Assembly (NCBI GenBank): GCA_021463145.1
Contig: JAJTWZ010000007.1
Location: 1 to 64,000, forward strand
Reading direction: 5' to 3'
Origin: Blastocatellia bacterium
Lineage (GTDB): Bacteria; Acidobacteriota; Blastocatellia; UBA7656; JADIYM01
Length of the DNA stretch: 64,000 nucleotides
The notes below the pieces were generated by a model. That model did no database searches. It saw only the letters and a program-made list of their open reading frames with translations, and was not told where the DNA came from. How positions within the stretch are numbered: the first letter of the stretch is position 1; every line of letters starts with the position of its first letter. The position numbers and the translations under genes were made by a program. Positions 1 through 64,000 of this stretch are shown here, piece by piece.

Positions 1-312
1 GTCGGCGCGCCGGCGGTGATGGTGTCGGAGACGAAGCCCGCGACTGCGGATGCGCCGACCACCTGATTGGCCTGGCTCCCTGGCGCGCCCGCGCGGGTGA
101 GGACCAATCGTCCTCCCACCATCTGGAACGCATCGTCATTCTGAAAGCGATCTTCCTCATCCTCGTGGTAGCGGAGGCCGGCCTCGACTGCGTGCCTCAG
201 ATTCCCGGTGGTCCAGCGCGCGCCCACGGTGGACTGCACGCCAGTGCCGTAATACGTGCGGTTGTTGTTGCGAATCAGGAGCGCGTCCGTGGCGCTCGAC
301 GCGAGTTCCCGC
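1..312 (-). CDS. TonB-dependent receptor, internal beta-barrel fragment
   Basis: Reading leftward, one frame is open from about 312 through the window edge and encodes a stretch typical of FecA-like TonB-dependent outer-membrane receptors: TDALLIRNNNRTYYGTG, then GLRYHEDEEDRFQ and a segment ending AFVSDTITAG-like (exactly AVAGFVSDTITAGAP). Alternating polar/hydrophobic barrel strands and the RYHEDEEDRF element support the family. It would import a siderophore or other ligand across the outer membrane. Only a central part is visible. The C-terminal part lies beyond position 1, and the expected N-terminal plug and earlier strands are absent upstream, where a gene on the other strand begins directly. 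The right-hand boundary is approximate, because the family-like character fades around 300-320 although the frame stays open. Confidence 0.65.
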
Positions 313-534
313 GAGTTGCTCGTGGCGCGCAAGGAACTGCTCGAGCGCGCTGCAGCGTTCTTGGGCGAACGCCGGAGCGACCTGACACCGGCAACGGCCG
401 AGGAGTTCGCGCGCGATGTGGACGAGAACCGGAAGGCGTGGGATGGATGGCTCGAGGAGAACGGAACGCGATTCCGGCTCGTGAAGACTTCAGACGACAC
501 CAATACTTCGGGAGGCAATGATGGAAATTCGTAA
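301..534 (+). pseudogene. 3' end of an unidentified gene, apparently truncated at its 5' side
   Basis: The rightward frame ending at 534 has protein-like composition from about position 310 (RELLVARKELLERAAAFLG, later RKAWDGWLEENG). Its stop lies 16 bases inside the next gene, a typical operonic overlap. No plausible start codon with a ribosome site is visible. Further left the same bases are better explained as a receptor gene on the other strand. I therefore read it as the C-terminal 75 or so residues of a gene whose 5' part is missing, by rearrangement or assembly error. The product was not recognised. Its position just before a fatty-acyl-CoA dehydrogenase would fit an acyl-CoA metabolism gene, but that is only context. 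Confidence 0.4.
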
Positions 535-1411
535 AGTAGGAGTTCTCGGCTGCGGCCTGATGGGCTCCGGTATCGCCCAGGTCGCAGCCGCGGCTGGATG
601 CACGGTGGTTGTCCGCGAGGTTTCGCAGGACCTGCTCGACAAGGGATTCAAGGGCATCGACCGTTCGCTCGGGAAGTTCGTCGAAAAGGGAAAGATGTCC
701 ACCGAAGAGAAGGACGCGGTCATGGGCCGCCTCAGCGGCGCGACGACGGACGAACCGCTCGCCGACTGTGACATCATCATCGAAGTCATCGTGGAGAACC
801 TGGCGGTCAAGCGCGAGACGTTCGCCAGGCTCGATGCGATCTGCAAGCCCGAGACCATCTTCGCGACCAACACATCGAGCCTCTCTGTCACCGAGATGAT
901 GACGTCGACGTCTGCCGGCCGTCAGCGCCGCTTCATCGGCACGCACTTCTTCAATCCGGTGCCGCTCATGAAGCTCGTCGAGGTAATCCGTACGATCCTC
1001 ACGGACCCCGAAGTATTCGAAGCGGCCGTGGCATTCGGCGAAAAACTCGGGAAGGTGACGGTCCGCACATCCGATCGCACCGGCTTCATAGTCAACCGGT
1101 TGCTCGTGCCCTACCTGCTCGACGCGATCCGTGCGCTCGAGGAGGGTGTCGGCTCCATTGTGGACATAGACAACGCCATGAAACTCGGGTGCGGACATCC
1201 GATGGGGCCGCTTACCCTGCTCGATTTCGTGGGACTCGATACGACCTACTACATCGCGAACATCATGTTCGACGAATTCCGCGAGAAGCGATTCGCGTCG
1301 CCGCCGCTGTTGAAGCGAATGGTTCTCGCCGGATTGTACGGCCGCAAGAACGGACGTGGCTTCTACGACTACTCCGATCCCGCGAACCCGGCCCCGATGT
1401 CACTTCTGTAG
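518..1411 (+). CDS. hbd: 3-hydroxybutyryl-CoA (3-hydroxyacyl-CoA) dehydrogenase
   Basis: Cytoplasmic NAD(P)-dependent oxidation of 3-hydroxyacyl-CoA to 3-oxoacyl-CoA (or the reverse), in fatty-acid or butyrate/PHB metabolism. The 297 residues begin with a Rossmann dinucleotide fold, GCGLMGSG at about residues 11-18. The family's substrate-site segments follow: TNTSSLSV near 116 and the catalytic-His segment GTHFFNPVPLMKLVEV near 138. The helical C-terminal dimerisation domain contains GHPMGPLTLLDFVGLD. Length is close to the usual 280-295. The start is the ATG at 518, preceded by GGAGG about 5 bases upstream; a second ATG follows immediately. The enoyl-CoA hydratase 77 bases downstream makes a beta-oxidation/crotonyl-CoA pair. 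Substrate chain length cannot be read from the sequence. Confidence 0.93.
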   Translation: MMEIRKVGVLGCGLMGSGIAQVAAAAGCTVVVREVSQDLLDKGFKGIDRSLGKFVEKGKMSTEEKDAVMGRLSGATTDEPLADCDIIIEVIVENLAVKRETFARLDAICKPETIFATNTSSLSVTEMMTSTSAGRQRRFIGTHFFNPVPLMKLVEVIRTILTDPEVFEAAVAFGEKLGKVTVRTSDRTGFIVNRLLVPYLLDAIRALEEGVGSIVDIDNAMKLGCGHPMGPLTLLDFVGLDTTYYIANIMFDEFREKRFASPPLLKRMVLAGLYGRKNGRGFYDYSDPANPAPMSLL

Positions 1412-1488
1412 CTGGCGGCGTCTGCCCGGGGGCGCCTTGGCCCCCGGTACTGACGGGTTTCGGACATTCCAGGGAGGGACGCGAATCC

Positions 1489-2328
1489 ATGTCATTTCAC
1501 GAAAGTCTGGCGCACGACCTTGCGCGTGAGCTTGGGGCCGTTTCGGCTCCGTTCGAGCGAATTTCCTATTCGGTTACGGATGCGGTCGCGCTCGTGACGA
1601 TCTGCCGCGAAGACAAGCTCAACGCGATGGATTCGGCAACGCTCGGTGAGCTCATGCGTGCGTTCCTCTCCGCCAGGGCCGATCGGGATGTGCGGGCGGT
1701 CATCCTGACGGGCTCCGGACCGAAGGCATTCGTTGCGGGAGCCGACATCGCCGAGATGGCGGTCCTGTCGCCGGACGAGGCGCGACGCTTCGCCGAGAGG
1801 GGACAGCAGCTCACGCAACTGATCGAGTCGATGCCGAAACCCGTGCTTGCGGCAATCAACGGCTTTGCCCTCGGCGGCGGGTGTGAGATTGCGTTGTCGT
1901 GCCACATCCGCGTGGCTTCCGAGAACGCCCGGTTTGGCCAGCCGGAAGTGAAAATCGGGCTGCTGCCGGGATTCGGCGGCTCGCAGCGGCTGCCTCGGCT
2001 CGTCGGGAAGGGGCTCGGACTCGAGCTCCTTTTGACGGGAGGGATGATCGATGCTGCGGAGGCGCTGCGGATCGGGCTCGTCAACAGGGTCGTACCGGCG
2101 GGAACCGTCGTGGAGGCGGCAAAAGACATCGCGAAGCTGATCGTGGCGAACGCTCCGCTCGCCATCGAATACTGCATGGCTGCGGTCGCTTCAGGCCTGG
2201 AGATGCCACTCGACGAGGCGCTTCGGATGGAGGCGGCGTTGTTCGGACTCTGCTTCGCCAGCGACGACATGCGCGAAGGGACAGCGGCGTTTCTCGAGAA
2301 GCGCCCCGCGCATTTCACTGGGAAGTGA
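1489..2328 (+). CDS. Enoyl-CoA hydratase/isomerase (crotonase family)
   Basis: Hydrates 2-enoyl-CoA to 3-hydroxyacyl-CoA, so it acts one step before the dehydrogenase upstream. The 279-residue protein has the crotonase oxyanion-hole segment FVAGADIAEM. It also has both catalytic-glutamate blocks, NGFALGGGCEIALSC and FGQPEVKIGLLPGFGG, matching the two Glu residues of short-chain enoyl-CoA hydratases. The frame is open 300 bases further upstream, but the ATG at 1489 follows a GGGAGGG ribosome site and gives the normal length with a short N-terminal extension of about 25 residues. Lies between hbd-like dehydrogenase and purD on the same strand. Confidence 0.93.
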   Translation: MSFHESLAHDLARELGAVSAPFERISYSVTDAVALVTICREDKLNAMDSATLGELMRAFLSARADRDVRAVILTGSGPKAFVAGADIAEMAVLSPDEARRFAERGQQLTQLIESMPKPVLAAINGFALGGGCEIALSCHIRVASENARFGQPEVKIGLLPGFGGSQRLPRLVGKGLGLELLLTGGMIDAAEALRIGLVNRVVPAGTVVEAAKDIAKLIVANAPLAIEYCMAAVASGLEMPLDEALRMEAALFGLCFASDDMREGTAAFLEKRPAHFTGK

Positions 2329-2338
2329 TGAAATCACG

Positions 2339-3607
2339 ATGAAAATCCTTGTCATCGGATCTGGCGGCCGCGAACACGCCATCTGCTGGGCTCTTGCACG
2401 CAGCCCGAAGAGTCCCGAGATCATAGCGTCGCCGGGCAACGCGGGAATTGCCGCGATAGGGTCCTGCCTGGCGGGCAATCCCAACGACAGCGCGGCGATG
2501 GCGGCGCTTGCCGAACGGCTGGGCATCGACCTGACCATCGTCGGGCCAGAGGCTCCTCTGGTTCTCGGGATCGCTGACGAGTTTCGCGCGCGGGGCCTTC
2601 GAGTGGTTGGCCACGGCCGGCGGGCCGCAATGCTCGAGGGCTCGAAGATATTCGCCAAGGAGTTCATGGCTCGACACGGAATTCCGACCGCGCGCTTCGC
2701 AGTGTGCGACTCACCGGAATCGGCCCGCGAGGCCGTCCGCGCGGGCGGTTTCGGTCTTCCTGTCGTTATAAAGGCCGACGGTCTCGCTGCCGGCAAGGGC
2801 GTCGTCATCGCTCAGACACTCGAGGAAGCCGACGAAGCGATTGAAGATATGATGGTCCGTCGTGCACTCGGCGATGCGGGTGCGCGCCTGCTGATCGAGG
2901 AGGCGCTCGTTGGCCGGGAAGCGTCGGTAATCTATTTCACGGACGGAGAGCGGCTGGTCGGCCTGCCCCCGGCACAGGACTACAAGAGGATTGGAGATGG
3001 CGACACAGGTCCCAACACCGGGGGAATGGGGACGTTCTCGATCGACGGGCTGCTCGATGACGCAACGTTGAGGCGAGTTCGCGACGAGATTGCCGAGCCG
3101 ACCGTTCGCCACATGTGCGAGGAAGGGGCTCCACTTTCGGGATTGATCTTCGTTGGAGTGATGCTGACGGAGACCGGACCGATGGTGCTCGAGTACAACA
3201 TGCGTTTCGGCGATCCCGAGACCCAGTCGGTGCTGAAGCGACTCGATTCCGATCTGTTGGAGATCTTCGACGGCATAGCCGACGGGTCACTGGAAGGGGT
3301 GGCGCCTGGATGGAGCCCGGATGCGGCGCTATGCCTCGTTCTCGCCTCGAGCGGGTATCCACGAGCTTTCGAGAAGGGAAAGTTGATCGAGGGTCTCGGC
3401 GACGCGGCAAGCGTCAAGGGCGTAACCGTTTTTCACGCGGGAACGGCGCTGGATCCCGATGGAAATTCGGTCACAGCAGGGGGGCGAGTGCTCGGCGTGA
3501 CGGCGCGAGCCGCGACGCTGGCCGAGGCTCGAGCGCTAGCATACGAGGCCGCGGATCGTATTCGGTTCGACGGTAAAGTGAACCGGTCGGATATCGGATC
3601 GTATTGA
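2339..3607 (+). CDS. purD: Phosphoribosylamine-glycine ligase (GAR synthetase)
   Basis: Second step of de novo purine synthesis: 5-phosphoribosylamine + glycine + ATP to glycinamide ribonucleotide. The 422 residues match the family length. The N-terminal signature VIGSGGREHAICWAL, the ATP-grasp core (VIKADGLAAGKGVVIA), the family block NTGGMGTFS and the Mg/ATP-binding segment LEYNMRFGDPETQ are all present and in order. The start ATG lies 10 bases after the enoyl-CoA hydratase stop, which suggests co-transcription, although the pathways are unrelated. No other pur genes are in the window. Confidence 0.97.
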   Translation: MKILVIGSGGREHAICWALARSPKSPEIIASPGNAGIAAIGSCLAGNPNDSAAMAALAERLGIDLTIVGPEAPLVLGIADEFRARGLRVVGHGRRAAMLEGSKIFAKEFMARHGIPTARFAVCDSPESAREAVRAGGFGLPVVIKADGLAAGKGVVIAQTLEEADEAIEDMMVRRALGDAGARLLIEEALVGREASVIYFTDGERLVGLPPAQDYKRIGDGDTGPNTGGMGTFSIDGLLDDATLRRVRDEIAEPTVRHMCEEGAPLSGLIFVGVMLTETGPMVLEYNMRFGDPETQSVLKRLDSDLLEIFDGIADGSLEGVAPGWSPDAALCLVLASSGYPRAFEKGKLIEGLGDAASVKGVTVFHAGTALDPDGNSVTAGGRVLGVTARAATLAEARALAYEAADRIRFDGKVNRSDIGSY

Positions 3608-3626
3608 GTCGCGGGAGGAACCGGTT

Positions 3627-4064
3627 ATGCGGAAAGATCTTGACCGCCTCGAACAGGCCCGGGCAAACGTCCGGTCCGATTCGCCATACGACGTTTCACG
3701 TCCCTATACGCTTCCTCATCACATGGTCACGACGGCATTCGAGCTCGACGGATTCAGGATCGTCCGGACGTTGGGCGTGGTCCGCGGCATCACGGTACGG
3801 TCGCGATCGGTCGTCGGCAGCATTGGAGCTGCGTTCCAGACTCTGGTGGGCGGCAACATCACGATTCTGACCAAGTTGTGCGAGCAGACGAGAGCCGAGG
3901 CCTTCAACATAATGGTGCTTCACGGCACCGAGATTGGCGCCAATGCCATCATCGGGGCCAGGTACGACGCGACCGAGATAATGCAGGGTGTCAGCGAGGT
4001 GCTGGCGTATGGCACGGCGGTCGTCGTCGAGCCGATCGAGTCCGTAGCCGAGGGACGTTCTTGA
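3627..4064 (+). CDS. UPF0145 (YbjQ-like) heavy-metal-binding-fold protein
   Basis: A 145-residue protein whose last 110 residues match the YbjQ/UPF0145 family: FRIVRTLGVVRGITVRSRS at the start of the domain, then the NIMVLHGTEIGANAIIGARYD core and the AYGTAVVVEP end. The family forms ring-like pentamers and has no established biochemical role. About 35 residues precede the conserved domain, longer than the usual 105-residue form. A GGGAGG ribosome site sits 7-8 bases before the ATG at 3627. It lies 19 bases after purD and 146 bases before pspA, so it could belong to either transcription unit. Confidence 0.85.
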   Translation: MRKDLDRLEQARANVRSDSPYDVSRPYTLPHHMVTTAFELDGFRIVRTLGVVRGITVRSRSVVGSIGAAFQTLVGGNITILTKLCEQTRAEAFNIMVLHGTEIGANAIIGARYDATEIMQGVSEVLAYGTAVVVEPIESVAEGRS

Positions 4065-4210
4065 GGCCGTTGGTCGCTCCAACCGCTTGACCCCGCTGTA
4101 GCTATGGGCGGCCAGTCCGCGTGTGCTAGCATTGGGCGATTGGGATTCTGTTCGTAGACTGGCACGCCGAGCGCGACCCGCCGGTCGATTCCGAGGAGGC
4201 GACATCCGCT

Positions 4211-4966
4211 ATGTGGAACCGAATCAAGCGACTGTTCCGGGCTGTCTTCGGCGGCCTCATCGACAAGGCCGAGGATCCGGAACTCGTTCTTCAGCAGGTG
4301 ATTCGCGATATGCGGGACAAGGTTCCGCAGATGAACGAGAACGTGGCCCAGGTAATGGCGACGCAGAAGCTGCTCGACAAGGAAGTCGCCTACCTCGAAC
4401 GTGAGATCACCGAACTCGACGCCAAGATCAAGGCCGCCATCAAGCAGAACCGGGACGACATCGCCCGGACCTACATATCGGCGCTTCAGGAGAAGCAGAC
4501 GTCGCTAGAGCGGTCGCGAGAGCAACTCGAGCAGGCGAAGCTGGCCTCGAAGCAGGCGCTTCAGTTCCGCGACAACTACTTGCTGCAGATGAAGAAGCGA
4601 TCGGCCGAGGCTATGCAGCTGATCAATCAGGCGAAGCAGGCGAAGATGCAGGAACAGTTGGCGGCAACGATGGCCACGTTCCAGATCGGTGACGAGGCGT
4701 CGAGCTTCGACGAGATGCGGGACAAGATCCAGCGCCGGCAAGCGGCCGCGGAAGCGCGTATGGACCTGGCCACCAGCGGCGTCGAGGCGAAGATCCAGGA
4801 TATCGAGCGCGAGGCTTTCAATATCCAGGTGGACGACACTCTCTCGGCTTACAAGGCGCAGATGGGGGTGGCCTCGGAAACGGACCTCAGCCCGTCCTTC
4901 GGCGCGGATACGTCGACGTCGGAGAAGTCACTCGGTCCGGGAGAGCGGGCGCGGGCCACGGAGTAG
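4211..4966 (+). CDS. pspA: PspA/IM30 (Vipp1) family membrane-remodelling protein
   Basis: A cytoplasmic ESCRT-III-like peripheral membrane protein that binds and repairs stressed inner membrane. The 251 residues start with the family's short amphipathic helix (MWNRIKRLFRAVFGGLIDKAED) (positions 4211-4276) and EDPELVLQQVIRDM. Long alanine/glutamate/glutamine coiled coils follow to about residue 200. The C-terminal tail is short and polar. Start chosen at 4211, with GAGGAGG about 11 bases upstream. The next two genes on the same strand encode a membrane coiled-coil protein and a AAA ATPase, echoing the PspA-PspF/AAA partnership, although this ATPase is not a sigma-54 activator. No PspF, PspB or PspC was found here. 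Confidence 0.92.
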   Translation: MWNRIKRLFRAVFGGLIDKAEDPELVLQQVIRDMRDKVPQMNENVAQVMATQKLLDKEVAYLEREITELDAKIKAAIKQNRDDIARTYISALQEKQTSLERSREQLEQAKLASKQALQFRDNYLLQMKKRSAEAMQLINQAKQAKMQEQLAATMATFQIGDEASSFDEMRDKIQRRQAAAEARMDLATSGVEAKIQDIEREAFNIQVDDTLSAYKAQMGVASETDLSPSFGADTSTSEKSLGPGERARATE

Positions 4967-5002
4967 GCGGGAATACCAGGGCAGGAATCTACGTCGCTCC
5001 CC

Positions 5003-5827
5003 ATGAGACGAAAAGTCAATTACATTCGGGAAGCCCTTACCGAGCCGATCAACATCTGGTCGATGGTGCTTTTTGCGAGCAGCGCTGCCTATATGCAGAG
5101 CTGGATTCCTCTTGCTGCCGGACTGGCTACGGAGGCCATCTATCTCGCCACGGTACCTGCTCACTCGGCGTATCGCAGGCTTGTGGACCGCAGGGAGCGC
5201 CAGAAGCAGCTCAAGGCCACTGGCGAGCAGCGAGAGCAGATCATCAAGAGTTTCGATCCGCGGGAGCGCGAAGCGGTCGAGTACCTGCGATGGATGAAGC
5301 AGCAGATCTACTCGGACTATCGGAAGTTCTCGGGAATGGATGCACATTCCAATCCCAACTTCATGAAGCTCGAGTCTGCGTGGGAGTCTTTCGTCGACCT
5401 GCTCGATATGTATCGGCGCCGAAAGAACCATTTGCGATCGATCAACAGGCAGGCGATCCAGAACCAGCTACAGCAGGTCGAGAGACAGATCGGCAATGCG
5501 GACGAATACACTCGCGGCGTGATGGAGAAGAACCAGAACATCCTGGGTCTCCGGCTGCGCACTTACGATGACATCGAGCGAAGCGTCAGAAGGGTGGAGG
5601 CCGAACTGCAGTCGATCGAGAACTTCTTCGGGCTCGTAAGAGACCAGGTCGTCACGATGACGAGCCCCGAGGGCCTTGCTTCGATCGACTTCGAGTCGCT
5701 GCTATCGTCGATCGAAGTCACGCGGCAGGTGCTCGAAGAGACCGCGCCGGTGCTGTCTGCCATAGACAGTTTTCAACGCGACTCGGCAACTTACGCGCCG
5801 CCGCCGCCTGTCGCCCAGCGGCAGTAG
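5003..5827 (+). CDS. Membrane-anchored coiled-coil protein of the PspA operon (unknown function)
   Basis: Not a family I recognise. The 274 residues begin with a basic segment, then a hydrophobic hairpin at about residues 19-55 (IWSMVLFASSAAYMQSW, then AGLATEAIYLATV) that could form one re-entrant or two membrane helices. The remaining 215 residues are highly charged and probably helical/coiled coil, ending in a proline-rich tail (APPPPVAQRQ). The start lies 36 bases after pspA and the gene ends about 110 bases before the AAA ATPase. The arrangement suggests a membrane receptor or platform linking PspA to the ATPase. That role is inference from position and topology only. Confidence 0.7.
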   Translation: MRRKVNYIREALTEPINIWSMVLFASSAAYMQSWIPLAAGLATEAIYLATVPAHSAYRRLVDRRERQKQLKATGEQREQIIKSFDPREREAVEYLRWMKQQIYSDYRKFSGMDAHSNPNFMKLESAWESFVDLLDMYRRRKNHLRSINRQAIQNQLQQVERQIGNADEYTRGVMEKNQNILGLRLRTYDDIERSVRRVEAELQSIENFFGLVRDQVVTMTSPEGLASIDFESLLSSIEVTRQVLEETAPVLSAIDSFQRDSATYAPPPPVAQRQ

Positions 5828-5935
5828 TCCGATCGGGAGGGTTGGCCCGATGAGTCGTTTCGTCACTTCCGGATGTGCGTACGGCCGGTCGCGGCCGCGC
5901 GCGGAACGTTTTCATTGAGTAAGGAGCCAACGCCG

Positions 5936-7663
<1,728 letters not shown>

Positions 7664-7687
7664 CCCGGCCTCTTCTTGAAGGCCGGG
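7664..7687 (+). terminator. Hairpin after the AAA ATPase gene
   Basis: Immediately after the stop codon, CCCGGCCT (7664-7671) pairs perfectly with AGGCCGGG (7680-7687) around an 8-base loop. No thymine tract follows, so it is a terminator-like or mRNA-stabilising stem rather than a canonical intrinsic terminator. Confidence 0.5.
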
Positions 7688-7790
7688 CGTTGCGTGTTGG
7701 CGTACAGCCCCACGCGCCGCTTGTTCCTCTGGCGTACACTGGGACTGGTGCGACTGCGAACACCCCGCAGTCCAACTCGCCTTGCGCGGA

Positions 7791-7824
7791 AAGGCCCCGG
7801 TGACTCGCAGGTCGCCGGGGCCTT
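7791..7824. terminator. Long hairpin between convergent genes
   Basis: AAGGCCCCGG (7791-7800) pairs with CCGGGGCCTT (7815-7824), and four more pairs including one G-U extend inward to a 6-base loop. It lies between the rightward AAA ATPase and the end of the leftward ABC ATPase gene, so it can serve as a terminator for either strand. T-tracts are short on both sides. Confidence 0.55.
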
Positions 7825-7848
7825 GGACTTCGGTGCCGAGGACAGCGC

Positions 7849-8628
7849 CTATCGGCTCAGGAATGCCTCACCCTTTGCGCTCAGCTTGTCGCTGTCGATG
7901 TTGCCATCAAGGATATGGAGGACTCGGTGCGAGTACTCCGCGATGTCCGGCTCGTGGGTTACGAGAATAATGGTGTTACCTTGCGAGTGCAGCGTGTCGA
8001 GCAGTCCCATGATCTCGTAGCTGGTCGCCGAATCGAGGTTTCCGGTTGGCTCGTCGGCAAGAATGATCGACGGGTTGTTCACGAGCGCACGCGCGATAGC
8101 GACACGTTGACGCTGTCCACCGGACAGCTCGTTTGGCTTGTGACCCATACGCGAGCCAAGGTCGACGCGCTCGAGGGCTTCTTTCGCCCTCTGAAGTCGC
8201 TCGCCGGAAGGCACACCGCTATATATGAGAGGCAGTTCGACGTTCTGCAGCGCAGTCGCGCGCGAAAGCAGGTTGAACGTCTGGAACACGAAGCCGATCT
8301 CGCGGTTTCGAACATAAGCGAGCTCGTCGTCCTCCATGTCGGAGACGAGCTTTCCGTTGAGCCAGTACTGTCCCTGGGTCGGCGTGTCGAGACATCCGAT
8401 GAGGTTCATCAGAGTCGACTTGCCCGAACCGGACGGTCCCATGATGGCAACGTACTCGTTCCGCTGGATTTCAAAAGACACCCCGCGCAACGCGTGAAGT
8501 TGCTCGGAGCCCATCGTGTAGGTCTTCCAGAGGTTCTCCGTGCGTATGATCGCAGAGTTCACGCCCGGCACGGAGTGACTGACTCTGACGGTAGTCGCGA
8601 TCTGCTCTTCCATAAGGTGTGCGCTCAT
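7849..8628 (-). CDS. ABC transporter ATP-binding protein, MacB/LolD type
   Basis: Cytoplasmic ATPase subunit of a MacB/LolCDE/FtsE-type transporter. The 259 residues contain Walker [10 protein letters not shown] (64-72), Q-loop FVFQ (113-116), signature LSGGQRQ (168-174), Walker B IILADEP followed by TGNLDS (188-200) and the H-loop VTHEPD. The start ATG at 8628 has AGGAG 7 bases upstream. About 30 residues precede the domain. The gene directly follows a MacA-like adaptor gene on the same strand, but no permease of this system is adjacent. Two orphan MacB-type permeases sit about 15 kb away (23.6-26.1 kb). Probably exports a peptide, lipid or hydrophobic toxin; the substrate is unknown. Confidence 0.93.
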
Positions 8629-8651
8629 CTGGTTCTCCTGCGTGCGTTGCA

Positions 8652-8680
8652 GGGGAGGAACGACATTGTCGTTCCTCCCC
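8652..8680 (-). other. Perfect intercistronic stem-loop between adaptor and ATPase genes
   Basis: GGGGAGGAACGAC (8652-8664) and GTCGTTCCTCCCC (8668-8680) form a 13-bp perfect stem with a three-base loop. It sits between the adaptor stop codon and the ribosome site of the ATPase gene. There is no T-tract. The stem could attenuate transcription, protect the upstream mRNA or set the ratio of the two proteins. Confidence 0.6.
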
Positions 8681-8691
8681 TCTCCGTTCGG

Positions 8692-10128
8692 CTAGGTCTT
8701 CTTGTCGCCCTTCGGGCCCGCAGACTCCGTCGACTGTTTGACGGCCGTGTCGTTCTTCAGGGTTCGAAGGACACTGAATGGTCCCGTGACGATCTTGTCA
8801 CCGGCCTTCACCCCGCTGATGACTTCAATGTCAGTGTCGCCCGTGATGCCGGTTTCGACCGGGACGAATTTGGTCTTCGTGCCTTCGAGGAGGAAAACGC
8901 CCTGCACTTCCTTCGGCTTGCCCGTGTTGGTGGCCGCGTCACCGCCTTCCGCCGGCATTTCCTGGAGGACGAGTGCCTGGAGCGGGACGACCACCGCGTT
9001 CTCGCGCCGATCCGTCGTCACGACGGCCGTTGCGGACATTCCCGGCCGCAGGCGGCTGCGAATCTCGTCGGTCGGAAGGAGTTTCACGACCACCTTGAAG
9101 TCCTTTGCTTCCTGCGAACCGGTCGTTTGCGCGATCGTCTGGCCGGAGCGCGTGATCGCAGACGATCCAACCTCGGTGACCTCGCCGTCGATCTCGAGTT
9201 CCCCGAGCGCATCAACCTTCACCTTGGTCTTCTGGCCGACGCGGACGTTGGCAATGTCGGTCTCGTCTACCTTGATCTCGACGTTGACCTCGCTCATGTC
9301 GGCGATGACCATCAGAGGCGTCGAGCTCAGGTTCGCAAGCGCGTACTGGCCTTCCTTGATAGGCAGGGACGATACGACGCCGTCGATTGGCGAGTAGCGA
9401 GTCGTCTTGTTGAGCAGATCCTGATTGGAGCGCAGTCCGGACCTCGTCTGCTCCACACGTGCCCGGCTGCCATTGAGGTTTGCCTGGGCCTGCTTGACAC
9501 GGATCTTCGCGTCCGCCACCTGCGTCTCGTTCTGCTCGACGCGGGCCTTCGCCGCGTTCAGGCTCGCCAGTGCCGTCTGGTAGGTGGTTTCGACCTGGTC
9601 ATAGGAAGCGCGCGAGATCACGCCGCTTTCGAGGAGTTGCTGGTTGCGTTTCAGATTCGCTTCGGCAAGGGCAAGATCCGCCTTGGCCCGGTCGAGATCG
9701 GCTCTGGCGGAGTTCAGCGATGCCTGGGCGGAAAAGACGTTGTTCTCGGCCGTGTTCACGGCCGACTGAGCGGAGGAGACGTCTGCCATTGTCACGCTGA
9801 CATTCGCCGCGCTGCCGGCCACCTGCTCGGCGAGCTGGGTAGGGTCGACCTTGATCAGCTCCTGGCCCTTCTTCACCGCGTCACCTTCGCGAACGTAAAG
9901 ATTCGTGATTCGGCCCGACACTTCCGCGGTCAGATCGTAGAACTTGACCGGCCTGACTTCACCCGATGCGGTGACCTTGGATTCCAGCAACGGCTGCTGT
10001 TTGACCTCGGCAACGGTGACCTCGGGAGCTTCCCGATTCCCGGCCATCAGGCTAACACCGAGAACGCCAACGATGGCGACTCCGACAACCGATCCAATGA
10101 TGATCTTCTTCTTGCGACTAATCGCCAT
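8692..10128 (-). CDS. Periplasmic adaptor (membrane fusion) protein, MacA/HlyD family
   Basis: Adaptor that links an inner-membrane transporter to an outer-membrane channel. The 478 residues start with a basic stretch and one membrane helix (IIIGSVVGVAIVGVLGVSL). A lipoyl/barrel-sandwich half follows (LLESKVTASGEVRP), then a long alternating coiled-coil hairpin rich in A, N, Q and E (about residues 95-250). The second lipoyl half (YSPIDGVVSSLPIKEGQY) and the beta-barrel and membrane-proximal domains come last. The start at 10128 is chosen over an in-frame ATG nine bases earlier, because GAGAGGG would abut that ATG but sits 9 bases before 10128. Its partner ATPase gene is next downstream. Confidence 0.92.
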   Translation of the reverse strand: MAISRKKKIIIGSVVGVAIVGVLGVSLMAGNREAPEVTVAEVKQQPLLESKVTASGEVRPVKFYDLTAEVSGRITNLYVREGDAVKKGQELIKVDPTQLAEQVAGSAANVSVTMADVSSAQSAVNTAENNVFSAQASLNSARADLDRAKADLALAEANLKRNQQLLESGVISRASYDQVETTYQTALASLNAAKARVEQNETQVADAKIRVKQAQANLNGSRARVEQTRSGLRSNQDLLNKTTRYSPIDGVVSSLPIKEGQYALANLSSTPLMVIADMSEVNVEIKVDETDIANVRVGQKTKVKVDALGELEIDGEVTEVGSSAITRSGQTIAQTTGSQEAKDFKVVVKLLPTDEIRSRLRPGMSATAVVTTDRRENAVVVPLQALVLQEMPAEGGDAATNTGKPKEVQGVFLLEGTKTKFVPVETGITGDTDIEVISGVKAGDKIVTGPFSVLRTLKNDTAVKQSTESAGPKGDKKT

Positions 10129-10298
10129 GGGGCGCATCCCTCTCGCTCTTCAATATCTGGCAGAGCCGAAGCTCACGGGTTGGAGTTATTCCGGTGGCCT
10201 GTACGCCCGGGTTCTCCGCGAGGTTTCATCAAAGATCGGGCCCATCTGGCATTTAGCGGGCCTTCGGCCGACTCCGCAAAGCCCATAGCCGTCTGCAT

Positions 10299-10328
10299 TT
10301 GAGGACGCCGATTCGCGTGTGCTATAAG
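10299..10328 (+). promoter_or_regulatory. Candidate sigma-70 promoter of the signalling island
   Basis: TTGAGG (10299-10304), an 18-base spacer and TATAAG (10323-10328) stand 37 bases before the start codon of the pseudokinase-phosphatase gene, in the intergenic region shared with the divergent adaptor gene. The start codon itself lacks a clear ribosome site, so the mRNA leader would be short. Confidence 0.45.
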
Positions 10329-10364
10329 TAGCCGGTCCCACTCTGATCCCTCTGATAACCACCT

Positions 10365-12170
10365 ATGACGAGGCCGGCGGATAACACTGCAGCCAAATGT
10401 CCTTCCTGCGGTACGACTGAGTTCGAGACCGGCGCAGTCGTGTGTTCGAACTGCGGTGCCGAGATATCGGGCGCCATCGACACTGCCGACCTCGCCGTTC
10501 CTCCGGGGGCTGGCGTCAGGCTCGAGGACAAGTACGTGGTGGACGGTGTCAGATGGGCCTGGGATGGCGTGACCTATCACTCGGCTCACATCGACGAACC
10601 GAACGGAGATCGCGTCATCATCGCCGAGCGCGCGGTTTCGGATCCCGATCCACTCGCCGAGGCCGGCCTTATGCGCCCCGGAGAAGCGATCGCCGTTTCG
10701 GCCAATCCATTTCATACCGAGCACGTGCTGCTGTCTCGTTTCGACTATTCCGGCATCGTGAAATCGCGATCGGTCTTCGTAGAAGCGGACCGTGCGTACA
10801 TGGTTCTCGACAGCACCGACGGAGATCCGATCGCGGATCTCGGGCCCGTTACCGAAGGCGAGGTTCGCGCCTGGGGCCTTCAGTTGTGTCAGATCGTCAG
10901 CCTTCTGCATCGGCAGGGGATCGTGCACAACGGTATCGAGCCGGGCAGCTTCATCGTGGACCCGCAACGCCGGCTCAAGTTGGGCCGATTCGATCGTTGC
11001 CGCCCGTCCGGCGCCTTCCGTTCGGATTCGCCTTTGCTGCCGCGGCCGGGATTCTCGGCGCCGGAATTGCAGCGAGTGGACGCGGACTCGGTGGTCGATC
11101 CACGTTCGGACATCTACTCGATCGGTGCTCTGCTCTACTACATGCTTGCAGGTGAAGCCCTCCCGGAGGCCGATCTGGCGTTGACCGAGAAGGGAGAGAT
11201 CGAGCTTTACCCCAAGCTGATCGTTGCCCCTGGCTTCGAGCGGATTCTCAATCGCGCACTTGCTCCGTACCCTGAGGACCGCTACAGGTCGGTCAACGAG
11301 ATGAAGCTCGCCCTCGCCGACCTGAACGTGACGGTCAATGTCCGTTCAGGTCACTTCACCGATGTCGGGAAGGTGCGCGAGCTCAACGAGGACTCGTTGC
11401 TGGTGCTGAACCTGACTCAGTATTTCGAGTCGGTTCAGACGAATATCGGTCTTTATATAGTGTCGGATGGAATGGGCGGCGAAGCGGCCGGGGAGGTGGC
11501 GAGCCGCGTGACCGTTCGCGCTATCGCCGAGTGGATCACCGACAAGCTCATCTCCGCCAGCCTTCGGTCGACACACGGAGAACGAATCGCCGCCGAGACC
11601 GAGACGGGCGGAATAAGGCTTGCGTCGAGCACGGGGGCTGACGTCAGGGCCTCCGAATTGCTGACGAACGCCATCATCCACGCCAACCAGGAAGTTCTGC
11701 AGTATGCACGGCTCAATCCGCACACGCGTGGTCTTGGGGCGACCGTGACGGCGGCGATGCTGGTTGGAAACTCGTTGACTATCGGGCACGTTGGCGACAG
11801 TCGTGCTTACGTTCTGACTTCGAGAGGAATCGAGCAGTTCACGGAGGACCACTCGATCGTCGAAAGGATGGTTCGGGAAGGGCAGATCGAGCGAGATGAA
11901 GCCCGTTATCATCCGTACCGAAATGTCATTTACCGTTCGATCGGATGCCGGGAGGAGATCGAGATCGACATCGTCAGATGCATGCTGCGTTCGGGTGAGT
12001 CCTTCGTGCTCTGCTCGGATGGACTGAACGGAATGCTCACGGACGACCAGATCAAGGATGTCGTTAACCGGAACCCGGAGCCAACCCAGGCTGCCAAGGA
12101 GTTAGTCGTCGCGGCAAATGCGCACGGCGGCGAGGACAACATTTCCGTCGTCGTGGTAACGGTGCTTTAG
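10365..12170 (+). CDS. Zinc ribbon-pseudokinase-PP2C phosphatase fusion
   Basis: A 601-residue soluble signalling protein with three parts. First, a zinc ribbon with Cys12, 15, 27 and 30. Second, a protein-kinase fold (about 50-320) that looks inactive. It has no glycine-rich loop, the VAIK-like strand reads VIIAER, the HRD-Asn block reads HNGIEPGS (188-195) and the DFG position reads GRFD, although the APE (SAPELQRVD) and DxxSxG (DIYSIGALLYYML) helices are intact. Third, an apparently complete PP2C phosphatase (about 328-600) with RELNEDSLL, SDGMGGEAAG, HVGDSRAYVL, LCSDGLNGM and GGEDNISVVVV. It would dephosphorylate Ser/Thr proteins, probably those phosphorylated by the kinase encoded 0.8 kb downstream, with the pseudokinase as substrate or nucleotide sensor. 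First gene of a five-gene same-strand cluster. Confidence 0.9.
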   Translation: MTRPADNTAAKCPSCGTTEFETGAVVCSNCGAEISGAIDTADLAVPPGAGVRLEDKYVVDGVRWAWDGVTYHSAHIDEPNGDRVIIAERAVSDPDPLAEAGLMRPGEAIAVSANPFHTEHVLLSRFDYSGIVKSRSVFVEADRAYMVLDSTDGDPIADLGPVTEGEVRAWGLQLCQIVSLLHRQGIVHNGIEPGSFIVDPQRRLKLGRFDRCRPSGAFRSDSPLLPRPGFSAPELQRVDADSVVDPRSDIYSIGALLYYMLAGEALPEADLALTEKGEIELYPKLIVAPGFERILNRALAPYPEDRYRSVNEMKLALADLNVTVNVRSGHFTDVGKVRELNEDSLLVLNLTQYFESVQTNIGLYIVSDGMGGEAAGEVASRVTVRAIAEWITDKLISASLRSTHGERIAAETETGGIRLASSTGADVRASELLTNAIIHANQEVLQYARLNPHTRGLGATVTAAMLVGNSLTIGHVGDSRAYVLTSRGIEQFTEDHSIVERMVREGQIERDEARYHPYRNVIYRSIGCREEIEIDIVRCMLRSGESFVLCSDGLNGMLTDDQIKDVVNRNPEPTQAAKELVVAANAHGGEDNISVVVVTVL

Positions 12171-12312
12171 TGTGATCTCACCGCGGCTTGCGCTGTACAA
12201 CTATGATTTCGCGTGTCGCGGTACCGATGCCATCCCGCTCGAAGTTGACGGTTTTGCCAGTGGCGGCGGCTACGTGCTGACTTTCTGACGAGGAATTTGG
12301 AGGCGGATAGAT

Positions 12313-12948
12313 ATGGTGCGATGCCACAACTGCGGTACCGAGAATCTCGACGGATCAGAGTATTGCGACGAGTGCGGTATGCGGTTGAGTGAACGGCGGC
12401 CGTCCACGGCCGACCTGATGCGCCCGCCCGGAGCGCCTTCGTTTTCGGCGTCTGACATCGTACCGAAGCCGGCCGTCCCGGCCGGACAGGCAGGCGAGCC
12501 TTCGGATCAGACGCTTCAGATGAGCTCAACTGGTCAGACCAGCGCCCCGGTGGTCTCACCCATCCCGGTTTCGTCTTCGGCCGGCCACAAGATTCCTCCT
12601 GGCTCGGCGGTGGCCAGGCTGATCATCGAGCGGGGCGGCCGTATCGGAAAGGAATTCGCCGTTGCCGGCGGCGAAACGAACATTGGAAGGTGGGATGCGG
12701 ATGGCGGGATCTTTCCGGACGTCGACCTCGACCAGGATGATCCGGAAGCGAAGGTCTCGCGCCGGCACGCGCGGATCATGCGCGAGGGAGGACAATTCTT
12801 CATCGAGGACCTCGGGTCGACGAACGGCACATTCATCAATCGAGGGCGCCGGCTTCTGCCTGGAAACCGTCATCCACTCAACAACGGCGACGAGATCATC
12901 GTGGGCAAGACATTTTTGAAATTCGTCGTCGAGGGAGCGCCGTTCTAG
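12313..12948 (+). CDS. Zinc ribbon-FHA domain protein
   Basis: A 211-residue phosphothreonine-binding adaptor. The N-terminal zinc ribbon has Cys4, 7, 18 and 21, and a proline/serine-rich linker follows to about residue 95. The C-terminal FHA domain has the conserved NIGRWD turn, KVSRRHARI and STNGTFINR. GGAGG lies about 9 bases before the ATG. FHA domains bind phosphothreonine peptides. The kinase encoded 64 bases downstream carries a closely similar FHA and is the obvious partner. No catalytic domain or membrane segment is present, so it is probably a scaffold or readout protein. Confidence 0.92.
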   Translation: MVRCHNCGTENLDGSEYCDECGMRLSERRPSTADLMRPPGAPSFSASDIVPKPAVPAGQAGEPSDQTLQMSSTGQTSAPVVSPIPVSSSAGHKIPPGSAVARLIIERGGRIGKEFAVAGGETNIGRWDADGGIFPDVDLDQDDPEAKVSRRHARIMREGGQFFIEDLGSTNGTFINRGRRLLPGNRHPLNNGDEIIVGKTFLKFVVEGAPF

Positions 12949-13012
12949 TTAGTCGACGGCCTCTCGCCGAATCGGGACTCGATTCGCACCAGCAAGGACG
13001 CACCCGCACGTT

Positions 13013-14341
13013 ATGGACAAACCTAGACCGGTGGGCACAACGCTCGAGCCGGGCACCCTGCTAAACGACCGCTATTACATCGTGAAGCGGATCGGAGGTG
13101 GGGGCATGGGCTCCGTCTACCAGGCGCGTGACAAGCGCCTGGCGGACAGGTTGTGCGCGGTCAAGGAAATGATCGAGATGTTCGCCGACGAGGGTCAGCG
13201 CGCGAAGGCCGTGGAAGACTTCACTCGCGAGGCACAGCTGCTGGCATCGCTCGAGCATCGGTCGATCCCGACCATCTTCGACTATTTCATCGAGGGCGGC
13301 CGCTACTACCTGGTGATGAAGTACATCTCAGGCGGCGACCTCGCTGACCAGATGCGCAAGCGCGGTGGCCGGGTTGACGAGTTGACGGTCACGAAGTGGG
13401 CAATCCAGGTGTCGGACGTTCTGCACTACATACATAACCAGGACCCCCCGATCATCTATCGCGACCTGAAGCCAGCCAACCTGATGCTTGACGATAAGCA
13501 GGGCAAGATCATGCTTATCGACTTCGGCATCGCCCGCTTCGTCGCACCAACACAGAAGGGCGTAACGGCAATCGGGACGATGGGCTACGCCCCGCCCGAA
13601 CTGTTCGCCGGTAAGGTGCAGGCGCGGTCGGACCTGTATTCGCTTGGCGCCACGGTGTTTCACTTGCTGACAGGGTCGGATCCACAGGACAACCCGCTCC
13701 TGATTTTCGACTTCTCGAAGAATCCCAGACCGTCTCAGTTGAACCCCGCCATCACGAGCGACATGGACTCGATAATTACCCGGACGGTCTCGCACCGGCC
13801 CGAGGACCGTCCATCGTCGGCGCTCGAGTTGATGCGGATGTTGGAGGAACACGAGCGACGACTGGTTCAACCCCATTCGAGTGCGGAACCCCTCGTACCG
13901 GTCGTGAGCGACGGGACCATCTTCTGTGGCAATTGCGGAACACGAATAGCTGGTGACGACGTCTTCTGCGCCCATTGTGGAGCCCGGCAGCGGCACGGCG
14001 CGCCGGGCCGCCCGTCAGCGCGCCTTCAGTTGGCGGCCTCGAACGATTCGGCAGCGGCTTTCGTTCTCGACAAGGACAGTCATCTGATCGGGCGGACCGA
14101 TCCACATACGGGTATCTTTCCTGAAGTAGACCTGTCGCCGTACGATCCTGAGACGAAAGTGTCGCGCCGGCACGCCCGCATCTATCGTCAGGGGCAACAA
14201 TTCCTGATCGAGGATCTGTCCAGCGTGAACGGAACGACCATTAACGGAGCCATTCGCTTGCCTCCAAAGCAACCTCGGGTACTCAACAGTGGAGACGATT
14301 TGAAGCTCGGCGAGACGATGCTGAAGTTCGTGCTTGGATGA
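13013..14341 (+). CDS. Ser/Thr protein kinase with C-terminal zinc ribbon and FHA domain
   Basis: Hanks-type kinase of 442 residues. Glycine loop IGGGGMGSVYQA, ATP lysine in CAVKEM, catalytic loop YRDLKPANLM with Asp151, DFG at 170-172, and GYAPPELFAG in the activation segment are all present, so it should be active. The kinase domain (about 18-290) is followed by a zinc ribbon (CGNCGTRIAGDDVFCAHCG from about 305) and an FHA domain (about 345-440; IGRTDPHTG, KVSRRHARI, SSVNGTTING). There is no transmembrane or PASTA region, so it is cytoplasmic, unlike PknB-type kinases. It is 3 bases from the RDD membrane-protein gene, which suggests translational coupling. Likely autophosphorylates and recruits partners through FHA. 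Confidence 0.95.
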   Translation: MDKPRPVGTTLEPGTLLNDRYYIVKRIGGGGMGSVYQARDKRLADRLCAVKEMIEMFADEGQRAKAVEDFTREAQLLASLEHRSIPTIFDYFIEGGRYYLVMKYISGGDLADQMRKRGGRVDELTVTKWAIQVSDVLHYIHNQDPPIIYRDLKPANLMLDDKQGKIMLIDFGIARFVAPTQKGVTAIGTMGYAPPELFAGKVQARSDLYSLGATVFHLLTGSDPQDNPLLIFDFSKNPRPSQLNPAITSDMDSIITRTVSHRPEDRPSSALELMRMLEEHERRLVQPHSSAEPLVPVVSDGTIFCGNCGTRIAGDDVFCAHCGARQRHGAPGRPSARLQLAASNDSAAAFVLDKDSHLIGRTDPHTGIFPEVDLSPYDPETKVSRRHARIYRQGQQFLIEDLSSVNGTTINGAIRLPPKQPRVLNSGDDLKLGETMLKFVLG

Positions 14342-14344
14342 GGT

Positions 14345-14971
14345 ATGGGTTTGACGTGCAGGCAGTGCGGTAGTTCGCTCCACGACCGGTCGAAGTTTTG
14401 CCCGAAGTGCGGCGCGCGTGTGTCGGGGTCAGGGCCGCTTGTCTCGACGGTGGCAGTCGCCGAACGGGAAGAGGCCGAGACGGAGGCATTCGACCTGGAA
14501 TCTGCTCCTTCGCCGCCGCGTGAATTCGAGGCGCCTCGCGGGCAGGCCCTGGACTATGAGCGGGCCGACTTCGGGCAGCGGCTTGGTGCCTTTCTCTTCG
14601 ATTTGCTTCTGTTTCTGATTGTGCTCATGTCTGCGACTTTTCTGCTGTCGAGCTACAGCGAAAGGTCGATCGTGTCGAGCAATGCCATGCTCGTGGCGTT
14701 CTACTGCGTAGCGTTCCTGCTTTTCGGGTTCAACTTCATTCTGCTGGCTGGACGAACGGGCCAGACAGTCGGCAAACGGCTCGTAGGCATTCGAATCGTG
14801 AAGGTGGACCACGCTCCTGCCGGTTACATGAGCGTCGTACTTCGGCACGTAGTTGGCTATCTGCTTTCCACAGTGGGATTTTTTCTCGGATTCGTCTGGA
14901 TCGTCTGGGATTCGCGCAATCAAGGTTGGCACGACAAGATAGCGCGGACCATTGTCGTACTTGCCCGATGA
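14345..14971 (+). CDS. Zinc ribbon-RDD family membrane protein
   Basis: A 208-residue membrane protein with an N-terminal cytoplasmic zinc ribbon (Cys5, 8, 19, 22) and an acidic linker, then an RDD domain from about residue 75. The RDD domain has FGQRLGAFLFDLLLF, a second hydrophobic helix, TGQTVGKRLVGIRIV and a third helix ending WDSRNQGWHDKIARTIVV, which is the family layout. RDD proteins are multi-spanning and in some species act in ion transport or stress tolerance; substrates are mostly unknown. The shared zinc ribbon ties it to the kinase and FHA proteins of this cluster, so it may be the membrane anchor or the regulated target. It starts 3 bases after the kinase stop. Confidence 0.88.
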   Translation: MGLTCRQCGSSLHDRSKFCPKCGARVSGSGPLVSTVAVAEREEAETEAFDLESAPSPPREFEAPRGQALDYERADFGQRLGAFLFDLLLFLIVLMSATFLLSSYSERSIVSSNAMLVAFYCVAFLLFGFNFILLAGRTGQTVGKRLVGIRIVKVDHAPAGYMSVVLRHVVGYLLSTVGFFLGFVWIVWDSRNQGWHDKIARTIVVLAR

Positions 14972-15010
14972 CCGGCCCGCCACTCGAAGGGGCCGGCGCT
15001 TCGCGACTCC

Positions 15011-16729
15011 ATGCCTGAGATCGTAATCAAGCCGAAGGCATCCGGCATTTACACCGTGCCGCTCGAGAAGGTCCGGACGACGCTCGGCCGCTCGTCGCGA
15101 AACGACGTATGCCTGAGCGACCCTTTCGCGTCGCGCTTTCACGTCGAAGTGCGACGGGAAGGCGACGACTATTTCGTGGCGGATGTGGGAAGCGCCAACG
15201 GCACTCTCTTGAACGGCATGCTTCTGGCCCGCCAGACGCGGCTGCAACCGAACGACGAGCTCCGGATCGGCGAAACGACGATCACGTTTGCGCGAGAGTC
15301 GAATGCATCGGTCGCCTCGAGCACCTCAATCCTATGGACGGAGGCCCACAAGAGTCAGGAACCGGACGTCACGATCCAATCCGCGCGACCCGGGCGGCGC
15401 ACGTCGGGTTTCCTGGATTCGCTTCGCAACACTTCGCCGGACGTGACGAGTGGCACCGTTTCGAAAGCCATGTCGGATGCTTTCGAACGCCGCGACCTGC
15501 TCGCGGTCGTCAGCAAGGTTGGAGTTGCGCTTCTTTCCGACACAACGCTGGATCAGACGTTCGACCTCGTCATGGACCTCGTGTTCGACACGATTCCGGC
15601 CGAGCGCGGTTTCCTCTTCCTCCTCGATGGCGAAGACCTGCTGCTCAAGGTGTCGCGATCGCGGACGGGGCCGGCCACGCCGAATACGGCCGATATCCAG
15701 ATCAGCCGGTCGATATCCGAACGGGTATTCAAGGAAGGCGTCGCCGTGCTCACGTCGGACGCAATGCACGATCCCAGGTTCCAGGCTGCGGACTCGATCA
15801 TTCTCTCCGCCGTCAGGTCGGTCATGGCGGTTCCCTTGAGCCTGGCGGATCAGACCTTCGGGATGATCTACGTCGACAACGCATACGACAGCAGGTTCAC
15901 CGAGGACGACCTGAAGGTTCTGACGACCGTTGCGGGTGTAGCTTCCATCAAGATCGAGAATGCGAAGCTCTCGGACGAGCGCCTGGAGAAGAAGAGGCTC
16001 CAGGAGGAACTCAAGGTCGCAAGCGAGATCCAGATGCGGCTTCAACCGGTCTGCCCCCCACCGATCGACGGGTACAGCATCTGCGCCTACAGCATATCGT
16101 CGCGGGAGATCGGGGGCGATTACTACGACTATATCGAGCGCAGGAAACAGGGTCGTTACGCGCTCGCGCTCGGGGACGTATCCGGGAAGGGAATTGGCGC
16201 CGCGTTGCTGATGAGCTCGCTCCACGCCGCGGTTCGAGCTCAGACTCAGACGCAACATCCGATCCGCGAGATGATGGCGAACCTGAATCAGTACATCGCC
16301 GACAACTCACCCGAGAACAAGTTCCTCACGCTCTTCTATACGGAGCTCGATCCTTTGACCGGCGACCTCCATTACGCGAATTGCGGGCACAATCCACCAA
16401 TTCTTGTCAGGTCGACAGGGCAGGTGGAGTTGCTTGCCGCGACGGGCCTGCCGATCGGAATCCTGCACGAGGCGGAATACGAAGAAGCGTGCGTGAAACT
16501 CTGGCCGGGAGACGTGCTCGTCGTCTACAGCGACGGCATCACCGAGTCGGTGAACACGGTCGACGAGGAATTCGGCGAGGAGCGTCTCATCGCCGTCGTG
16601 ACGAAGAACCTCAATGCATCCGCCGGCAAGATCCGTGACCGGATCGACGAAGCTCTGTCGCGATTCGTCGGCGTAGCGGCGCCAGTCGACGACATGACGC
16701 TGCTGATAGTGAAGCACGGCGCGAGCTGA
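15011..16729 (+). CDS. FHA-GAF-SpoIIE (RsbU-type) PPM phosphatase
   Basis: A 572-residue cytoplasmic phosphatase. Residues 1-95 form an FHA domain (TLGRSSRNDV, SRFHVEV, GSANGTLLNG). Residues 165-320 form a GAF sensor domain (LVFDTIPAERGFLFLLDGED, AVPLSLADQTFGMIYVDN). Residues 330-570 form a SpoIIE-type PP2C phosphatase (EIGGDYYDYIE, LGDVSGKGIGAALLMSS, YANCGHNPPILV, VVYSDGITESVN, DDMTLLIVKHG). Such enzymes usually dephosphorylate anti-anti-sigma (STAS) proteins or other phospho-Ser/Thr targets in response to a small ligand. No STAS or RsbW gene is adjacent, so the target may be in the phosphoprotein cluster itself. Last gene of that cluster, 39 bases after the RDD gene. Confidence 0.94.
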   Translation: MPEIVIKPKASGIYTVPLEKVRTTLGRSSRNDVCLSDPFASRFHVEVRREGDDYFVADVGSANGTLLNGMLLARQTRLQPNDELRIGETTITFARESNASVASSTSILWTEAHKSQEPDVTIQSARPGRRTSGFLDSLRNTSPDVTSGTVSKAMSDAFERRDLLAVVSKVGVALLSDTTLDQTFDLVMDLVFDTIPAERGFLFLLDGEDLLLKVSRSRTGPATPNTADIQISRSISERVFKEGVAVLTSDAMHDPRFQAADSIILSAVRSVMAVPLSLADQTFGMIYVDNAYDSRFTEDDLKVLTTVAGVASIKIENAKLSDERLEKKRLQEELKVASEIQMRLQPVCPPPIDGYSICAYSISSREIGGDYYDYIERRKQGRYALALGDVSGKGIGAALLMSSLHAAVRAQTQTQHPIREMMANLNQYIADNSPENKFLTLFYTELDPLTGDLHYANCGHNPPILVRSTGQVELLAATGLPIGILHEAEYEEACVKLWPGDVLVVYSDGITESVNTVDEEFGEERLIAVVTKNLNASAGKIRDRIDEALSRFVGVAAPVDDMTLLIVKHGAS

Positions 16730-16765
16730 TTTCGCCGCGTTAGCCGGCGTCTGGCCGATCGGATC

Positions 16766-18508
16766 TCACTGGCTGCCGCACTTGCCGTCGATCGTTCGTT
16801 TGAGCGCCTGAACGTCGCTCTGAGATGGATCCAGTTGAAGCGCCTTGCGAACGGCCGCTTGCGCGCTGGCGCAGTCGTTTCGGAACACATAGATCCTGCC
16901 CAGCAGCACGTACCCGGCCACGGATCTGGGATCCCAGAACGTGGCCGCCTTCAGGGCCTCGATAGAACGGTCGTAGTCGCCCATTCGCTCGAAAGCGCGC
17001 CCGCGGAGAAGGTGAGCCTCGGCATTGTCCGGATTCGACTGCAGCACACGGCCAAGTTCGTCGAGCGCTTCGCGATCGCGGCCCGCCTGATAGAACTCGC
17101 GCGCCCGCACCAGCGAATCATTTGCCGCAATGCTCGCTTCGGCGCTTCCCGTGGCGGACGGCACGGCAGTCGCGGCATCGCGGTCGCGCTTGAGCCGGAT
17201 CAGCGCCGCACGCGAGAATCTCGTCTTGAGGCGCGAAAGCTCCGGAATGGACTTCTTCGTCTCCCATTGCGCAAACGACGGCAGATGGCGCTTCGCCTGG
17301 TCCAGAGCTTCGGCTGCCTCGGCGCTTCTCCCCGTGCGTTCGCAGGCTTTCCACAGCAGGTAGTAGGCCTCTCCATCCATCGCGGAAAGCCGGACCGGTT
17401 CGCCATCGGCCGCCTTGCGGCGAATCGCCTTCTGAAGCTGGTCGGCCGCGGCGCCGAAATCGCCCTTCAGATAGAGCGAGTAACCATAGTTGAACTGCGT
17501 ATCGAGGTCACGAGTCGCGGCCTCGGCGGCCGGCTTCAGGTATATGTTCGCGTCGTCGTACCGGCCTGCCCGGACGTAGACCACGCCGGCATTGTTGTAC
17601 ACCTCGTAGAGCGGCATTCTTGGCACGAGGTCGGTGAACGTCTTCAATGCCTGGTCGTTCTGCTTGAGGTTGGCCTGCGATACTCCGACATAGAACGCCG
17701 CTTCCGTGGCGCGAGGATACCTCGAGTCGACGAGCTGTAGCGTCTTCACGGCGTCCTGCCAGTTGCCATCCAGGAACGAGAGGCGCCCCAGCTCGAAAAT
17801 CGCCTGCGTGTACTGCCCCTGATCCTTGCGCTCCTTCGAATAGGTCTCGATCGCGCGCGACAGAAACAGCGCCTTGTTCTTGCGATCCGCCGTAGTGACC
17901 GCCTTCATGAAATCGGCGAAGGCGTCGACCGGCACCTTGGTGGCCGATCCGATGAGGTCGTCCTTCGAGAATGGAAGCGACGGGTTGCGCTGCTTCATGA
18001 TCTCGTAAGCCATCTCCCCCTGGATCTCCTGCAAGTCCGACAGCTTGCCACCGCGATTCAATTCACGTCCGACCACGCGCCCTTCGCGGATATCGATGAG
18101 GCGCGCAGCGACGGTCACGGTCTCCTTGCCCTTCTCGGTGCCATCGACGCGGTACGTGCCAGCGATGACGAGATCTGCTCCGGCCCGCTCTCCAATCTTG
18201 ATCGACGTGGCTCGCGTGAGGATCGCGGCGACGGGCAGTCCTTCGCGCTCATAAGCGAGGTTACGCTCGTCTGGCCGGATGGACACGACGTCGGCTCCAA
18301 GGTCGAGCAACTCGGAGAGCATCTCCGAGAAGCTCTCGCCTATCCAGTTGTACTCCGGCCGCTTCGAGGTGTTCTCGAATGGAAATACCAGGACCGTGTC
18401 GGTCGTGGTGGCAACTGGAGACTCCGGCAACGCCGACGAGTGAACCGAAGCGGGAAGTGTGGCCGCAAGAAGCGGAGCGACGAGCAAGGCGAACGACAAT
18501 AATCTCAT
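16766..18508 (-). CDS. Secreted TPR protein with FlgO/CsgG-like N-terminal domain
   Basis: A 580-residue exported protein: signal peptide (MRLLSFALLVAPLLAATL), then a domain of about 170 residues resembling FlgO/CsgG/LpoB-type envelope proteins. Visible elements are TVLVFPFENTSKRPEYNWIG, IGERAGADLVIAGTYRV and VAARLIDIREGRVVG. The rest is tetratricopeptide repeats, clearest in AEAHLLRGRAFERMGDYDRSI and the following VAGYVLLGRIYVFRN. Probably a periplasmic or outer-membrane assembly factor; no enzymatic residues were recognised. The ATG at 18508 is preferred over an upstream TTG, because the upstream bases form the terminator of the tRNA transcript and the ATG begins a clean signal peptide. No good ribosome site is visible. 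Confidence 0.8.
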   Translation of the reverse strand: MRLLSFALLVAPLLAATLPASVHSSALPESPVATTTDTVLVFPFENTSKRPEYNWIGESFSEMLSELLDLGADVVSIRPDERNLAYEREGLPVAAILTRATSIKIGERAGADLVIAGTYRVDGTEKGKETVTVAARLIDIREGRVVGRELNRGGKLSDLQEIQGEMAYEIMKQRNPSLPFSKDDLIGSATKVPVDAFADFMKAVTTADRKNKALFLSRAIETYSKERKDQGQYTQAIFELGRLSFLDGNWQDAVKTLQLVDSRYPRATEAAFYVGVSQANLKQNDQALKTFTDLVPRMPLYEVYNNAGVVYVRAGRYDDANIYLKPAAEAATRDLDTQFNYGYSLYLKGDFGAAADQLQKAIRRKAADGEPVRLSAMDGEAYYLLWKACERTGRSAEAAEALDQAKRHLPSFAQWETKKSIPELSRLKTRFSRAALIRLKRDRDAATAVPSATGSAEASIAANDSLVRAREFYQAGRDREALDELGRVLQSNPDNAEAHLLRGRAFERMGDYDRSIEALKAATFWDPRSVAGYVLLGRIYVFRNDCASAQAAVRKALQLDPSQSDVQALKRTIDGKCGSQ

Positions 18509-18512
18509 GATG

Positions 18513-18552
18513 AAAAACCACGAGCCGCGCACCGACAAGCGACGCGCGGCTC
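18513..18552 (-). terminator. Intrinsic terminator after tRNA-Glu
   Basis: On the minus strand GAGCCGCGC (18552-18544) pairs with GCGCGGCTC (18530-18522), and GTGGTTTTT follows. A GC-rich 9-bp stem plus a T-tract is a canonical rho-independent terminator. It ends only a few bases before the start codon of the TPR gene. Confidence 0.75.
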
Positions 18553-18561
18553 CTGTGGAAA

Positions 18562-18634
<73 letters not shown>

Positions 18635-18643
18635 ATAAAAAAA

Positions 18644-18716
<73 letters not shown>

Positions 18717-18766
18717 CCACTTGTCTTCCGTTCCGACAACATCATCGGCCCTTCAGACGACGGCGT

Positions 18767-18795
18767 ATCTTACTGACGTTGCCTGATTGCGTCAA
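18767..18795 (-). promoter_or_regulatory. Sigma-70-like promoter of the tRNA-Lys/tRNA-Glu unit
   Basis: On the minus strand TTGACG (18795-18790), a 17-base spacer and TAAGAT (18772-18767) stand about 50 bases before the 5' end of tRNA-Lys. Spacing is ideal and both boxes are near consensus. Confidence 0.65.
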
Positions 18796-18856
18796 CGCAG
18801 GGGTGTCTCCGCCGCAGCGGGCCGCAACCCGGCAATTCGAAGCGGAGCGCGATGCC

Positions 18857-20341
18857 CTAATACGCCCTCCCGAAAAGCGCCACCTGTGATGTCTTCCGGC
18901 CGGTATAGAAGCAGACTCCTTCGCCGTCGTCCGCGCCATCGGGGAAGCATCTGATCGTCGCCTTCGTTTCTTCTTTTATCGTGTCCTCGTCTTCGCCCGT
19001 GCCGTCCCAGTGAACGCGCACGAAGCCTCCGTCTCCATCGATCAGCTGACGAAACTCGTCGTAACTCGACACGCGGCGCGTATTCGAATCTCGAAACTCG
19101 GTAGCCTGACGCAGAAGCCCTGCCTGGACCTCACTCAGCAATTCAGAAACGGCATCGGCCACCTGACCGGCGGGAATTCCAAACTGCTTGCCTTCCTTGC
19201 CGGGAACGTCACGCCGGCCCAGAACCACGGCATCGCTTTCGACGTCTCGAGGTCCGATCTCGACTCGCACGGGCACACCCCGCATTTCCCAGTCGTTGAA
19301 CTTGTATCCGGGCGAGACATCGTCACGAACGTCGAGTTTGACCCGGATGCCCGCTCCCGCAAGCGCCGCCTTCACTCTTTCCGCGTGCTCCATCACGGCC
19401 ACGCGTTCGGGGTCCTTTCTCCAGATCGGAACGATGACGGCCTGAATGGGCGCAATTACCGGCGGCAGCCGGAGGCCCTGGTCGTCGCCGTGCGCCATGA
19501 TCGCCGCGCCCACCATGCGCGTGCTAACGCCCCAGCTCGTCGTGTGGCAATACTGCTTTTCGTTGTTGCGGTCCAGATACTGGATATCGAATGCCCTGGC
19601 GAAGTTGGTTCCAAGATAGTGACTCGTGCCGGACTGCAGCGCCCAACCGTTCCCCATCAGTGCCTCGATCGTGTACGTTTCGACCGCGCCGGCGAACCGT
19701 TCCCTGGCGCTCTTGCGCCCCTTCACCACCGGTATCGCTGCATCGTTGATCGCGAAGTCCGCGTAGACGTCGAGCATTCGAAGCGTCTCCTCGACCGCCT
19801 CTTCCTCTGTCGCGTGTGCCGTATGGCCTTCCTGCCAGAGAAATTCGGTAGTCCGAAGGAACGGTCTCGTGCGCAACTCCCATCTGACGACGTTTGCCCA
19901 CTGATTGACGAGAAGAGGAAGGTCCCGGTAGCTCTGCACCCAGTTCGAGAACGTCGAACCGATGATCGTCTCCGAGGTCGGACGCACGATGAGAGGTTCT
20001 TCGAGTCTTGCCTCAGGGTCGGGAACGAGAGCGCCATCGGGACCGGCGATGAGCCGATGATGGGTGACCACCGCGCATTCCTTGGCAAATCCGTCGACGT
20101 GTTCCGCCTCGCGCTGCATGAAGCTCATCGGTATGAAGAGCGGGAAGTAGGCGTTGACGTGGCCAGTCGCCTTGAACCTTCGGTCCAGGCCGTCGCGAAT
20201 GTTCTCCCAGAGCGCAAAGCCGTACGGGCGAATGACCATGCATCCGCGCACGGGCGAGCTCTCGGCGAGTTGCGCGTCGCGGATCACGTCGAGGTACCAC
20301 CGTGAGTAGTCCTCGCTCCGGGGCGTTATCTTTTCAGCCAT
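18857..20341 (-). CDS. proS: Prolyl-tRNA synthetase, archaeal/eukaryal-type (short form)
   Basis: Charges tRNA-Pro. The 494 residues correspond to the short class II ProS without the bacterial editing insertion: RGCMVIRPYGFALWENI near residue 33 (motif 1 region), RWELRTRPFLRTTEFLWQEGHTAH (motif 2, positions about 19810-19885) and the GDDQGLRLPPVIAPIQAVIVP motif 3 region. An HGTP anticodon-binding domain follows, and the C-terminal zinc/Tyr-ending domain finishes FGRAY. This type occurs in archaea, eukaryotes and several bacterial phyla. The start ATG at 20341 gives full length. Leftward, downstream of a weak promoter-like sequence at 20377-20405. Confidence 0.96.
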   Translation of the reverse strand: MAEKITPRSEDYSRWYLDVIRDAQLAESSPVRGCMVIRPYGFALWENIRDGLDRRFKATGHVNAYFPLFIPMSFMQREAEHVDGFAKECAVVTHHRLIAGPDGALVPDPEARLEEPLIVRPTSETIIGSTFSNWVQSYRDLPLLVNQWANVVRWELRTRPFLRTTEFLWQEGHTAHATEEEAVEETLRMLDVYADFAINDAAIPVVKGRKSARERFAGAVETYTIEALMGNGWALQSGTSHYLGTNFARAFDIQYLDRNNEKQYCHTTSWGVSTRMVGAAIMAHGDDQGLRLPPVIAPIQAVIVPIWRKDPERVAVMEHAERVKAALAGAGIRVKLDVRDDVSPGYKFNDWEMRGVPVRVEIGPRDVESDAVVLGRRDVPGKEGKQFGIPAGQVADAVSELLSEVQAGLLRQATEFRDSNTRRVSSYDEFRQLIDGDGGFVRVHWDGTGEDEDTIKEETKATIRCFPDGADDGEGVCFYTGRKTSQVALFGRAY

Positions 20342-20376
20342 CGTCGAAAGTCCTCACCGTTCAAAAAAGACACCGG

Positions 20377-20405
20377 ATGCTAGCGGCGCGTTCCTGCACG
20401 CGCAA
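20377..20405 (-). promoter_or_regulatory. Weak promoter candidate for proS
   Basis: On the minus strand TTGCGC (20405-20400), a 17-base spacer and TAGCAT (20382-20377) lie 36 bases before the proS start codon. The -35 matches consensus at three positions only. Confidence 0.3.
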
Positions 20406-20433
20406 GCGACACGCTGCCGGCGCACGGACGCTT

Positions 20434-20456
20434 GCGCCACTCGAAAGCGGTGGCGC
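20434..20456. other. Stem-loop in the proS/M14 peptidase intergenic region
   Basis: GCGCCAC (20434-20440) pairs with GTGGCGC (20450-20456) around nine bases. It lies in a 256-base divergent intergenic region with no gene. A second, nearly contiguous palindrome lies at 20512-20526. Confidence 0.35.
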
Positions 20457-20511
20457 ATCATCCCGTGACCGCAATCGCCCTTACCTTCACGCTCCCTGAC
20501 TCTCGAGGCCT

Positions 20512-20526
20512 GTTTCAGTCTGAAAC
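20512..20526. promoter_or_regulatory. Perfect 7-1-7 palindrome upstream of the M14 peptidase gene
   Basis: GTTTCAG (20512-20518), a single T, then CTGAAAC (20520-20526). Symmetry and size suit a dimeric repressor operator. It lies 72 bases before the peptidase start codon. Alternatively it is chance. Confidence 0.35.
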
Positions 20527-20597
20527 GGCGGACATTGTCCTGCGACGGCCGCGCGGCAGGGCCGTGGGGGCGACAACCTTCAAGGAGACGACATTCG

Positions 20598-23477
20598 ATG
20601 CGCCATCTCGTGATTGCCCTTCTCTTACTCGCTTTGTGTCCGCCGGCACTCGTCCGCGCTTCCGTTCTTCCGCAATCGAGTGACCGGAAGCCGGTCTACG
20701 ACCTCTACCAGCGCGGACCGTATCGCGCCGGGGTACCGAGGCCCGAGTCCATCCTGGGTTACGAGCTGGGCGCGCGCGAGACGACGTACTGGGAGCAGGA
20801 GCGGGTAGTTCGCGCAATTGCCGACGCCGCGCCCGATCGAGTGAAGGTCATTCCGTACGGAAGAACAGTTGAAGGGCGTCCGCTTCGCATCGTCGTCATC
20901 TCGTCGCCCGAAAACATTTCGAACATCGAAACCATTCGTGCAAATGCTGCCCGCCTGGCCGATCCAAGGTCGCTGCCCGCGGCTGAAGCGGCAGAGATGG
21001 CGCGAAGCATGCCGGCCATAGTCTGGTTGAACCAGAACGTTCACGGCGACGAGTCGACATCGTTCGAATCGGGAATGGCGCTTATCTACAACCTCGCCGC
21101 GACGGAGGAACCGAAGCTTCTCGAGTCGTTGAAGAATTGCGTCATCATCGTGAACCCGTCCTTCAATCCCGACGGCCACGAACGATTCGCCGTCTATCAC
21201 AACTCGATCGGGATGAACGATCCGAACAACGACGCGATCGAGCACGCGCAACCGTGGGCGACCCACGGACGCTTCAACCACTACCGGTTCGACATGAACC
21301 GCGACAAGCTGGCGCTCTCGCAGCAGGAAGTGCGGATGGAGATCGCCGAGTACCTGCGGTGGAATCCGCACGTCTACGTGGATCAGCACGGCGAGGTCGA
21401 CCAGTACTTCTTCCCGCCCGTGGCGCTTCCGATCAATGACAATTCGGACAAGGCGTATCAGGACAAGTGGCTCGACAGGTACGGGCGCGGCAACGCGGCG
21501 GCGTTCGACAAGAACGGCTGGGACTACCACACCCGCGGCATCTTCGACTTTCTCTACGTTGGCTATCTGGACGCCTGGGCCGCACTCAACGGCGCTATCG
21601 GCATGACGTACGAGACTGACGGCGGCGGGAACCTCGGCTTTTCCTGGAGGCGGTCGGACGGAACCGTCATCACTCTTCGCAACGGCATCGAGCACCACCT
21701 GGTCGCGGCGATTGCGACGATCGAGACTACGTCGTTGCATCGCGAAGAGCGGCTCAACGACTTCTACGCGTTCCGTAGGGCCTCGATGGACGAAGGCCGG
21801 TCGAAGCCGATGAAGTACGTCGTCGTCTTGCCCGCTCGCGATCCTGAGCGGGCGGCCGCAATGATCACGATACTTCGTCGCGTCGGCATCGAGGTCAGCG
21901 TCGCTTCGGCCGCGTTCAGCTCCGTGGCCGCTCACGAGTACGGTAGCGCAGCTACCGCGCCCGGCGGAAAACGGCAGTTCGATTCGGGCGTTTACGTCAT
22001 CGATCTCGCGCAACCGCAGGGGCGTATGGCGCGCGCGTTCCTCGAACCGGACGCAAAGCTCAATCCGGAGTTCATAAAAGATCAGCTTGCGAGGAGGGAT
22101 CGGAACGACAAGCGAGGGAAGAACACTCCGCACGAGAGCGCCGGCTTCTACGACGTGACCGCGTGGTCGCTGCCGTTGACATTTGGCCTCGAGACTTACT
22201 GGCTTGGGGACACGCCGCCCATCGCTTCGCAGCAGCTGGGCGCTCCGGCCGATTTCGAACACGGCCGTCGCGCCCCGTTTTCGGCAGAGGGCGCGGTGTC
22301 TGGAGGAAGCGGCAAGCAGGCTTACGTTTTCTCCTACGGCACGAATGCGTCGGCGAGGTTGGCTCTCGCGTTGCTTCGTGAAGGATTCAGGATCGGGGTT
22401 GCGCAATACGAAATGAAGGCCGGCGGCAAGAAGTTTCCACGTGGCGCGATCGTCGCGCGGACGGGACGCAATCCCGAAACGCTCGCGGCGCGAATCGGAC
22501 AGCTTGCTCGTGAGACAGGCGTTCAGGTGACCGCGGTAGACAGCCAGTACTCCGACGACACGTTCGTTGGCATTGGTTCCGACGAGGTCCAGCAACTTCG
22601 TACGCCCCGGATTCTGGTGGCCGCCGGAGACGGCGTTGCGACCACGTCGTACGGAGCGATCTGGTACATGCTCGAACGGGAGCTTCAGTACCCATTCACC
22701 GCAATGGATCCGGAGAACATCCCCTACACGGATCTGCGCCGATTCAACGTCATCATCCTCCCGGATGGTTATTCCGGTACCTATGCGAGTCGAATTGGCC
22801 CTGGCGGGCTCGAGAAGTTGCGCGAGTGGGTCAACGATGGTGGCACTCTGATCGCGATCGGAGGCGCCACGCAGTACCTTGTTGCGAAGGACTCCAAGAT
22901 GACGTCGGCGCGAGCTGTGGGAGCCAGGGACGACGAAGGCGCGAAAGCTGCCGATGGCGCCGGCGACGAGAAAGAAGCGGAGCCTGCAGCTCCGGCGGCT
23001 GTTGAGCCCAATGCCAAGGAGAAAGCCGCAAAGGACACAAAGGCCGATGTGGACAAGGACGCCGGGAAGAAGCCGGAGAAGCCTGTCAAGGCGGTGCCCG
23101 AGACCCCGCTGAACGTACCGGGGGCGGTTTTCTGCGCCGACATCGATCACAACTATTTCATGAGCCTGGGTTTCGAGGAGACGAAGGTCTTCGTTCCGGT
23201 CAACACGGACCTGTTCCTGCGGCCAAGTGCGAAGGGAGCCAACGTTGTGGGATTCCCGAAGAACACAAAGGTGACGGCTGGCTTCATCTGGCCAAAGAAC
23301 ACCGAGCAGTTGATCGGCGGAACCTCGTATCTCGTAGAGGAACCGACCGGCGGCGGTCACGTCATACTCTTTTCGGAGGACATAACGTTTCGCCGGCTAT
23401 GGCGTGGCCTGGACCGGCTCTTCATCAACGGATTCCTCTTTGGCCCGGGCTTCTCGTCAGGTACGCCGGGCTTTTGA
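20598..23477 (+). CDS. Secreted M14-family zinc carboxypeptidase, large
   Basis: An exported metallopeptidase of 959 residues. A signal peptide (MRHLVIALLLLALCPPALVRA) is followed by the M14 catalytic domain: zinc ligands in NVHGDES (His and Glu of HxxE), the later zinc His in VDQHGEVDQYFFPP, and a candidate catalytic Glu in TYETDGGG. About 550 further residues contain predicted alpha/beta domains, including a glutamine-amidotransferase-like stretch (ILVAAGDGVATTSYGAIWYMLE to LIAIGGATQYLV). A lysine/alanine/glutamate-rich low-complexity insert lies near 770-835. The ATG at 20598 is chosen because AAGGAG is 9 bases upstream and it starts the signal peptide. It lies 100 bases before two ABC permease genes. 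Confidence 0.9.
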   Translation: MRHLVIALLLLALCPPALVRASVLPQSSDRKPVYDLYQRGPYRAGVPRPESILGYELGARETTYWEQERVVRAIADAAPDRVKVIPYGRTVEGRPLRIVVISSPENISNIETIRANAARLADPRSLPAAEAAEMARSMPAIVWLNQNVHGDESTSFESGMALIYNLAATEEPKLLESLKNCVIIVNPSFNPDGHERFAVYHNSIGMNDPNNDAIEHAQPWATHGRFNHYRFDMNRDKLALSQQEVRMEIAEYLRWNPHVYVDQHGEVDQYFFPPVALPINDNSDKAYQDKWLDRYGRGNAAAFDKNGWDYHTRGIFDFLYVGYLDAWAALNGAIGMTYETDGGGNLGFSWRRSDGTVITLRNGIEHHLVAAIATIETTSLHREERLNDFYAFRRASMDEGRSKPMKYVVVLPARDPERAAAMITILRRVGIEVSVASAAFSSVAAHEYGSAATAPGGKRQFDSGVYVIDLAQPQGRMARAFLEPDAKLNPEFIKDQLARRDRNDKRGKNTPHESAGFYDVTAWSLPLTFGLETYWLGDTPPIASQQLGAPADFEHGRRAPFSAEGAVSGGSGKQAYVFSYGTNASARLALALLREGFRIGVAQYEMKAGGKKFPRGAIVARTGRNPETLAARIGQLARETGVQVTAVDSQYSDDTFVGIGSDEVQQLRTPRILVAAGDGVATTSYGAIWYMLERELQYPFTAMDPENIPYTDLRRFNVIILPDGYSGTYASRIGPGGLEKLREWVNDGGTLIAIGGATQYLVAKDSKMTSARAVGARDDEGAKAADGAGDEKEAEPAAPAAVEPNAKEKAAKDTKADVDKDAGKKPEKPVKAVPETPLNVPGAVFCADIDHNYFMSLGFEETKVFVPVNTDLFLRPSAKGANVVGFPKNTKVTAGFIWPKNTEQLIGGTSYLVEEPTGGGHVILFSEDITFRRLWRGLDRLFINGFLFGPGFSSGTPGF

Positions 23478-23577
23478 GCTCGAAGGACAGCTGCCGCAAT
23501 CGTGATCCGAAAACCTGGCGGCGCGGATGCCGTAGAACTGAACGTGGAGCGGATGGCCGGACGGGAGGTTTGACCGC

Positions 23578-24807
23578 GTGCAGCAACTGATCGAAGCGGC
23601 CCGAATCGCGATGGCATCGATCTGGGCGCACAAGTTGCGGTCGTTTCTTACGCTGCTTGGCGTGATTATCGGCGTGTCGGTCGTCATCGCGGTTGCGACG
23701 CTGATCGAGGGAGCCAACGTCTATGTCGACGAGAAACTCGCGGCGCTTGGTTCCGGAGTCTTCTTCGTAAACAAGGCCTCGGTGACGAATGTCGGTGACT
23801 TCGAGAAGTTCCTCGAACAGATGAGGAAGAATCCAAATCTCGATATGCAGGACGTCGATGCGCTCGCGGAGCAGACGGTGATGGCCGAGCACGTTGGCGC
23901 GCTCGACGGACGCTCCGGGGAGGTCAGAAACGACACGGAACTCCTTCAGGACGTGGGCATCCAGGGGTGCACGCCGAACATGATCTACATGTCGCAGGTG
24001 ACACCGGAGCAGGGCAGATACGTCAACGTCTTCGACCAGAAGAATCGCCGTCCGGCGGCCTTTCTGGGCAGCGAGGTCAGCGACGCACTCTTTCCGTCCG
24101 TCGATCCCGTGGGCAGAGAGGTTCGGATCGACGGATTGACATACACGGTCGTTGGAGTCGCCAAGAAGATGGGCACCGTGCTGGGCCAGTCGCAGGACAA
24201 CTTCGTCATACTTCCGCTCTCCACCTACCTCAAGGTTTACGGTGCCCGGCGCTCGCTGACGATATACGTGAAGGCTCGGCCCGACGTGACCCTGGAACGT
24301 GCCCAGGACGACATTCGGACGATCCTCAGAGCGCGTCACCAGCGAACTTTCGACGAGAGCGATGATTTTGCGATCGTCAACGACCAGGCGATTGCCGACC
24401 TGGCTGGCCAGATCACGGGCATCGTAGCGGCGATCGCCATTCCAATCACTCTCATTTCGCTGGTCGTCGGCGGCATCGTGATTATGAACATCATGCTGGT
24501 GGTCGTTACCGAGCGGACCCGCGAGATCGGTATTCGAAAATCGCTTGGCGCGCGTCGCAACGACATCCTGATGCAGTTCCTCGTAGAGGCCGTGATTCTG
24601 TCGGGCACCGGCGGCGCTATCGGTGTCGTCGTCGCATATTCCACGATGAAGTTCGTTTCCTACCTGTCGCCAATACCGGCAGCGCTCCCCGTGTTCTGGT
24701 CGGTTCTCGCGGTTGCATTGTCGGCTGGCGTAGGGCTTTTTTTCGGGATCTATCCGGCGATGAAGGCTTCCAAGCTGGATCCGATCGTCGCGCTGCGGGC
24801 TGACTGA
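23578..24807 (+). CDS. MacB/FtsX-type ABC transporter permease 1
   Basis: An inner-membrane permease of 409 residues with GTG start; GGGAGG lies about 10 bases upstream. Topology is that of MacB: an N-terminal helix (LRSFLTLLGVIIGVSVVIAV), a periplasmic domain of about 230 residues (MacB_PCD type), and three C-terminal helices with the FtsX hallmark VVTERTREIGIRKSLGARRNDIL and a final PAMKASKLDPIVALR. It lacks an ATPase domain. It is paired with a second permease starting after a one-base gap, so the two probably form a heterodimer. The nearest suitable ATPase gene in the window is at 7849-8628. Confidence 0.93.
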   Translation: MQQLIEAARIAMASIWAHKLRSFLTLLGVIIGVSVVIAVATLIEGANVYVDEKLAALGSGVFFVNKASVTNVGDFEKFLEQMRKNPNLDMQDVDALAEQTVMAEHVGALDGRSGEVRNDTELLQDVGIQGCTPNMIYMSQVTPEQGRYVNVFDQKNRRPAAFLGSEVSDALFPSVDPVGREVRIDGLTYTVVGVAKKMGTVLGQSQDNFVILPLSTYLKVYGARRSLTIYVKARPDVTLERAQDDIRTILRARHQRTFDESDDFAIVNDQAIADLAGQITGIVAAIAIPITLISLVVGGIVIMNIMLVVVTERTREIGIRKSLGARRNDILMQFLVEAVILSGTGGAIGVVVAYSTMKFVSYLSPIPAALPVFWSVLAVALSAGVGLFFGIYPAMKASKLDPIVALRAD

Positions 24808-24808
24808 G

Positions 24809-26077
24809 ATGATCGGACTGCGAACCGACATCCGCGAGAACCTCTGGCTGGCCCTTGCTACGATATGGGAGCACAAGGTCCGTTCCGCGCTCACGCTTCT
24901 CGGCGTCGTCGTCGGCACGATGACGGTGATCGCCGTAGGCTCGATCCTTACAGGCATGAATGCCAGAGTCGATGCAATCGCAGAGCAGTTCGGTCCCAAC
25001 GTCGCATTCGTAACCAAGCAGAGCTCGGTCGGCATCAGGTTTGGACGCGCCCCGCGTGACGAGCGGATGCGCAAGAACCTCACCCAGGCCGACGCGGATG
25101 CCATCGCCGAATTGCCGGCCGTGGCGGGCGCGACGCCGACGAATCGTCTTGGGAGTTTCGGACCGTCGAACTCTTCGTTCAGCGTGAAGTACCGTGACGT
25201 GGAGTTCGCGCGACCGATCATTTTCGGCGTGTATTCGAATTATCCCGACATCCGATCGACGGAAGTGAAGGAGGGGAGATTCTTCGTCGACTCCGAGGCG
25301 AAGCGGTTCGAGCAGGTTGCGGTCATAGCGGAATCGGTCTCCACGGCGCTCTTCGGCGGTTACAACCCGATCGACAAGAGCGTCGACATCGACGGCCGCC
25401 CGTTTCGTGTCGTCGGCGTGATGAAACGCGGGGTTGGCGGATTGTTCGGAGGAGACGGCGCGGACGACCGGTTCATCTACGTTCCGTTCCAGACGCTCGA
25501 GAAGATGCATCCCGAGTTGGACGACGTTTCGATCACCCTGCGAGCCCGTGATGGGCAGATGGGTGCAATGTTCGACGAAGTCACCGAGCTGCTTCGCCGC
25601 CGCCGCGGTGTCAGGGCAAACCAGTCGAATGATTTCTCTATCTCCACCCCGGATGCGATCTTCGAGACGATCGGCTCGATGACGAAAATCCTGGGACTCA
25701 TCGTCGTGCCTTTGTCGGGAGCTGGATTGCTGATTGGCGGCGTCGGCGTCATGAACATCATGCTGGTTTCCGTCACCGAGAGGACGAAGGAAATTGGAGT
25801 TCGCCGGGCCGTCGGTGCGCGACGGCGCGACATCGTCTGGCAGTTCCTCATCGAAGCAATGTCGCTTACCGGAATCGGTGGCCTTCTCGGAATTCTCGTC
25901 GGGTGGCTCATATCGCTGCTGGTAACCGCGGTCATACCGTCCATTCCTTCGTCCGTGCCGCTCTGGTCGGTGGCTCTGGGGTTCTCTGTCTCTGTCGCGC
26001 TCGGCCTGGTGTTCGGACTCTGGCCGGCGGTGAAGGCCGCGCGCCTCGATCCGATCGACGCCCTGCGATACGAGTAA
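24809..26077 (+). CDS. MacB/FtsX-type ABC transporter permease 2
   Basis: Paralogue of the preceding permease (422 residues), with the same layout: first helix VRSALTLLGVVVGTMTVIAV, a periplasmic MacB_PCD domain and three C-terminal helices. VSVTERTKEIGVRRAVGARRRDI and the end AVKAARLDPIDALRYE are the FtsX/MacB signatures. It starts one base after the upstream stop and is followed by an imperfect inverted repeat. The periplasmic domain contains a loop rich in G/D (GGLFGGDGADDRF). Function is probably export or lipid extraction together with permease 1 and an unlinked ATPase; substrate unknown. Confidence 0.93.
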   Translation: MIGLRTDIRENLWLALATIWEHKVRSALTLLGVVVGTMTVIAVGSILTGMNARVDAIAEQFGPNVAFVTKQSSVGIRFGRAPRDERMRKNLTQADADAIAELPAVAGATPTNRLGSFGPSNSSFSVKYRDVEFARPIIFGVYSNYPDIRSTEVKEGRFFVDSEAKRFEQVAVIAESVSTALFGGYNPIDKSVDIDGRPFRVVGVMKRGVGGLFGGDGADDRFIYVPFQTLEKMHPELDDVSITLRARDGQMGAMFDEVTELLRRRRGVRANQSNDFSISTPDAIFETIGSMTKILGLIVVPLSGAGLLIGGVGVMNIMLVSVTERTKEIGVRRAVGARRRDIVWQFLIEAMSLTGIGGLLGILVGWLISLLVTAVIPSIPSSVPLWSVALGFSVSVALGLVFGLWPAVKAARLDPIDALRYE

Positions 26078-26123
26078 TTTCCGCACCATCGCCGGGAGCA
26101 GGCGCACCGTTGGTGCGGGAAAT
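26077..26123 (+). terminator. Inverted repeat after the permease pair
   Basis: ATTTCCGCACCA (26077-26088) is complementary to TGGTGCGGGAAAT (26111-26123) with one bulged base, enclosing a 22-base loop. It directly follows the permease stop codon. The end of the right arm is not T-rich, so this is a terminator-like stem. Confidence 0.45.
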
Positions 26124-26131
26124 CGGCTGCA

Positions 26132-26160
26132 TTGACACTCCAGGTACGGCGTGGCCTAAT
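26132..26160 (+). promoter_or_regulatory. Sigma-70-like promoter of the DUF4912-GH57 operon
   Basis: A perfect TTGACA (26132-26137), a 17-base spacer and CCTAAT (26155-26160) stand 38 bases before the DUF4912 start codon. Confidence 0.6.
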
Positions 26161-26198
26161 AGCCCGTTCGCGCGAAGCGCGAGCAAGGAGTGCGCCAG

Positions 26199-27242
26199 AT
26201 GTCGATTTTCACTAGTTGGATCACGTCGCCGGGGGGCCGAAAGCCGATCGAACTGGAACTGCCGGTCGATCCAGCCGCGCCGAGCGCACCGGCTCACGAT
26301 TCCGACGAAGTGACGTTCGTCGACTCCGGAATGGAGATTCCCGAGAGTTACGGCGTCGACATCGTTCGCGCGCTCGTTCAGGATCCGTTTCACCTGATGG
26401 TTTACTGGGAGATCCGGCCTGAAAGTTACTCGGCCATCGAGGGTCTGTTTCCGCGTGGTGAAGTCTCCACGTTCCGGCCATTCATGAGACTGACGGACCT
26501 CGATGCGGGCGACGAGGCATACGTCGCCATTCCACTGTCAGGAAAGTACTGGTTCTCGGTAAATCCAAGCAGCAGTTTCCGCATCGACGTCGGGGCATTG
26601 TCGTCGAGCTCGGGATTCGTGCCTGTCGTCCGCAGCAACGTCGTTCGCACTCCGGCGGGCACGGTGTCGACCGCGGTCGACGAAGATCCCAAGTTTCGCG
26701 TCGACACCCCGCGATTCGTCAAGCTGCTCGCGGTTACCGGGTTCGCGACGGACCGGGTGCTTACGGATGTCGCCAAGGCCGAGGCCGCCCTTGCCGCCGG
26801 CCTTCCGATGCCCGAGTTCGTTACGCAGCCGTCGCCGTCGCTGATTGACGCCTTCTCGCAACTGCCAGTTGCGGTTCGAACTGCGGCGGTGCGTATCGCA
26901 GAGGGCGAGTCGCTTGCGGCGAACGAAATCGAGGAACTGCCGGCGTCGCTGCGCTTCATGCTCGAGCGCCTCCTCGCTTCGGGCGAGTTCGACTCCGAGC
27001 TCCTCACTGCCGCGTTCATGCATCTGCTTCCTCAGTTGCTCAGGAACGTGCTCGATGGAGGCATCCTCGACGATCCGGCGCATCCGTTCCACTTGCCGCC
27101 TCGATTTGCGACTCTTGGATCTTCGGAGCACGTACAGCGGCCGCACGTGGACTGGAGCTGGATGCCGAGCATGGCCGAGTCGCTGTCACGGAGGCAGCCA
27201 GTGATCGCACCGGACGTCCTGGATCCCGTCCCAGCCGCCTGA
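26199..27242 (+). CDS. DUF4912 domain protein
   Basis: A 347-residue cytoplasmic protein. Residues 40-150 match DUF4912: IPESYGVDIVRALVQDPF then HLMVYWEIRPE, and a beta-rich end with KYWFSVNPSSSFRIDVG. The C-terminal 180 residues are helical and unrecognised. The start at 26199 is set by a GGAG ribosome site 8-9 bases upstream, in preference to an in-frame GTG nine bases earlier. It is followed after 16 bases by a GH57 branching enzyme. DUF4912 has no proven activity; its fold and neighbour suggest carbohydrate or glycogen binding or regulation. Confidence 0.82.
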   Translation: MSIFTSWITSPGGRKPIELELPVDPAAPSAPAHDSDEVTFVDSGMEIPESYGVDIVRALVQDPFHLMVYWEIRPESYSAIEGLFPRGEVSTFRPFMRLTDLDAGDEAYVAIPLSGKYWFSVNPSSSFRIDVGALSSSSGFVPVVRSNVVRTPAGTVSTAVDEDPKFRVDTPRFVKLLAVTGFATDRVLTDVAKAEAALAAGLPMPEFVTQPSPSLIDAFSQLPVAVRTAAVRIAEGESLAANEIEELPASLRFMLERLLASGEFDSELLTAAFMHLLPQLLRNVLDGGILDDPAHPFHLPPRFATLGSSEHVQRPHVDWSWMPSMAESLSRRQPVIAPDVLDPVPAA

Positions 27243-27258
27243 GCGCGGCGAGCCCTGC

Positions 27259-28839
27259 ATGGAACTCGGCCTCCTCTCGATCGTTCTCCACGCGCACCTG
27301 CCGTTCGTACGGCATCCGGAACACGCGGAGTTCCTCGAAGAGGACTGGCTCTACGAGGCCATCTCGGAGACGTACATTCCGCTCCTCTACACTTTCCAGT
27401 CCCTGATGGAGAGTGGAGTGCGCGTTCGCCTGACGATGGGACTGACGCCGCCCTTGTGCGAGATGCTTTGCGACCCGCTGCTGCAGGCGCGGTATCGGAA
27501 GCACATCGAAAAGCTCGTCGAACTGACGGAGCGTGAGGTCGTCAGGACACGCGGTACCGAGTTTCACGAAGCGGCGCTGTACCACCATCACCACTTCGCT
27601 TCCTCTTACCGGCTCTACGACGAGACCTACCACGGCGACCTCGTCGCCGGTTTCCGGGCGCTCCAGGATGCGGGCGCGCTCGAGATCATCACGTCGGGCG
27701 CAACTCACGGATTTCTCCCGCTGATGAGTCGAGTCGAGGCGCGCCGTGCGCAGATCGAGGTTGGCAAGGCCAACTACATCAAGCACTTCAAACGTGACCC
27801 GCGTGGAATCTGGCTGCCGGAGTGTGCGTTTGCTCCCGGTGTCGATACCTTGCTTGCGGATGCGGGCATCCGGTTCTTCTTCGTGGATGCTCACGCGATC
27901 ATGTTCGGGTCACCGCGCCCACGGCGCGCCATTTACGCGCCTGTGATCACCGAGTCCGGAGTTGCGGCTCTGGCGCGTGACGTAACGACCGGGGAGCGGG
28001 TCTGGTCGTCTGAAGTCGGCTATCCTGGCGATCCGTTCTATCGGGAGTTCTACCGTGACCTCGGCTACGACCTCGACTACGAGTCGATCGCGCCGTATCT
28101 GCACGAGGATGGCGTCAGACGAAACGTTGGCGTGAAGTACCATCGAGTCACGGGCAAGGTGGCGCTGCACGAGAAGGAGCCGTACCTGCCGTCCATCGCT
28201 TCGGAGAGGGCCGCCGTTCACGCTGGAGACTTCCTCTCGAACTGCCAGCGGTTGTCGGCTGAGCTCGTGGGCACGATCGAGCGCAAGCCCATCATAGTGT
28301 CACCGTACGACGCCGAGCTCTATGGCCATTGGTGGTTCGAGGGACCGCTGTTCCTCAAGTACCTGATCGAGAAAATTCACTACGACCAGGACACGATAAG
28401 GCTCGCGACGCCGCTCGATTACGTCGACGAGTATCCCGAGAACCAGACGCAGACGCCATCAGCCTCCACGTGGGGCGCCGAGGGTTACAACCGTGTCTGG
28501 ATTAACGCCGAGACCGACTGGATGTATTACCACCAGCATCGCGCCGAGGATCGTATGATCGAGTCCGCTCGCCGGTACCCGTCGGCCGAGGGCGACCAGC
28601 GCCGGCTGCTGAACCAGCTTGCGCGCGAACTGCTGCTGGCGCAGTCGAGCGACTGGGCATTCATAATCACGACCGGGACGATGGTGCAGTACGCGATCAA
28701 GCGGTTCCGCGACCACATCGGACGGTTCAACGAGCTGTACAAGATGGTGGCGGCGAACCGCATCGACTATGCGAAGCTCGATGACATCGAGTCGCGGGAC
28801 AACATCTTCCCGGAAGTCGACTACCGAGCCTACCTCTAA
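27259..28839 (+). CDS. GH57 family 1,4-alpha-glucan branching enzyme
   Basis: Cuts an alpha-1,4 glucan and re-attaches it as an alpha-1,6 branch in glycogen synthesis. The 526 residues match bacterial/archaeal GH57 branching enzymes. The N-terminal block is LSIVLHAHLPFVRHPEHAEF, the nucleophile is Glu188 in WLPECAFAPG, and the acid/base is Asp351 in SPYDAELYGHWWFEG. The C-terminal helical DUF1957-type domain ends in WAFIITTGTMVQYAIKRFRDH. Length is as in the Thermus enzyme. Cytoplasmic, no signal peptide. Cotranscribed with the DUF4912 gene. Confidence 0.94.
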   Translation: MELGLLSIVLHAHLPFVRHPEHAEFLEEDWLYEAISETYIPLLYTFQSLMESGVRVRLTMGLTPPLCEMLCDPLLQARYRKHIEKLVELTEREVVRTRGTEFHEAALYHHHHFASSYRLYDETYHGDLVAGFRALQDAGALEIITSGATHGFLPLMSRVEARRAQIEVGKANYIKHFKRDPRGIWLPECAFAPGVDTLLADAGIRFFFVDAHAIMFGSPRPRRAIYAPVITESGVAALARDVTTGERVWSSEVGYPGDPFYREFYRDLGYDLDYESIAPYLHEDGVRRNVGVKYHRVTGKVALHEKEPYLPSIASERAAVHAGDFLSNCQRLSAELVGTIERKPIIVSPYDAELYGHWWFEGPLFLKYLIEKIHYDQDTIRLATPLDYVDEYPENQTQTPSASTWGAEGYNRVWINAETDWMYYHQHRAEDRMIESARRYPSAEGDQRRLLNQLARELLLAQSSDWAFIITTGTMVQYAIKRFRDHIGRFNELYKMVAANRIDYAKLDDIESRDNIFPEVDYRAYL

Positions 28840-28845
28840 TATCGC

Positions 28846-28881
28846 TAAGCGCCGGCCCGGATCGCTCCGAACCGGCGCTTA
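28846..28881. terminator. Bidirectional hairpin between convergent genes
   Basis: TAAGCGCCGG (28846-28855) pairs perfectly with CCGGCGCTTA (28872-28881), loop 16 bases. It lies between the end of the branching enzyme (+) and the end of the aminotransferase (-), with TTTTC just beyond on the + side. The rest of the 142-base gap holds nothing recognisable. Confidence 0.6.
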
Positions 28882-28981
28882 CAGCTTTTCGAGTTCTCTC
28901 TGCGAGATCCGTCCCTTCTCGTCCCACCGCCCCGGCACTCGTTCTTTCAGCCCGCCCCAGGTCAGTCTCTTCCGCTCCGCC

Positions 28982-30331
28982 TCAACTCGTGAACACGGCG
29001 GCCATCGACTCGTCCAGCACCTCGAGAGCGAAGTCGACATCGTCACTGCCGATGACCAGAGGCGGCGAGAATCGGACAGTAGAGGCCCCGCACCCGATGA
29101 TGATCAGACCGCGCTTGAACGCTTCTTCCACTACGCGGTCACGCTCCTCGCCGATGGGCTCCATGCCGTCGATCGTGCGGACGAGTTCCATCCCAACCAT
29201 CAGTCCACGGCCGCGGACGTCGAGGACGTGATTCACGTACTTCGCCTGAAGCCGGCGCAGCCCCTCCATCAGGTACTCGCCCTGCTTCGCGGCGTTGTCG
29301 ATCAACCCGTTCTCGAGAAGTTCGATCGTCTTCAGCGAGGCGGCAATGGCAACCGGGTTGCCACCGAACGTGGACGCGTGGGCGCCGACGTGCCAGTTCA
29401 TAAGATCCTTTCTGGCGACAGTTGCGGATAGCGGCATACCGGAGGCTATTCCCTTGGCCGTCGAAAACAGATCGGGGACCAGTCCGAAGTGGTCCGAAGC
29501 CCACATCCTTCCCGTGCGTCCCATTCCCGACTGGACCTCGTCGCAGATGACCAGCACATTCTTCTCTTTTGCGAGATCGACGAGCGCATCGACGAACTTC
29601 TGGGGCGGCACGATGTACCCGCCTTCACCCTGAATCGGCTCGAGAACGATCCCGGCGCAGTCTTCCGCCGGCACCGTAGTCTCCATGACCGTATCGCGGA
29701 TGAACTTCACACACTCGACGCCGCAGTTCTCGACCTTCTTCCCGAACGGACAGCGGAGACAGTTCGGATAGGGCACGTGAGTCACGTCGAGCACCTGCGG
29801 GCCGAATCCGCGCCGCTGCACATTCTTGCTCGCGGTAAACGACAGCGCTCCAAGTGTCCGGCCGTGGAAGGCGCTGTAGAACCCGATGAACTTGTTGCGT
29901 CCTGTCGCGTAAATCGCCGCCTTTGCGCAGCCCTCCACCGCCTCGGCGCCGGAGTTACCGAAATGCACACGACGCTCGTGGTCTCCCGGGGCGATCTCCT
30001 CGAGCTTCTTTCCAAGTGCCGGCAGATGCGGATAGTAGTAGTCCGCTGCGCAGATATGCAGGAACTCGTCGGCCTGCCGCTTGATGGCTTCGATGACTTC
30101 CGGATGGGCGTGTCCCGTCGAGCACACCGCGACGCCCGCATTGAAGTCGAGGAACGTGTTTCCATCTACGTCTTCGAGCATTGCGCCGGAACCGCGTTTG
30201 ACTACGAGCGGATACGGGCGCGTGTAACTTTGCGAGACCCACTTCTGGTCGTCGGCAATGACTCTGCGCGCCTCGGGGCCTGGCAGTTCCGTGACGATGG
30301 ATGGACGCGAACTCGAGATTGGCTTGGACAT
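28982..30331 (-). CDS. Class III PLP aminotransferase (GABA/ornithine aminotransferase-like, archaeal subtype)
   Basis: A 449-residue fold-type I PLP enzyme. NSGAEAVEGCAKAAIYATGR, FHGRTLGALSFTASK, VICDEVQSGMGRTGRMWASD and FSTAKGIASGMPLSA (lysine that binds PLP) define class III omega-aminotransferases. A PYPNCLRCPFG segment with two further nearby cysteines marks the subgroup known from Thermococcales ornithine/GABA aminotransferases and amino-acid racemases, so the reaction may be transamination or racemisation. The start ATG at 30331 has GAGGAG 7 bases upstream; the frame is open 33 codons further. Transcribed alone, divergently from the next + gene. Confidence 0.9.
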   Translation of the reverse strand: MSKPISSSRPSIVTELPGPEARRVIADDQKWVSQSYTRPYPLVVKRGSGAMLEDVDGNTFLDFNAGVAVCSTGHAHPEVIEAIKRQADEFLHICAADYYYPHLPALGKKLEEIAPGDHERRVHFGNSGAEAVEGCAKAAIYATGRNKFIGFYSAFHGRTLGALSFTASKNVQRRGFGPQVLDVTHVPYPNCLRCPFGKKVENCGVECVKFIRDTVMETTVPAEDCAGIVLEPIQGEGGYIVPPQKFVDALVDLAKEKNVLVICDEVQSGMGRTGRMWASDHFGLVPDLFSTAKGIASGMPLSATVARKDLMNWHVGAHASTFGGNPVAIAASLKTIELLENGLIDNAAKQGEYLMEGLRRLQAKYVNHVLDVRGRGLMVGMELVRTIDGMEPIGEERDRVVEEAFKRGLIIIGCGASTVRFSPPLVIGSDDVDFALEVLDESMAAVFTS

Positions 30332-30680
30332 GCAAATTCTCCTCGTCGTGTCTCGCTCGCGTCGACTATATCGACCGGCGGCACGGCATTCCTGATTCCT
30401 GAAGCCTGGTGGTGCGAATTGGGGAAACAACCGCGCGGAGAAGCGTCGATGGAGGGGGAACTAATCGCCGAACAGGTTGCATCGGATCGCAACTGGGGCG
30501 AAGCAGGATGAATGCTCGAGAATACGAACCACACGAGCTTTATAGGCCACAGTCTCGTCCGGGCGCAAGATTGACAAGCGGTACAGCGTGTAGCAAGATG
30601 CCGGCAAGTCAGCCATAGGCGGTGCATTCGCCGTTAGGCCGCCTGCTACTAGGACGACATCTCGAAGGAGACGCGTTTTC
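30332..30680. promoter_or_regulatory. Divergent intergenic region (349 bases) with a weak promoter
   Basis: No credible gene was seen between the aminotransferase and the next + gene. A perfect TTGACA at 30571-30576, a 17-base spacer and CAAGAT at 30594-30599 form a possible + promoter, with a poor -10. A short hairpin, AGGCGG (30617-30622) with CCGCCT (30639-30644), lies in its leader. AAGGAG stands about 10 bases before the ATG at 30681. Confidence 0.3.
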
Positions 30681-31187
30681 ATGCCCAAGGCTCAGGTCCT
30701 GGTGACGCTCACGGCCGAAGCGTTCATGGACGTCCCGGAGGGAATCGAGGACGTCGACCGTTTCGTGCGAGACAACGTTGCTCTCGTGTGGGGCGATGCC
30801 ACGATCGGTCCGATGCAGGCGCCTGCCGTCAGCGTAGAGTACTTCCTCCTCCCCATACCGGAGCCAGAGGTAGAGGAAGAACTGGAGGTAGAGACCGTCG
30901 AGGCTGAGGCCGAGGCCGAAGGCGAAGCTGTAGTGCAGTTCAGCGATACACTTCCGCTTCCCGTACTCCCGGTGCCGTTCGCAGATGTAACGATGGACGG
31001 GCCGAAGCCCGAGGGCGTGCAGGACCTTAGCGCGCTGTTGGACGATCCAGCATATCGAACGATCCTTCGCAAAGCGGTCAGCGAACGTGCTGCCCGGTTG
31101 CTCGAGGCCGTTGTCGATCAGGTAGTTGCCGAACTCGAACCGTTGCTCAGGCGTCATTACGAGAAGAACGCCACCGGCGCCCAATAA
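30681..31187 (+). CDS. Hypothetical acidic protein
   Basis: Unrecognised, 168 residues. It has no signal peptide or membrane helix. The N-terminal 60 residues look globular (QVLVTLTAEAFMDVPEGIED). A highly acidic low-complexity linker of E, V and A spans residues 60-85, and a helical C-terminus ends in charged residues (RRHYEKNATGAQ). The ATG has an AAGGAG ribosome site. It is followed 10 bases later by a gene with a helix-hairpin-helix motif, which suggests a functional pair. Confidence 0.6.
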   Translation: MPKAQVLVTLTAEAFMDVPEGIEDVDRFVRDNVALVWGDATIGPMQAPAVSVEYFLLPIPEPEVEEELEVETVEAEAEAEGEAVVQFSDTLPLPVLPVPFADVTMDGPKPEGVQDLSALLDDPAYRTILRKAVSERAARLLEAVVDQVVAELEPLLRRHYEKNATGAQ

Positions 31188-31197
31188 GCCCCATCCC

Positions 31198-32712
31198 ATG
31201 TCCCAGGACGCTAAGCGACTCGATTCACTCATAGTCGACGTCGAAGACAGCACGACCCTGCTCAAGCTGTATGTCGGCCGGCTCGTGAAGGCGCCGTCGC
31301 GTGCGATGTTCTACCCGCCGCTGCTGGAGCACACGACCGAAATATCTTCTTCAATCTCGTTGCTCGAGCAGGCTACTCCGGGTCGTGGTTACCTTGTGCG
31401 AATCGCTACGGTTCTCGTAACCGCGGCAAGTGAGATCAACGGCGCGCAATCCGCAACCACCGAAACGGTTCTGGTCCTCCAGGAAGCGATCGATCTACTG
31501 GAAGCACAACTGGATCACATGCTCCGGCTGGACGACGGGCCGGCGAGAGAGGTGGACTCGGCGCTCGAACGGCTCGAGGCGTTCGTCGGAAAGGGGGCCG
31601 CAGAAGCTCCCGCCGTGGAGCCGTCAGCCGCAGTTCGATCGGATGCAGCGCTCGGCGAGATCTTCGACGAGGATCCGTTCGACGAGTTCGCGATGTCGGA
31701 CGATTTCCTCGACGAGCTCGTAGGAGGTTTCGACGCGGCCTTCGACGCGACCCGGACGGGGTTGCCCGAGAGGGAGGATGAGGAAGCCGCTGTGCGGGCG
31801 GTGCCGGCTTTTGCGACGGATACCATTCAACCGGGGAACGTGGAGCTCTCGGCGGCGGAGGAGCACGCGCTCAAGGAGCTCTTCTCGCACATTGCAGCCA
31901 GCTATGTTGGTCCGATCACCGACTTCATCGGCAAGCTGCGGGTCGGTCCGGTTTCCACCACGTGGGTCGACCTCTGCCATCCCGCAGTCGTCTCGATGTC
32001 GCGCGCTACCGAGTCAATGGGCTATGGCCAGTTGCAATCCGCACTGGACACGTTCGGTGACCTTCTCGTCGAGGCGCGCCAGTCCAGTCGCGTGGTGGAT
32101 GGTGACACGAGAGTACAGGTGCTTACGGCCTATCAGCATCTGGCGGCGTTGTTGCCGGCGACTTTTCCGGACGTCGCTCCCGATCCGAACGCCGAGTCGG
32201 AGTCGATCATCCTCAATTCGCTGCTCAAGCAGATCAAGGGTGTCGGCCGCGTCACTATTGGCCGCCTGTTCTCGGCCGGGCTCGTGTCGCTCGGTTCGTA
32301 CGATATGGCCGATCCCGGCGATCTCGCTGCTGCGGCGGGCCTCAAGCCGGCGCTTGCCGCCCGCATCTGCGACCTGTTCCGCCAGTATCGCGAGGTTTCG
32401 GAACTCGCCAAGGACCAGGACATCGTAATGCGCCGGCTGGAGGGGCTCGTCGGCGAGCTTCGTGCCGCTCAGTTCGAGTACAAGAAAGCAACGCTCGAGG
32501 AGTGGTACACACACGAACCTTCCAGAGCGAAGGCCAGAGCCCGCCGTGTTCGACAGCAGACGATGTGGAAAGTGAACGTTGCGCTCGCCGAACTCGGTGA
32601 GGTCCGGCTGCTCAACGTTCTGAAGGAAGAGATCTACGACAAGCGCATCGAGCGCTTGAAAACGCTGCTCGAGGGGCGGGCTTCTGGCGCCTCCGGCGGC
32701 AGCGCCGGCTGA
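31198..32712 (+). CDS. Hypothetical protein with a helix-hairpin-helix motif
   Basis: A 504-residue protein not assigned to a named family. The N-terminal 130 residues are helical (LIVDVEDSTTLLKLYVGRLV then EHTTEISSSISLLEQATPG). An acidic linker follows to about 240 (FDEDPFDEFAMSDDFLDELV-like). Around 341-400 lies a helix-hairpin-helix-like pair, LLKQIKGVGRVTIGRLFSAG and DLAAAAGLKPALAARICD, of the kind that binds DNA or mediates protein contacts. The C-terminal 100 residues are basic (SRAKARARRVRQQ). The start ATG at 31198 has no strong ribosome site and lies 10 bases after the preceding stop, so coupling is likely. Nucleic-acid binding is inference. Confidence 0.6.
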   Translation: MSQDAKRLDSLIVDVEDSTTLLKLYVGRLVKAPSRAMFYPPLLEHTTEISSSISLLEQATPGRGYLVRIATVLVTAASEINGAQSATTETVLVLQEAIDLLEAQLDHMLRLDDGPAREVDSALERLEAFVGKGAAEAPAVEPSAAVRSDAALGEIFDEDPFDEFAMSDDFLDELVGGFDAAFDATRTGLPEREDEEAAVRAVPAFATDTIQPGNVELSAAEEHALKELFSHIAASYVGPITDFIGKLRVGPVSTTWVDLCHPAVVSMSRATESMGYGQLQSALDTFGDLLVEARQSSRVVDGDTRVQVLTAYQHLAALLPATFPDVAPDPNAESESIILNSLLKQIKGVGRVTIGRLFSAGLVSLGSYDMADPGDLAAAAGLKPALAARICDLFRQYREVSELAKDQDIVMRRLEGLVGELRAAQFEYKKATLEEWYTHEPSRAKARARRVRQQTMWKVNVALAELGEVRLLNVLKEEIYDKRIERLKTLLEGRASGASGGSAG

Positions 32713-32726
32713 CAGGAGCTGATCAG

Positions 32727-33044
32727 GTGTCTGCAACTAGAATGGACGCATTTCGGGCAATGCTCGCGAAGGATCCTGCGCACGGACTTGCGCAGTTCGG
32801 TCTTGCAAACGAGCTGGTCAAGGCCGAAGAGTTCGCAGAAGCGAGAGATGTGCTCGTCGCATACCTTGCGGCGAACGACGACCAGGGTTCGGCGTTTCGT
32901 CTGCTTGCGCAGGCCTGCGAGAAGCTCGGCCTCGCCGGCGAAGCGAGGGACGCGTACCGTCGAGGCATCGACGCCGCGAATCGGCACGGGCATCCGAGCA
33001 TGGTTCAGGAATTCGAGGACAGGCTAGAAGATCTGGACGGTTGA
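32727..33044 (+). CDS. Small TPR protein
   Basis: A 105-residue helical protein with a TPR-like pair: AQFGLANELVKAEEFAEARDV near residue 22 and SAFRLLAQACEKLGLAGEA near 55, followed by a charged tail. The GTG start at 32727 has AGGAG 8 bases upstream; an ATG five codons in has none. Its 3' end overlaps by 21 bases the end of the opposite-strand PfkB kinase gene. Probably a protein-protein adaptor for the preceding helix-hairpin-helix protein. Confidence 0.72.
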   Translation: MSATRMDAFRAMLAKDPAHGLAQFGLANELVKAEEFAEARDVLVAYLAANDDQGSAFRLLAQACEKLGLAGEARDAYRRGIDAANRHGHPSMVQEFEDRLEDLDG

Positions 33045-33977
33045 GGCAGTACGAAGGAATGCCTCGAGTTGCGGCCTCGACGGAAGCCCGCTGCGGGCGC
33101 CCAGTTCCGTGCAGTTGAGTGCAGCGACGGCGTTTGCGAGTCGCAGCGTCGATTCGACGTCTTCCCCCTCGAGCAACCCGAAGAGAAACCCGGCGTGGAA
33201 TGCGTCGCCGGCGCCCGTCGTGTCGACTGCGTCAACGACGAACCCCGGCGACTCGACGAATACTCCGTCCTGGAGTGCGATCGCTCCACTGCGGCCGAGT
33301 GTCATTGCAACGAACGGGCTGCCGAATCGATCGCGCAGCGCGACGAGCGCGCTTCGCGGATCCGTCAGGCCGGTCATCCGCGCCGGGAATTCCTCGGAGG
33401 TCACCAGATAGTCGATCAGCGGGTACAGCGAAGCTCCTCCATAGTCGAAATCCACATCGATGCAAGTAGGAATGCCGGCTTCGCGCGCCCACGAGGCGGC
33501 GCGGACCTCGGCCTCGATGTTGTGCCCGTCGCAGTGAAAAGCCCGTGCTGAAGTGATCAGGTGCTGCGGAATTCCGTCCGCCTCGACTCGCACTCGCGGA
33601 TCGCGGCGCCACATCACGGTCCGCTCGCCGCTGGATCGATCGACCAGGATCACGGAGGTCTGGGATTCGGCGCCGCCGACGACCCGCACGTGCGAGGTAT
33701 CCACACCTTCGGAAGTCAATGATTCCAACTGCAAACGACCCGCGAGATCGTCGCCAACCGAGCCGGCGTACCGTGTCCGCATTCCGAGCCGGGCGAGGCC
33801 GACCATCGCTGTCGCACACTGTCCACCGAAGAAGGTCGAATGCGAAACGAGCTCGATCTTCGTATTGAACACCGGATAGCCATCGACCACGGCGACGTGA
33901 TCGACCGCATTGAGGCCGACGGCGATTGCGTCGAACGGCTTTTCGTGGGGCCCTAGCGGGACGACGGGAAAGCGCAT
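33024..33977 (-). CDS. PfkB-family sugar kinase
   Basis: A ribokinase-like kinase of 317 residues that would phosphorylate a sugar or nucleoside with ATP. PfkB signature 1 is in FFGGQCATAMVGLARLG and signature 2 in DAVDTTGAGDAFHAGF, with the catalytic Asp in GAGD. The typical SVGDDLAGRLQLE lies between. Substrate cannot be told; ribose, adenosine, fructose and others are all used in the family. An upstream in-frame GTG (33992) would add five residues; neither start has a strong ribosome site. Convergent overlap of 21 bases with the TPR gene. Confidence 0.9.
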   Translation of the reverse strand: MRFPVVPLGPHEKPFDAIAVGLNAVDHVAVVDGYPVFNTKIELVSHSTFFGGQCATAMVGLARLGMRTRYAGSVGDDLAGRLQLESLTSEGVDTSHVRVVGGAESQTSVILVDRSSGERTVMWRRDPRVRVEADGIPQHLITSARAFHCDGHNIEAEVRAASWAREAGIPTCIDVDFDYGGASLYPLIDYLVTSEEFPARMTGLTDPRSALVALRDRFGSPFVAMTLGRSGAIALQDGVFVESPGFVVDAVDTTGAGDAFHAGFLFGLLEGEDVESTLRLANAVAALNCTELGARSGLPSRPQLEAFLRTASTVQIF

Positions 33978-34054
33978 GGCATCCAGACGCACGAACCGCC
34001 ACGCATCGCACGTGACGTGCAGATCCGTGGCGGTACGAAGCGTAATCCCGGGTA

Positions 34055-34738
34055 CTAGTCGCGGATCTGCGTGACCATCACCCTGACTTCGACACGCCGG
34101 TTCTGGGCGCGGCCTTCACGCGTGTCGTTCTCGGCAATCGGCTGGCCCTTGCCGAATCCCAGGAGGTTCATCCGGAACAGGGGAACGCCGCTCTCGGCCA
34201 GGTACTGATAGACGGCGCGTGCGCGACGGTCGCTGAGAAGCATATTCTTCCTGTCAGCACCAGTGGAATCCGTGTAGCCCTGGATATCGAGAACGTAGCC
34301 CTTCTTCCCCCGGAGCTCGCCGACCAGCGTGCCCAGTTCGCTGATGGCCGTCTCGTCGAGCACATCGCGGTTGACCGCGAAGTTGACGGTGACAGTCTTC
34401 AGCAGGGTGTATGCGTCGATGTTCTCGACGAGCTTGTCGACCCGCGTGTTCACCTTGTCGGCCTTGGCACTGGCGTCGGCGGCCTTGACTGTAGCGGCGT
34501 CGGCCGTCACTTGCGCCTTGTCGGCACGGGCGCGGGCTTCGTTGACTTCGCCGTCCAGACGAACGATGTCGGCCGAGTTCCGACGCGACGTCTCTTCGAG
34601 TTCGCCCGTCCGGTTCTCAAGAGGCGCGACCCGCTCGTCGATTCGGTGACGGACATATTTCTTGGTCGCGCAGCCAGCCGGCAGCATGGACACGACGACA
34701 ATCGCGAACAGGAGTACGGGCAGTCTTCTCGAGGTCAT
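34055..34738 (-). CDS. OmpA-family lipoprotein
   Basis: A 227-residue peptidoglycan-binding outer-membrane lipoprotein. A lipobox LPAGC is present, with Cys23 the likely lipidation site. A long alanine/aspartate/lysine coiled coil spans residues 30-110 (Lpp-like, ADASAKADKVNTRVDKLV). An OmpA C-terminal domain follows, with GYTDSTGADRKNMLLSDRRA, LLGFGKGQPIAEND and the final NRRVEVRV. It should tether outer membrane to cell wall. The start ATG at 34738 has GGAGG 11 bases upstream. Divergent from the next secreted protein; the 115-base gap holds a strong promoter pointing right. Confidence 0.93.
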   Translation of the reverse strand: MTSRRLPVLLFAIVVVSMLPAGCATKKYVRHRIDERVAPLENRTGELEETSRRNSADIVRLDGEVNEARARADKAQVTADAATVKAADASAKADKVNTRVDKLVENIDAYTLLKTVTVNFAVNRDVLDETAISELGTLVGELRGKKGYVLDIQGYTDSTGADRKNMLLSDRRARAVYQYLAESGVPLFRMNLLGFGKGQPIAENDTREGRAQNRRVEVRVMVTQIRD

Positions 34739-34769
34739 GTTTCGACGTTCCTCCAAAAAATGGACCAAT

Positions 34770-34799
34770 TGCAGGGGGTAAAAACCGTCCGCTATACTG
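34770..34799 (+). promoter_or_regulatory. Sigma-70-like promoter upstream of the secreted protein gene
   Basis: TTGCAG (34770-34775), 18 bases, TATACT (34794-34799) in the gap between the divergent OmpA lipoprotein and secreted-protein genes. Confidence 0.6.
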
Positions 34800-34853
34800 G
34801 GGCCGCCGGGGTTATACAGTTCCGGTCAGTACGCGTCAAGGAGCTAATATCGA

Positions 34854-35657
34854 ATGAAGTTGGGAATCGTCTTTGTTGTCCTGGCGCTCCTGCCTACCGG
34901 CATTTCGGCGGGTGGGAATGGCCGAGCTCAGGGCGAGCAGTTTCCAGGAGTCCCGGATCTCGTCGTACGCGCCGCCCGCAATCAGGGTCATTCGCTCTAC
35001 GTTCGTGACCGTTGCAGATACGAACAGCGGCTGCAGATGGAGCGGTTCAAGTTCGACAAGCGCCTCCAGCAGCAGGGTGACCTCGTGGCCACGCGCATTA
35101 CCACTGTCGTCGTCGAACCGTCGACAAAGGCCGACGAGACTGGCTTCATTCCCGTCGTGACGCGAGTCGTCGCAGACACGAACGACAAGGGAGAGCCGAA
35201 GGAGAACGTCGATCCGAATGCTCGCACTGGCCTTGCATCCGGCGCATTTCTCGATCAGGTGTTCTTCCCTCTGCTCCCGGAGAACATTCCGTACCTGAAT
35301 TTCGAGGAGATTCCATCGACAGCCGACGGAGAGGTCTGGTTCAAGTTCACGCCGAAGGCCAGCCTGCCTTCCGATCTGAAGCGGCCGCTTGCATCCGGCA
35401 CCGCGCAACTCGACGCGAAAACCGGCGAGGTTCTTACGATACGAGTGAACGGTTTCGTGAACCTGCGCGCGCTCGACAAGCAACTCGACAAGATTGTCTC
35501 CTTCAATGCCAGCGTCGACTTCTCGCAGTTTGGCGGTGCGTTGCGAATGCCGTCGACGGCGAACGGCAACGGGGTGTCGAACGTGAGTCGGTTCGACGGC
35601 TACTTCAAGTTCATCTTCGAAGAGGGCAAGTACGCGCCCGTCATGAAGATCGACTGA
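34854..35657 (+). CDS. Secreted protein of unknown function
   Basis: A 267-residue exported protein: signal peptide MKLGIVFVVLALLPTGISAG, then a soluble beta-rich domain with alternating strands (LVATRITTVVVEPSTKAD, GEVWFKFTPKASLP, KTGEVLTIRVNGFVNLR). No zinc, catalytic or lipid site was identified. The fold pattern loosely resembles LolA/outer-membrane lipoprotein-sorting-like proteins, but the match is too weak to assign. It has its own promoter. It is followed by uvrC after 109 bases. Confidence 0.6.
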   Translation: MKLGIVFVVLALLPTGISAGGNGRAQGEQFPGVPDLVVRAARNQGHSLYVRDRCRYEQRLQMERFKFDKRLQQQGDLVATRITTVVVEPSTKADETGFIPVVTRVVADTNDKGEPKENVDPNARTGLASGAFLDQVFFPLLPENIPYLNFEEIPSTADGEVWFKFTPKASLPSDLKRPLASGTAQLDAKTGEVLTIRVNGFVNLRALDKQLDKIVSFNASVDFSQFGGALRMPSTANGNGVSNVSRFDGYFKFIFEEGKYAPVMKID

Positions 35658-35766
35658 CCGTTCGGGCCCGGGTGTGGCGGTCCGCTTTGATTGATTCGGC
35701 ATATGCGGATTAATTGACGGCGCTGCGCGGGTGACGCGGGCATCACCGCCTTGTGGGTTCGGGACG

Positions 35767-37623
<1,857 letters not shown>

Positions 37624-37952
37624 AGCTCGCGCTCACCCGGCATTGCCTCGATTCCTGCCGGGCCGAGCCTTCCTTGACAGGTTTTCGACCCCTGTGTAGA
37701 GTCGAAACTTGCTCTGTACATCGTATTCGAGGCTCACTGAGTCATTGCTTCTAGACAACCCGCAGTCCACAAACCTCGTTCCTGGATCCGGGAACTCTCT
37801 CACAGACACAATGAATGTCCTGAGTTCGGATCTGGCCGAGGCTGGAATCTTGTTCTTGTGGTGTGTCGAGTGCGGTGAGGCAGGCATTAGCGGCGGTCGT
37901 CCATCGCGGGCGAATGCGTCGCGCAACCTAAATTGAAGGAGACAGCACGCAC
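37624..37952 (+). promoter_or_regulatory. rpsA promoter and 250-base leader
   Basis: TTGACA (37674-37679), a 17-base spacer and TAGAGT (37697-37702) form a strong sigma-70-like promoter. Transcription from about 37709 leaves a leader of about 245 bases before the rpsA start, with AAGGAG at about 37938-37943. S1 synthesis is autoregulated at translation in Escherichia coli, so a long structured leader is expected. No typical riboswitch was recognised. A short open frame from a TTG at 37709 is not protein-like. Confidence 0.55.
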
Positions 37953-40133
37953 ATGGCGATCGACGAAAACAACACGACTGGAACGCAGCAGGTCACGGAG
38001 GAGAATCCAGGCCCAGCAGGGACCGAGACACAGCACGCCGCACCGGCGGCCGAAGCCGCACCGGCGGCCGAAGCTGCACCGGCGGCCGAAGCTGCACCGG
38101 CGGCCGAAGCTGCACCGGCTTCGGAGCCTGTAACCGAGGCTTCCGCCGAGGGCGGAGACTTCGGGGCGATGCTCGACCACTACGAGGAGCAGGCCAACTC
38201 GATTCAGGAGGGCGAGGTCGTCACGGGGCGCGTGATCGCGGTTACCGATCAGGGCGTGCTCATCGATATCGGTTTCAAGAGCGAGGGAATCGTTCCGAAG
38301 GACGAATTCCTCACGGACGAGACCGGAAATCTGCTCGTTCAGCGCGGCGACGAGGTCGATGTTCTCGTCAAGAACTTCGAGAATTCCGAAGGCTATGTCG
38401 TCCTGTCTCGTGCGGACGCTGTCCGGATGAAGGTCTGGGACAAGATCCGGAAGGCCCACGCCGATCGCGAGACGGTCACCGGCAAGGTGATCGAGCGGAT
38501 CAAGGGCGGTCTCAAGGTCGACATCGACGGCGTTGCGGCGTTCCTTCCTGGCAGCCAGGTCGACGTTCGACCGGTTCGCAACCTCGATGCCTTCAAGGGC
38601 AAGGACATTCAGGTCCGCGTCATCAAGATCAACAAGAAGCGTTCGAACATCGTCCTGTCCCGAAAGGTCGTTCTCGAGGAAGAGATCACCGAAAAGAAGG
38701 GCGGAACGCTGAATGTGCTCGAAGAGGGTGCGGTGATGGAAGGGCAGGTCAAGAACATCACCGAGTACGGCGCCTTCGTCGATCTCGGCGGGATCGACGG
38801 GCTGCTCCACATCACCGACATGAGCTGGGGACGGATCCTCTCGCCGAACGACCTTTTCAAGGTGGGCGATCGCGTGCAGGTGAAAATTCTCAAGTTCGAC
38901 CGTGACCGCGAGCGAATTTCCCTCGGCTTCAAACAGTTGCTTCCGGATCCCTGGGAGACGGTACAGGAGCGCTACTACGTCGGTCAGCGCCTCTCCGGCA
39001 AGATCGTCTCGATTACGGACTACGGCTCGTTCGTCGAGCTCGAGGACGGCGTCGAAGGGCTCGTTCACGTTACGGAAATGACGTGGTCAAAGCGCCTCAA
39101 GCATCCGTCGAAGATCGTCGACGTCACGCAGGAAGTGAACGTGATGGTGCTCGAAGTGGATCCCCGCAATCGCCGGATCTCGCTTGGCATCAAGCAGACG
39201 GAACCGGATCCGTGGGAGACGCTGCCGCATCGTTACGGAATCGGGACGCGAGTCGAGGGCAAGGTCCGCAGCCTTACCGATTTCGGCGCCTTCGTCGAGA
39301 TCGAGGACGGAGTCGACGGGCTGGTTCACGTCTCCGACATCTCGTGGACGAAGCGGATCAAGCATCCGTCGGAAGTCCTCAAGAAGGGCCAGGCCGTCAA
39401 CGCGATCATCACGAACATCGACTCCGAGAATCGCAGGTTGTCGCTGTCGATCAAGGACCTCGAACCGAACGCGTGGGACCGCTTCTTCGATACCCATCGC
39501 GCCGGCGACCTCGTGAAGGGCAAGATCGCCCGTTTCGCGAACTTCGGCGCTTTCGTGGAGCTGGAAGAGGGAATCGAGGGACTTTGCCACGTTTCGGAGC
39601 TCGCGGACGAGCGTATCGAGAAGCCGGAGGACGCAGTCCAGATCGGTCAGGAGATCGCGTTCAAGATCCTCAAGCTCGATCGGGAGCAGCGGAAGATCGG
39701 ACTCTCGGCTCGCGCGGTGGGCAAGGAGGACGATCCGGGCGACGTCCGGACGTACTACGACAGTGGCGAGGGAATGGCCTCGCTCGGAGAGCTCGCGAAC
39801 CTCTTCCCGCGTGCTGCAACATCGGAGTCCGGGGCTGAAGAACCGGCCGAGACGGCACAGGCCGGCGTCGCGGAAGCTGCCGGCGTCGCGGAAGCTGCCG
39901 AGGTCGCGGAAGCTGCCGAGGTCGCGGAAGCTGCCGAGGTCGTTGAAGCTGCAGCGGTTGCGGAAGCGGAGGTCGAGTCCGCAGAGGATGACTCTGCCGA
40001 AGCCGCTCCCGTCGTCGAAACGATGTATGCCGACGCCGAAGAGACCTTCGTCGAGACTGCTGAGCCCGAGGCCGTCGCCGAGGAAGCGCCGGAGGCGCCG
40101 GCCGCCGAAGCGGAGGACGCGAAGGCCGAGTAA
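37953..40133 (+). CDS. rpsA: 30S ribosomal protein S1 with Ala/Glu-rich terminal extensions
   Basis: mRNA-binding ribosomal protein of 726 residues, larger than the usual 550-570. Six S1 RNA-binding domains run from about residue 85 to 590; clear ones include GEVVTGRVIAVTDQGVLIDI, GQVKNITEYGAFVDLGGIDG, GKIVSITDYGSFVELEDGVE, GKVRSLTDFGAFVEIEDGVD and GKIARFANFGAFVELEEGIE. An alanine/proline-rich N-terminal extension (about 65 residues) and an alanine/glutamate-rich C-terminal tail (about 120 residues) flank them. Both are built on 18-base repeats. It lies between uvrC and the initiator tRNA gene. Confidence 0.97.
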   Translation: MAIDENNTTGTQQVTEENPGPAGTETQHAAPAAEAAPAAEAAPAAEAAPAAEAAPASEPVTEASAEGGDFGAMLDHYEEQANSIQEGEVVTGRVIAVTDQGVLIDIGFKSEGIVPKDEFLTDETGNLLVQRGDEVDVLVKNFENSEGYVVLSRADAVRMKVWDKIRKAHADRETVTGKVIERIKGGLKVDIDGVAAFLPGSQVDVRPVRNLDAFKGKDIQVRVIKINKKRSNIVLSRKVVLEEEITEKKGGTLNVLEEGAVMEGQVKNITEYGAFVDLGGIDGLLHITDMSWGRILSPNDLFKVGDRVQVKILKFDRDRERISLGFKQLLPDPWETVQERYYVGQRLSGKIVSITDYGSFVELEDGVEGLVHVTEMTWSKRLKHPSKIVDVTQEVNVMVLEVDPRNRRISLGIKQTEPDPWETLPHRYGIGTRVEGKVRSLTDFGAFVEIEDGVDGLVHVSDISWTKRIKHPSEVLKKGQAVNAIITNIDSENRRLSLSIKDLEPNAWDRFFDTHRAGDLVKGKIARFANFGAFVELEEGIEGLCHVSELADERIEKPEDAVQIGQEIAFKILKLDREQRKIGLSARAVGKEDDPGDVRTYYDSGEGMASLGELANLFPRAATSESGAEEPAETAQAGVAEAAGVAEAAEVAEAAEVAEAAEVVEAAAVAEAEVESAEDDSAEAAPVVETMYADAEETFVETAEPEAVAEEAPEAPAAEAEDAKAE
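38040..38120 (+). repeat. 18-base tandem repeat in the S1 N-terminal extension
   Basis: The unit GCACCGGCGGCCGAAGCT occurs four times (38040-38057, 38058-38075, 38076-38093, 38094-38111) with one base change, plus a partial fifth. It encodes APAAEA repeats in frame. Near-identity of the copies suggests recent slippage. Confidence 0.9.
39861..39968 (+). repeat. 18-base tandem repeat in the S1 C-terminal tail
   Basis: Six consecutive 18-base units (39861-39968) based on GCCGAGGTCGCGGAAGCT; units 1-2 have GGC for GAG, unit 5 has GTT for GCG and unit 6 diverges. They encode AxVAEA-type repeats in frame. It is an in-frame coding repeat, not a CRISPR. Confidence 0.88.
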
Positions 40134-40145
40134 TCAACAGGAAAG

Positions 40146-40181
40146 TTCGAGGGCCGTAGCCTGCGGAGTCCGGCCCTCGAA
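40146..40181 (+). terminator. Hairpin after rpsA
   Basis: TTCGAGGGCCG (40146-40156) pairs perfectly with CGGCCCTCGAA (40171-40181), loop 14 bases, beginning 12 bases after the rpsA stop. No T-tract. Confidence 0.6.
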
Positions 40182-40189
40182 GAAACCAG

Positions 40190-40218
40190 TTGACGGGCTC
40201 GAACCCACTCGGCATACT
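40190..40218 (+). promoter_or_regulatory. Promoter of the initiator tRNA gene
   Basis: TTGACG (40190-40195), a 17-base spacer and CATACT (40213-40218) end 12 bases before the tRNA 5' end. Spacing and position are those of a strong tRNA promoter. Confidence 0.75.
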
Positions 40219-40230
40219 GCTTGTTCCTGA

Positions 40231-40308
<78 letters not shown>

Positions 40309-40316
40309 GATGATGG

Positions 40317-40350
40317 AACGGCCACTTTTCGGAGTGGCCGTTTCGTTTTT
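40317..40350 (+). terminator. Intrinsic terminator of the initiator tRNA
   Basis: AACGGCCACT (40317-40326) pairs with AGTGGCCGTT (40333-40342) around TTTCGG, followed by TCGTTTTT. Canonical rho-independent terminator. Confidence 0.88.
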
Positions 40351-40429
40351 GTTACTTCATGCGAAAGCGGTCCTTCGAGTACAATCGCCTCGGCCGGTCA
40401 ACCCCCCTTGTTCAACTGGAAGGTCGCGC

Positions 40430-40804
40430 ATGGATGCGAAACGTCCGGAAGAGATGCACGCCAAGTCCCAGACGCGAGTCAATTACCGCTTGCCAATCGT
40501 GATCGAAGGCGATGATGCGAGTGGAATTCCTTTCAGGCTTTCTACATTCGTCGAGAACGTTACGAGGCGAGGTGCGTTTGTCGAGAGCACTCTGAATTTC
40601 AAGGAAGGCGGACTACTTGGACTCGTAGACGAAGCGAACGGCGATCACCGGCTTGGTTATGGACAGATAGTCTGGATTCGAGAGCCTGGAGAGAAGCCTT
40701 CCGGGGTCGGAATGCGACTTGTCGGCGACAATGCGAAATGGATGGATTATCTCATCGCACATTCCGTCCGCGAGATCGACATCGAGGAAGGTGGCGACGA
40801 CTGA
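40430..40804 (+). CDS. PilZ domain protein
   Basis: A small cytoplasmic c-di-GMP-binding candidate of 124 residues. The RxxxR motif lies in QTRVNYRL and the second motif in [13 protein letters not shown], where the usual (D/N)xSxxG has Thr for Ser. The rest of the beta-barrel ([11 protein letters not shown] and GVGMRL) fits PilZ. GGAAGG lies 6 bases before the ATG. It starts about 80 bases after the tRNA terminator and is followed after 22 bases by an HD phosphohydrolase. Targets are unknown. Confidence 0.88.
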
Positions 40805-40826
40805 GCCCCGCCCGCGAAAACCACTG

Positions 40827-42131
40827 ATGGCTCCGCCGACCGAGCGACTGTACCGCGACCCGGTGCACAACATTATTGCGCTGTCGTACGACGATCCGGT
40901 TGAACGGCTACTGATCGACCTGGTCGACTCGCCCGAGTTCCAGCGCCTGCGTCGTATCAAGCAACTCGGACTTGCACTTTTCACGTACCAGGGCGCCGAG
41001 CACAGCAGATTCACGCATTCTCTCGGCGTCATGCACGTCATGCGTCGCGTGCTTCAGCGGATCGGCCGGGACGATCTGCTCTCCGATCGCGTCCGGGCAA
41101 TCGCGCTCTCGTCGGCTCTTCTTCACGATATCGGGCACGGGCCGTTCTCGCATGTCATCGAGAAGGTGCTCGAGGTGGCGCACGAGCAGAGAACAGTCGA
41201 CATTCTGCTCGACCCGCAAACTCGCGTGCACGAGGTGCTTTCCAGGTTCGATTCGGACCTGCCTCGCGACATTGCCTCGGTCTACCGCTACGAGTTTCAG
41301 CCCGCATTCGTCTCGCAGCTCGTGTCCAGCCAGCTCGACGTCGACCGTTGCGACTACCTCCTGCGAGACGCGCTGATGACCGGCGCGAAGTACGGCAACT
41401 ACGATCTGGAGTGGATCCTGCGCCACATCCGTCTGGATGCGACGGGCTCGCGACTTTTCGTTGGCGCCAAAGGCGTTTATGCGGTCGAGGAGTATCTCCA
41501 GTCGCGCTTCTACATGTTCCGGCAGGTCTATTTCCACCGGACGCTCCGCGCGGCGGAGGCCTTGCTGCTCTCGATAATCCGGAGGGCGGTCGAGCTTCTT
41601 GCAGCCTCGGAACTGAGGTTTCACATACCGGGATCGGTTTTCGAGCGGATGCTGCAGGGCCGGGAACTCCCTGTGCTGGAGTACCTCGAACTCGACGACT
41701 ACGACCTGATGTTTCACATCAAGCAATGGCAGCGCGAGCCCGACCCGATCCTCTCCGATCTATCACTCCGGTTCGTCGACCGCCGGCTGTTCAAGACGAT
41801 CGACGTCGACCTCGAGCGCGATGACGAGGCAGAACTTGCGGAACGCGTCTGCGGGGTCGTCGCCGATGCCGGGTTCGATCCCGAGTACTACTTCGTGGTC
41901 GACAGTGCCTCGGATGTTCCGTATTACGGCTATTACGCGCCGGATGAGGCCGATGCTCGCTCGAATATCTATGTCGAGACTGGCGGCCCCGGTGGTGAAG
42001 TTCGTGAGATCAGCGAAGTCTCGCACGTCGTGAAGGGAATGGTGAGCTATCGACTCCACCGCTTTTGCTTTCCGCCGGAGGTGGCCGATGCGGTGGCGAT
42101 TGCAAGAGACCGCACTCGACCATCGCCGTGA
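40827..42131 (+). CDS. HD-domain phosphohydrolase (dGTPase/YwfO-like)
   Basis: A 434-residue HD-superfamily protein. [19 protein letters not shown] and [20 protein letters not shown] mark the deoxynucleotide triphosphohydrolase-like family. Metal ligands come from [11 protein letters not shown] (His), [17 protein letters not shown] (His-Asp) and [11 protein letters not shown] (Asp). Probable activity is hydrolysis of dNTPs or another nucleotide; the substrate is unproven for this branch. The ATG at 40827 matches the family N-terminus. Its stop overlaps the GTG start of the next gene (GTGA), so the two are translationally coupled. Confidence 0.9.
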
Positions 42132-43108
42132 ACTCGCGGCGTCGATGGATCGGACTGCTTGCGGGATCGCTTGTCGCGGCGTGCGCCATCGAGACGTGCA
42201 TCGGCGCCGGCCTTGCTGCGCGCCCGGATTATGCCCCTCGGGTCGCGGTGCTTCAGCTTGGCGAGATCGCGGCTCTGCGCCCGCTCGTAGCTCGCATTCT
42301 CACTGCACGTGGCGCGGTGGTCGCTGCCGACAAACTCTGCGATTCGGCAGTTCGTGGGGTCGGTTACGAGGGTTCACTCAATCCCACGAAAGACGAGGCT
42401 CGCCGAGTCGCGGCTGCCATCGGGTGCGAATACTTCGTTCTTGGAACGTCCAGCGTCGCGGAACGCGAGGACGCGAATCCCGAGAAGACCTGGGATGCAT
42501 TCGCCGGGCTCTTTCTCGTTGACGGCCGCTCCGGCGCGCTTGTCAATTACCGCGGTGCTCAGGAATTCGCCGGCCGCCGCGACCAGGCCTGTACCAGGCT
42601 CGAAGCAGCAGTCGAGTCTGAAGTCTCATCCTGGATGGCACGGATTGAACTGGCGGAATCGCAAAGGCTCGAAAAACCTGTTGCCGTTGTGCGCGGCGAG
42701 ATGCTCGATTTCGTTGGACGACCCGAAGGCAGCGCCGATGTCATCCCTCCGCGGTTCTTCGCCCGCATCGCACCCAAATACACGACGGACGCGGATCGTG
42801 CCCGCGCCGACGCAACCGTGGAGCTCCTGGTCGAGTTTCTGGCCGACGGCTCGTACGGCCGGATCGACGTGGTAAGGTGGGCCGGATTTGGCCTGACCGA
42901 GGCCACGATCGATGCCGTCCGCGCCACGAAGTTCTGGCCCGCGAGGCGCAATGGAACCCCGGCGCCGGCTCGCGCCCTGCTCCGATTCAACTTCCGTTAC
43001 CGGGAAGACGCGATCGTATCGGGCTGCAGCGAAACGGGAGACGGATCGTTCAGGCGTCTCGTAAGTACTGCAAATACAAGAGATAGTAACTTTGCACGGT
43101 TCGTATGA
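42128..43108 (+). CDS. Periplasmic protein with TonB C-terminal-like domain
   Basis: A 326-residue exported protein. A basic start ([20 protein letters not shown]) gives one membrane anchor or signal peptide. Residues 35-180 resemble the nucleotide-free FlgO/CsgG-type fold ([35 protein letters not shown]). Residues 235-300 resemble the TonB C-terminal domain ([46 protein letters not shown]). No proline-rich spacer is present, so energy transduction to a receptor is doubtful. The GTG start overlaps the HD hydrolase stop. Confidence 0.72.
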
Positions 43109-43114
43109 CTCTAC

Positions 43115-43143
43115 TTGCCAGCCCCGGGGGCATGGAGTACTAT
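43115..43143 (+). promoter_or_regulatory. Sigma-70-like promoter of the DUF465 gene
   Basis: TTGCCA (43115-43120), a 17-base spacer and TACTAT (43138-43143) stand 64 bases before the start codon, which has AAAGGAGG just upstream. Confidence 0.6.
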
Positions 43144-43207
43144 GACCAAAGTTCGTGGTTCCTTTCGATCTTTCCACCTCGTCTAAGACCCCAAAAAGGA
43201 GGCTTCT

Positions 43208-43447
43208 ATGAATCAGTTCAGCACGACCGAAGAACTCAAGGCGTACCTTCTCGCCGAGAACCCTCAGTTCCGTGACCTTGCGAATGAACATCGCCAGTTC
43301 GAGGAGCGACTTGGACAGCTGGCGGCGCTGAGTTATCCGAATGACGATGAGTTGGTAGAAGAGAAGAGCCTCAAGAAAAGGAAGCTATTGATCAAGGACC
43401 AGATGGAGTCGATCTTGGCGCAGTATCGCCACCAGGAAAGTTCATAA
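43208..43447 (+). CDS. DUF465 (YdcH-like) small protein
   Basis: A 79-residue helical protein. Core LANEHRQFEERLGQLAAL followed by EEKSLKKRKLLIKDQME matches the YdcH/DUF465 family, which forms a helical hairpin and has no established role. It has its own promoter and a strong terminator-like hairpin behind it, so it is transcribed alone and probably at high level. Confidence 0.88.
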   Translation: MNQFSTTEELKAYLLAENPQFRDLANEHRQFEERLGQLAALSYPNDDELVEEKSLKKRKLLIKDQMESILAQYRHQESS

Positions 43448-43493
43448 CATCGCACTCATTGGATCGGACGCACGGTGTCCGGCAAGACTGGTG

Positions 43494-43520
43494 ACGGGGG
43501 CGCTTCCAACGCGCCCCCGT
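43494..43520 (+). terminator. Terminator of the DUF465 gene
   Basis: ACGGGGGCGC (43494-43503) pairs perfectly with GCGCCCCCGT (43511-43520), loop TTCCAAC, followed by TTCACTT. A very stable GC-rich stem with a weak T-tract. Confidence 0.7.
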
Positions 43521-43551
43521 TTCACTTGGGAACGGAGAATCAATCACACTC

Positions 43552-44193
43552 ATGGCTCGTGAGGGCATTCCATTTGTCGTCCTGTTCGCAGTACCGGCGC
43601 TCGTCGCCGGCACCGCGGCCGGAATGACAGGCAGCGTCTGGCTCTGGGGTATCACCCTCGTGTTCCTGCTTCTGACGCTTTTCATGGCGTACTTCTTCCG
43701 CGATCCGTCGCGGACCGTGCCAAGTGGCGACGACATCGTCATCTCTCCGGCCGACGGCAAAGTGCTCGTTGTCGAGCGAATCGACGGGGCCGATGCTTCG
43801 TCGCCGACTCAGGTCTCGATTTTTCTCTCGCCGATGGATGTGCACATCAACCGTGCACCGATCGGCGGAACCGTCGAGTCGGTGACGTACAAGCCGGGCG
43901 AGTTTCGTGTTGCGAGCCTGAAGGTTGCGTCCGAGGTCAACGAGCAGAACGTCATCGCGATTAACGGATCCGAGATTTCGATTGTCGCCAGGCAGATTGC
44001 CGGACTCGTAGCGAGGCGCATCGTCTGCTGGAAGAAGGCTGGCGACCGAGTCGAGGCAGGGGAGCGGATCGGGCTGATGAAGTTCAGTTCGAGGATGGAC
44101 GTGCTCGTGCCGTCGAGCGTGGAGGTCCTGTGCCGGGTCGGCGACCGTGTCGTAGGCGGAGAAACCGTCATCGGGAGAAAGATCCGTGACTGA
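43552..44193 (+). CDS. psd: Phosphatidylserine decarboxylase, short (archaetidylserine-decarboxylase-like) form
   Basis: Makes phosphatidylethanolamine from phosphatidylserine at the inner membrane. The 213-residue proenzyme has two N-terminal hydrophobic helices. It also has YFFRDPSRTVPSGDD, SPADGKVLVVE, IFLSPMDVHINRAPIGG, FRVASLKVASEVNEQN and the cleavage region RIGLMKFSSRMDVLVP. Autocleavage normally occurs at Gly-Ser; here residues 179-180 read Ser-Ser, with the serine that becomes pyruvoyl retained. The next gene, pssA, supplies its substrate and starts 8 bases before this stop. Confidence 0.92.
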   Translation: MAREGIPFVVLFAVPALVAGTAAGMTGSVWLWGITLVFLLLTLFMAYFFRDPSRTVPSGDDIVISPADGKVLVVERIDGADASSPTQVSIFLSPMDVHINRAPIGGTVESVTYKPGEFRVASLKVASEVNEQNVIAINGSEISIVARQIAGLVARRIVCWKKAGDRVEAGERIGLMKFSSRMDVLVPSSVEVLCRVGDRVVGGETVIGRKIRD

Positions 44194-45109
44194 AGAAACC
44201 GAGCAGCCCCGGCCCGAGCGCAAGGGATTCAGGAAGAGCGTCTACATCATCCCGAGCCTCTTCACGACCGCGAATATCTTCTGCGGATTCTCGGCGGTCA
44301 TTGAATCGGTGAGCGGCAGCGTTGCCATGAGTCTGGGGGACGTTCCGGGCGCGGCGCGGCACTTCAACATCGCCGCACTCTTCATCGGGTGGGCGGTTCT
44401 GTTCGATTTTCTCGATGGTCGCGTTGCGCGGATGACGAATTCGACGACCCAGTTTGGCGTCGAGTTCGATTCGATCGCGGACGTGCTGACATTCGGCATA
44501 GCGCCGGCTCTGCTCGTCTACTGCTGGGGCTACGGCTTCCTTCCGGAACTCGGCAGCGCTCCGTGGGCGGTCTCGTTTCTTTACCTGATCTGTGGAGCTC
44601 TCCGGCTCGCGCGCTTCAACGTGCAGGCTTCGAAGCCCAAGCTGCAGAAACCCAATGCAAGTCCCAAGCTCGACAAGAAGGCTTTCGTCGGAATGCCGAT
44701 TCCCGCCGGAGCCAGTCTGATTGCCGCCATCGTGCATTTCTGGCCCACTCCCGCTTCTTTGACGGTGTCGCGGTTCGAGGTCGCCGGCCGTGTGATCGAT
44801 ATCGGTCCCAGGGATTGGGGCACCGCTCTGCTCGTCCTCGTCGTATGCCTCAGCTTTCTGATGGTCAGCACGTTCCGCTACACGAGTTTCAAGTCGGTGG
44901 CGCCGAATTCGCGCAATCCCCGGCTGGTTATCCTGTTTCTCGCCGTTCTCATAGTTGCGATCTTCTATTATTCGCAGTGGACGCTTCTGCTGATTTCTTC
45001 GGTCTATGCCCTGCACGGCGTGCTCGGGAAAGTCGTGGGTATGTTCCGGCGCGTCGGCCAACCCGCCGTCGTGGAATCCGCGACGACGTCGAGCGCGGAC
45101 GTCCCGTAG
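44186..45109 (+). CDS. pssA: CDP-diacylglycerol-serine O-phosphatidyltransferase
   Basis: Condenses CDP-diacylglycerol with serine to phosphatidylserine, just before the Psd step. The 307 residues have several membrane helices and the full CDP-alcohol phosphatidyltransferase motif DGRVAR-x8-GVEFDSIAD. IIPSLFTTANIFCGFSAVIES near the N-terminus is typical of the bacterial type II enzyme. GTG start at 44186, overlapping the psd stop; the pair is translationally coupled. Confidence 0.95.
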   Translation: MTEETEQPRPERKGFRKSVYIIPSLFTTANIFCGFSAVIESVSGSVAMSLGDVPGAARHFNIAALFIGWAVLFDFLDGRVARMTNSTTQFGVEFDSIADVLTFGIAPALLVYCWGYGFLPELGSAPWAVSFLYLICGALRLARFNVQASKPKLQKPNASPKLDKKAFVGMPIPAGASLIAAIVHFWPTPASLTVSRFEVAGRVIDIGPRDWGTALLVLVVCLSFLMVSTFRYTSFKSVAPNSRNPRLVILFLAVLIVAIFYYSQWTLLLISSVYALHGVLGKVVGMFRRVGQPAVVESATTSSADVP

Positions 45110-45113
45110 TCGC

Positions 45114-45139
45114 GGAACACGAATCCGGACCCAACGTTA
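45114..45139 (+). promoter_or_regulatory. ECF-sigma-type promoter candidate
   Basis: GGAAC (45114-45118), a 16-base spacer and CGTTA (45135-45139) match the general ECF-sigma promoter form. It lies 45 bases before the ECF sigma gene and just after pssA, which suggests autoregulation. Confidence 0.45.
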
Positions 45140-45184
45140 GTCCGCCGGCGCCGGTAGTAGAACCTAGAGGCGCAGGGATAATCG

Positions 45185-45844
45185 ATGGCGGGAGACGTGG
45201 CAAACATCGCTCTTACGACCGGCAAGCTTGCAGCCTGCACGGCGGCTGACAGTCGAGACGACGTTCTCGAGCAGTCGATCGTCCTGGCGAGACAGGGAGA
45301 TCTGGACGCCTTCGACGTCATCATCAGAAGGTCGGAACGGCGAGTGGTATCGCTTGCGTGGCGCATTCTGGGAAACGAGGACGATGCCCGCGATACGGCG
45401 CAGGAGATCTTTCTCAGGGTCTTCCGGTATCTGGGGTCCTACCGCGTCGGCGAAGATTTTTCCGCGTGGCTTTACAGAATCGCAATCAATGCCTGTCGCG
45501 ATGCAATGCGCGGAAGCCGCGGTCGGGCGGAGCGCTTCGAGCCGCTGGAGAGCGGCGGCGAGCTCGCGGGCGGGCAGGCGGATTCCGGAAGCCGGCCTGA
45601 AGATGCGATTCTGAGGGCCCAGCAGCGGGCATTGGTGATGCGAGCTCTCGGACAACTTGCCGATCGTGAGCGTGAAGCATTCGTCTTGCGCGACCTCGAG
45701 GGTCTGACGACCGATGAAGTCGCCAGCGTGCTCGGGATGAAGGCTGTCACGGTCCGAAGCTACGTGTCGACTGCGCGGACGAAGGTGCGACGCTATTGTG
45801 CCGCTGCCATTGGCGAGCCCGGGCCATCTGGAGACGCGTCTTGA
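45185..45844 (+). CDS. ECF-family RNA polymerase sigma factor
   Basis: A 219-residue alternative sigma factor. Region 2 is DAFDVIIRRSERRVVSLAWR to DDARDTAQEIFLRVFRYLGS and DFSAWLYRIAINACRD. Region 4 is LADREREAFVLRDLEGLTTDEVASVLGM with the DNA-reading helix AVTVRSYVSTARTKVRRY. It controls a small regulon in response to its anti-sigma factor. The next gene starts with TTG overlapping this stop (TTGA), the usual sigma/anti-sigma coupling. Confidence 0.95.
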   Translation: MAGDVANIALTTGKLAACTAADSRDDVLEQSIVLARQGDLDAFDVIIRRSERRVVSLAWRILGNEDDARDTAQEIFLRVFRYLGSYRVGEDFSAWLYRIAINACRDAMRGSRGRAERFEPLESGGELAGGQADSGSRPEDAILRAQQRALVMRALGQLADREREAFVLRDLEGLTTDEVASVLGMKAVTVRSYVSTARTKVRRYCAAAIGEPGPSGDAS

Positions 45845-46521
45845 AGTGCATTGAGATTCAACGCGAACTCCAGGAACTCGCCATCGATGGCGAGCGCGCG
45901 AGTGTCGGGCGTTCGCCGCTGTTCGATCACCTCTTCAGTTGCGTGGACTGTTCCGAGGCATTCGATCGCGAGCGTCGGACCGTCGTTCTGATTCGAGAAT
46001 TGACCGAGGCGGATGTTCCCGAGGCGGAGCGAGTAACCCTGCGAGCGTCGGTTCGTGGCTCCATTGCGGCCGAGTGGGGAGTCATTCGACGAAGGTCGCG
46101 TGTGCGCCGGCTTGCGGTCGCGGCTACCGTGGCCGCCATCGGGTTACTTCTGGGGCTGCCGGCGGCGGGACGGTTTGGGAGGCCGCAGGCCGGCGCTTCG
46201 AGCGCGGAGTCCGCGGCGCGAGTCGACGACGGTCCGACGGGCGAGCTCGGTCCCTATGATGAAGTTGCCGTTCGGGAGAACGACGAATCGAAACGAGCGG
46301 GGGAGATGTCACGCGGCCGCGGCTCGACCTCGAATCGCAGAACACGCCGCGTGGGCGCGGCCGTCCGTAGTGCGGCCGTGAAGAGAGTCGACCTTGGATC
46401 TGTGGACTCGGATTCCATGATGCGATTCGAGTTCCAGTCCGAGGATCCTGCGATCCGGATCATCTGGTTCGTTCCGAAGGCAGAAGACGCGGCTTCAGAA
46501 ACGGCGGAGGTCGGCGACTAG
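45841..46521 (+). CDS. Putative transmembrane anti-sigma factor (ZAS-like)
   Basis: A 226-residue protein with TTG start at 45841 overlapping the sigma stop. The N-terminal cytoplasmic part has a zinc-binding anti-sigma motif H-x3-C-x2-C (HLFSCVDC). One membrane helix (LAVAATVAAIGLLLGLPAAG) follows near residue 90, then a periplasmic low-complexity charged domain and a beta-rich end (SMMRFEFQSEDPAIRIIWFV). It should hold the sigma factor until an envelope signal triggers release, perhaps by proteolysis. Its place directly after the sigma gene is the strongest evidence. Confidence 0.82.
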   Translation: MKCIEIQRELQELAIDGERASVGRSPLFDHLFSCVDCSEAFDRERRTVVLIRELTEADVPEAERVTLRASVRGSIAAEWGVIRRRSRVRRLAVAATVAAIGLLLGLPAAGRFGRPQAGASSAESAARVDDGPTGELGPYDEVAVRENDESKRAGEMSRGRGSTSNRRTRRVGAAVRSAAVKRVDLGSVDSDSMMRFEFQSEDPAIRIIWFVPKAEDAASETAEVGD

Positions 46522-46567
46522 CAAGTATCCAGGCGCAAGATCTGAATCGGTGAAGGAGCGATTGTCC

Positions 46568-47626
46568 ATGAAAATCAGATTTCTGTCGGGAGCCCTCGTG
46601 CTTGTGTGTTCCCTCGTTTCACCCGGGCTGGCGCAGCGCGGTAGCGGTCAGCCGCCGGCTCGCCCGGACGAGACTGCGCCAGGGGCGGCGGTGCCGGCGA
46701 CCGATGAAGGGGCCGCGTTGCCGGGCGTCGATCAGGAGCCGGGTCCGGGCCAGGCCCCGGACCCGGGGCAGGGACCCGTGGGACCTCCAGGTGCGCCGCG
46801 CGGTGGAGCCGCGAGGCCGCCGGTGACGCCGAGAGCCGCACCGGGGAGTCGAGCCCCGTTGCCTCCGCTGCGCCCCGGTCAGGCTCCGCCAGCCGCAGGG
46901 CCCGGCGGTCCGATGGCTCCTCCTCCGATCGAGCCTCGCGTCTACGTCGAGGACTCGGGAATGAAGAACCAGATCTTCGACGTCCGTCACCGCGATCCAA
47001 TGCGGCTCGTGGAGGTTCTTCAGGCTCTTGGAAGTGGACGCCGTGGGGCGGTGATAGATGCGAGCCGCGAATTCAATACCCTCACCGTGCGTGACTTTCC
47101 GGAGAATCTCGCGACGATTGAAGCTGCGATCAAGCGACTCGACGTCCCGGTAGAAGCATCTTCCGACATAGACCTGCATCTGTTCGTCCTCCTAGCATCG
47201 ACCGTGCCGGACCAGCCGGTGTCCGAATTGCCGGCCGAGATTCGCGCGGCAACGCAGCAACTGCAATCGGCGTTCGGCTACAAGGGCTTCCGCCTGCTGA
47301 CTCCGATCATGCAGCGCAGTCGCGAAGGGCAATTCGCAACTCGAGGTTCCGGCGAAGTCGGTGGCCAGGCATTGGCAGGACTGGTCGATGCGGGTGGCGC
47401 CGTAGGCTACAACTACGAGATCCGATCGATCTCGCGCGAAGTCTCGAAGTCGGGAGCAAGCCAGATCGAATTGAGAGGATTCGCGTTCGAGATGGGAGGT
47501 CGCCTCGGCAATGCTCGAATCGCGAGCAACCTGTCTCTGGGCCCGGGCGAGCAGGTGGTCGTCGGTTCGGCGAGCCTGAACCGGACGGCACTAATCCTCA
47601 TCCTTTCGGCGAACGAGGCGAAGTAG
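46568..47626 (+). CDS. Secretin N-domain protein with proline/glycine-rich linker
   Basis: A 352-residue exported protein: signal peptide ([20 protein letters not shown]), a proline/glycine/alanine-rich disordered stretch to about residue 120, then a secretin N-type (N1/NolW-like) domain ([47 protein letters not shown]). A beta-rich domain of about 140 residues ends it. The pore-forming secretin domain is absent, so it may be a periplasmic partner or anti-sigma sensor rather than an outer-membrane channel. The ATG at 46568 has AAGGAG 9 bases upstream. Third gene of the sigma/anti-sigma unit. Confidence 0.8.
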
Positions 47627-47632
47627 AGGTCT

Positions 47633-47661
47633 CCCCGGCGGCAGTTGGGATGCCGCCGGGG
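47633..47661. terminator. Bidirectional terminator between convergent genes
   Basis: CCCCGGCGGCA (47633-47643) pairs perfectly with TGCCGCCGGGG (47651-47661), loop of 7. It lies between the end of the secretin-domain gene (+) and the end of the symporter gene (-). Confidence 0.7.
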
Positions 47662-47675
47662 CTGTCGCAGGGCTG

Positions 47676-49010
47676 TCAGGTGCTCAACTCGACGCCTTCC
47701 GCGCGCGCTACGTAGGCCGCGGCCGTAATGTCTCCGGTGACGTTGAGGACGGTTCGGCTCATGTCGAGGATGCGGTCGACGCCAAGAATTATCGCGATGC
47801 CCTCGGCAGGAACGCCGACGGATTGCAGCACGAGCACCACGAGCGGCAGCGAGCCCCCGGGCACTCCCGCCGTGCCGATTCCGGCGAGGATCGACATCAA
47901 GAGCACGGTAACCTGCTGGCCGAAGGTGAGGTCCACGTTGAACACCTGCGCGAGGAAGAGCACCGTGATGCCTTCGTAGAGCGCCGTACCGTTCTGGTTC
48001 GCCGTCGATCCGAGCGTCAGCACGAATCCGGTGATCTCGCGCGGAACGCCGAGCTTCTCCTCGGTGACACGCATCGCAGTCGGAAGCGTGACGTTCGACG
48101 AGCTCGTCGAGAAGGCGGTGATCATTACCTCGCGGATCTTCGCGAAGAACGTGAGCGGATTCATCTTCGCAAAGAAGTAGACGAGCACGGAATATGTTCC
48201 GAATTGGTGGATCGCAAGCGCGACGAGCACGACGGCGACGTAGGCAGCCAGCGATTTGAAGACCTCAAATCCCAGGCGAGCCGTCGTCGCGAAGATCAGA
48301 CACGCCACCGCGTACGGTGCGAGCCCCATGGCGAAGTCGATAATCCTCATTACCGCGGCGTAGACGCCCTTAAGCACGGCGATCGTCGGAGCCACGGTGT
48401 CCGGATCGCTCATAGCGAGGCCGAGTCCGAAGATGAACGCGAAAAACATCACGGCAATGAATCCGCTTCCGGCATACGCCGGATGTGGATTGATCGCGTT
48501 CGCCATGTCGCCTATCGGGTTGTTCGGGATGATCTGCAGGATCTTGTCGACAGTCTTGGTTTTCTTTGCGGTTTCCGCGTTCGCAAGGACCTTGTCCCTA
48601 TCCGTTTCCGTCGAGGCAATGAGCTTCTGCTTCGTATCTTCGGGCAGGTAATCGCCAGGTCGAACCACGTTCACGAGCGCCAGACCGATGGCGACCGAAA
48701 TTGTGGTCACAATCAGGGTATAGGCGAACGTGCGTGCGCCGATGCGGCCAAGCCTGCGGATGTCCCCAAGCTCTGCGACGCCAAGGGTAAGCGCCGAGAA
48801 CAGGAGCGGGATGACCACCATGAAGATGAGTCGTAGGAACATCTGGCCAACGAAATAGACCGGGCCGTCGATCAGGTTGATGAGCCACTGTTCGGTCCCG
48901 AAGAGCTGATTGCAGGTCACGCCGGCCACGGCGCCGACGAGAAGCCCGATCAGGATCTTCGTGTGAATGGCCATCTTACGGGGAGCCTGGGCCTCGTTCG
49001 CGTCCGTCAT
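47676..49010 (-). CDS. Dicarboxylate/amino acid:cation symporter (DAACS, GltP-like)
   Basis: An inner-membrane Na+/H+-coupled transporter of glutamate, aspartate or C4-dicarboxylates, 444 residues with about eight helices and re-entrant loops. Signature parts are STSSSNVTLPTAMRVTEEKL, GFVLTLGSTANQNGTALYEG and a C-terminal GIGTAGVPGGSLPLVVLVL. The ATG at 49010 is one base after the hydratase stop and follows GGAGTGAT. It has an insert of about 80 residues between helices 3 and 4, including IPNNPIGDMANAINPHPAYA, a common feature of the family. Last gene of the long leftward array. Confidence 0.93.
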   Translation of the reverse strand: MTDANEAQAPRKMAIHTKILIGLLVGAVAGVTCNQLFGTEQWLINLIDGPVYFVGQMFLRLIFMVVIPLLFSALTLGVAELGDIRRLGRIGARTFAYTLIVTTISVAIGLALVNVVRPGDYLPEDTKQKLIASTETDRDKVLANAETAKKTKTVDKILQIIPNNPIGDMANAINPHPAYAGSGFIAVMFFAFIFGLGLAMSDPDTVAPTIAVLKGVYAAVMRIIDFAMGLAPYAVACLIFATTARLGFEVFKSLAAYVAVVLVALAIHQFGTYSVLVYFFAKMNPLTFFAKIREVMITAFSTSSSNVTLPTAMRVTEEKLGVPREITGFVLTLGSTANQNGTALYEGITVLFLAQVFNVDLTFGQQVTVLLMSILAGIGTAGVPGGSLPLVVLVLQSVGVPAEGIAIILGVDRILDMSRTVLNVTGDITAAAYVARAEGVELST

Positions 49011-49011
49011 A

Positions 49012-49782
49012 TCACTCCTTTTCAAGGAAGCGGGCGATGCCGCGTTTACAGTCGTCCGTCAGGCGCGCGACGGCGTTCAGATCGGCGCCCGACGAAATGG
49101 CGGCGTCGAATGTCATTCCATCGATCTGATAGAGCAGGTACTTCGAGAGCGCGATCGCGGAGGCGCTGGACCTGGCGAGGCTCGTCACGTACTCGGACAC
49201 GCTCGCGTTGAAGTCGTCGTCGGCCACGACACGGTTTACGAGCCCGATCTCCGCGGCGCGGTCGGCCGAGATCGCCTCTCCGCGCGCGACGAGCTCGAAG
49301 GCGATCTTCTCCGAAACGCAGCGTCGAAGCATCGCCATCACCATTGCCGGCACGAACCCGAGCCTTACCTCCGGATAACCGAACTGGGCCGACTTCGACG
49401 CGATGACGATGTCGCACGCGGTTGCGAGTCCGGCGCCGCCAGCGAGCGCGCGTCCCCTGACGGCTGCGACAATCGGTTTCGGCAGTCGGCGCATCGCGAC
49501 GAACAGGTCCATCAGTGATCGCGCATCGTCGCGATTTTCGAGAATCGAGCTTTCGGCAATCTTCTGCAGTGCCGACAAGTCCGCACCGGCACAGAAATCG
49601 GCGCTGGACGACCGCAGGACGACTACGCGAACCAGCACGTCCGACGCCACACGTTCGAATGCGTCCCTGAGGTCCTGGATCGTGGCATCGTCCAGCGCAT
49701 TGCGCTTGTCAGGCCGGTTGAGCGAGATCTTCGCGATACCGTCCGCCGATTCGTAAAGGATGCGCGTGAATGACTGGGTCAT
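49012..49782 (-). CDS. Enoyl-CoA hydratase/isomerase (methylglutaconyl/isohexenylglutaconyl-CoA hydratase-like)
   Basis: A crotonase-family enzyme of 256 residues. The oxyanion-hole segment DFCAGADLSAL and central GRALAGGAGLATACDIVIAS with FGYPEVRLGFVPAMV are conserved. One of the two typical catalytic Glu positions is Ala/Gly here (GGAGLATACD), as in AUH/AtuE-type hydratases of leucine and terpene catabolism, which agrees with the AtuA gene upstream. The ATG at 49782 gives the normal length; the frame is open 56 codons further. Downstream gene is the symporter. Confidence 0.9.
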   Translation of the reverse strand: MTQSFTRILYESADGIAKISLNRPDKRNALDDATIQDLRDAFERVASDVLVRVVVLRSSSADFCAGADLSALQKIAESSILENRDDARSLMDLFVAMRRLPKPIVAAVRGRALAGGAGLATACDIVIASKSAQFGYPEVRLGFVPAMVMAMLRRCVSEKIAFELVARGEAISADRAAEIGLVNRVVADDDFNASVSEYVTSLARSSASAIALSKYLLYQIDGMTFDAAISSGADLNAVARLTDDCKRGIARFLEKE

Positions 49783-49844
49783 GATGGAAGTGTGGGCTGC
49801 GGGAGGGCGCTTTGTGGATGGCCAAACCGGCCGAGCCGGTTGCT

Positions 49845-50096
49845 TCAGTATTTCACATTGCCTGTGCCACGAGTTGCCGGATCGACGGCCATCCGGATAC
49901 CGTCGATCTGAATGGAGACCGAGACCCAGCGTTGGCCACAGAGAGGGCAAACCAGCTTCGACTCGGCGCCGACTGGCGGCACGCCACGCCGTGGAGCGAA
50001 GTACGCGGCCTCGAATACCACGCGGTCCGATGGACCGGAGTAGTCATAGATGGTCCGATTGCAGAACGTACAGACAACGGGTCGTGAACCGGCCAT
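49845..50096 (-). CDS. Small zinc-ribbon-like protein
   Basis: An 83-residue protein with two CxxC pairs (CTFC near residue 9, CPLC near 52) that probably chelate zinc. The region between is rich in aromatic and charged residues (IYDYSGPSDRVVFEAAYFAP). GGAGG lies about 6 bases before the ATG at 50096. Family not recognised. It lies between the AtuA-like protein and the enoyl-CoA hydratase, so it is probably co-transcribed. Confidence 0.7.
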   Translation of the reverse strand: MAGSRPVVCTFCNRTIYDYSGPSDRVVFEAAYFAPRRGVPPVGAESKLVCPLCGQRWVSVSIQIDGIRMAVDPATRGTGNVKY

Positions 50097-50124
50097 GCGA
50101 GGCCTCCGTCGGATGAGGTGCCTG

Positions 50125-50466
50125 CTACGGAATGAGTCGCGCAAGATCGTCGTCGATTTCGATCTCCATGCGCAGTAGAGCGGAACTGTATGTCTTACCC
50201 TGCGCGTCGGTCTTGAGCGAGACGGTTCCGCCGCCCCCAAGGGCTTCGTGCAGGAGAAAATTCAGGGCCTCGAGGTTGGGGAGTTCGAATCGCTCGACGC
50301 CACCGTGGACAAGCCCATCGAAATGGCGCTTGACGGCCTCGACCGTGACGCGCTCGACGAGTACAGGATAGAACTCGGGGCGGCGCGCAATGAGACCGAC
50401 ATTGGCCGTGTCGCCTTTGTCGCCCGATCGGGCGTGAGCAATGTCGAGCAGCCGGATTGTCTTCAT
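50125..50466 (-). CDS. AtuA C-terminal-like (ferredoxin-fold) protein
   Basis: A 113-residue protein matching the small domain normally found as the C-terminus of AtuA: DIAHARSGDKGDTANVGLIA near residue 8 and FELPNLEALNFLLHEALGGG near 60. In Pseudomonas AtuA the two parts are one chain; here the gene starts 7 bases after the AtuA main gene as a separate ORF, so the parts presumably assemble. Cytoplasmic. Confidence 0.85.
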   Translation of the reverse strand: MKTIRLLDIAHARSGDKGDTANVGLIARRPEFYPVLVERVTVEAVKRHFDGLVHGGVERFELPNLEALNFLLHEALGGGGTVSLKTDAQGKTYSSALLRMEIEIDDDLARLIP

Positions 50467-50473
50467 TCCAGTA

Positions 50474-51838
50474 TCAGGCCTCCGCTATCTCGACTACCGG
50501 CTCCACGACCGACTTTGGAATCAGCGCGGGCCAGTAGGCCACAATCTCCTGCACGCGCGGGCGGCCGCCGGCAAAGCCAGTTACGTTCGGCGGTCCGGTA
50601 AGAACGAGCGGAGCGAGTTCCTTGGTGAAGCGTTCGACATCCGCCTTGCTTTCGGACCGCACGCCGACTCGAAGCTCGACTTCCGCCAGTTCGCCCGACG
50701 GCGTGCCGGCGAGCGGGCCGTGGCACGCACTCGCGCCGACGAACTCCGTGAGCACTTCGTCGAATCTCAGCCCGAGCCGCTCGAGCCGTTCGCGAAGGAT
50801 TCGGTCGGCCGCCTCGGCCTTGCGATACGCATCGGGCCACGCATACACGAGCGTCCCGACGGCCTTGAAGCCGGACGAATAGCTGATCGAAACCTTGTAA
50901 AACTCGGTTTCGGGGTTGCCGCGAATGCCAAACATTCTGACGCGGTCCGTCCCGTCGCCGGCGAGGTGGATAGAAGTAAAGTCGGCCACGCAGTCCGGCG
51001 TGATGTAGGCCTTCGGATCCCCCATCTCGTAGACGAGCTGTTCCTTGATGACCGCAGGCGATATGCGGCCGCCAGTGCCAGGATGCTTCGTGATGACGAA
51101 CGTGCCGTCGGCAGAGGCTTCGACAATTGGATACCCGATATTCGCCAGGTCCGGGATCGAATCCCAGTCCACCATGCAGTTGCCGCCGGAGGCCTGTGCT
51201 CCACACTCGATCGTGTGTCCGGCGATGGTTCCCGCTGCTACTCGGTCCCAGTCGTCCTTTGCCCAGCCGAACTCGTAGGCCATTGGAGCAAGCGTCAGTC
51301 CCGTGTCCGTGCACCGGCCGGTAACGACCACGCGCGCCCCGCGCGACAGCGCTTCGACGATTGGCCACGCGCCGAAATAGACGTTCGCACTCTGGACACG
51401 ATCGATCACGGTCGAGAGCGGTTCGCCTGTGTCCATGTTCCGAAGCTCGATGCCGTCGCGCGTGAAACTCTCCAGCCGGTCCATTATGTCGTCGCCACGG
51501 ACGATTCCCACTCGCACCTGGCCACCGAGTCCGAGCTTGCGCGCGACCTCCAGCACAGCCGCGCTGCAACCGGCCGGATTCACGCCGCCGGCGTTTGCCG
51601 TGACCTTGATGTCGCGCTCGACGCAAGCCGGAAGAATTCGTTCCATCAGCGGCACGAAGTCGGTCGCATAGCCGAGCTCCGGATTCCGCGAGCGCTGCTT
51701 CTGCATGATCGACATCGTCACCTCGGCCAGGTAGTCGAGCATGAGGTAGTCGATCGGACCGCCCTCGACCTGCTGGACGGGCGCCTCGAGCATGTCGCCC
51801 CAGAAGCCCTGACCGCTCGCAATTCGGATCGTTTTCAT
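50474..51838 (-). CDS. atuA: AtuA family (DUF1446) acyclic-terpene-utilisation-like protein
   Basis: A 454-residue protein of the AtuA/DUF1446 family. [60 protein letters not shown] and [20 protein letters not shown] are the family blocks. AtuA is needed for citronellol/geraniol breakdown, and homologues accompany leucine/isovalerate-type acyl-CoA genes; the reaction is unclear. The start ATG at 51838 overlaps the stop of the preceding PH-like membrane gene (ATGA). Neighbours are its split C-terminal domain and an AtuE/AUH-like hydratase. Confidence 0.9.
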
Positions 51839-52491
51839 AGCGTAGGTTCGGTGGCGGAATCTATTACATCTCTTCTTGGGCGCGCAACGATTCGATGTTC
51901 GAGTGTCGCGGCTTCCGTTACCAGTCCTATCGCCTCGAGAGCTGCGCGAACTGATGGAAGGAAGGTCTCGTCGACAGCAGCACGCCCGCTCATCGCGGTG
52001 TCGATGCGATCCCGAACTGCGCCTCTCGAGACCAGGTAGGACTGAACGTACGCGCGTGCCGGAATCCGGGCGAGTGCGTCGGCGAGAGCGTCGTCGTAGC
52101 GCGCAATGAAGTCGCTGACCCGGAGCGGAGGCGCGACGCCGGACGTGAGCCGGAATGCACGGCCGACGGCAGGCCCCTCGACTACCTCGATGTCCGCGAC
52201 GTCGGCCCAGCGCAGAAGGCTCTGTCCGAGTAGCGGCGCGCGACGCGTGATCGACTCGTCGTCAATGACGACCGTTTCTCCCAGGCGGAGCAAAACCCAC
52301 ACCAGAAACAGCGAGAGAAGGCCCATTACCAGCAGGAGCAAGGTGTGCCGCAGCCCGGACGTCAACTGGAGCGCCCATCCAATGAGTACCAGCGTTGGCG
52401 CGAGAATGACGCAGACGGTCAGGACGGCGCCCTGACTCGACCGGTAAGTCGTGCTCGTGACGCTGCCCGGGGGATGAACTCGCTCGGCCAT
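51835..52491 (-). CDS. Two-helix membrane protein with PH-like domain
   Basis: A 218-residue protein with two adjacent membrane helices ([38 protein letters not shown]) and then a bacterial PH-like domain start ([20 protein letters not shown]). The C-terminal half is soluble and helical. Function unknown. Start ATG overlaps the stop of the upstream WecE-like gene (TAATG) and its stop overlaps atuA (ATGA), so it physically joins the glycan block and the acyl-CoA block. Confidence 0.72.
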
Positions 52492-53627
52492 TAACGCGAG
52501 GGATCGAACTGCAGAATGGATTCGATGACGTACAACTGTTCAATCTCCGAGAGCGAGTTGTAGAACGGCAGTCGCAGCAATCGATCGCTGACGTCTTCGG
52601 TCACTGGACAATCGCCGGCACGTCCCCCGAAACGTATTCCCATCGGCGACGTGTGCAGGGGGACATAGTGAAACACGCTGTGGACGCCCAGCCGCCTCAG
52701 GTGTTCGATTAGGTTTGCCCGCGTCGTCTCATCCGGCAGCAGGAGGTAGTACATGTGGTACGACTGCTCGCAGTTGTCCGGCACGACCGGACGCCTCGCG
52801 CCGATGGAATCCGCCCATTCGCCGAGAGCGCGATCGTAGCCTTCCCACAGTCGTTGCCGGGTCGACTGGATGAGCTCGACCCGCTCGAGTTGCGCGAGCA
52901 AGAACGCCGCCAGCATGTCGGACGGCAGAAAGCTCGAGCCAACATCCACCCACGTGTACTTGTCGACCTGTCCGCGGAAGAAGCGGGAGCGGTTCGTGCC
53001 TTTCTCACGGTGGATTTCGGCTCGCTCGACGAGGCTGGCGTCGTTGATGACGAGGGCGCCGCCCTCGCCGCACGTCAGGTTCTTGGTTTCGTGGAAGCTG
53101 AGTGTGGAGAGTTGACCGAACGACCCGAGCAAGCGGTCCTGGTACTTCCCGAGCATTCCGTGGGCGTTGTCTTCGACAATGGCAAAGCCGTTAGTGCTCG
53201 CGAGGCCGGAGATTACGTCCATCGCGCACCCGACGCCGGCATAGTGCACGGGAACGACGGCGCGCGTCTTCTCCGTAATGAGTGACGGAAGCAGAGACTC
53301 ATCCAGATTGAGCGTGTCGGGCCGTATGTCGCAGAAGACGATCCTGGCACCCCGGAGCGCAAATGCGTTCGCTGTCGACACGAACGTGAACGACGGGATG
53401 ATGACTTCGTCGCCGGGCTGTATGTCGAGAAGGAGAGCGCTAAGTTCGAGCGCGTCCGAACAGGACGTAGTCAGGAATACCTGCGCCGACCCGAGCATCT
53501 CTCCAAGGAGCGCCTGGCAGCGGCGCGTGAAAGGACCATCTCCCGAAATGTGCCCGCCGGCGACCGAATCGAGAAGGTAGACGATCTCTCGACCCGAGAG
53601 ACTCGCCTTGTTGAACGGAATTCGCAT
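52491..53627 (-). CDS. WecE/RffA-type DegT/DnrJ/EryC1 aminotransferase
   Basis: A 378-residue PLP sugar aminotransferase that would convert dTDP-4-keto-6-deoxyglucose to dTDP-4-amino-4,6-dideoxygalactose. The N-terminus MRIPFNKASLSGREIVYL, the fold block DVISGLASTNGFAIVEDNAH (positions about 53150-53225), Lys182 in SFHETKN and CGEGGALVIND match WecE. The ATG at 53627 is chosen over 53633 because GAAGGA is 6 bases upstream of it; the upstream stop lies between the two. It acts with the second DegT enzyme and GT2 in the same array. Confidence 0.93.
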   Translation of the reverse strand: MRIPFNKASLSGREIVYLLDSVAGGHISGDGPFTRRCQALLGEMLGSAQVFLTTSCSDALELSALLLDIQPGDEVIIPSFTFVSTANAFALRGARIVFCDIRPDTLNLDESLLPSLITEKTRAVVPVHYAGVGCAMDVISGLASTNGFAIVEDNAHGMLGKYQDRLLGSFGQLSTLSFHETKNLTCGEGGALVINDASLVERAEIHREKGTNRSRFFRGQVDKYTWVDVGSSFLPSDMLAAFLLAQLERVELIQSTRQRLWEGYDRALGEWADSIGARRPVVPDNCEQSYHMYYLLLPDETTRANLIEHLRRLGVHSVFHYVPLHTSPMGIRFGGRAGDCPVTEDVSDRLLRLPFYNSLSEIEQLYVIESILQFDPSR

Positions 53628-53629
53628 TC

Positions 53630-54397
53630 TCATTCCTTCGCGGCCAGGCCGTGCATTGCCGTGTAGTCGCCCAGCCGTAGAAACGGCACCGCGCGCATCA
53701 TGGACTGTCCGATGTGATAGCCAGGCGACGTGACGAATCCGGGTAGACTCACGTACGAAAGGGCAAGTCGCGCGGGCCAGAAGTGGAGTGGGTACATTCC
53801 CTTCACGGTGATTCCCGCTTCGCGCATGACACCGGCGAAGGCAGATACGCTCAGGTCGAGCACACGATGAAGGAAGCCCGTGTGGATAGGCTCGAGCAGC
53901 AGGATCTCTCCGCCCGGTTTCAATGCCTGGACGAGTTTCTCCAGGGCGCGCAGCAGCTCCTCGGCATCCTTGCACGCGACGGCGACCGAACCCCACGAGA
54001 CGACGGCGTCGTAGCGGTCGTGCTCGGCCAGCTCGAAAATCGACTCTACCGAATAGGACGGGTTCTCGCCGCCGGAGAGACCTCGTGCGATATCGATGGC
54101 CCGGGCCGAGAAGTCGAAGCCGTGAACGGTCGCACCGCGTCCGGCCAGATACCTCGCGATCCGTCCAGTCCCGCATCCGGCATCCAGAATGCACTTACCG
54201 GTCACTTCAGGCAGCAGGCGATCGATGACAGCCAGCTGCTCTCGGTGGTAGAGCCGGTTCAGATTGTTGTTCGGCCACATCGACACGGCGTCGCCGGCGA
54301 GCTCGACGGCCTTCGAGTCCCAATAATCCGCCGTGCTGTAGAGCTGCTTCCGATTACGGCGATTCCGAAGCATCGCCGCAAGGCTTTTGACGTTCAT
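53630..54397 (-). CDS. SAM-dependent methyltransferase, class I
   Basis: A 255-residue Rossmann-type methyltransferase. Motif I KCILDAGCGTGRIARYLAG binds SAM (about residues 70-88), then VHGFDFSARAIDIA and the motif III-like LKPGGEILLLEPIHTGF. The C-terminal 60 residues contain a hydrophobic patch. Likely N- or O-methylates the sugar or lipid intermediate of this locus; substrate unknown. The start codon overlaps the stop of the second DegT gene by 4 bases. Confidence 0.9.
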   Translation of the reverse strand: MNVKSLAAMLRNRRNRKQLYSTADYWDSKAVELAGDAVSMWPNNNLNRLYHREQLAVIDRLLPEVTGKCILDAGCGTGRIARYLAGRGATVHGFDFSARAIDIARGLSGGENPSYSVESIFELAEHDRYDAVVSWGSVAVACKDAEELLRALEKLVQALKPGGEILLLEPIHTGFLHRVLDLSVSAFAGVMREAGITVKGMYPLHFWPARLALSYVSLPGFVTSPGYHIGQSMMRAVPFLRLGDYTAMHGLAAKE

Positions 54398-55575
54398 CTG
54401 GTGACCCCTGCCGAGTCGATCTCCACGACAGCCTCTACCACTCGATTCAGCTCCCGGTCGGTCAACTTTTCATAATAGGGAAGGTCGAGCACCTCGTGCG
54501 CCAACTGGCCGGCGCGCCCGCATGCCGACGGGTCGCCAATGTAGGTGAAGCTGAAAGCGCAGTCCACACCTCGATCCACAAGCTGTTGATAATACACGAG
54601 CTTGTCGCCTCTGACCCGCAGCGGAAACCGGATGCAGGCCCACGAATTCGTGGAATCCTCCGGAGGCAGCGCCGCTCGCTCGACTCCGGACAAGCCAGAC
54701 AGAAGCTCTCGATATCGGCGCTGCCGTGCGCCGACGATCTCGTCAAGGCGGCGGATCTGGCCGAGAGCGATACGAGCCTGCCAGTTCGTAAGCCGATGGC
54801 GGTAGAACTCCGTGAACTCGGGGTGCAATCCATCCTCGTCGAACGTGAATGCACGGCGGCACCCGAAGACGACCCAATGAAACAGCCGATAGAGAGCGCC
54901 GTTCTCGATGACGACGAGGATGGCCGCCATGAGGATCGTCCTGACTTTCCACGCGAGTCCTGGCATCACCGTTTCTTCGTCGAGCACGCGCGCGATACGC
55001 TGCGCCATCGCGTCGTCGTCCGTCGCAATGAAACCGCCCTTGAGGGGCACGGTGACGAGCTTCGTCGAATCGAAACTGAAGAAGCCGACGTCGCCAATCG
55101 TTCCCGTCAGCTTTCCGTCGATGCGTGTGCCGAGCGACGCCGCGGCATCCTCGACGATCAGTGCACCACGTGCCCGGGCCAGGCTCATCGTCGTCGCCAT
55201 GTCGCACGGGATTCCGAACTGGTGTGTGGCGACTACGACAGAACCTTCATCGAGCAGTTCTTCGAGTGACGAGGCGTCGTAATTGAACCCGTTGGCCTCG
55301 GTCGGAACCCGGACTATCGACCTGCCGGCGAGCAATACCGCTTCGTCGACCGCCTTGCAGGTGTATGACGGGATGAGCACGCGCTCACGGCCGACTGCCC
55401 GAAGGATTGCGTAGAGCGCGCCGCGGCCAGATGCCGTCAGCAGGATGTGACGGCAACCCGTCAGCTCGCGGAGATGCGTGACGAGGGCTTCGGCGTACTC
55501 GCGTTTCCGTTCGCGAGTAAACGCGGCTCTTACCAGGTCGAGCAGCCCGTAATTGACCTTGGTGCGGGGAATCAC
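54394..55575 (-). CDS. Second DegT/DnrJ-type aminotransferase with hydrophobic insert
   Basis: A 393-residue PLP sugar aminotransferase, divergent from the WecE copy. HILLTASGRGALYAILRAVG, VLIPSYTCKAVDEAVLLAG, LIVEDAAASLG and Lys172 in FSFDSTKLVTVPLKGGFIA are the family sites. Around 210-240 lies a hydrophobic stretch (TILMAAILVVIENGALYRLF) not seen in soluble DegT enzymes, which suggests membrane association. The GTG at 55575 overlaps the stop of the flippase-like gene (GTGA). A much longer open frame upstream is antisense to nothing and is not used. Confidence 0.85.
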   Translation of the reverse strand: MIPRTKVNYGLLDLVRAAFTRERKREYAEALVTHLRELTGCRHILLTASGRGALYAILRAVGRERVLIPSYTCKAVDEAVLLAGRSIVRVPTEANGFNYDASSLEELLDEGSVVVATHQFGIPCDMATTMSLARARGALIVEDAAASLGTRIDGKLTGTIGDVGFFSFDSTKLVTVPLKGGFIATDDDAMAQRIARVLDEETVMPGLAWKVRTILMAAILVVIENGALYRLFHWVVFGCRRAFTFDEDGLHPEFTEFYRHRLTNWQARIALGQIRRLDEIVGARQRRYRELLSGLSGVERAALPPEDSTNSWACIRFPLRVRGDKLVYYQQLVDRGVDCAFSFTYIGDPSACGRAGQLAHEVLDLPYYEKLTDRELNRVVEAVVEIDSAGVTR

Positions 55576-56525
55576 AGTGCGGTTCCGCCGCCATCTGGAC
55601 GGCGCCCCACGAGTCGCCATACGACGAAGTGAATGGCAGCCAGCGCGAGCACTTCGAGCGCATAAGCTCGAATGAGTAAAGCGCCGGCCTGCGCCTGAGC
55701 AGCGCCGTACCCGAGGCGTACCAGCGACTCGGTAATCCCGACCTCCGAGATTCCGACTGCGCCCGGAATCAGGCTGGCAACGTTTACGATCGTCACGACG
55801 GACACTAGCCCGGCCGACTGCGCGAACGACAAGTCGATGCCGATACTGCGCAGAGTGAAGAGCCAGCCGAGCGCCACGACGCTCCACGACGCGACCGTGT
55901 AGAGGAGCACTGGCACGACGACCGCCGGTTGCCTTCCGACTACCAACGCCGATCTGGCCATCTCGGTGACGAATCCAAGCCGGCGCCGCGCGAGAAGGGC
56001 CGCAATCGCGACGAGGAGGACGGCGCCGAGTGCGACGACGAGTACCGCCCGCGCCGGCGCACCGGGCCGTTCCAGGGAGAAAACCATCGCCACGGCAGCC
56101 ATCGACGTGAGCACGGTTACGTCTGCCATCCGTTCGACGGCGAACCCTCCGTAGCCGTCCACGCGTCCGCTGTGACCGGCGCCGTGCAGCATCTCCACTT
56201 TCAATACCTCTCCGGACTGAAACGGCGTCACGACGATTGCGGCCTGCGAAAACACGCTCCACCGGTAGAGCGATCCAAAGGACGGTCGCACGCCAACGGC
56301 CCGCAGCACGATGGACCATCGCAGCGTCCGAATCACGAAATAGACGACGATCGTAGTGCAGCCTCCGGCAAAGAAGGTTGCGAGATCGGTGCCGTGAAGG
56401 ACTTCGGCAATGGCGCCCCAGTTGAACGTGAGTCCAATGTACGCAAGGCAGATCACTGTTGCGACACCGGCCATTGCCCAGCGTACGAACCGTCTCGACC
56501 GGGACGGACGCACCGCGTCAACCAT
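55572..56525 (-). CDS. LPG-synthase-like flippase-domain (UPF0104/YbhN) membrane protein
   Basis: A 317-residue integral membrane protein with about eight helices. The block VVTPFQSGEVLKVEMLH, then ASLIPGAVGISEVGITESLV, matches the UPF0104/AglD-type family (lysylphosphatidylglycerol synthetase membrane region) that includes lipid-linked-sugar handling proteins. The start ATG at 56525 overlaps the ATP-grasp stop by 8 bases. In this array it is a good candidate for moving a lipid-linked aminosugar. Confidence 0.87.
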   Translation of the reverse strand: MVDAVRPSRSRRFVRWAMAGVATVICLAYIGLTFNWGAIAEVLHGTDLATFFAGGCTTIVVYFVIRTLRWSIVLRAVGVRPSFGSLYRWSVFSQAAIVVTPFQSGEVLKVEMLHGAGHSGRVDGYGGFAVERMADVTVLTSMAAVAMVFSLERPGAPARAVLVVALGAVLLVAIAALLARRRLGFVTEMARSALVVGRQPAVVVPVLLYTVASWSVVALGWLFTLRSIGIDLSFAQSAGLVSVVTIVNVASLIPGAVGISEVGITESLVRLGYGAAQAQAGALLIRAYALEVLALAAIHFVVWRLVGRRPDGGGTAL

Positions 56526-57714
56526 CTGGCGCCTCGGCGCGTACGTCGAGCTCTCGGCGGACCTGATCCAGGCGCGCATCTACTTCTGCGCGCGAGTCGC
56601 CGGCAACGAGACCTTCGCCGACGCGCTTGCGTCCGTCGACGAACGGTTCGACGGGTGCTCCCGGCTCGAAGTCGATCGTGAGATGGCGTACCCACGGTTG
56701 CTCGCGCAGACGCGTAAGTGCAGAGGAGTCGTAGGCAAGCCTGCCCGTGCCGGATACGCCAAGCAGAGCCAGACCCGCTGGCCGGATGGCGACTGACCGA
56801 GGGAATGCCGGCGTCTCACCGACTGCGTGGCGGAGCGCGGCCTCCGTAAGATCGACGCCGGTCGCGAACCGAAGCAGCGGGGCGATCGAGTTTCCGCCGA
56901 GTCTCGGGCTCATTTCGAGAAGTACGACGTCATCCTGACGCAATATGAAGTCGCAGTCGAATGGCCCGCTCGCAATGCCGAGTTCACTCAGTGCCGACGC
57001 GATGGCATCGACGACGCGGCGTGCGTCACCCGTGGAGAGGTTCGCGGGAACGCGATGCCCGTGCGTTGCGACGAATGGCGGCTGAGCCGTCTCGCGGTCC
57101 AGAAGTAGAGAGAAGACGACGCGTCCGTCGAGCAGAAAACCCTCGCAGGTGCCCTGGTGCCCTTCAATGAACTCTTCCAGCACACCGGATCGATCGGGGT
57201 CGAACGCAAGGCTCTCTCGAAGCACTGTGGAAAGGGATTCCGCAGAGTCCACGACCCGAATGCCCTTGCTTCCAGACGACCGGTTCGGCTTGAGCACCCA
57301 TCGTCTATCGAAAAGTCCGTCTGGCGGAATGAACGCATCGTCGACCGGAATGGCCCGCGGGCACGAGAAACCGGTCGATGCGAGGAAATCGCGAAACCGC
57401 GCCTTGCTGCACGTCACGCGGGTAGCTTCAAGCGGAACGCCCCGAAGCCCGAGTTCCGCGGCGACATATGCCGCCGTAGGGACCGCGACGTCCGTGCACG
57501 GCGAGATGATGCCGTCTATCCGCTCGCGGCGCGCGACCTCGAGCACGCCGCCGAAGTCGGTCGTATCCACGTTGGCGTGCGCATCGGCAAGCGCGTGGCC
57601 GGGATTCGACGGCCGATTGTCGACGGTCACAACACGAAGCCCGAGCCTGCGGGCCGTGCGAATCGCATCGAGCTGGTAGACGGATGCCGCGAGTACGAGG
57701 ACGGTCCGGGGCAT
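56518..57714 (-). CDS. ATP-grasp ligase
   Basis: A 398-residue ATP-grasp enzyme. An N-terminal Rossmann-like preATP domain (VLVLAASVYQLDAIRTARRL), the ATP-binding block VLKPNRSSGSKGIRVVDSAE, then FDCDFILRQDDVVLLEMSPR with LGGNSI (metal ligands Glu and Asn) are visible. Such enzymes join a carboxylate to an amine. Here that would fit attachment of an amino acid to an aminosugar, but the substrate is unproven. The ATG at 57714 overlaps the GT2 stop (TGATG). Confidence 0.9.
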   Translation of the reverse strand: MPRTVLVLAASVYQLDAIRTARRLGLRVVTVDNRPSNPGHALADAHANVDTTDFGGVLEVARRERIDGIISPCTDVAVPTAAYVAAELGLRGVPLEATRVTCSKARFRDFLASTGFSCPRAIPVDDAFIPPDGLFDRRWVLKPNRSSGSKGIRVVDSAESLSTVLRESLAFDPDRSGVLEEFIEGHQGTCEGFLLDGRVVFSLLLDRETAQPPFVATHGHRVPANLSTGDARRVVDAIASALSELGIASGPFDCDFILRQDDVVLLEMSPRLGGNSIAPLLRFATGVDLTEAALRHAVGETPAFPRSVAIRPAGLALLGVSGTGRLAYDSSALTRLREQPWVRHLTIDFEPGAPVEPFVDGRKRVGEGLVAGDSRAEVDARLDQVRRELDVRAEAPDG

Positions 57715-58643
57715 CACTCGTGGATCTCCCGAATCGCGTACTGTATTCGCGATCGCGTCACCTGTTGACTCATTCGGGCAAGGTAGATCGAGAAGATCAG
57801 GTTGCAGAGAAGCACAACCGAGTTGAAGAACGTCAGGATAACGATCGTGCTGGCCCATCCGGGAATACCCGTGCCCTGGCTCGAAGCGCGCACGAGCACG
57901 AATGTGCCGTAGACCAACGAGAAGACCATCGCTCCAACGCACGACAAGGCAACGGCGTAAACCGGATAGTTCGAATAGTTGAAGATCAGGTTGCCGGCCA
58001 GGCTCAAGCTGCGGCGCAGGTTGTATGTCGAACGGCCGAACGGACGTGTATCGTGTCGTACCGGGACGTTCGTATAGCTCGAGGCATTCGCAAGCAGCAT
58101 GGACGTCACGTACGGAAAGGCTCCGCCCATCTGGCAGACGTGATCGACGACGACGCGCCTCGCAGCCCGAAAGCTCGTGAGTTGAAACGTCGACGGGAGG
58201 TGGAAAATGCCGCGCTGGATGCGATCGATCATCCCCCCGCTGAAGTTTCGGGCACGGTCGTGCTTTTTCGAGTCGTACGCGCCTATGGCGAGGTCGTAGC
58301 CGGATTCGACGGCGTCGATGAGTTTCGGGATCTCCTCAGGCGGGTTCTGCAGATCGTCGTCCATCGTCACGACAATGTCGCCGGTGACCAGCGAGAACCC
58401 GCAGAGGATGGCGTTATGCTGCCCGCTGTTGCGCAACAGCCGGGCGATCTTCAGTTCGGCCGGGTGTGCAGACTTCAAGGACAGGAGCACATCCCAGCTC
58501 TTGTCCGGGCTCACGTCGTCGACGAGCACGATTTCGGGCTGCTCCGAACGATCCCGGAATACTTCGAGTATGCGCTCGACGAGCGGTGTGAGCGATTGCT
58601 CGGAGCGATAGACGGGAATCACGATGCTGACGATGAGCGACAT
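57714..58643 (-). CDS. GT2 glycosyltransferase, dolichyl/undecaprenyl-phosphate sugar synthase type
   Basis: A 309-residue glycosyltransferase of the DPM1/ArnC group. Visible are SIVIPVYRSEQSLTPLVERI, IVLVDDVSPDKSWDVL, LLRNSGQHNAILCGF and the metal-binding VTMDDDLQNPPEEIPKL, then two C-terminal membrane helices. It would transfer a sugar from a nucleotide donor to undecaprenyl phosphate. The ATG at 58643 matches the family start; the frame is open 24 codons further. First gene of the leftward array, 65 bases after a strong promoter candidate. Confidence 0.92.
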   Translation of the reverse strand: MSLIVSIVIPVYRSEQSLTPLVERILEVFRDRSEQPEIVLVDDVSPDKSWDVLLSLKSAHPAELKIARLLRNSGQHNAILCGFSLVTGDIVVTMDDDLQNPPEEIPKLIDAVESGYDLAIGAYDSKKHDRARNFSGGMIDRIQRGIFHLPSTFQLTSFRAARRVVVDHVCQMGGAFPYVTSMLLANASSYTNVPVRHDTRPFGRSTYNLRRSLSLAGNLIFNYSNYPVYAVALSCVGAMVFSLVYGTFVLVRASSQGTGIPGWASTIVILTFFNSVVLLCNLIFSIYLARMSQQVTRSRIQYAIREIHE

Positions 58644-58714
58644 GAGCGAGTGTTCCCGATCTCTGGAGTGAATCGTGTGTCGTGTCGAGCCTGATTGCGC
58701 CCGCATTGCGGACA

Positions 58715-58743
58715 ATTCTCGAAGGACGCAGCGGCGACGTCAA
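58715..58743 (-). promoter_or_regulatory. Promoter candidate of the leftward glycan array
   Basis: On the minus strand TTGACG (58743-58738), a 17-base spacer and GAGAAT (58720-58715). Transcription would start about 65 bases before the GT2 start codon. The 252-base divergent region (58644-58895) contains no other recognised feature. Confidence 0.55.
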
Positions 58744-58895
58744 AATTGCTTATCTGGAGTTCGGCGGCGATTATCCCGAATGAGGCGATCCAACTCAACC
58801 GCCCGGGCAAGGGTGGCAACTGCCTGTGGTAACCTGCTTTCCGCTTCCGCGACTTTCCAGAGCCTTCGGGTACGCCCGATATTGCTGTAACACCG

Positions 58896-59777
58896 ATGCG
58901 AGGAACAGAGACGAGCCGTCGAGGATCCGCAGAGGGAACCGACCTCGGCTTCTCGGTGAGGAGTATCGCGCCGAATCTGGTCGAACGGGAGGATGGTGTC
59001 TGGTCCTGCGCGGGCGAAGCACGGCTGAGTTACCCGGACGGAGCGCACAATCTGTGCTTCGACATCGAGGCGGGATCATTCTGGTACCTCCATCGGAACG
59101 AGGTCATTCTCCGCGCCATTCGCCGGCATCCTCCGGCCGGAACCGTCTTCGACGTCGGTGGCGGCAACGGCTTCGTGACCGTTGCGCTGCGCGATGCGGG
59201 TTTTCCTTCCCTCCTTGTGGAGCCGGGTGAGGACGGAGTGCGAAACGCGGTGATGCGGGGACTTCGGCCAGTTGTGCAGTCGACCATCGACGATGCCGGT
59301 TTTGCGGATGGATCGTTTCCTGCGGCCGGCCTCTTCGACGTCGTCGAGCACATTGAGGACGACCGTGGATTTCTCGAACGCCTGCGCACGCTTCTCGAGC
59401 CCGGCGGCCGGCTGTACGTCACGGTTCCGGCGCTCTCGTGGCTCTGGTCATCGGAGGACTCCAGGGCCGGTCACTACCGCCGCTATACGATTGAGACAAT
59501 GACCTCGCTGCTCGTGACGAGTGGCTTCACTGTCGAGTTCGCGACGTACTTTTTCGGGTTTCTCGTGTGGCCGCTGTTCCTGCGCCGCTCGATTCCAAGC
59601 CGCCTGGGCCTGCGCGACGGGACCGGTCACGAGTACGCCGCGGAGCACGCGCCTCCATCCAGGCGACTTCGGAGACTGATCGACGGGTGGTCGCGGGCCG
59701 AGCTGGATCGCCTCGACGCCGGCGCTCCGATCCGTCGAGGCACCAGTTGCATCGTGGTCGCGCGGTCGAATCGCTGA
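58896..59777 (+). CDS. SAM-dependent methyltransferase, class I (glycan-associated)
   Basis: A 293-residue methyltransferase. Motif I is TVFDVGGGNGFVTVALRDAG, followed by LLVEPGEDGVRNAVMRGL, LFDVVEHIEDDRGFLERL and LEPGGRLYVTVPALSWLW. The VPALSWLWSSEDSRAGHYRR block is common in methyltransferases of polysaccharide/glycosyltransferase loci. Divergent from the glycan array. Its stop overlaps the start of the next gene (TGATG), so they are coupled. Confidence 0.9.
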   Translation: MRGTETSRRGSAEGTDLGFSVRSIAPNLVEREDGVWSCAGEARLSYPDGAHNLCFDIEAGSFWYLHRNEVILRAIRRHPPAGTVFDVGGGNGFVTVALRDAGFPSLLVEPGEDGVRNAVMRGLRPVVQSTIDDAGFADGSFPAAGLFDVVEHIEDDRGFLERLRTLLEPGGRLYVTVPALSWLWSSEDSRAGHYRRYTIETMTSLLVTSGFTVEFATYFFGFLVWPLFLRRSIPSRLGLRDGTGHEYAAEHAPPSRRLRRLIDGWSRAELDRLDAGAPIRRGTSCIVVARSNR

Positions 59778-61612
59778 TGGAAGGTCTGGACGCCAGACCA
59801 GAAGGCAGCGAGGCCGACGGCTTCGCCCGTCGTGTCGCCACGGAGGACGCACCGGCGCCTGCGGCGGCAGTTTCGTGGAGGCCCGCGGCGCGCATCGCGG
59901 GATGGATTTTCGTTCTGATGTTTTCCGGTCTGGCCGAGACATTCGACGGCTTCCGGATTCAGAACTACCCGCCGTTTTCGTGGATCGCCCAGGGCGAGCT
60001 GATGCTCTGGATCGGCACGGCATTGCTTCTCGTCCCTGGATCTGTCCTGATCGGGTTAGGGTACGCGGATTCGATATCGCCGTTGCTCCGGCGCGCCGCC
60101 CGGCAAGTCGATGGGCTCGGCTCTCGAGGGCGCCGGATAGCGGTTATCATCGCGTTCCTGGTCTTTACCTCGATCGCCTGGGCTGGAAACACGTTCGTGC
60201 TCGGTGGTTTTCCCGTCACCGATGACGAGTACGCCGCGAGGTTCGGCGGACAGGTGATTGCGTCGGGTCACACTATGGTCCCTGTGCCTGCGTTTGCCGA
60301 CGCCATTCCGATGCTCTTCCTCTTTGTGAGAGACGGTTACTTTACGAGCATGGACTGGTTGGGGCCGCAAATCGTCTGGGCCGTTTCGGAGTGGACCCAC
60401 ACTGGCAATCTCGTCTGGGCGGTACTTGCCGCTGTGGCTTTCGTAGCGGTGGCCGTTACTTGCGGTGTTCGACTTGGGTCCCGGTGGGCAGTTGTAGCCG
60501 GCGCGTTCTTCGCCCTTTCGCCGATGGGGCTCGCGCTCTCGTTCTCGTCGCACGCGCACCTGGCTTCACGGGCTTTCTTCGCCCTTGCCCTCGCATTCCT
60601 TGCGGTTGCGATGTCCAGGGAACGGGCCCGGCCGGCGTGGTTCCTTTTCGGCCTTTCAATCGGCATCAGTTTTCTGTGCCGCCCGTTCGAGACTGCGTTC
60701 CTCGGGCTCCCGATCGGGTTGGACCTCCTGTGGCGCGCCGTGCGCCGCGAGCAACGCGCGATCGAGGGGCTCGGGGCCACACTGGCTGGAGCGGCAGCTC
60801 CTATTGCCGTCTTCTGCGCGTACTCGTGGCTCGTGACGGGCAATCCGCTCGTTCCGCCGCGTTTCGTTCCGGGTGCCGCAATTCCATCGGAACTCCCGGT
60901 CGAGTCTACGTGGAGCCGGTTCGGAAACGGCGTGGCATTCAACGCGCTTCTGCTCTCGGTATGGTTTCTCGGTCCCATGGGCGTGGTTCTGGCAATTCTT
61001 GGAGCGTGGCGCGACCGCTTCACACGTCTTCTTGTTTTCGGAATCGGCTCGGTGCTTGCCCTCAACCTGTTTCACGACAATTTCGGTATTCACACGGTAG
61101 GACCGATTCACTATTCGGAGTGCGTCGTGCCGCTTGCAATCCTCGCAACCGAAGGAATGTGGGCGACCGCGCAGCGCGCGAGAGAAAACGGCGTCGACTT
61201 CGGGCCGATCGCAAGTGCTGTGGTGGTCGTTCTCGTACTCGCAATGGGAGCGTTCAACGTCGTCAATGGCGTCGGCCTCAGACGACAGGCGGACATCCAG
61301 GCCGGAGTTTACGACAAGGTCGAGTCCGAAGTGCCCGAAGGATCCGGCAAGGCAATCGTGCTCGCCCCGACCTTCGCGAGTATCTGGAAACGCGACGCGA
61401 CGTTCGTTGAGACTGGCTCGTGGGTCTTCGTCTGGAAGCGGCCCCGTCCCGACTTCAGCGACGACGTGATGATCCTTCACGACGTGCCGGGCATCGAAGC
61501 GCGTCTCGGACGGGCATTTCCAGATCGGCGAATATACCGGGTGCTCGCGGGAAGGACCGGCACGGACTTCGAAATCGTGCCCGTCTCTTACGCTCAGTCC
61601 GGGGGTTCCTGA
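59777..61612 (+). CDS. Multi-spanning membrane protein, GT-C glycosyltransferase-like
   Basis: A 611-residue integral membrane protein with ten or more helices. After the first helices comes a periplasmic DDEYAARFGGQVIASGHTMV, in the position of the catalytic loop of GT-C lipid-linked-sugar transferases (Asp-Asp/Glu in loop 1). The helices then alternate with short loops, and a soluble C-terminal domain of about 100 residues ends near DFEIVPVSYAQSGGS. I infer transfer of a lipid-phosphate sugar, donor unknown. Its last 19 bases overlap the end of the leftward NTF2-like gene. Confidence 0.78.
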   Translation: MEGLDARPEGSEADGFARRVATEDAPAPAAAVSWRPAARIAGWIFVLMFSGLAETFDGFRIQNYPPFSWIAQGELMLWIGTALLLVPGSVLIGLGYADSISPLLRRAARQVDGLGSRGRRIAVIIAFLVFTSIAWAGNTFVLGGFPVTDDEYAARFGGQVIASGHTMVPVPAFADAIPMLFLFVRDGYFTSMDWLGPQIVWAVSEWTHTGNLVWAVLAAVAFVAVAVTCGVRLGSRWAVVAGAFFALSPMGLALSFSSHAHLASRAFFALALAFLAVAMSRERARPAWFLFGLSIGISFLCRPFETAFLGLPIGLDLLWRAVRREQRAIEGLGATLAGAAAPIAVFCAYSWLVTGNPLVPPRFVPGAAIPSELPVESTWSRFGNGVAFNALLLSVWFLGPMGVVLAILGAWRDRFTRLLVFGIGSVLALNLFHDNFGIHTVGPIHYSECVVPLAILATEGMWATAQRARENGVDFGPIASAVVVVLVLAMGAFNVVNGVGLRRQADIQAGVYDKVESEVPEGSGKAIVLAPTFASIWKRDATFVETGSWVFVWKRPRPDFSDDVMILHDVPGIEARLGRAFPDRRIYRVLAGRTGTDFEIVPVSYAQSGGS

Positions 61613-62007
61613 CCGCGCGATATCGCCGGATAGGCCGGAAACTCGCATCGATGGACGAGCTTCCACGACTCGTGACCTCTGGTCCAGACGGACGTCGAGA
61701 CGACGATGTCCGCGTCGAATGGCATTCCGCGATACGTTCCCGCGACGATCGCAAGATATGTCACGATCTCGACGTCCGGCGAGACGGCAGTCAACTCGAA
61801 TTCGCGGAACTCGAAGCCTTCGATACGCATTGCGGAGACGGCATCGATTACTTCGTCGCGCGAGCGCATGCCCCAGGGGCCGGCGTGTAGTGCCCGGGCG
61901 TCCATCAATGCCTCGAGCGCGCCTCGGTCGGCCGAAACGTAAGCGTTCCAGAGCCGCCGTTCCCGCGCCAGAGCGACGTCGCGCGATGACGAAGAACCGC
62001 CGCTCAC
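61594..62007 (-). CDS. NTF2/SnoaL-like small protein
   Basis: A 137-residue cytoplasmic protein with NTF2-like features. RERRLWNAYVSADRGALEAL forms the first helix. GPWGMRSRDEVIDAVSAMRI and FELTAVSPDVEIVTYLAIVA then give the curved sheet, and the last strand ends VWTRGHESWKLVHRCEF. This matches SnoaL/DUF4440-type proteins, whose roles range from ligand binding to cyclases. The GTG start overlaps the dnaE stop (GTGA), an unusual coupling with a replication gene. Confidence 0.8.
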   Translation of the reverse strand: MSGGSSSSRDVALARERRLWNAYVSADRGALEALMDARALHAGPWGMRSRDEVIDAVSAMRIEGFEFREFELTAVSPDVEIVTYLAIVAGTYRGMPFDADIVVSTSVWTRGHESWKLVHRCEFPAYPAISRGQEPPD

Positions 62008-64000
62008 CGTGAGGTGGCAGCCGATTGCAGTGCCGACGTTCGTTTTCGCGTCCTGATCTCGACGTTGCTTTCAGGACAGATCCGGCGAAGCTCGTTTTTG
62101 AGTTCCGGCGTCAATGAAACGCTTACGAAGGCATTCGGCTGAATGCGGGCTCGAGACCCATCCGGCAGCAGCAGGACGAACTCGACTCCGCACTCGCCGC
62201 GGTGCATATCGAGCAGCTTCTGTAGTTCTTCGATGCGGTCATGGGTCATGGCCGCCGATGGCGCGTGGATCGCGATGGCGCGCGCCTCGCGCAACCGGAT
62301 GTCGTCAAGCTGCCGGACTTCGTCCGCCACGATCGTGCAGGTGCCGTCGTCGGTTCGCTCGAGACGGCCGGTCACGAGGACGGCCGCTTCCGCGACAATG
62401 AGGCGCGTGAACTTCTTGTAGGCCTCCGGCCAGGCCACGACTTTCACGCCGCCCGACCCATCCTGCAACCTGAAGAGAGCGAACTTGTCGTCCTTCTTGG
62501 TTTTCCGCACCGCGAGATCGCCGATCATTCCACCGACTGTCACGGTCTGTCCCGCTGCAACGCTCGCGAGTCCCTCGACGTCGGAAGTCGCGAACTCGTC
62601 GAGCTCGTCCCGGAACCGTGCCAGCGGATGACCGGTGATGTAGAAGCCGAGCGTCTCCTTTTCGTAGGTCAGCAGGTCGAGCGTCGACCACTCCTCTACG
62701 TCCGGAAGGACCGGATCGAGCGCCTCGGTCTCGACACCCGCCATCGCGAAAAGTCCGACCTGTCCGGTTGCACGGTCGCGCTGCGCCCTCGCGCCCGACT
62801 CGACGGCAGAGTCTATGGCAACGAATAGCTGCCGCCGCCGTTTCCCGAACGCATCGAACGCGCCAGCCTTGATGAGGCACTCGACGACGCGCTTGTTCAG
62901 TGATTTCGAGTCGACACGTTCGCAGAGATCGTGCATCGACCCGAATGAACCTCCAGACTTGCGGGCTTCGAGGATCGCCGAAACTGCTGACTGACCAAGG
63001 CCCTTGATCGCCGTCAGTCCAAACCGAATCTGTCCACCCGAGGGGGTGAAAAGGAATGTGCTGACGTTGATGTCCGGCGGAAGAACCTCGATTCCATCGG
63101 CGCGAAGCTCGGCGATGTAGCGCGCTACCTTGTCCGAGTTGTCGAGTTCGTTCGAAAGCACGGCCGACCAGAAGTGCGTCGGATAGTGCGACTTCAAGTA
63201 GGCTGTCTGATAGGCGAGCAGGGCATATGCGACCGAGTGCGACTTGTTGAAGGCGTAATCCGCAAAGCCCTCGAGCATCTGCCACAGTTTCTCGAGCTTG
63301 GCCCGGTTGAAACCACGCTCAGAGGCCATCTCGATGAACTTGGCCTTGTGAGTATCAAGTTCGTCGCGCTTTTTCTTGCCCATGATCCGGCGGACCAGGT
63401 CAGCCTCGCCGAGCGTATAGCCGGCCAGGCATTGGAAGATCGCCATGACCTGTTCCTGGAACACGACAATGCCGAGAGTCGGCCCGAGAATGTCCTTGAG
63501 AACAGGGAAGTCGAAGGTGACCTTCTTGCGCCCGTGGCGCCGATCGATGAAGTCGTCGACCATACCCGAATCGATCGGACCGGGCCGGTAGAGCGCGTTG
63601 AGCGCTGCAAGGTCATCGATGCCTTCGGGCCCGAGCTTGCGGCAGATCTCCCTCATCCCTCCGGATTCGAACTGGAAGATCGCATCGGTGCGCCCGTCGG
63701 CGAAGATCTTCAGGGTCTCGGAGTCGTCGAGCGGTATCTTCGAGAGGTCCAGTCGCGCTCCGGTCTCGCGCTCGATCGTTGAGAGGCAGTCCTCGATGAC
63801 CGTCAGCGTGGTCAGCGCAAGGAAGTCCATCTTCAACATGCCGGTCTTTTCGAGATCCGACATCGCATACTGCGTCGTGATTTCGTCTTTCGCCGATTTG
63901 TAGACGGGAACCAGCTCGTGAATTGGCTGCGGCGAGATGACGACGCCTGCGGCGTGTACGGAGGCGTGTCGCGAGCAGCCCTCGAGCCTCTTGGCCAGGT
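62004..64000 (-). CDS. dnaE: DNA polymerase III alpha subunit, C-terminal part (5' end outside window)
   Basis: Replicative polymerase, about 665 residues visible. The frame runs to the window edge, with RHASVHAAGVVISPQPIHEL near the edge and LEKTGMLKMDFLALTTLTVI further in. The polymerase fingers follow (IFQFESGGMREICRKLGPEG; VFQEQVMAIFQCLAGYTLGE), then FNKSHSVAYALLAYQTAYLK, a helix-hairpin-helix (LNKRVVECLIKAGAFDAFGK) and an OB domain (VTVGGMIGDLAVRKTKKDDK; LFRLQDGSGGVKVVAWPEAY). The PHP domain and palm catalytic aspartates lie outside. The stop overlaps the NTF2-like gene start. Confidence 0.97.
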   Translation of the reverse strand, partial: LAKRLEGCSRHASVHAAGVVISPQPIHELVPVYKSAKDEITTQYAMSDLEKTGMLKMDFLALTTLTVIEDCLSTIERETGARLDLSKIPLDDSETLKIFADGRTDAIFQFESGGMREICRKLGPEGIDDLAALNALYRPGPIDSGMVDDFIDRRHGRKKVTFDFPVLKDILGPTLGIVVFQEQVMAIFQCLAGYTLGEADLVRRIMGKKKRDELDTHKAKFIEMASERGFNRAKLEKLWQMLEGFADYAFNKSHSVAYALLAYQTAYLKSHYPTHFWSAVLSNELDNSDKVARYIAELRADGIEVLPPDINVSTFLFTPSGGQIRFGLTAIKGLGQSAVSAILEARKSGGSFGSMHDLCERVDSKSLNKRVVECLIKAGAFDAFGKRRRQLFVAIDSAVESGARAQRDRATGQVGLFAMAGVETEALDPVLPDVEEWSTLDLLTYEKETLGFYITGHPLARFRDELDEFATSDVEGLASVAAGQTVTVGGMIGDLAVRKTKKDDKFALFRLQDGSGGVKVVAWPEAYKKFTRLIVAEAAVLVTGRLERTDDGTCTIVADEVRQLDDIRLREARAIAIHAPSAAMTHDRIEELQKLLDMHRGECGVEFVLLLPDGSRARIQPNAFVSVSLTPELKNELRRICPESNVEIRTRKRTSALQSAATSR

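Follow-up and report, generated by a model that had tools for sequence, protein, structure and literature searches.

The TerY-P triad, in the account given in PMC11090510 (citing Anantharaman et al., 2012), is composed of a TerY-like vWA protein, a PP2C phosphatase and a serine/threonine kinase (STK) with a C-terminal zinc ribbon. In the actinobacterial PknB-PstP-FhaB and GarA/OdhI modules a kinase, a PP2C phosphatase and an FHA reader occur together, and a kinase/PP2C/FHA logic is also found in type VI secretion (PpkA-PppA-Fha). Phosphatases of the RsbU, SpoIIE and RssB types act in partner switching.

The locus analyzed here consists of five open reading frames (A–E) on the plus strand, at positions 10365–16729 of a 64,000-nucleotide stretch (the window) of contig JAJTWZ010000007.1 of a Blastocatellia bacterium; all coordinates were reproduced. 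It resembles the TerY-P triad in the ribbon located C-terminally to the kinase domain of C and in the PP2C phosphatase (A) encoded nearby in this genome, but it has no vWA gene and C extends into an FHA domain. It further differs in additional zinc ribbon-FHA, RDD, GAF and SpoIIE components, in the optional character of the PP2C and in its vertical inheritance; a plasmid search for TerY-P kinases returned generic kinases only. The GarA/OdhI-like FHA domain of B recalls the actinobacterial modules, which differ from the island in that C is soluble and has no PASTA match, and that zinc ribbons and an RsbU-like phosphatase are present. With type VI secretion the island shares the kinase, PP2C and FHA logic, and the phosphatase PppA is among the fold neighbors of the A model. 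No tss-like or other secretion gene was detected with Pfam among the window neighbors scanned, and the TagH model (TIGR03354) reached 51.7 of 120 bits, through its FHA part alone. Finally, E shares with partner-switching phosphatases a complete SpoIIE-type phosphatase domain, preceded by a GAF domain; it differs in an extra N-terminal FHA domain, and the operon contains neither a STAS nor an RsbW-type gene.

Gene Content of the Locus

Domains were assigned with Pfam/NCBIfam profiles. The content listed in the earlier note, i.e., one kinase, three FHA domains and four zinc ribbons, one of them on an RDD protein, was confirmed; the ribbons are of the CxxC...CxxC form. The genes are separated by 142 (A–B), 64 (B–C), 3 (C–D) and 39 (D–E) bases. 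Across the 5.28-Mb genome, roughly 25 ribbons of the island type exceed the cut-off and 31 FHA domains are found; arithmetic on this genome size places three ribbons and three FHA domains per 6.4 kb about a hundredfold above a uniform spread. The clustering of A–E is not a matter of chance.

Gene A (10365–12170, plus strand) encodes a zinc ribbon (C12, C15, C27 and C30), a pseudokinase (about residues 55–325, with a Pkinase-like match at 116–267) and a PP2C phosphatase (331–601) of the Stp1/IreP family (NF033484; 240 bits, cut-off 230). With 22.4 of 27 bits the ribbon stays under every profile cut-off, and its spacing is 11 instead of 10; its four cysteines are retained in 6/6 orthologues. In the kinase-like domain of the same number of orthologues (6/6), HN replaces HRD, FD or FN replaces DFG and the beta3 lysine is absent. 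The PP2C aspartates are invariant in the orthologue alignment. An AlphaFold single-chain model places the pseudokinase fold near PknB and the PP2C domain near PstP and tPphA.

Gene B (12313–12948, plus strand) encodes a putative adaptor composed of a zinc ribbon (NLDGSEYCDECG signature), present in 34/34 orthologues, a variable proline-rich linker and an FHA domain. The phosphothreonine-binding residues of the latter (G125 R126, S149 R150 H152 and N171 G172) are invariant in the alignment, and the best PDB sequence matches of B are OdhI and GarA. GarA and OdhI carry an N-terminal phospho-acceptor motif (ETTS); no motif of this type occurs in the B alignment, in which no Ser/Thr position of the linker reaches 80%. 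A linker motif, PxFxxxxxPKPA, was discarded as an argument: it occurs in families f1, f2 and f6 and in some members of f4 and f8, and is absent from f3, f7 and most of f5.

Gene C (13013–14341, plus strand) encodes a predicted active Ser/Thr kinase (residues 14–283; Pkinase, 151 bits), followed by an internal zinc ribbon (303–324) and an FHA domain (336–442). The catalytic residues K51, E73, D151, N156 and D170 and the FHA residues are invariant across orthologues, and the ribbon C-terminal to the kinase domain is present in 34/34 of them. Pfam and hydrophobicity analyses revealed neither a PASTA match nor a hydrophobic span in C, in agreement with the earlier description of the kinase as soluble.

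Gene D (14345–14971, plus strand) encodes a dispensable zinc ribbon, missing in 17/34 orthologues, and an RDD membrane protein (92 bits) with three hydrophobic spans, predicted to form three helices. No other protein of the five has such a span, and D is thus the sole membrane protein of the island. Its proposed role as the membrane anchor is weak, because D is missing at one locus (L145), where B, C and E occur with no RDD gene, and because its ribbon is often lost. At another locus (L042) D is present, though its called start lies too far upstream.

Gene E (15011–16729, plus strand) encodes an FHA domain (residues 1–100), a linker, a GAF domain (161–325) and a SpoIIE-type phosphatase (326–572; 183 bits). 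The GR, S..H and NG residues of the FHA domain are invariant, as in B and C. Aspartates 370, 389, 508 and 561 are invariant in 20 sequences, and we take them to be the metal ligands expected for the SpoIIE-type family. The nearest solved structures are RssB-like regulators and Rv1364c. In the linker, a single position is Ser/Thr in at least 80% of sequences: Thr121, within a PExTI motif, found in 29/35 sequences (always as Thr) and absent in 6/35. The island does encode two phosphatases, a PP2C in A and a SpoIIE in E, as had been noted; both are PPM-type, PP2C and SpoIIE being subfamilies within one superfamily.

Conservation across Blastocatellia

The conserved-neighborhood analysis confirmed that the genes belong together, the set not being scattered in related genomes. 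E was found in 88/88 Blastocatellia genomes sampled. Adjacency was 35/35 for B–C, 35/35 for C–E and 67 of 68 genomes for D–E. The same-strand order B-C-D-E occurs in 33/35 loci from eight families, the exceptions being L145 and one locus cut by a contig end; if only loci with readable B, C and E genes are counted, the figure is 33/34, L145 (B-C-E) being the remaining one. Gaps between the genes are short, or the genes overlap, in many loci. In a tree of concatenated sequences the families are monophyletic and the window is sister to its own order mates; the trees follow the families and vertical inheritance is therefore indicated.

Gene A adjoins B in three of the eight families only, i.e., f1, f4 (g8 and g12) and f8; in one family it is located away from the island, and it was not found in the remaining ones. 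It is thus an optional, lineage-limited member, the constant unit comprises the four genes B-C-D-E, and a five-gene unit was dropped. We regard B-C-D-E as a real, old and apparently undescribed signaling unit; a literature search found no publication describing this operon.

This conservation bears on a possible housekeeping role in cell-wall growth and division, with the island as a PknB/PstP/Fha-like module comparable to that of Actinobacteria and D as an envelope protein. Class-wide conservation suggests housekeeping, FhaB, GarA and OdhI are the closest matches to the FHA domains in B and E, and A is a Stp1/PstP-like phosphatase fused to a PknB-fold pseudokinase. However, C has neither a membrane span nor a PASTA match, Pfam did not place rodA or pbpA among the window neighbors scanned, and the flanking genes vary between families, which together make such a role unlikely. 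We consider it fairly probable that B-C-D-E serves phosphothreonine signaling as an operon inherited vertically throughout the class Blastocatellia (Acidobacteriota), with a relay from kinase and FHA domains to the E phosphatase as its presumed mode of action.

Relatives in Other Phyla and the vWA Link

The comparison with TerY-P drawn in the earlier note proved a good lead, since homologues of B and A outside the class adjoin a vWA gene. A Binatota protein (locus L061) shares 48% identity with B across 204 aa, and its gene is flanked by a vWA gene on one side and a pseudokinase-PP2C gene on the other. Homologues of both B and A lie beside a vWA gene in 8/8 such loci (L060–L067), five from Binatota and three from MAGs labeled Proteobacteria or Deltaproteobacteria. 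These loci share with the island a B homologue that matches along the full length of the protein and has the same ribbon signature, an A homologue (30–40%) and kinases near C in the tree. They differ in the presence of vWA proteins, in kinases that do not have the internal ribbon of C, and in that no RDD or FHA-GAF-SpoIIE gene was seen there. No publication on these loci was found. Sets of weaker resemblance, also with vWA, were found in a WOR-3 bacterium and in Chloroflexota. In other phyla, C-like kinases are neighbors of B and A homologues.

Within Blastocatellia, relatives of the Binatota vWA protein are patchy. The genome studied has 17 vWA matches, none of them inside the window. No vWA gene was seen between A/B and E, the intervening genes being A–E or, where scanned, TPR proteins. 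The accessory genes identified with Pfam at the loci encode TPR or PrsW-FHA proteins, not vWA, and phmmer with vWA queries, a search of limited sensitivity, gave no vWA match in loci L131–L150.

The same data weigh on the idea of the island as a triad of TerY-P type, or a defense or stress cassette, that has lost its vWA protein and works, through the kinase-zinc ribbon protein and PP2C, as a phosphorylation switch for metal sensing or against phage. C (an STK with a C-terminal ribbon) and A (PP2C) correspond to two of the three parts named in PMC11090510, the Binatota relatives have vWA beside B, and PADLOC kinase models match C. Against this, no vWA gene turned up in the interval from A/B to E, only three families have A at the island, C has an additional FHA domain, and inheritance is vertical in every class genome sampled, unlike that of a mobile defense cassette; this origin is very unlikely. 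Identification as a defense system was rejected, the PADLOC matches being to generic kinase domains.

A broader reading of the phosphothreonine operon is advanced more tentatively: B, the C-like kinase and A may represent an ancient signaling core common at least to Acidobacteriota and Binatota, in which the Binatota vWA was replaced in Blastocatellia by RDD and FHA-GAF-SpoIIE proteins. They would then form an undescribed phosphothreonine family connecting Ser/Thr kinases to RsbU-type phosphatases.

Proposed Mechanism

Gene content and order, intact catalytic and phospho-binding residues, and conservation are established for B-C-D-E; the mechanism that follows is a proposal. The operon probably encodes a relay of kinase and FHA proteins, likely tied to the membrane, with the RsbU-like phosphatase E as its constant output. 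The soluble kinase C would autophosphorylate and phosphorylate its partners, for which the conserved linker residue Thr121 of E is a good candidate site. These phosphothreonines would be read by the FHA domains in B, C and E, leading to protein assembly. B may be an adaptor comparable to GarA/OdhI, with a constrained ribbon that recognizes a particular partner, and D may have a holding or relaying role at the membrane. In E, the GAF domain would sense a small ligand and the SpoIIE phosphatase would provide the output, most likely by dephosphorylating a regulator, STAS-type or similar; the operon itself contains neither the substrate nor the final target. In loci that have A, the pseudokinase could direct the PP2C domain to erase the marks.

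Adjacency alone is no proof that each protein of the operon acts on the others. That the common locus is owed to history and the genes serve separate pathways, the true relay being C and one partner only, would fit the coming and going of A, the D ribbon and the N-terminal ribbon of C with the rest kept, as well as the pairing of C-like kinases of other classes with PP2C only (L134–L136), but it has little probability given an order kept across eight families with gaps short or overlapping in many loci. The class-wide conservation of the B-C-D-E order indicates that the operon is probably important to the cells, and its joining of kinase and FHA proteins to an RsbU-like phosphatase in one cluster offers a handle on Ser/Thr kinase control of outputs of the partner-switching type.

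Zinc Ribbons

Three of the four ribbons (B, C and D) score above the Zn_Ribbon_1 cut-off. Identity was compared at the 16 non-cysteine positions. Within a genome, different island ribbons share 9–27% identity on average, which does not exceed the identity between genomes; the window ribbons are 19–25% alike, against a mean of 20–25% for a control set of 28 ribbons from that genome. A single recurring ribbon through which the proteins dock, as had been proposed, is thus not supported and was rejected on the role-wise comparison and the 28-ribbon control; the frequent loss of the D ribbon and the different spacing in A also speak against it. Each island ribbon retains its own role-specific signature; that such short modules do so, and that the signature of B is kept between phyla, makes the question of ribbon partners testable.

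An N-terminal ribbon on C comes and goes among loci. A correlation of this ribbon with the absence of A was rejected, as it breaks in two f2 loci (L038 and L040) and in L145. Genes found at the locus in particular lineages reuse the same modules, in the form of zinc ribbon-TPR and PrsW protease-zinc ribbon-FHA proteins.

Gene content of the island

ORF calling placed five genes, all on the + strand, at positions 10365-16729 of the window, in agreement with the earlier note. Domain searches showed that they encode: (i) a zinc ribbon-kinase-like-PP2C protein (gene A), (ii) a zinc ribbon-FHA protein (B), (iii) a kinase-zinc ribbon-FHA protein (C), (iv) a zinc ribbon-RDD protein (D) and (v) an FHA-GAF-SpoIIE protein (E). 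The kinase-like part of A has lost the beta3 lysine and the HRD and DFG motifs in all six aligned orthologues, and was therefore rightly described as a pseudokinase, although its predicted model has a PknB-like fold (moderate confidence). In the alignment of C every catalytic residue is kept. Three hydrophobic spans were found in D and none in A, B, C or E, which bears out the proposed soluble kinase (C) and membrane protein (D). The downstream neighbor, outside the operon, encodes a TPR protein whose N-terminal part is FlgO-like (16766-18538, - strand).

Conservation of the B-C-D-E operon

For 34 further genomes of the class, the region surrounding the top RDD or kinase match was fetched; with the window this gave 35 loci, whose ORFs were all annotated with profiles built in this analysis. 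In 33 of these, B-C-D-E occur in this order on one strand; the others are L048, which is cut by a contig end so that only D-E are visible, and L145 (genus g16), with B-C-E and no D. In the class genomes of the phylum sample, search coordinates alone, independent of annotation, placed B next to C in 35/35 and C next to E likewise in 35/35; D lies next to E in 67/68, the sole exception being split over contigs. Gene E was found in all 88 class genomes (E ≤ 1e-100); in 12 the match is confined to the GAF-SpoIIE part, within frames 539-563 aa long, and both loci read among those 12 (L144 and L150) do have the FHA domain. Outside Blastocatellia, at the threshold used, no B was found in the sampled genomes, and C was found only in families f22 and f38, where a PP2C gene adjoins it. 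All families come out as clades in a concatenated B-C-E tree, where the sister group of the window is the family that belongs to the same order; trees of the individual genes are mostly concordant (f8 is not monophyletic in B, and f3 is weakly supported in E). The order and adjacency counts, the presence of E throughout and the family-wise trees therefore show that the operon is old within Blastocatellia and vertically inherited.

The proposal that the five genes belong together thus holds for B-C-D-E, which are not scattered in related genomes, but not for A, whose orthologues (E ≤ 1e-60) occur in 13 of the 88 class genomes and partly off the island. A precedes B in 6 of the 33 complete loci. 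It lies at the island in families f1, f4 (genera g8 and g12) and f8, and in each of the seven f2 genomes on a different contig; at the same threshold it was not found in f3, f5, f6, f7 or g16. This placement of A is read from the genomes other than G053, whose assembly is fragmented. Of the two phosphatases, the constant one is E.

Zinc ribbons

The ribbon of B and the internal ribbon of C are present in 34/34 orthologues each, that of D in 17/34, and a second, N-terminal ribbon in 25 of the 34 C proteins. Each role has its own signature, e.g., NLDGSEYCDECG in B and VFCGNCG..IA.DD.FCAHCG in C. Scored over 16 non-cysteine positions, same-role ribbons of different families are 60% (B), 48% (C internal), 36% (C N-terminal), 29% (D) and 23% (A) identical. 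Ribbons of different roles within one genome are 9-27% identical, no higher than different roles across genomes. Zn_Ribbon_1-type ribbons are common, with dozens in the window's genome (5.28 Mb), and, compared with 28 ribbons from its other loci, those of B, C and D in the window share a mean of 20-25% identity, as they do among themselves. Because of these role-specific signatures and this control-level similarity, a single recurring ribbon serving as a common docking element is not supported; two different ribbons could bind one partner.

Proposed mechanism and accessory genes

The content and order of the operon, its intact active and phospho-binding sites and its conservation are established; the mechanism that we infer is one in which C would write phosphorylation, the FHA domains would read it, A (where present) and perhaps E would erase it, D would act as the anchor and E would deliver the output. 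The nearest solved structures are an RssB-type two-component response regulator and Rv1364c for the phosphatase part of E, and OdhI and GarA for B, which supports an RsbU-like output (E) and an FHA adaptor (B). Thr121, the sole position of the E linker with at least 80% Ser/Thr (Thr in 29/35, motif PExTI), is a predicted candidate phospho-acceptor.

Some families have additional genes within the operon or directly behind it. Zinc ribbon-TPR or TPR proteins, identified by Pfam, are encoded between D and E in L041, L044, L045 and L139, and genes that look similar lie in L047, L147 and L148. A PrsW-like membrane protease with zinc ribbon and FHA follows E in L044, L147 and at the start of L149; in families f6/f7 this is an intramembrane protease with two zinc ribbons and an FHA domain (L044:11089-12357 and L147:3266-4495). 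Similar genes with zinc ribbon and FHA adjoin E in L042, L047, L049 and L051. These accessory genes suggest that other outputs are recruited through the same phospho-reader logic; a phosphothreonine-recruited protease would be unusual.

Relatives in other phyla

Gene clusters that combine kinase, PP2C and FHA are well known. A search of full-text papers, a body that leaves out many subscription papers, turned up nothing that describes this particular set; this absence is weak evidence of novelty. TerY-P comprises a TerY-like vWA protein, a PP2C and an STK with a C-terminal zinc ribbon (PMC11090510). The likeness to TerY-P drawn in the earlier note was a good lead, since vWA genes stand beside B and A homologues in other phyla, but the Blastocatellia island, which, as that note stated, has no vWA protein, falls outside the TerY-P definition.

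A search with the A alignment against one genome per GTDB 220 species gave at least eight loci outside Acidobacteriota (L060-L067), five from named Binatota (Candidatus Binatota, to which Binatia belongs) and three from MAGs labelled Proteobacteria or Deltaproteobacteria. Their gene order is vWA, B, (kinase-FHA in two loci), A; those that extend beyond A encode a further kinase together with FHA or vWA-FHA proteins, with vWA-FHA fusions at the ends of two Binatota loci (L061:6751-8454 and L063:13933-15585). B stands out in that its ribbon and FHA domain are kept between phyla (98/204 residues are the same in B and its Binatota counterpart from L061). In the kinase tree, the kinases of these loci cluster with C and the f22/f38 kinases, apart from seven further kinases that the window's genome encodes. 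Among the matches listed, WOR-3 (L119) and Oscillochloris (L068 and L070) have weaker sets of vWA, zinc ribbon-FHA, zinc ribbon-PP2C and kinase genes, which may be only analogous.

Other kinase, zinc ribbon and FHA genes

A second kinase-zinc ribbon-FHA protein of the window's genome (contig C162, 9593-10993; L131:9584-10891, - strand) is sister to the window's C in the kinase tree, and its gene is solitary, with no other island genes. Genomes of f4 (L132 and L133) carry similar solitary kinase-FHA copies lacking the ribbon. Many f3 genomes have up to approximately 400 additional residues in C, between the N-terminal ribbon and the kinase domain, with no Pfam match (L143:7561-10266, L144:9444-12023 and other f3 loci). 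The window's genome contains further zinc ribbon and FHA islands: L151 (contig C155, 4000-18348), encoding a four-ribbon protein, a PEGA protein and an FHA-FHA-ABC transporter, and L152 (contig C89, 3000-20000), in which a gene for a ribbon-FHA protein precedes one for a PP2C protein.
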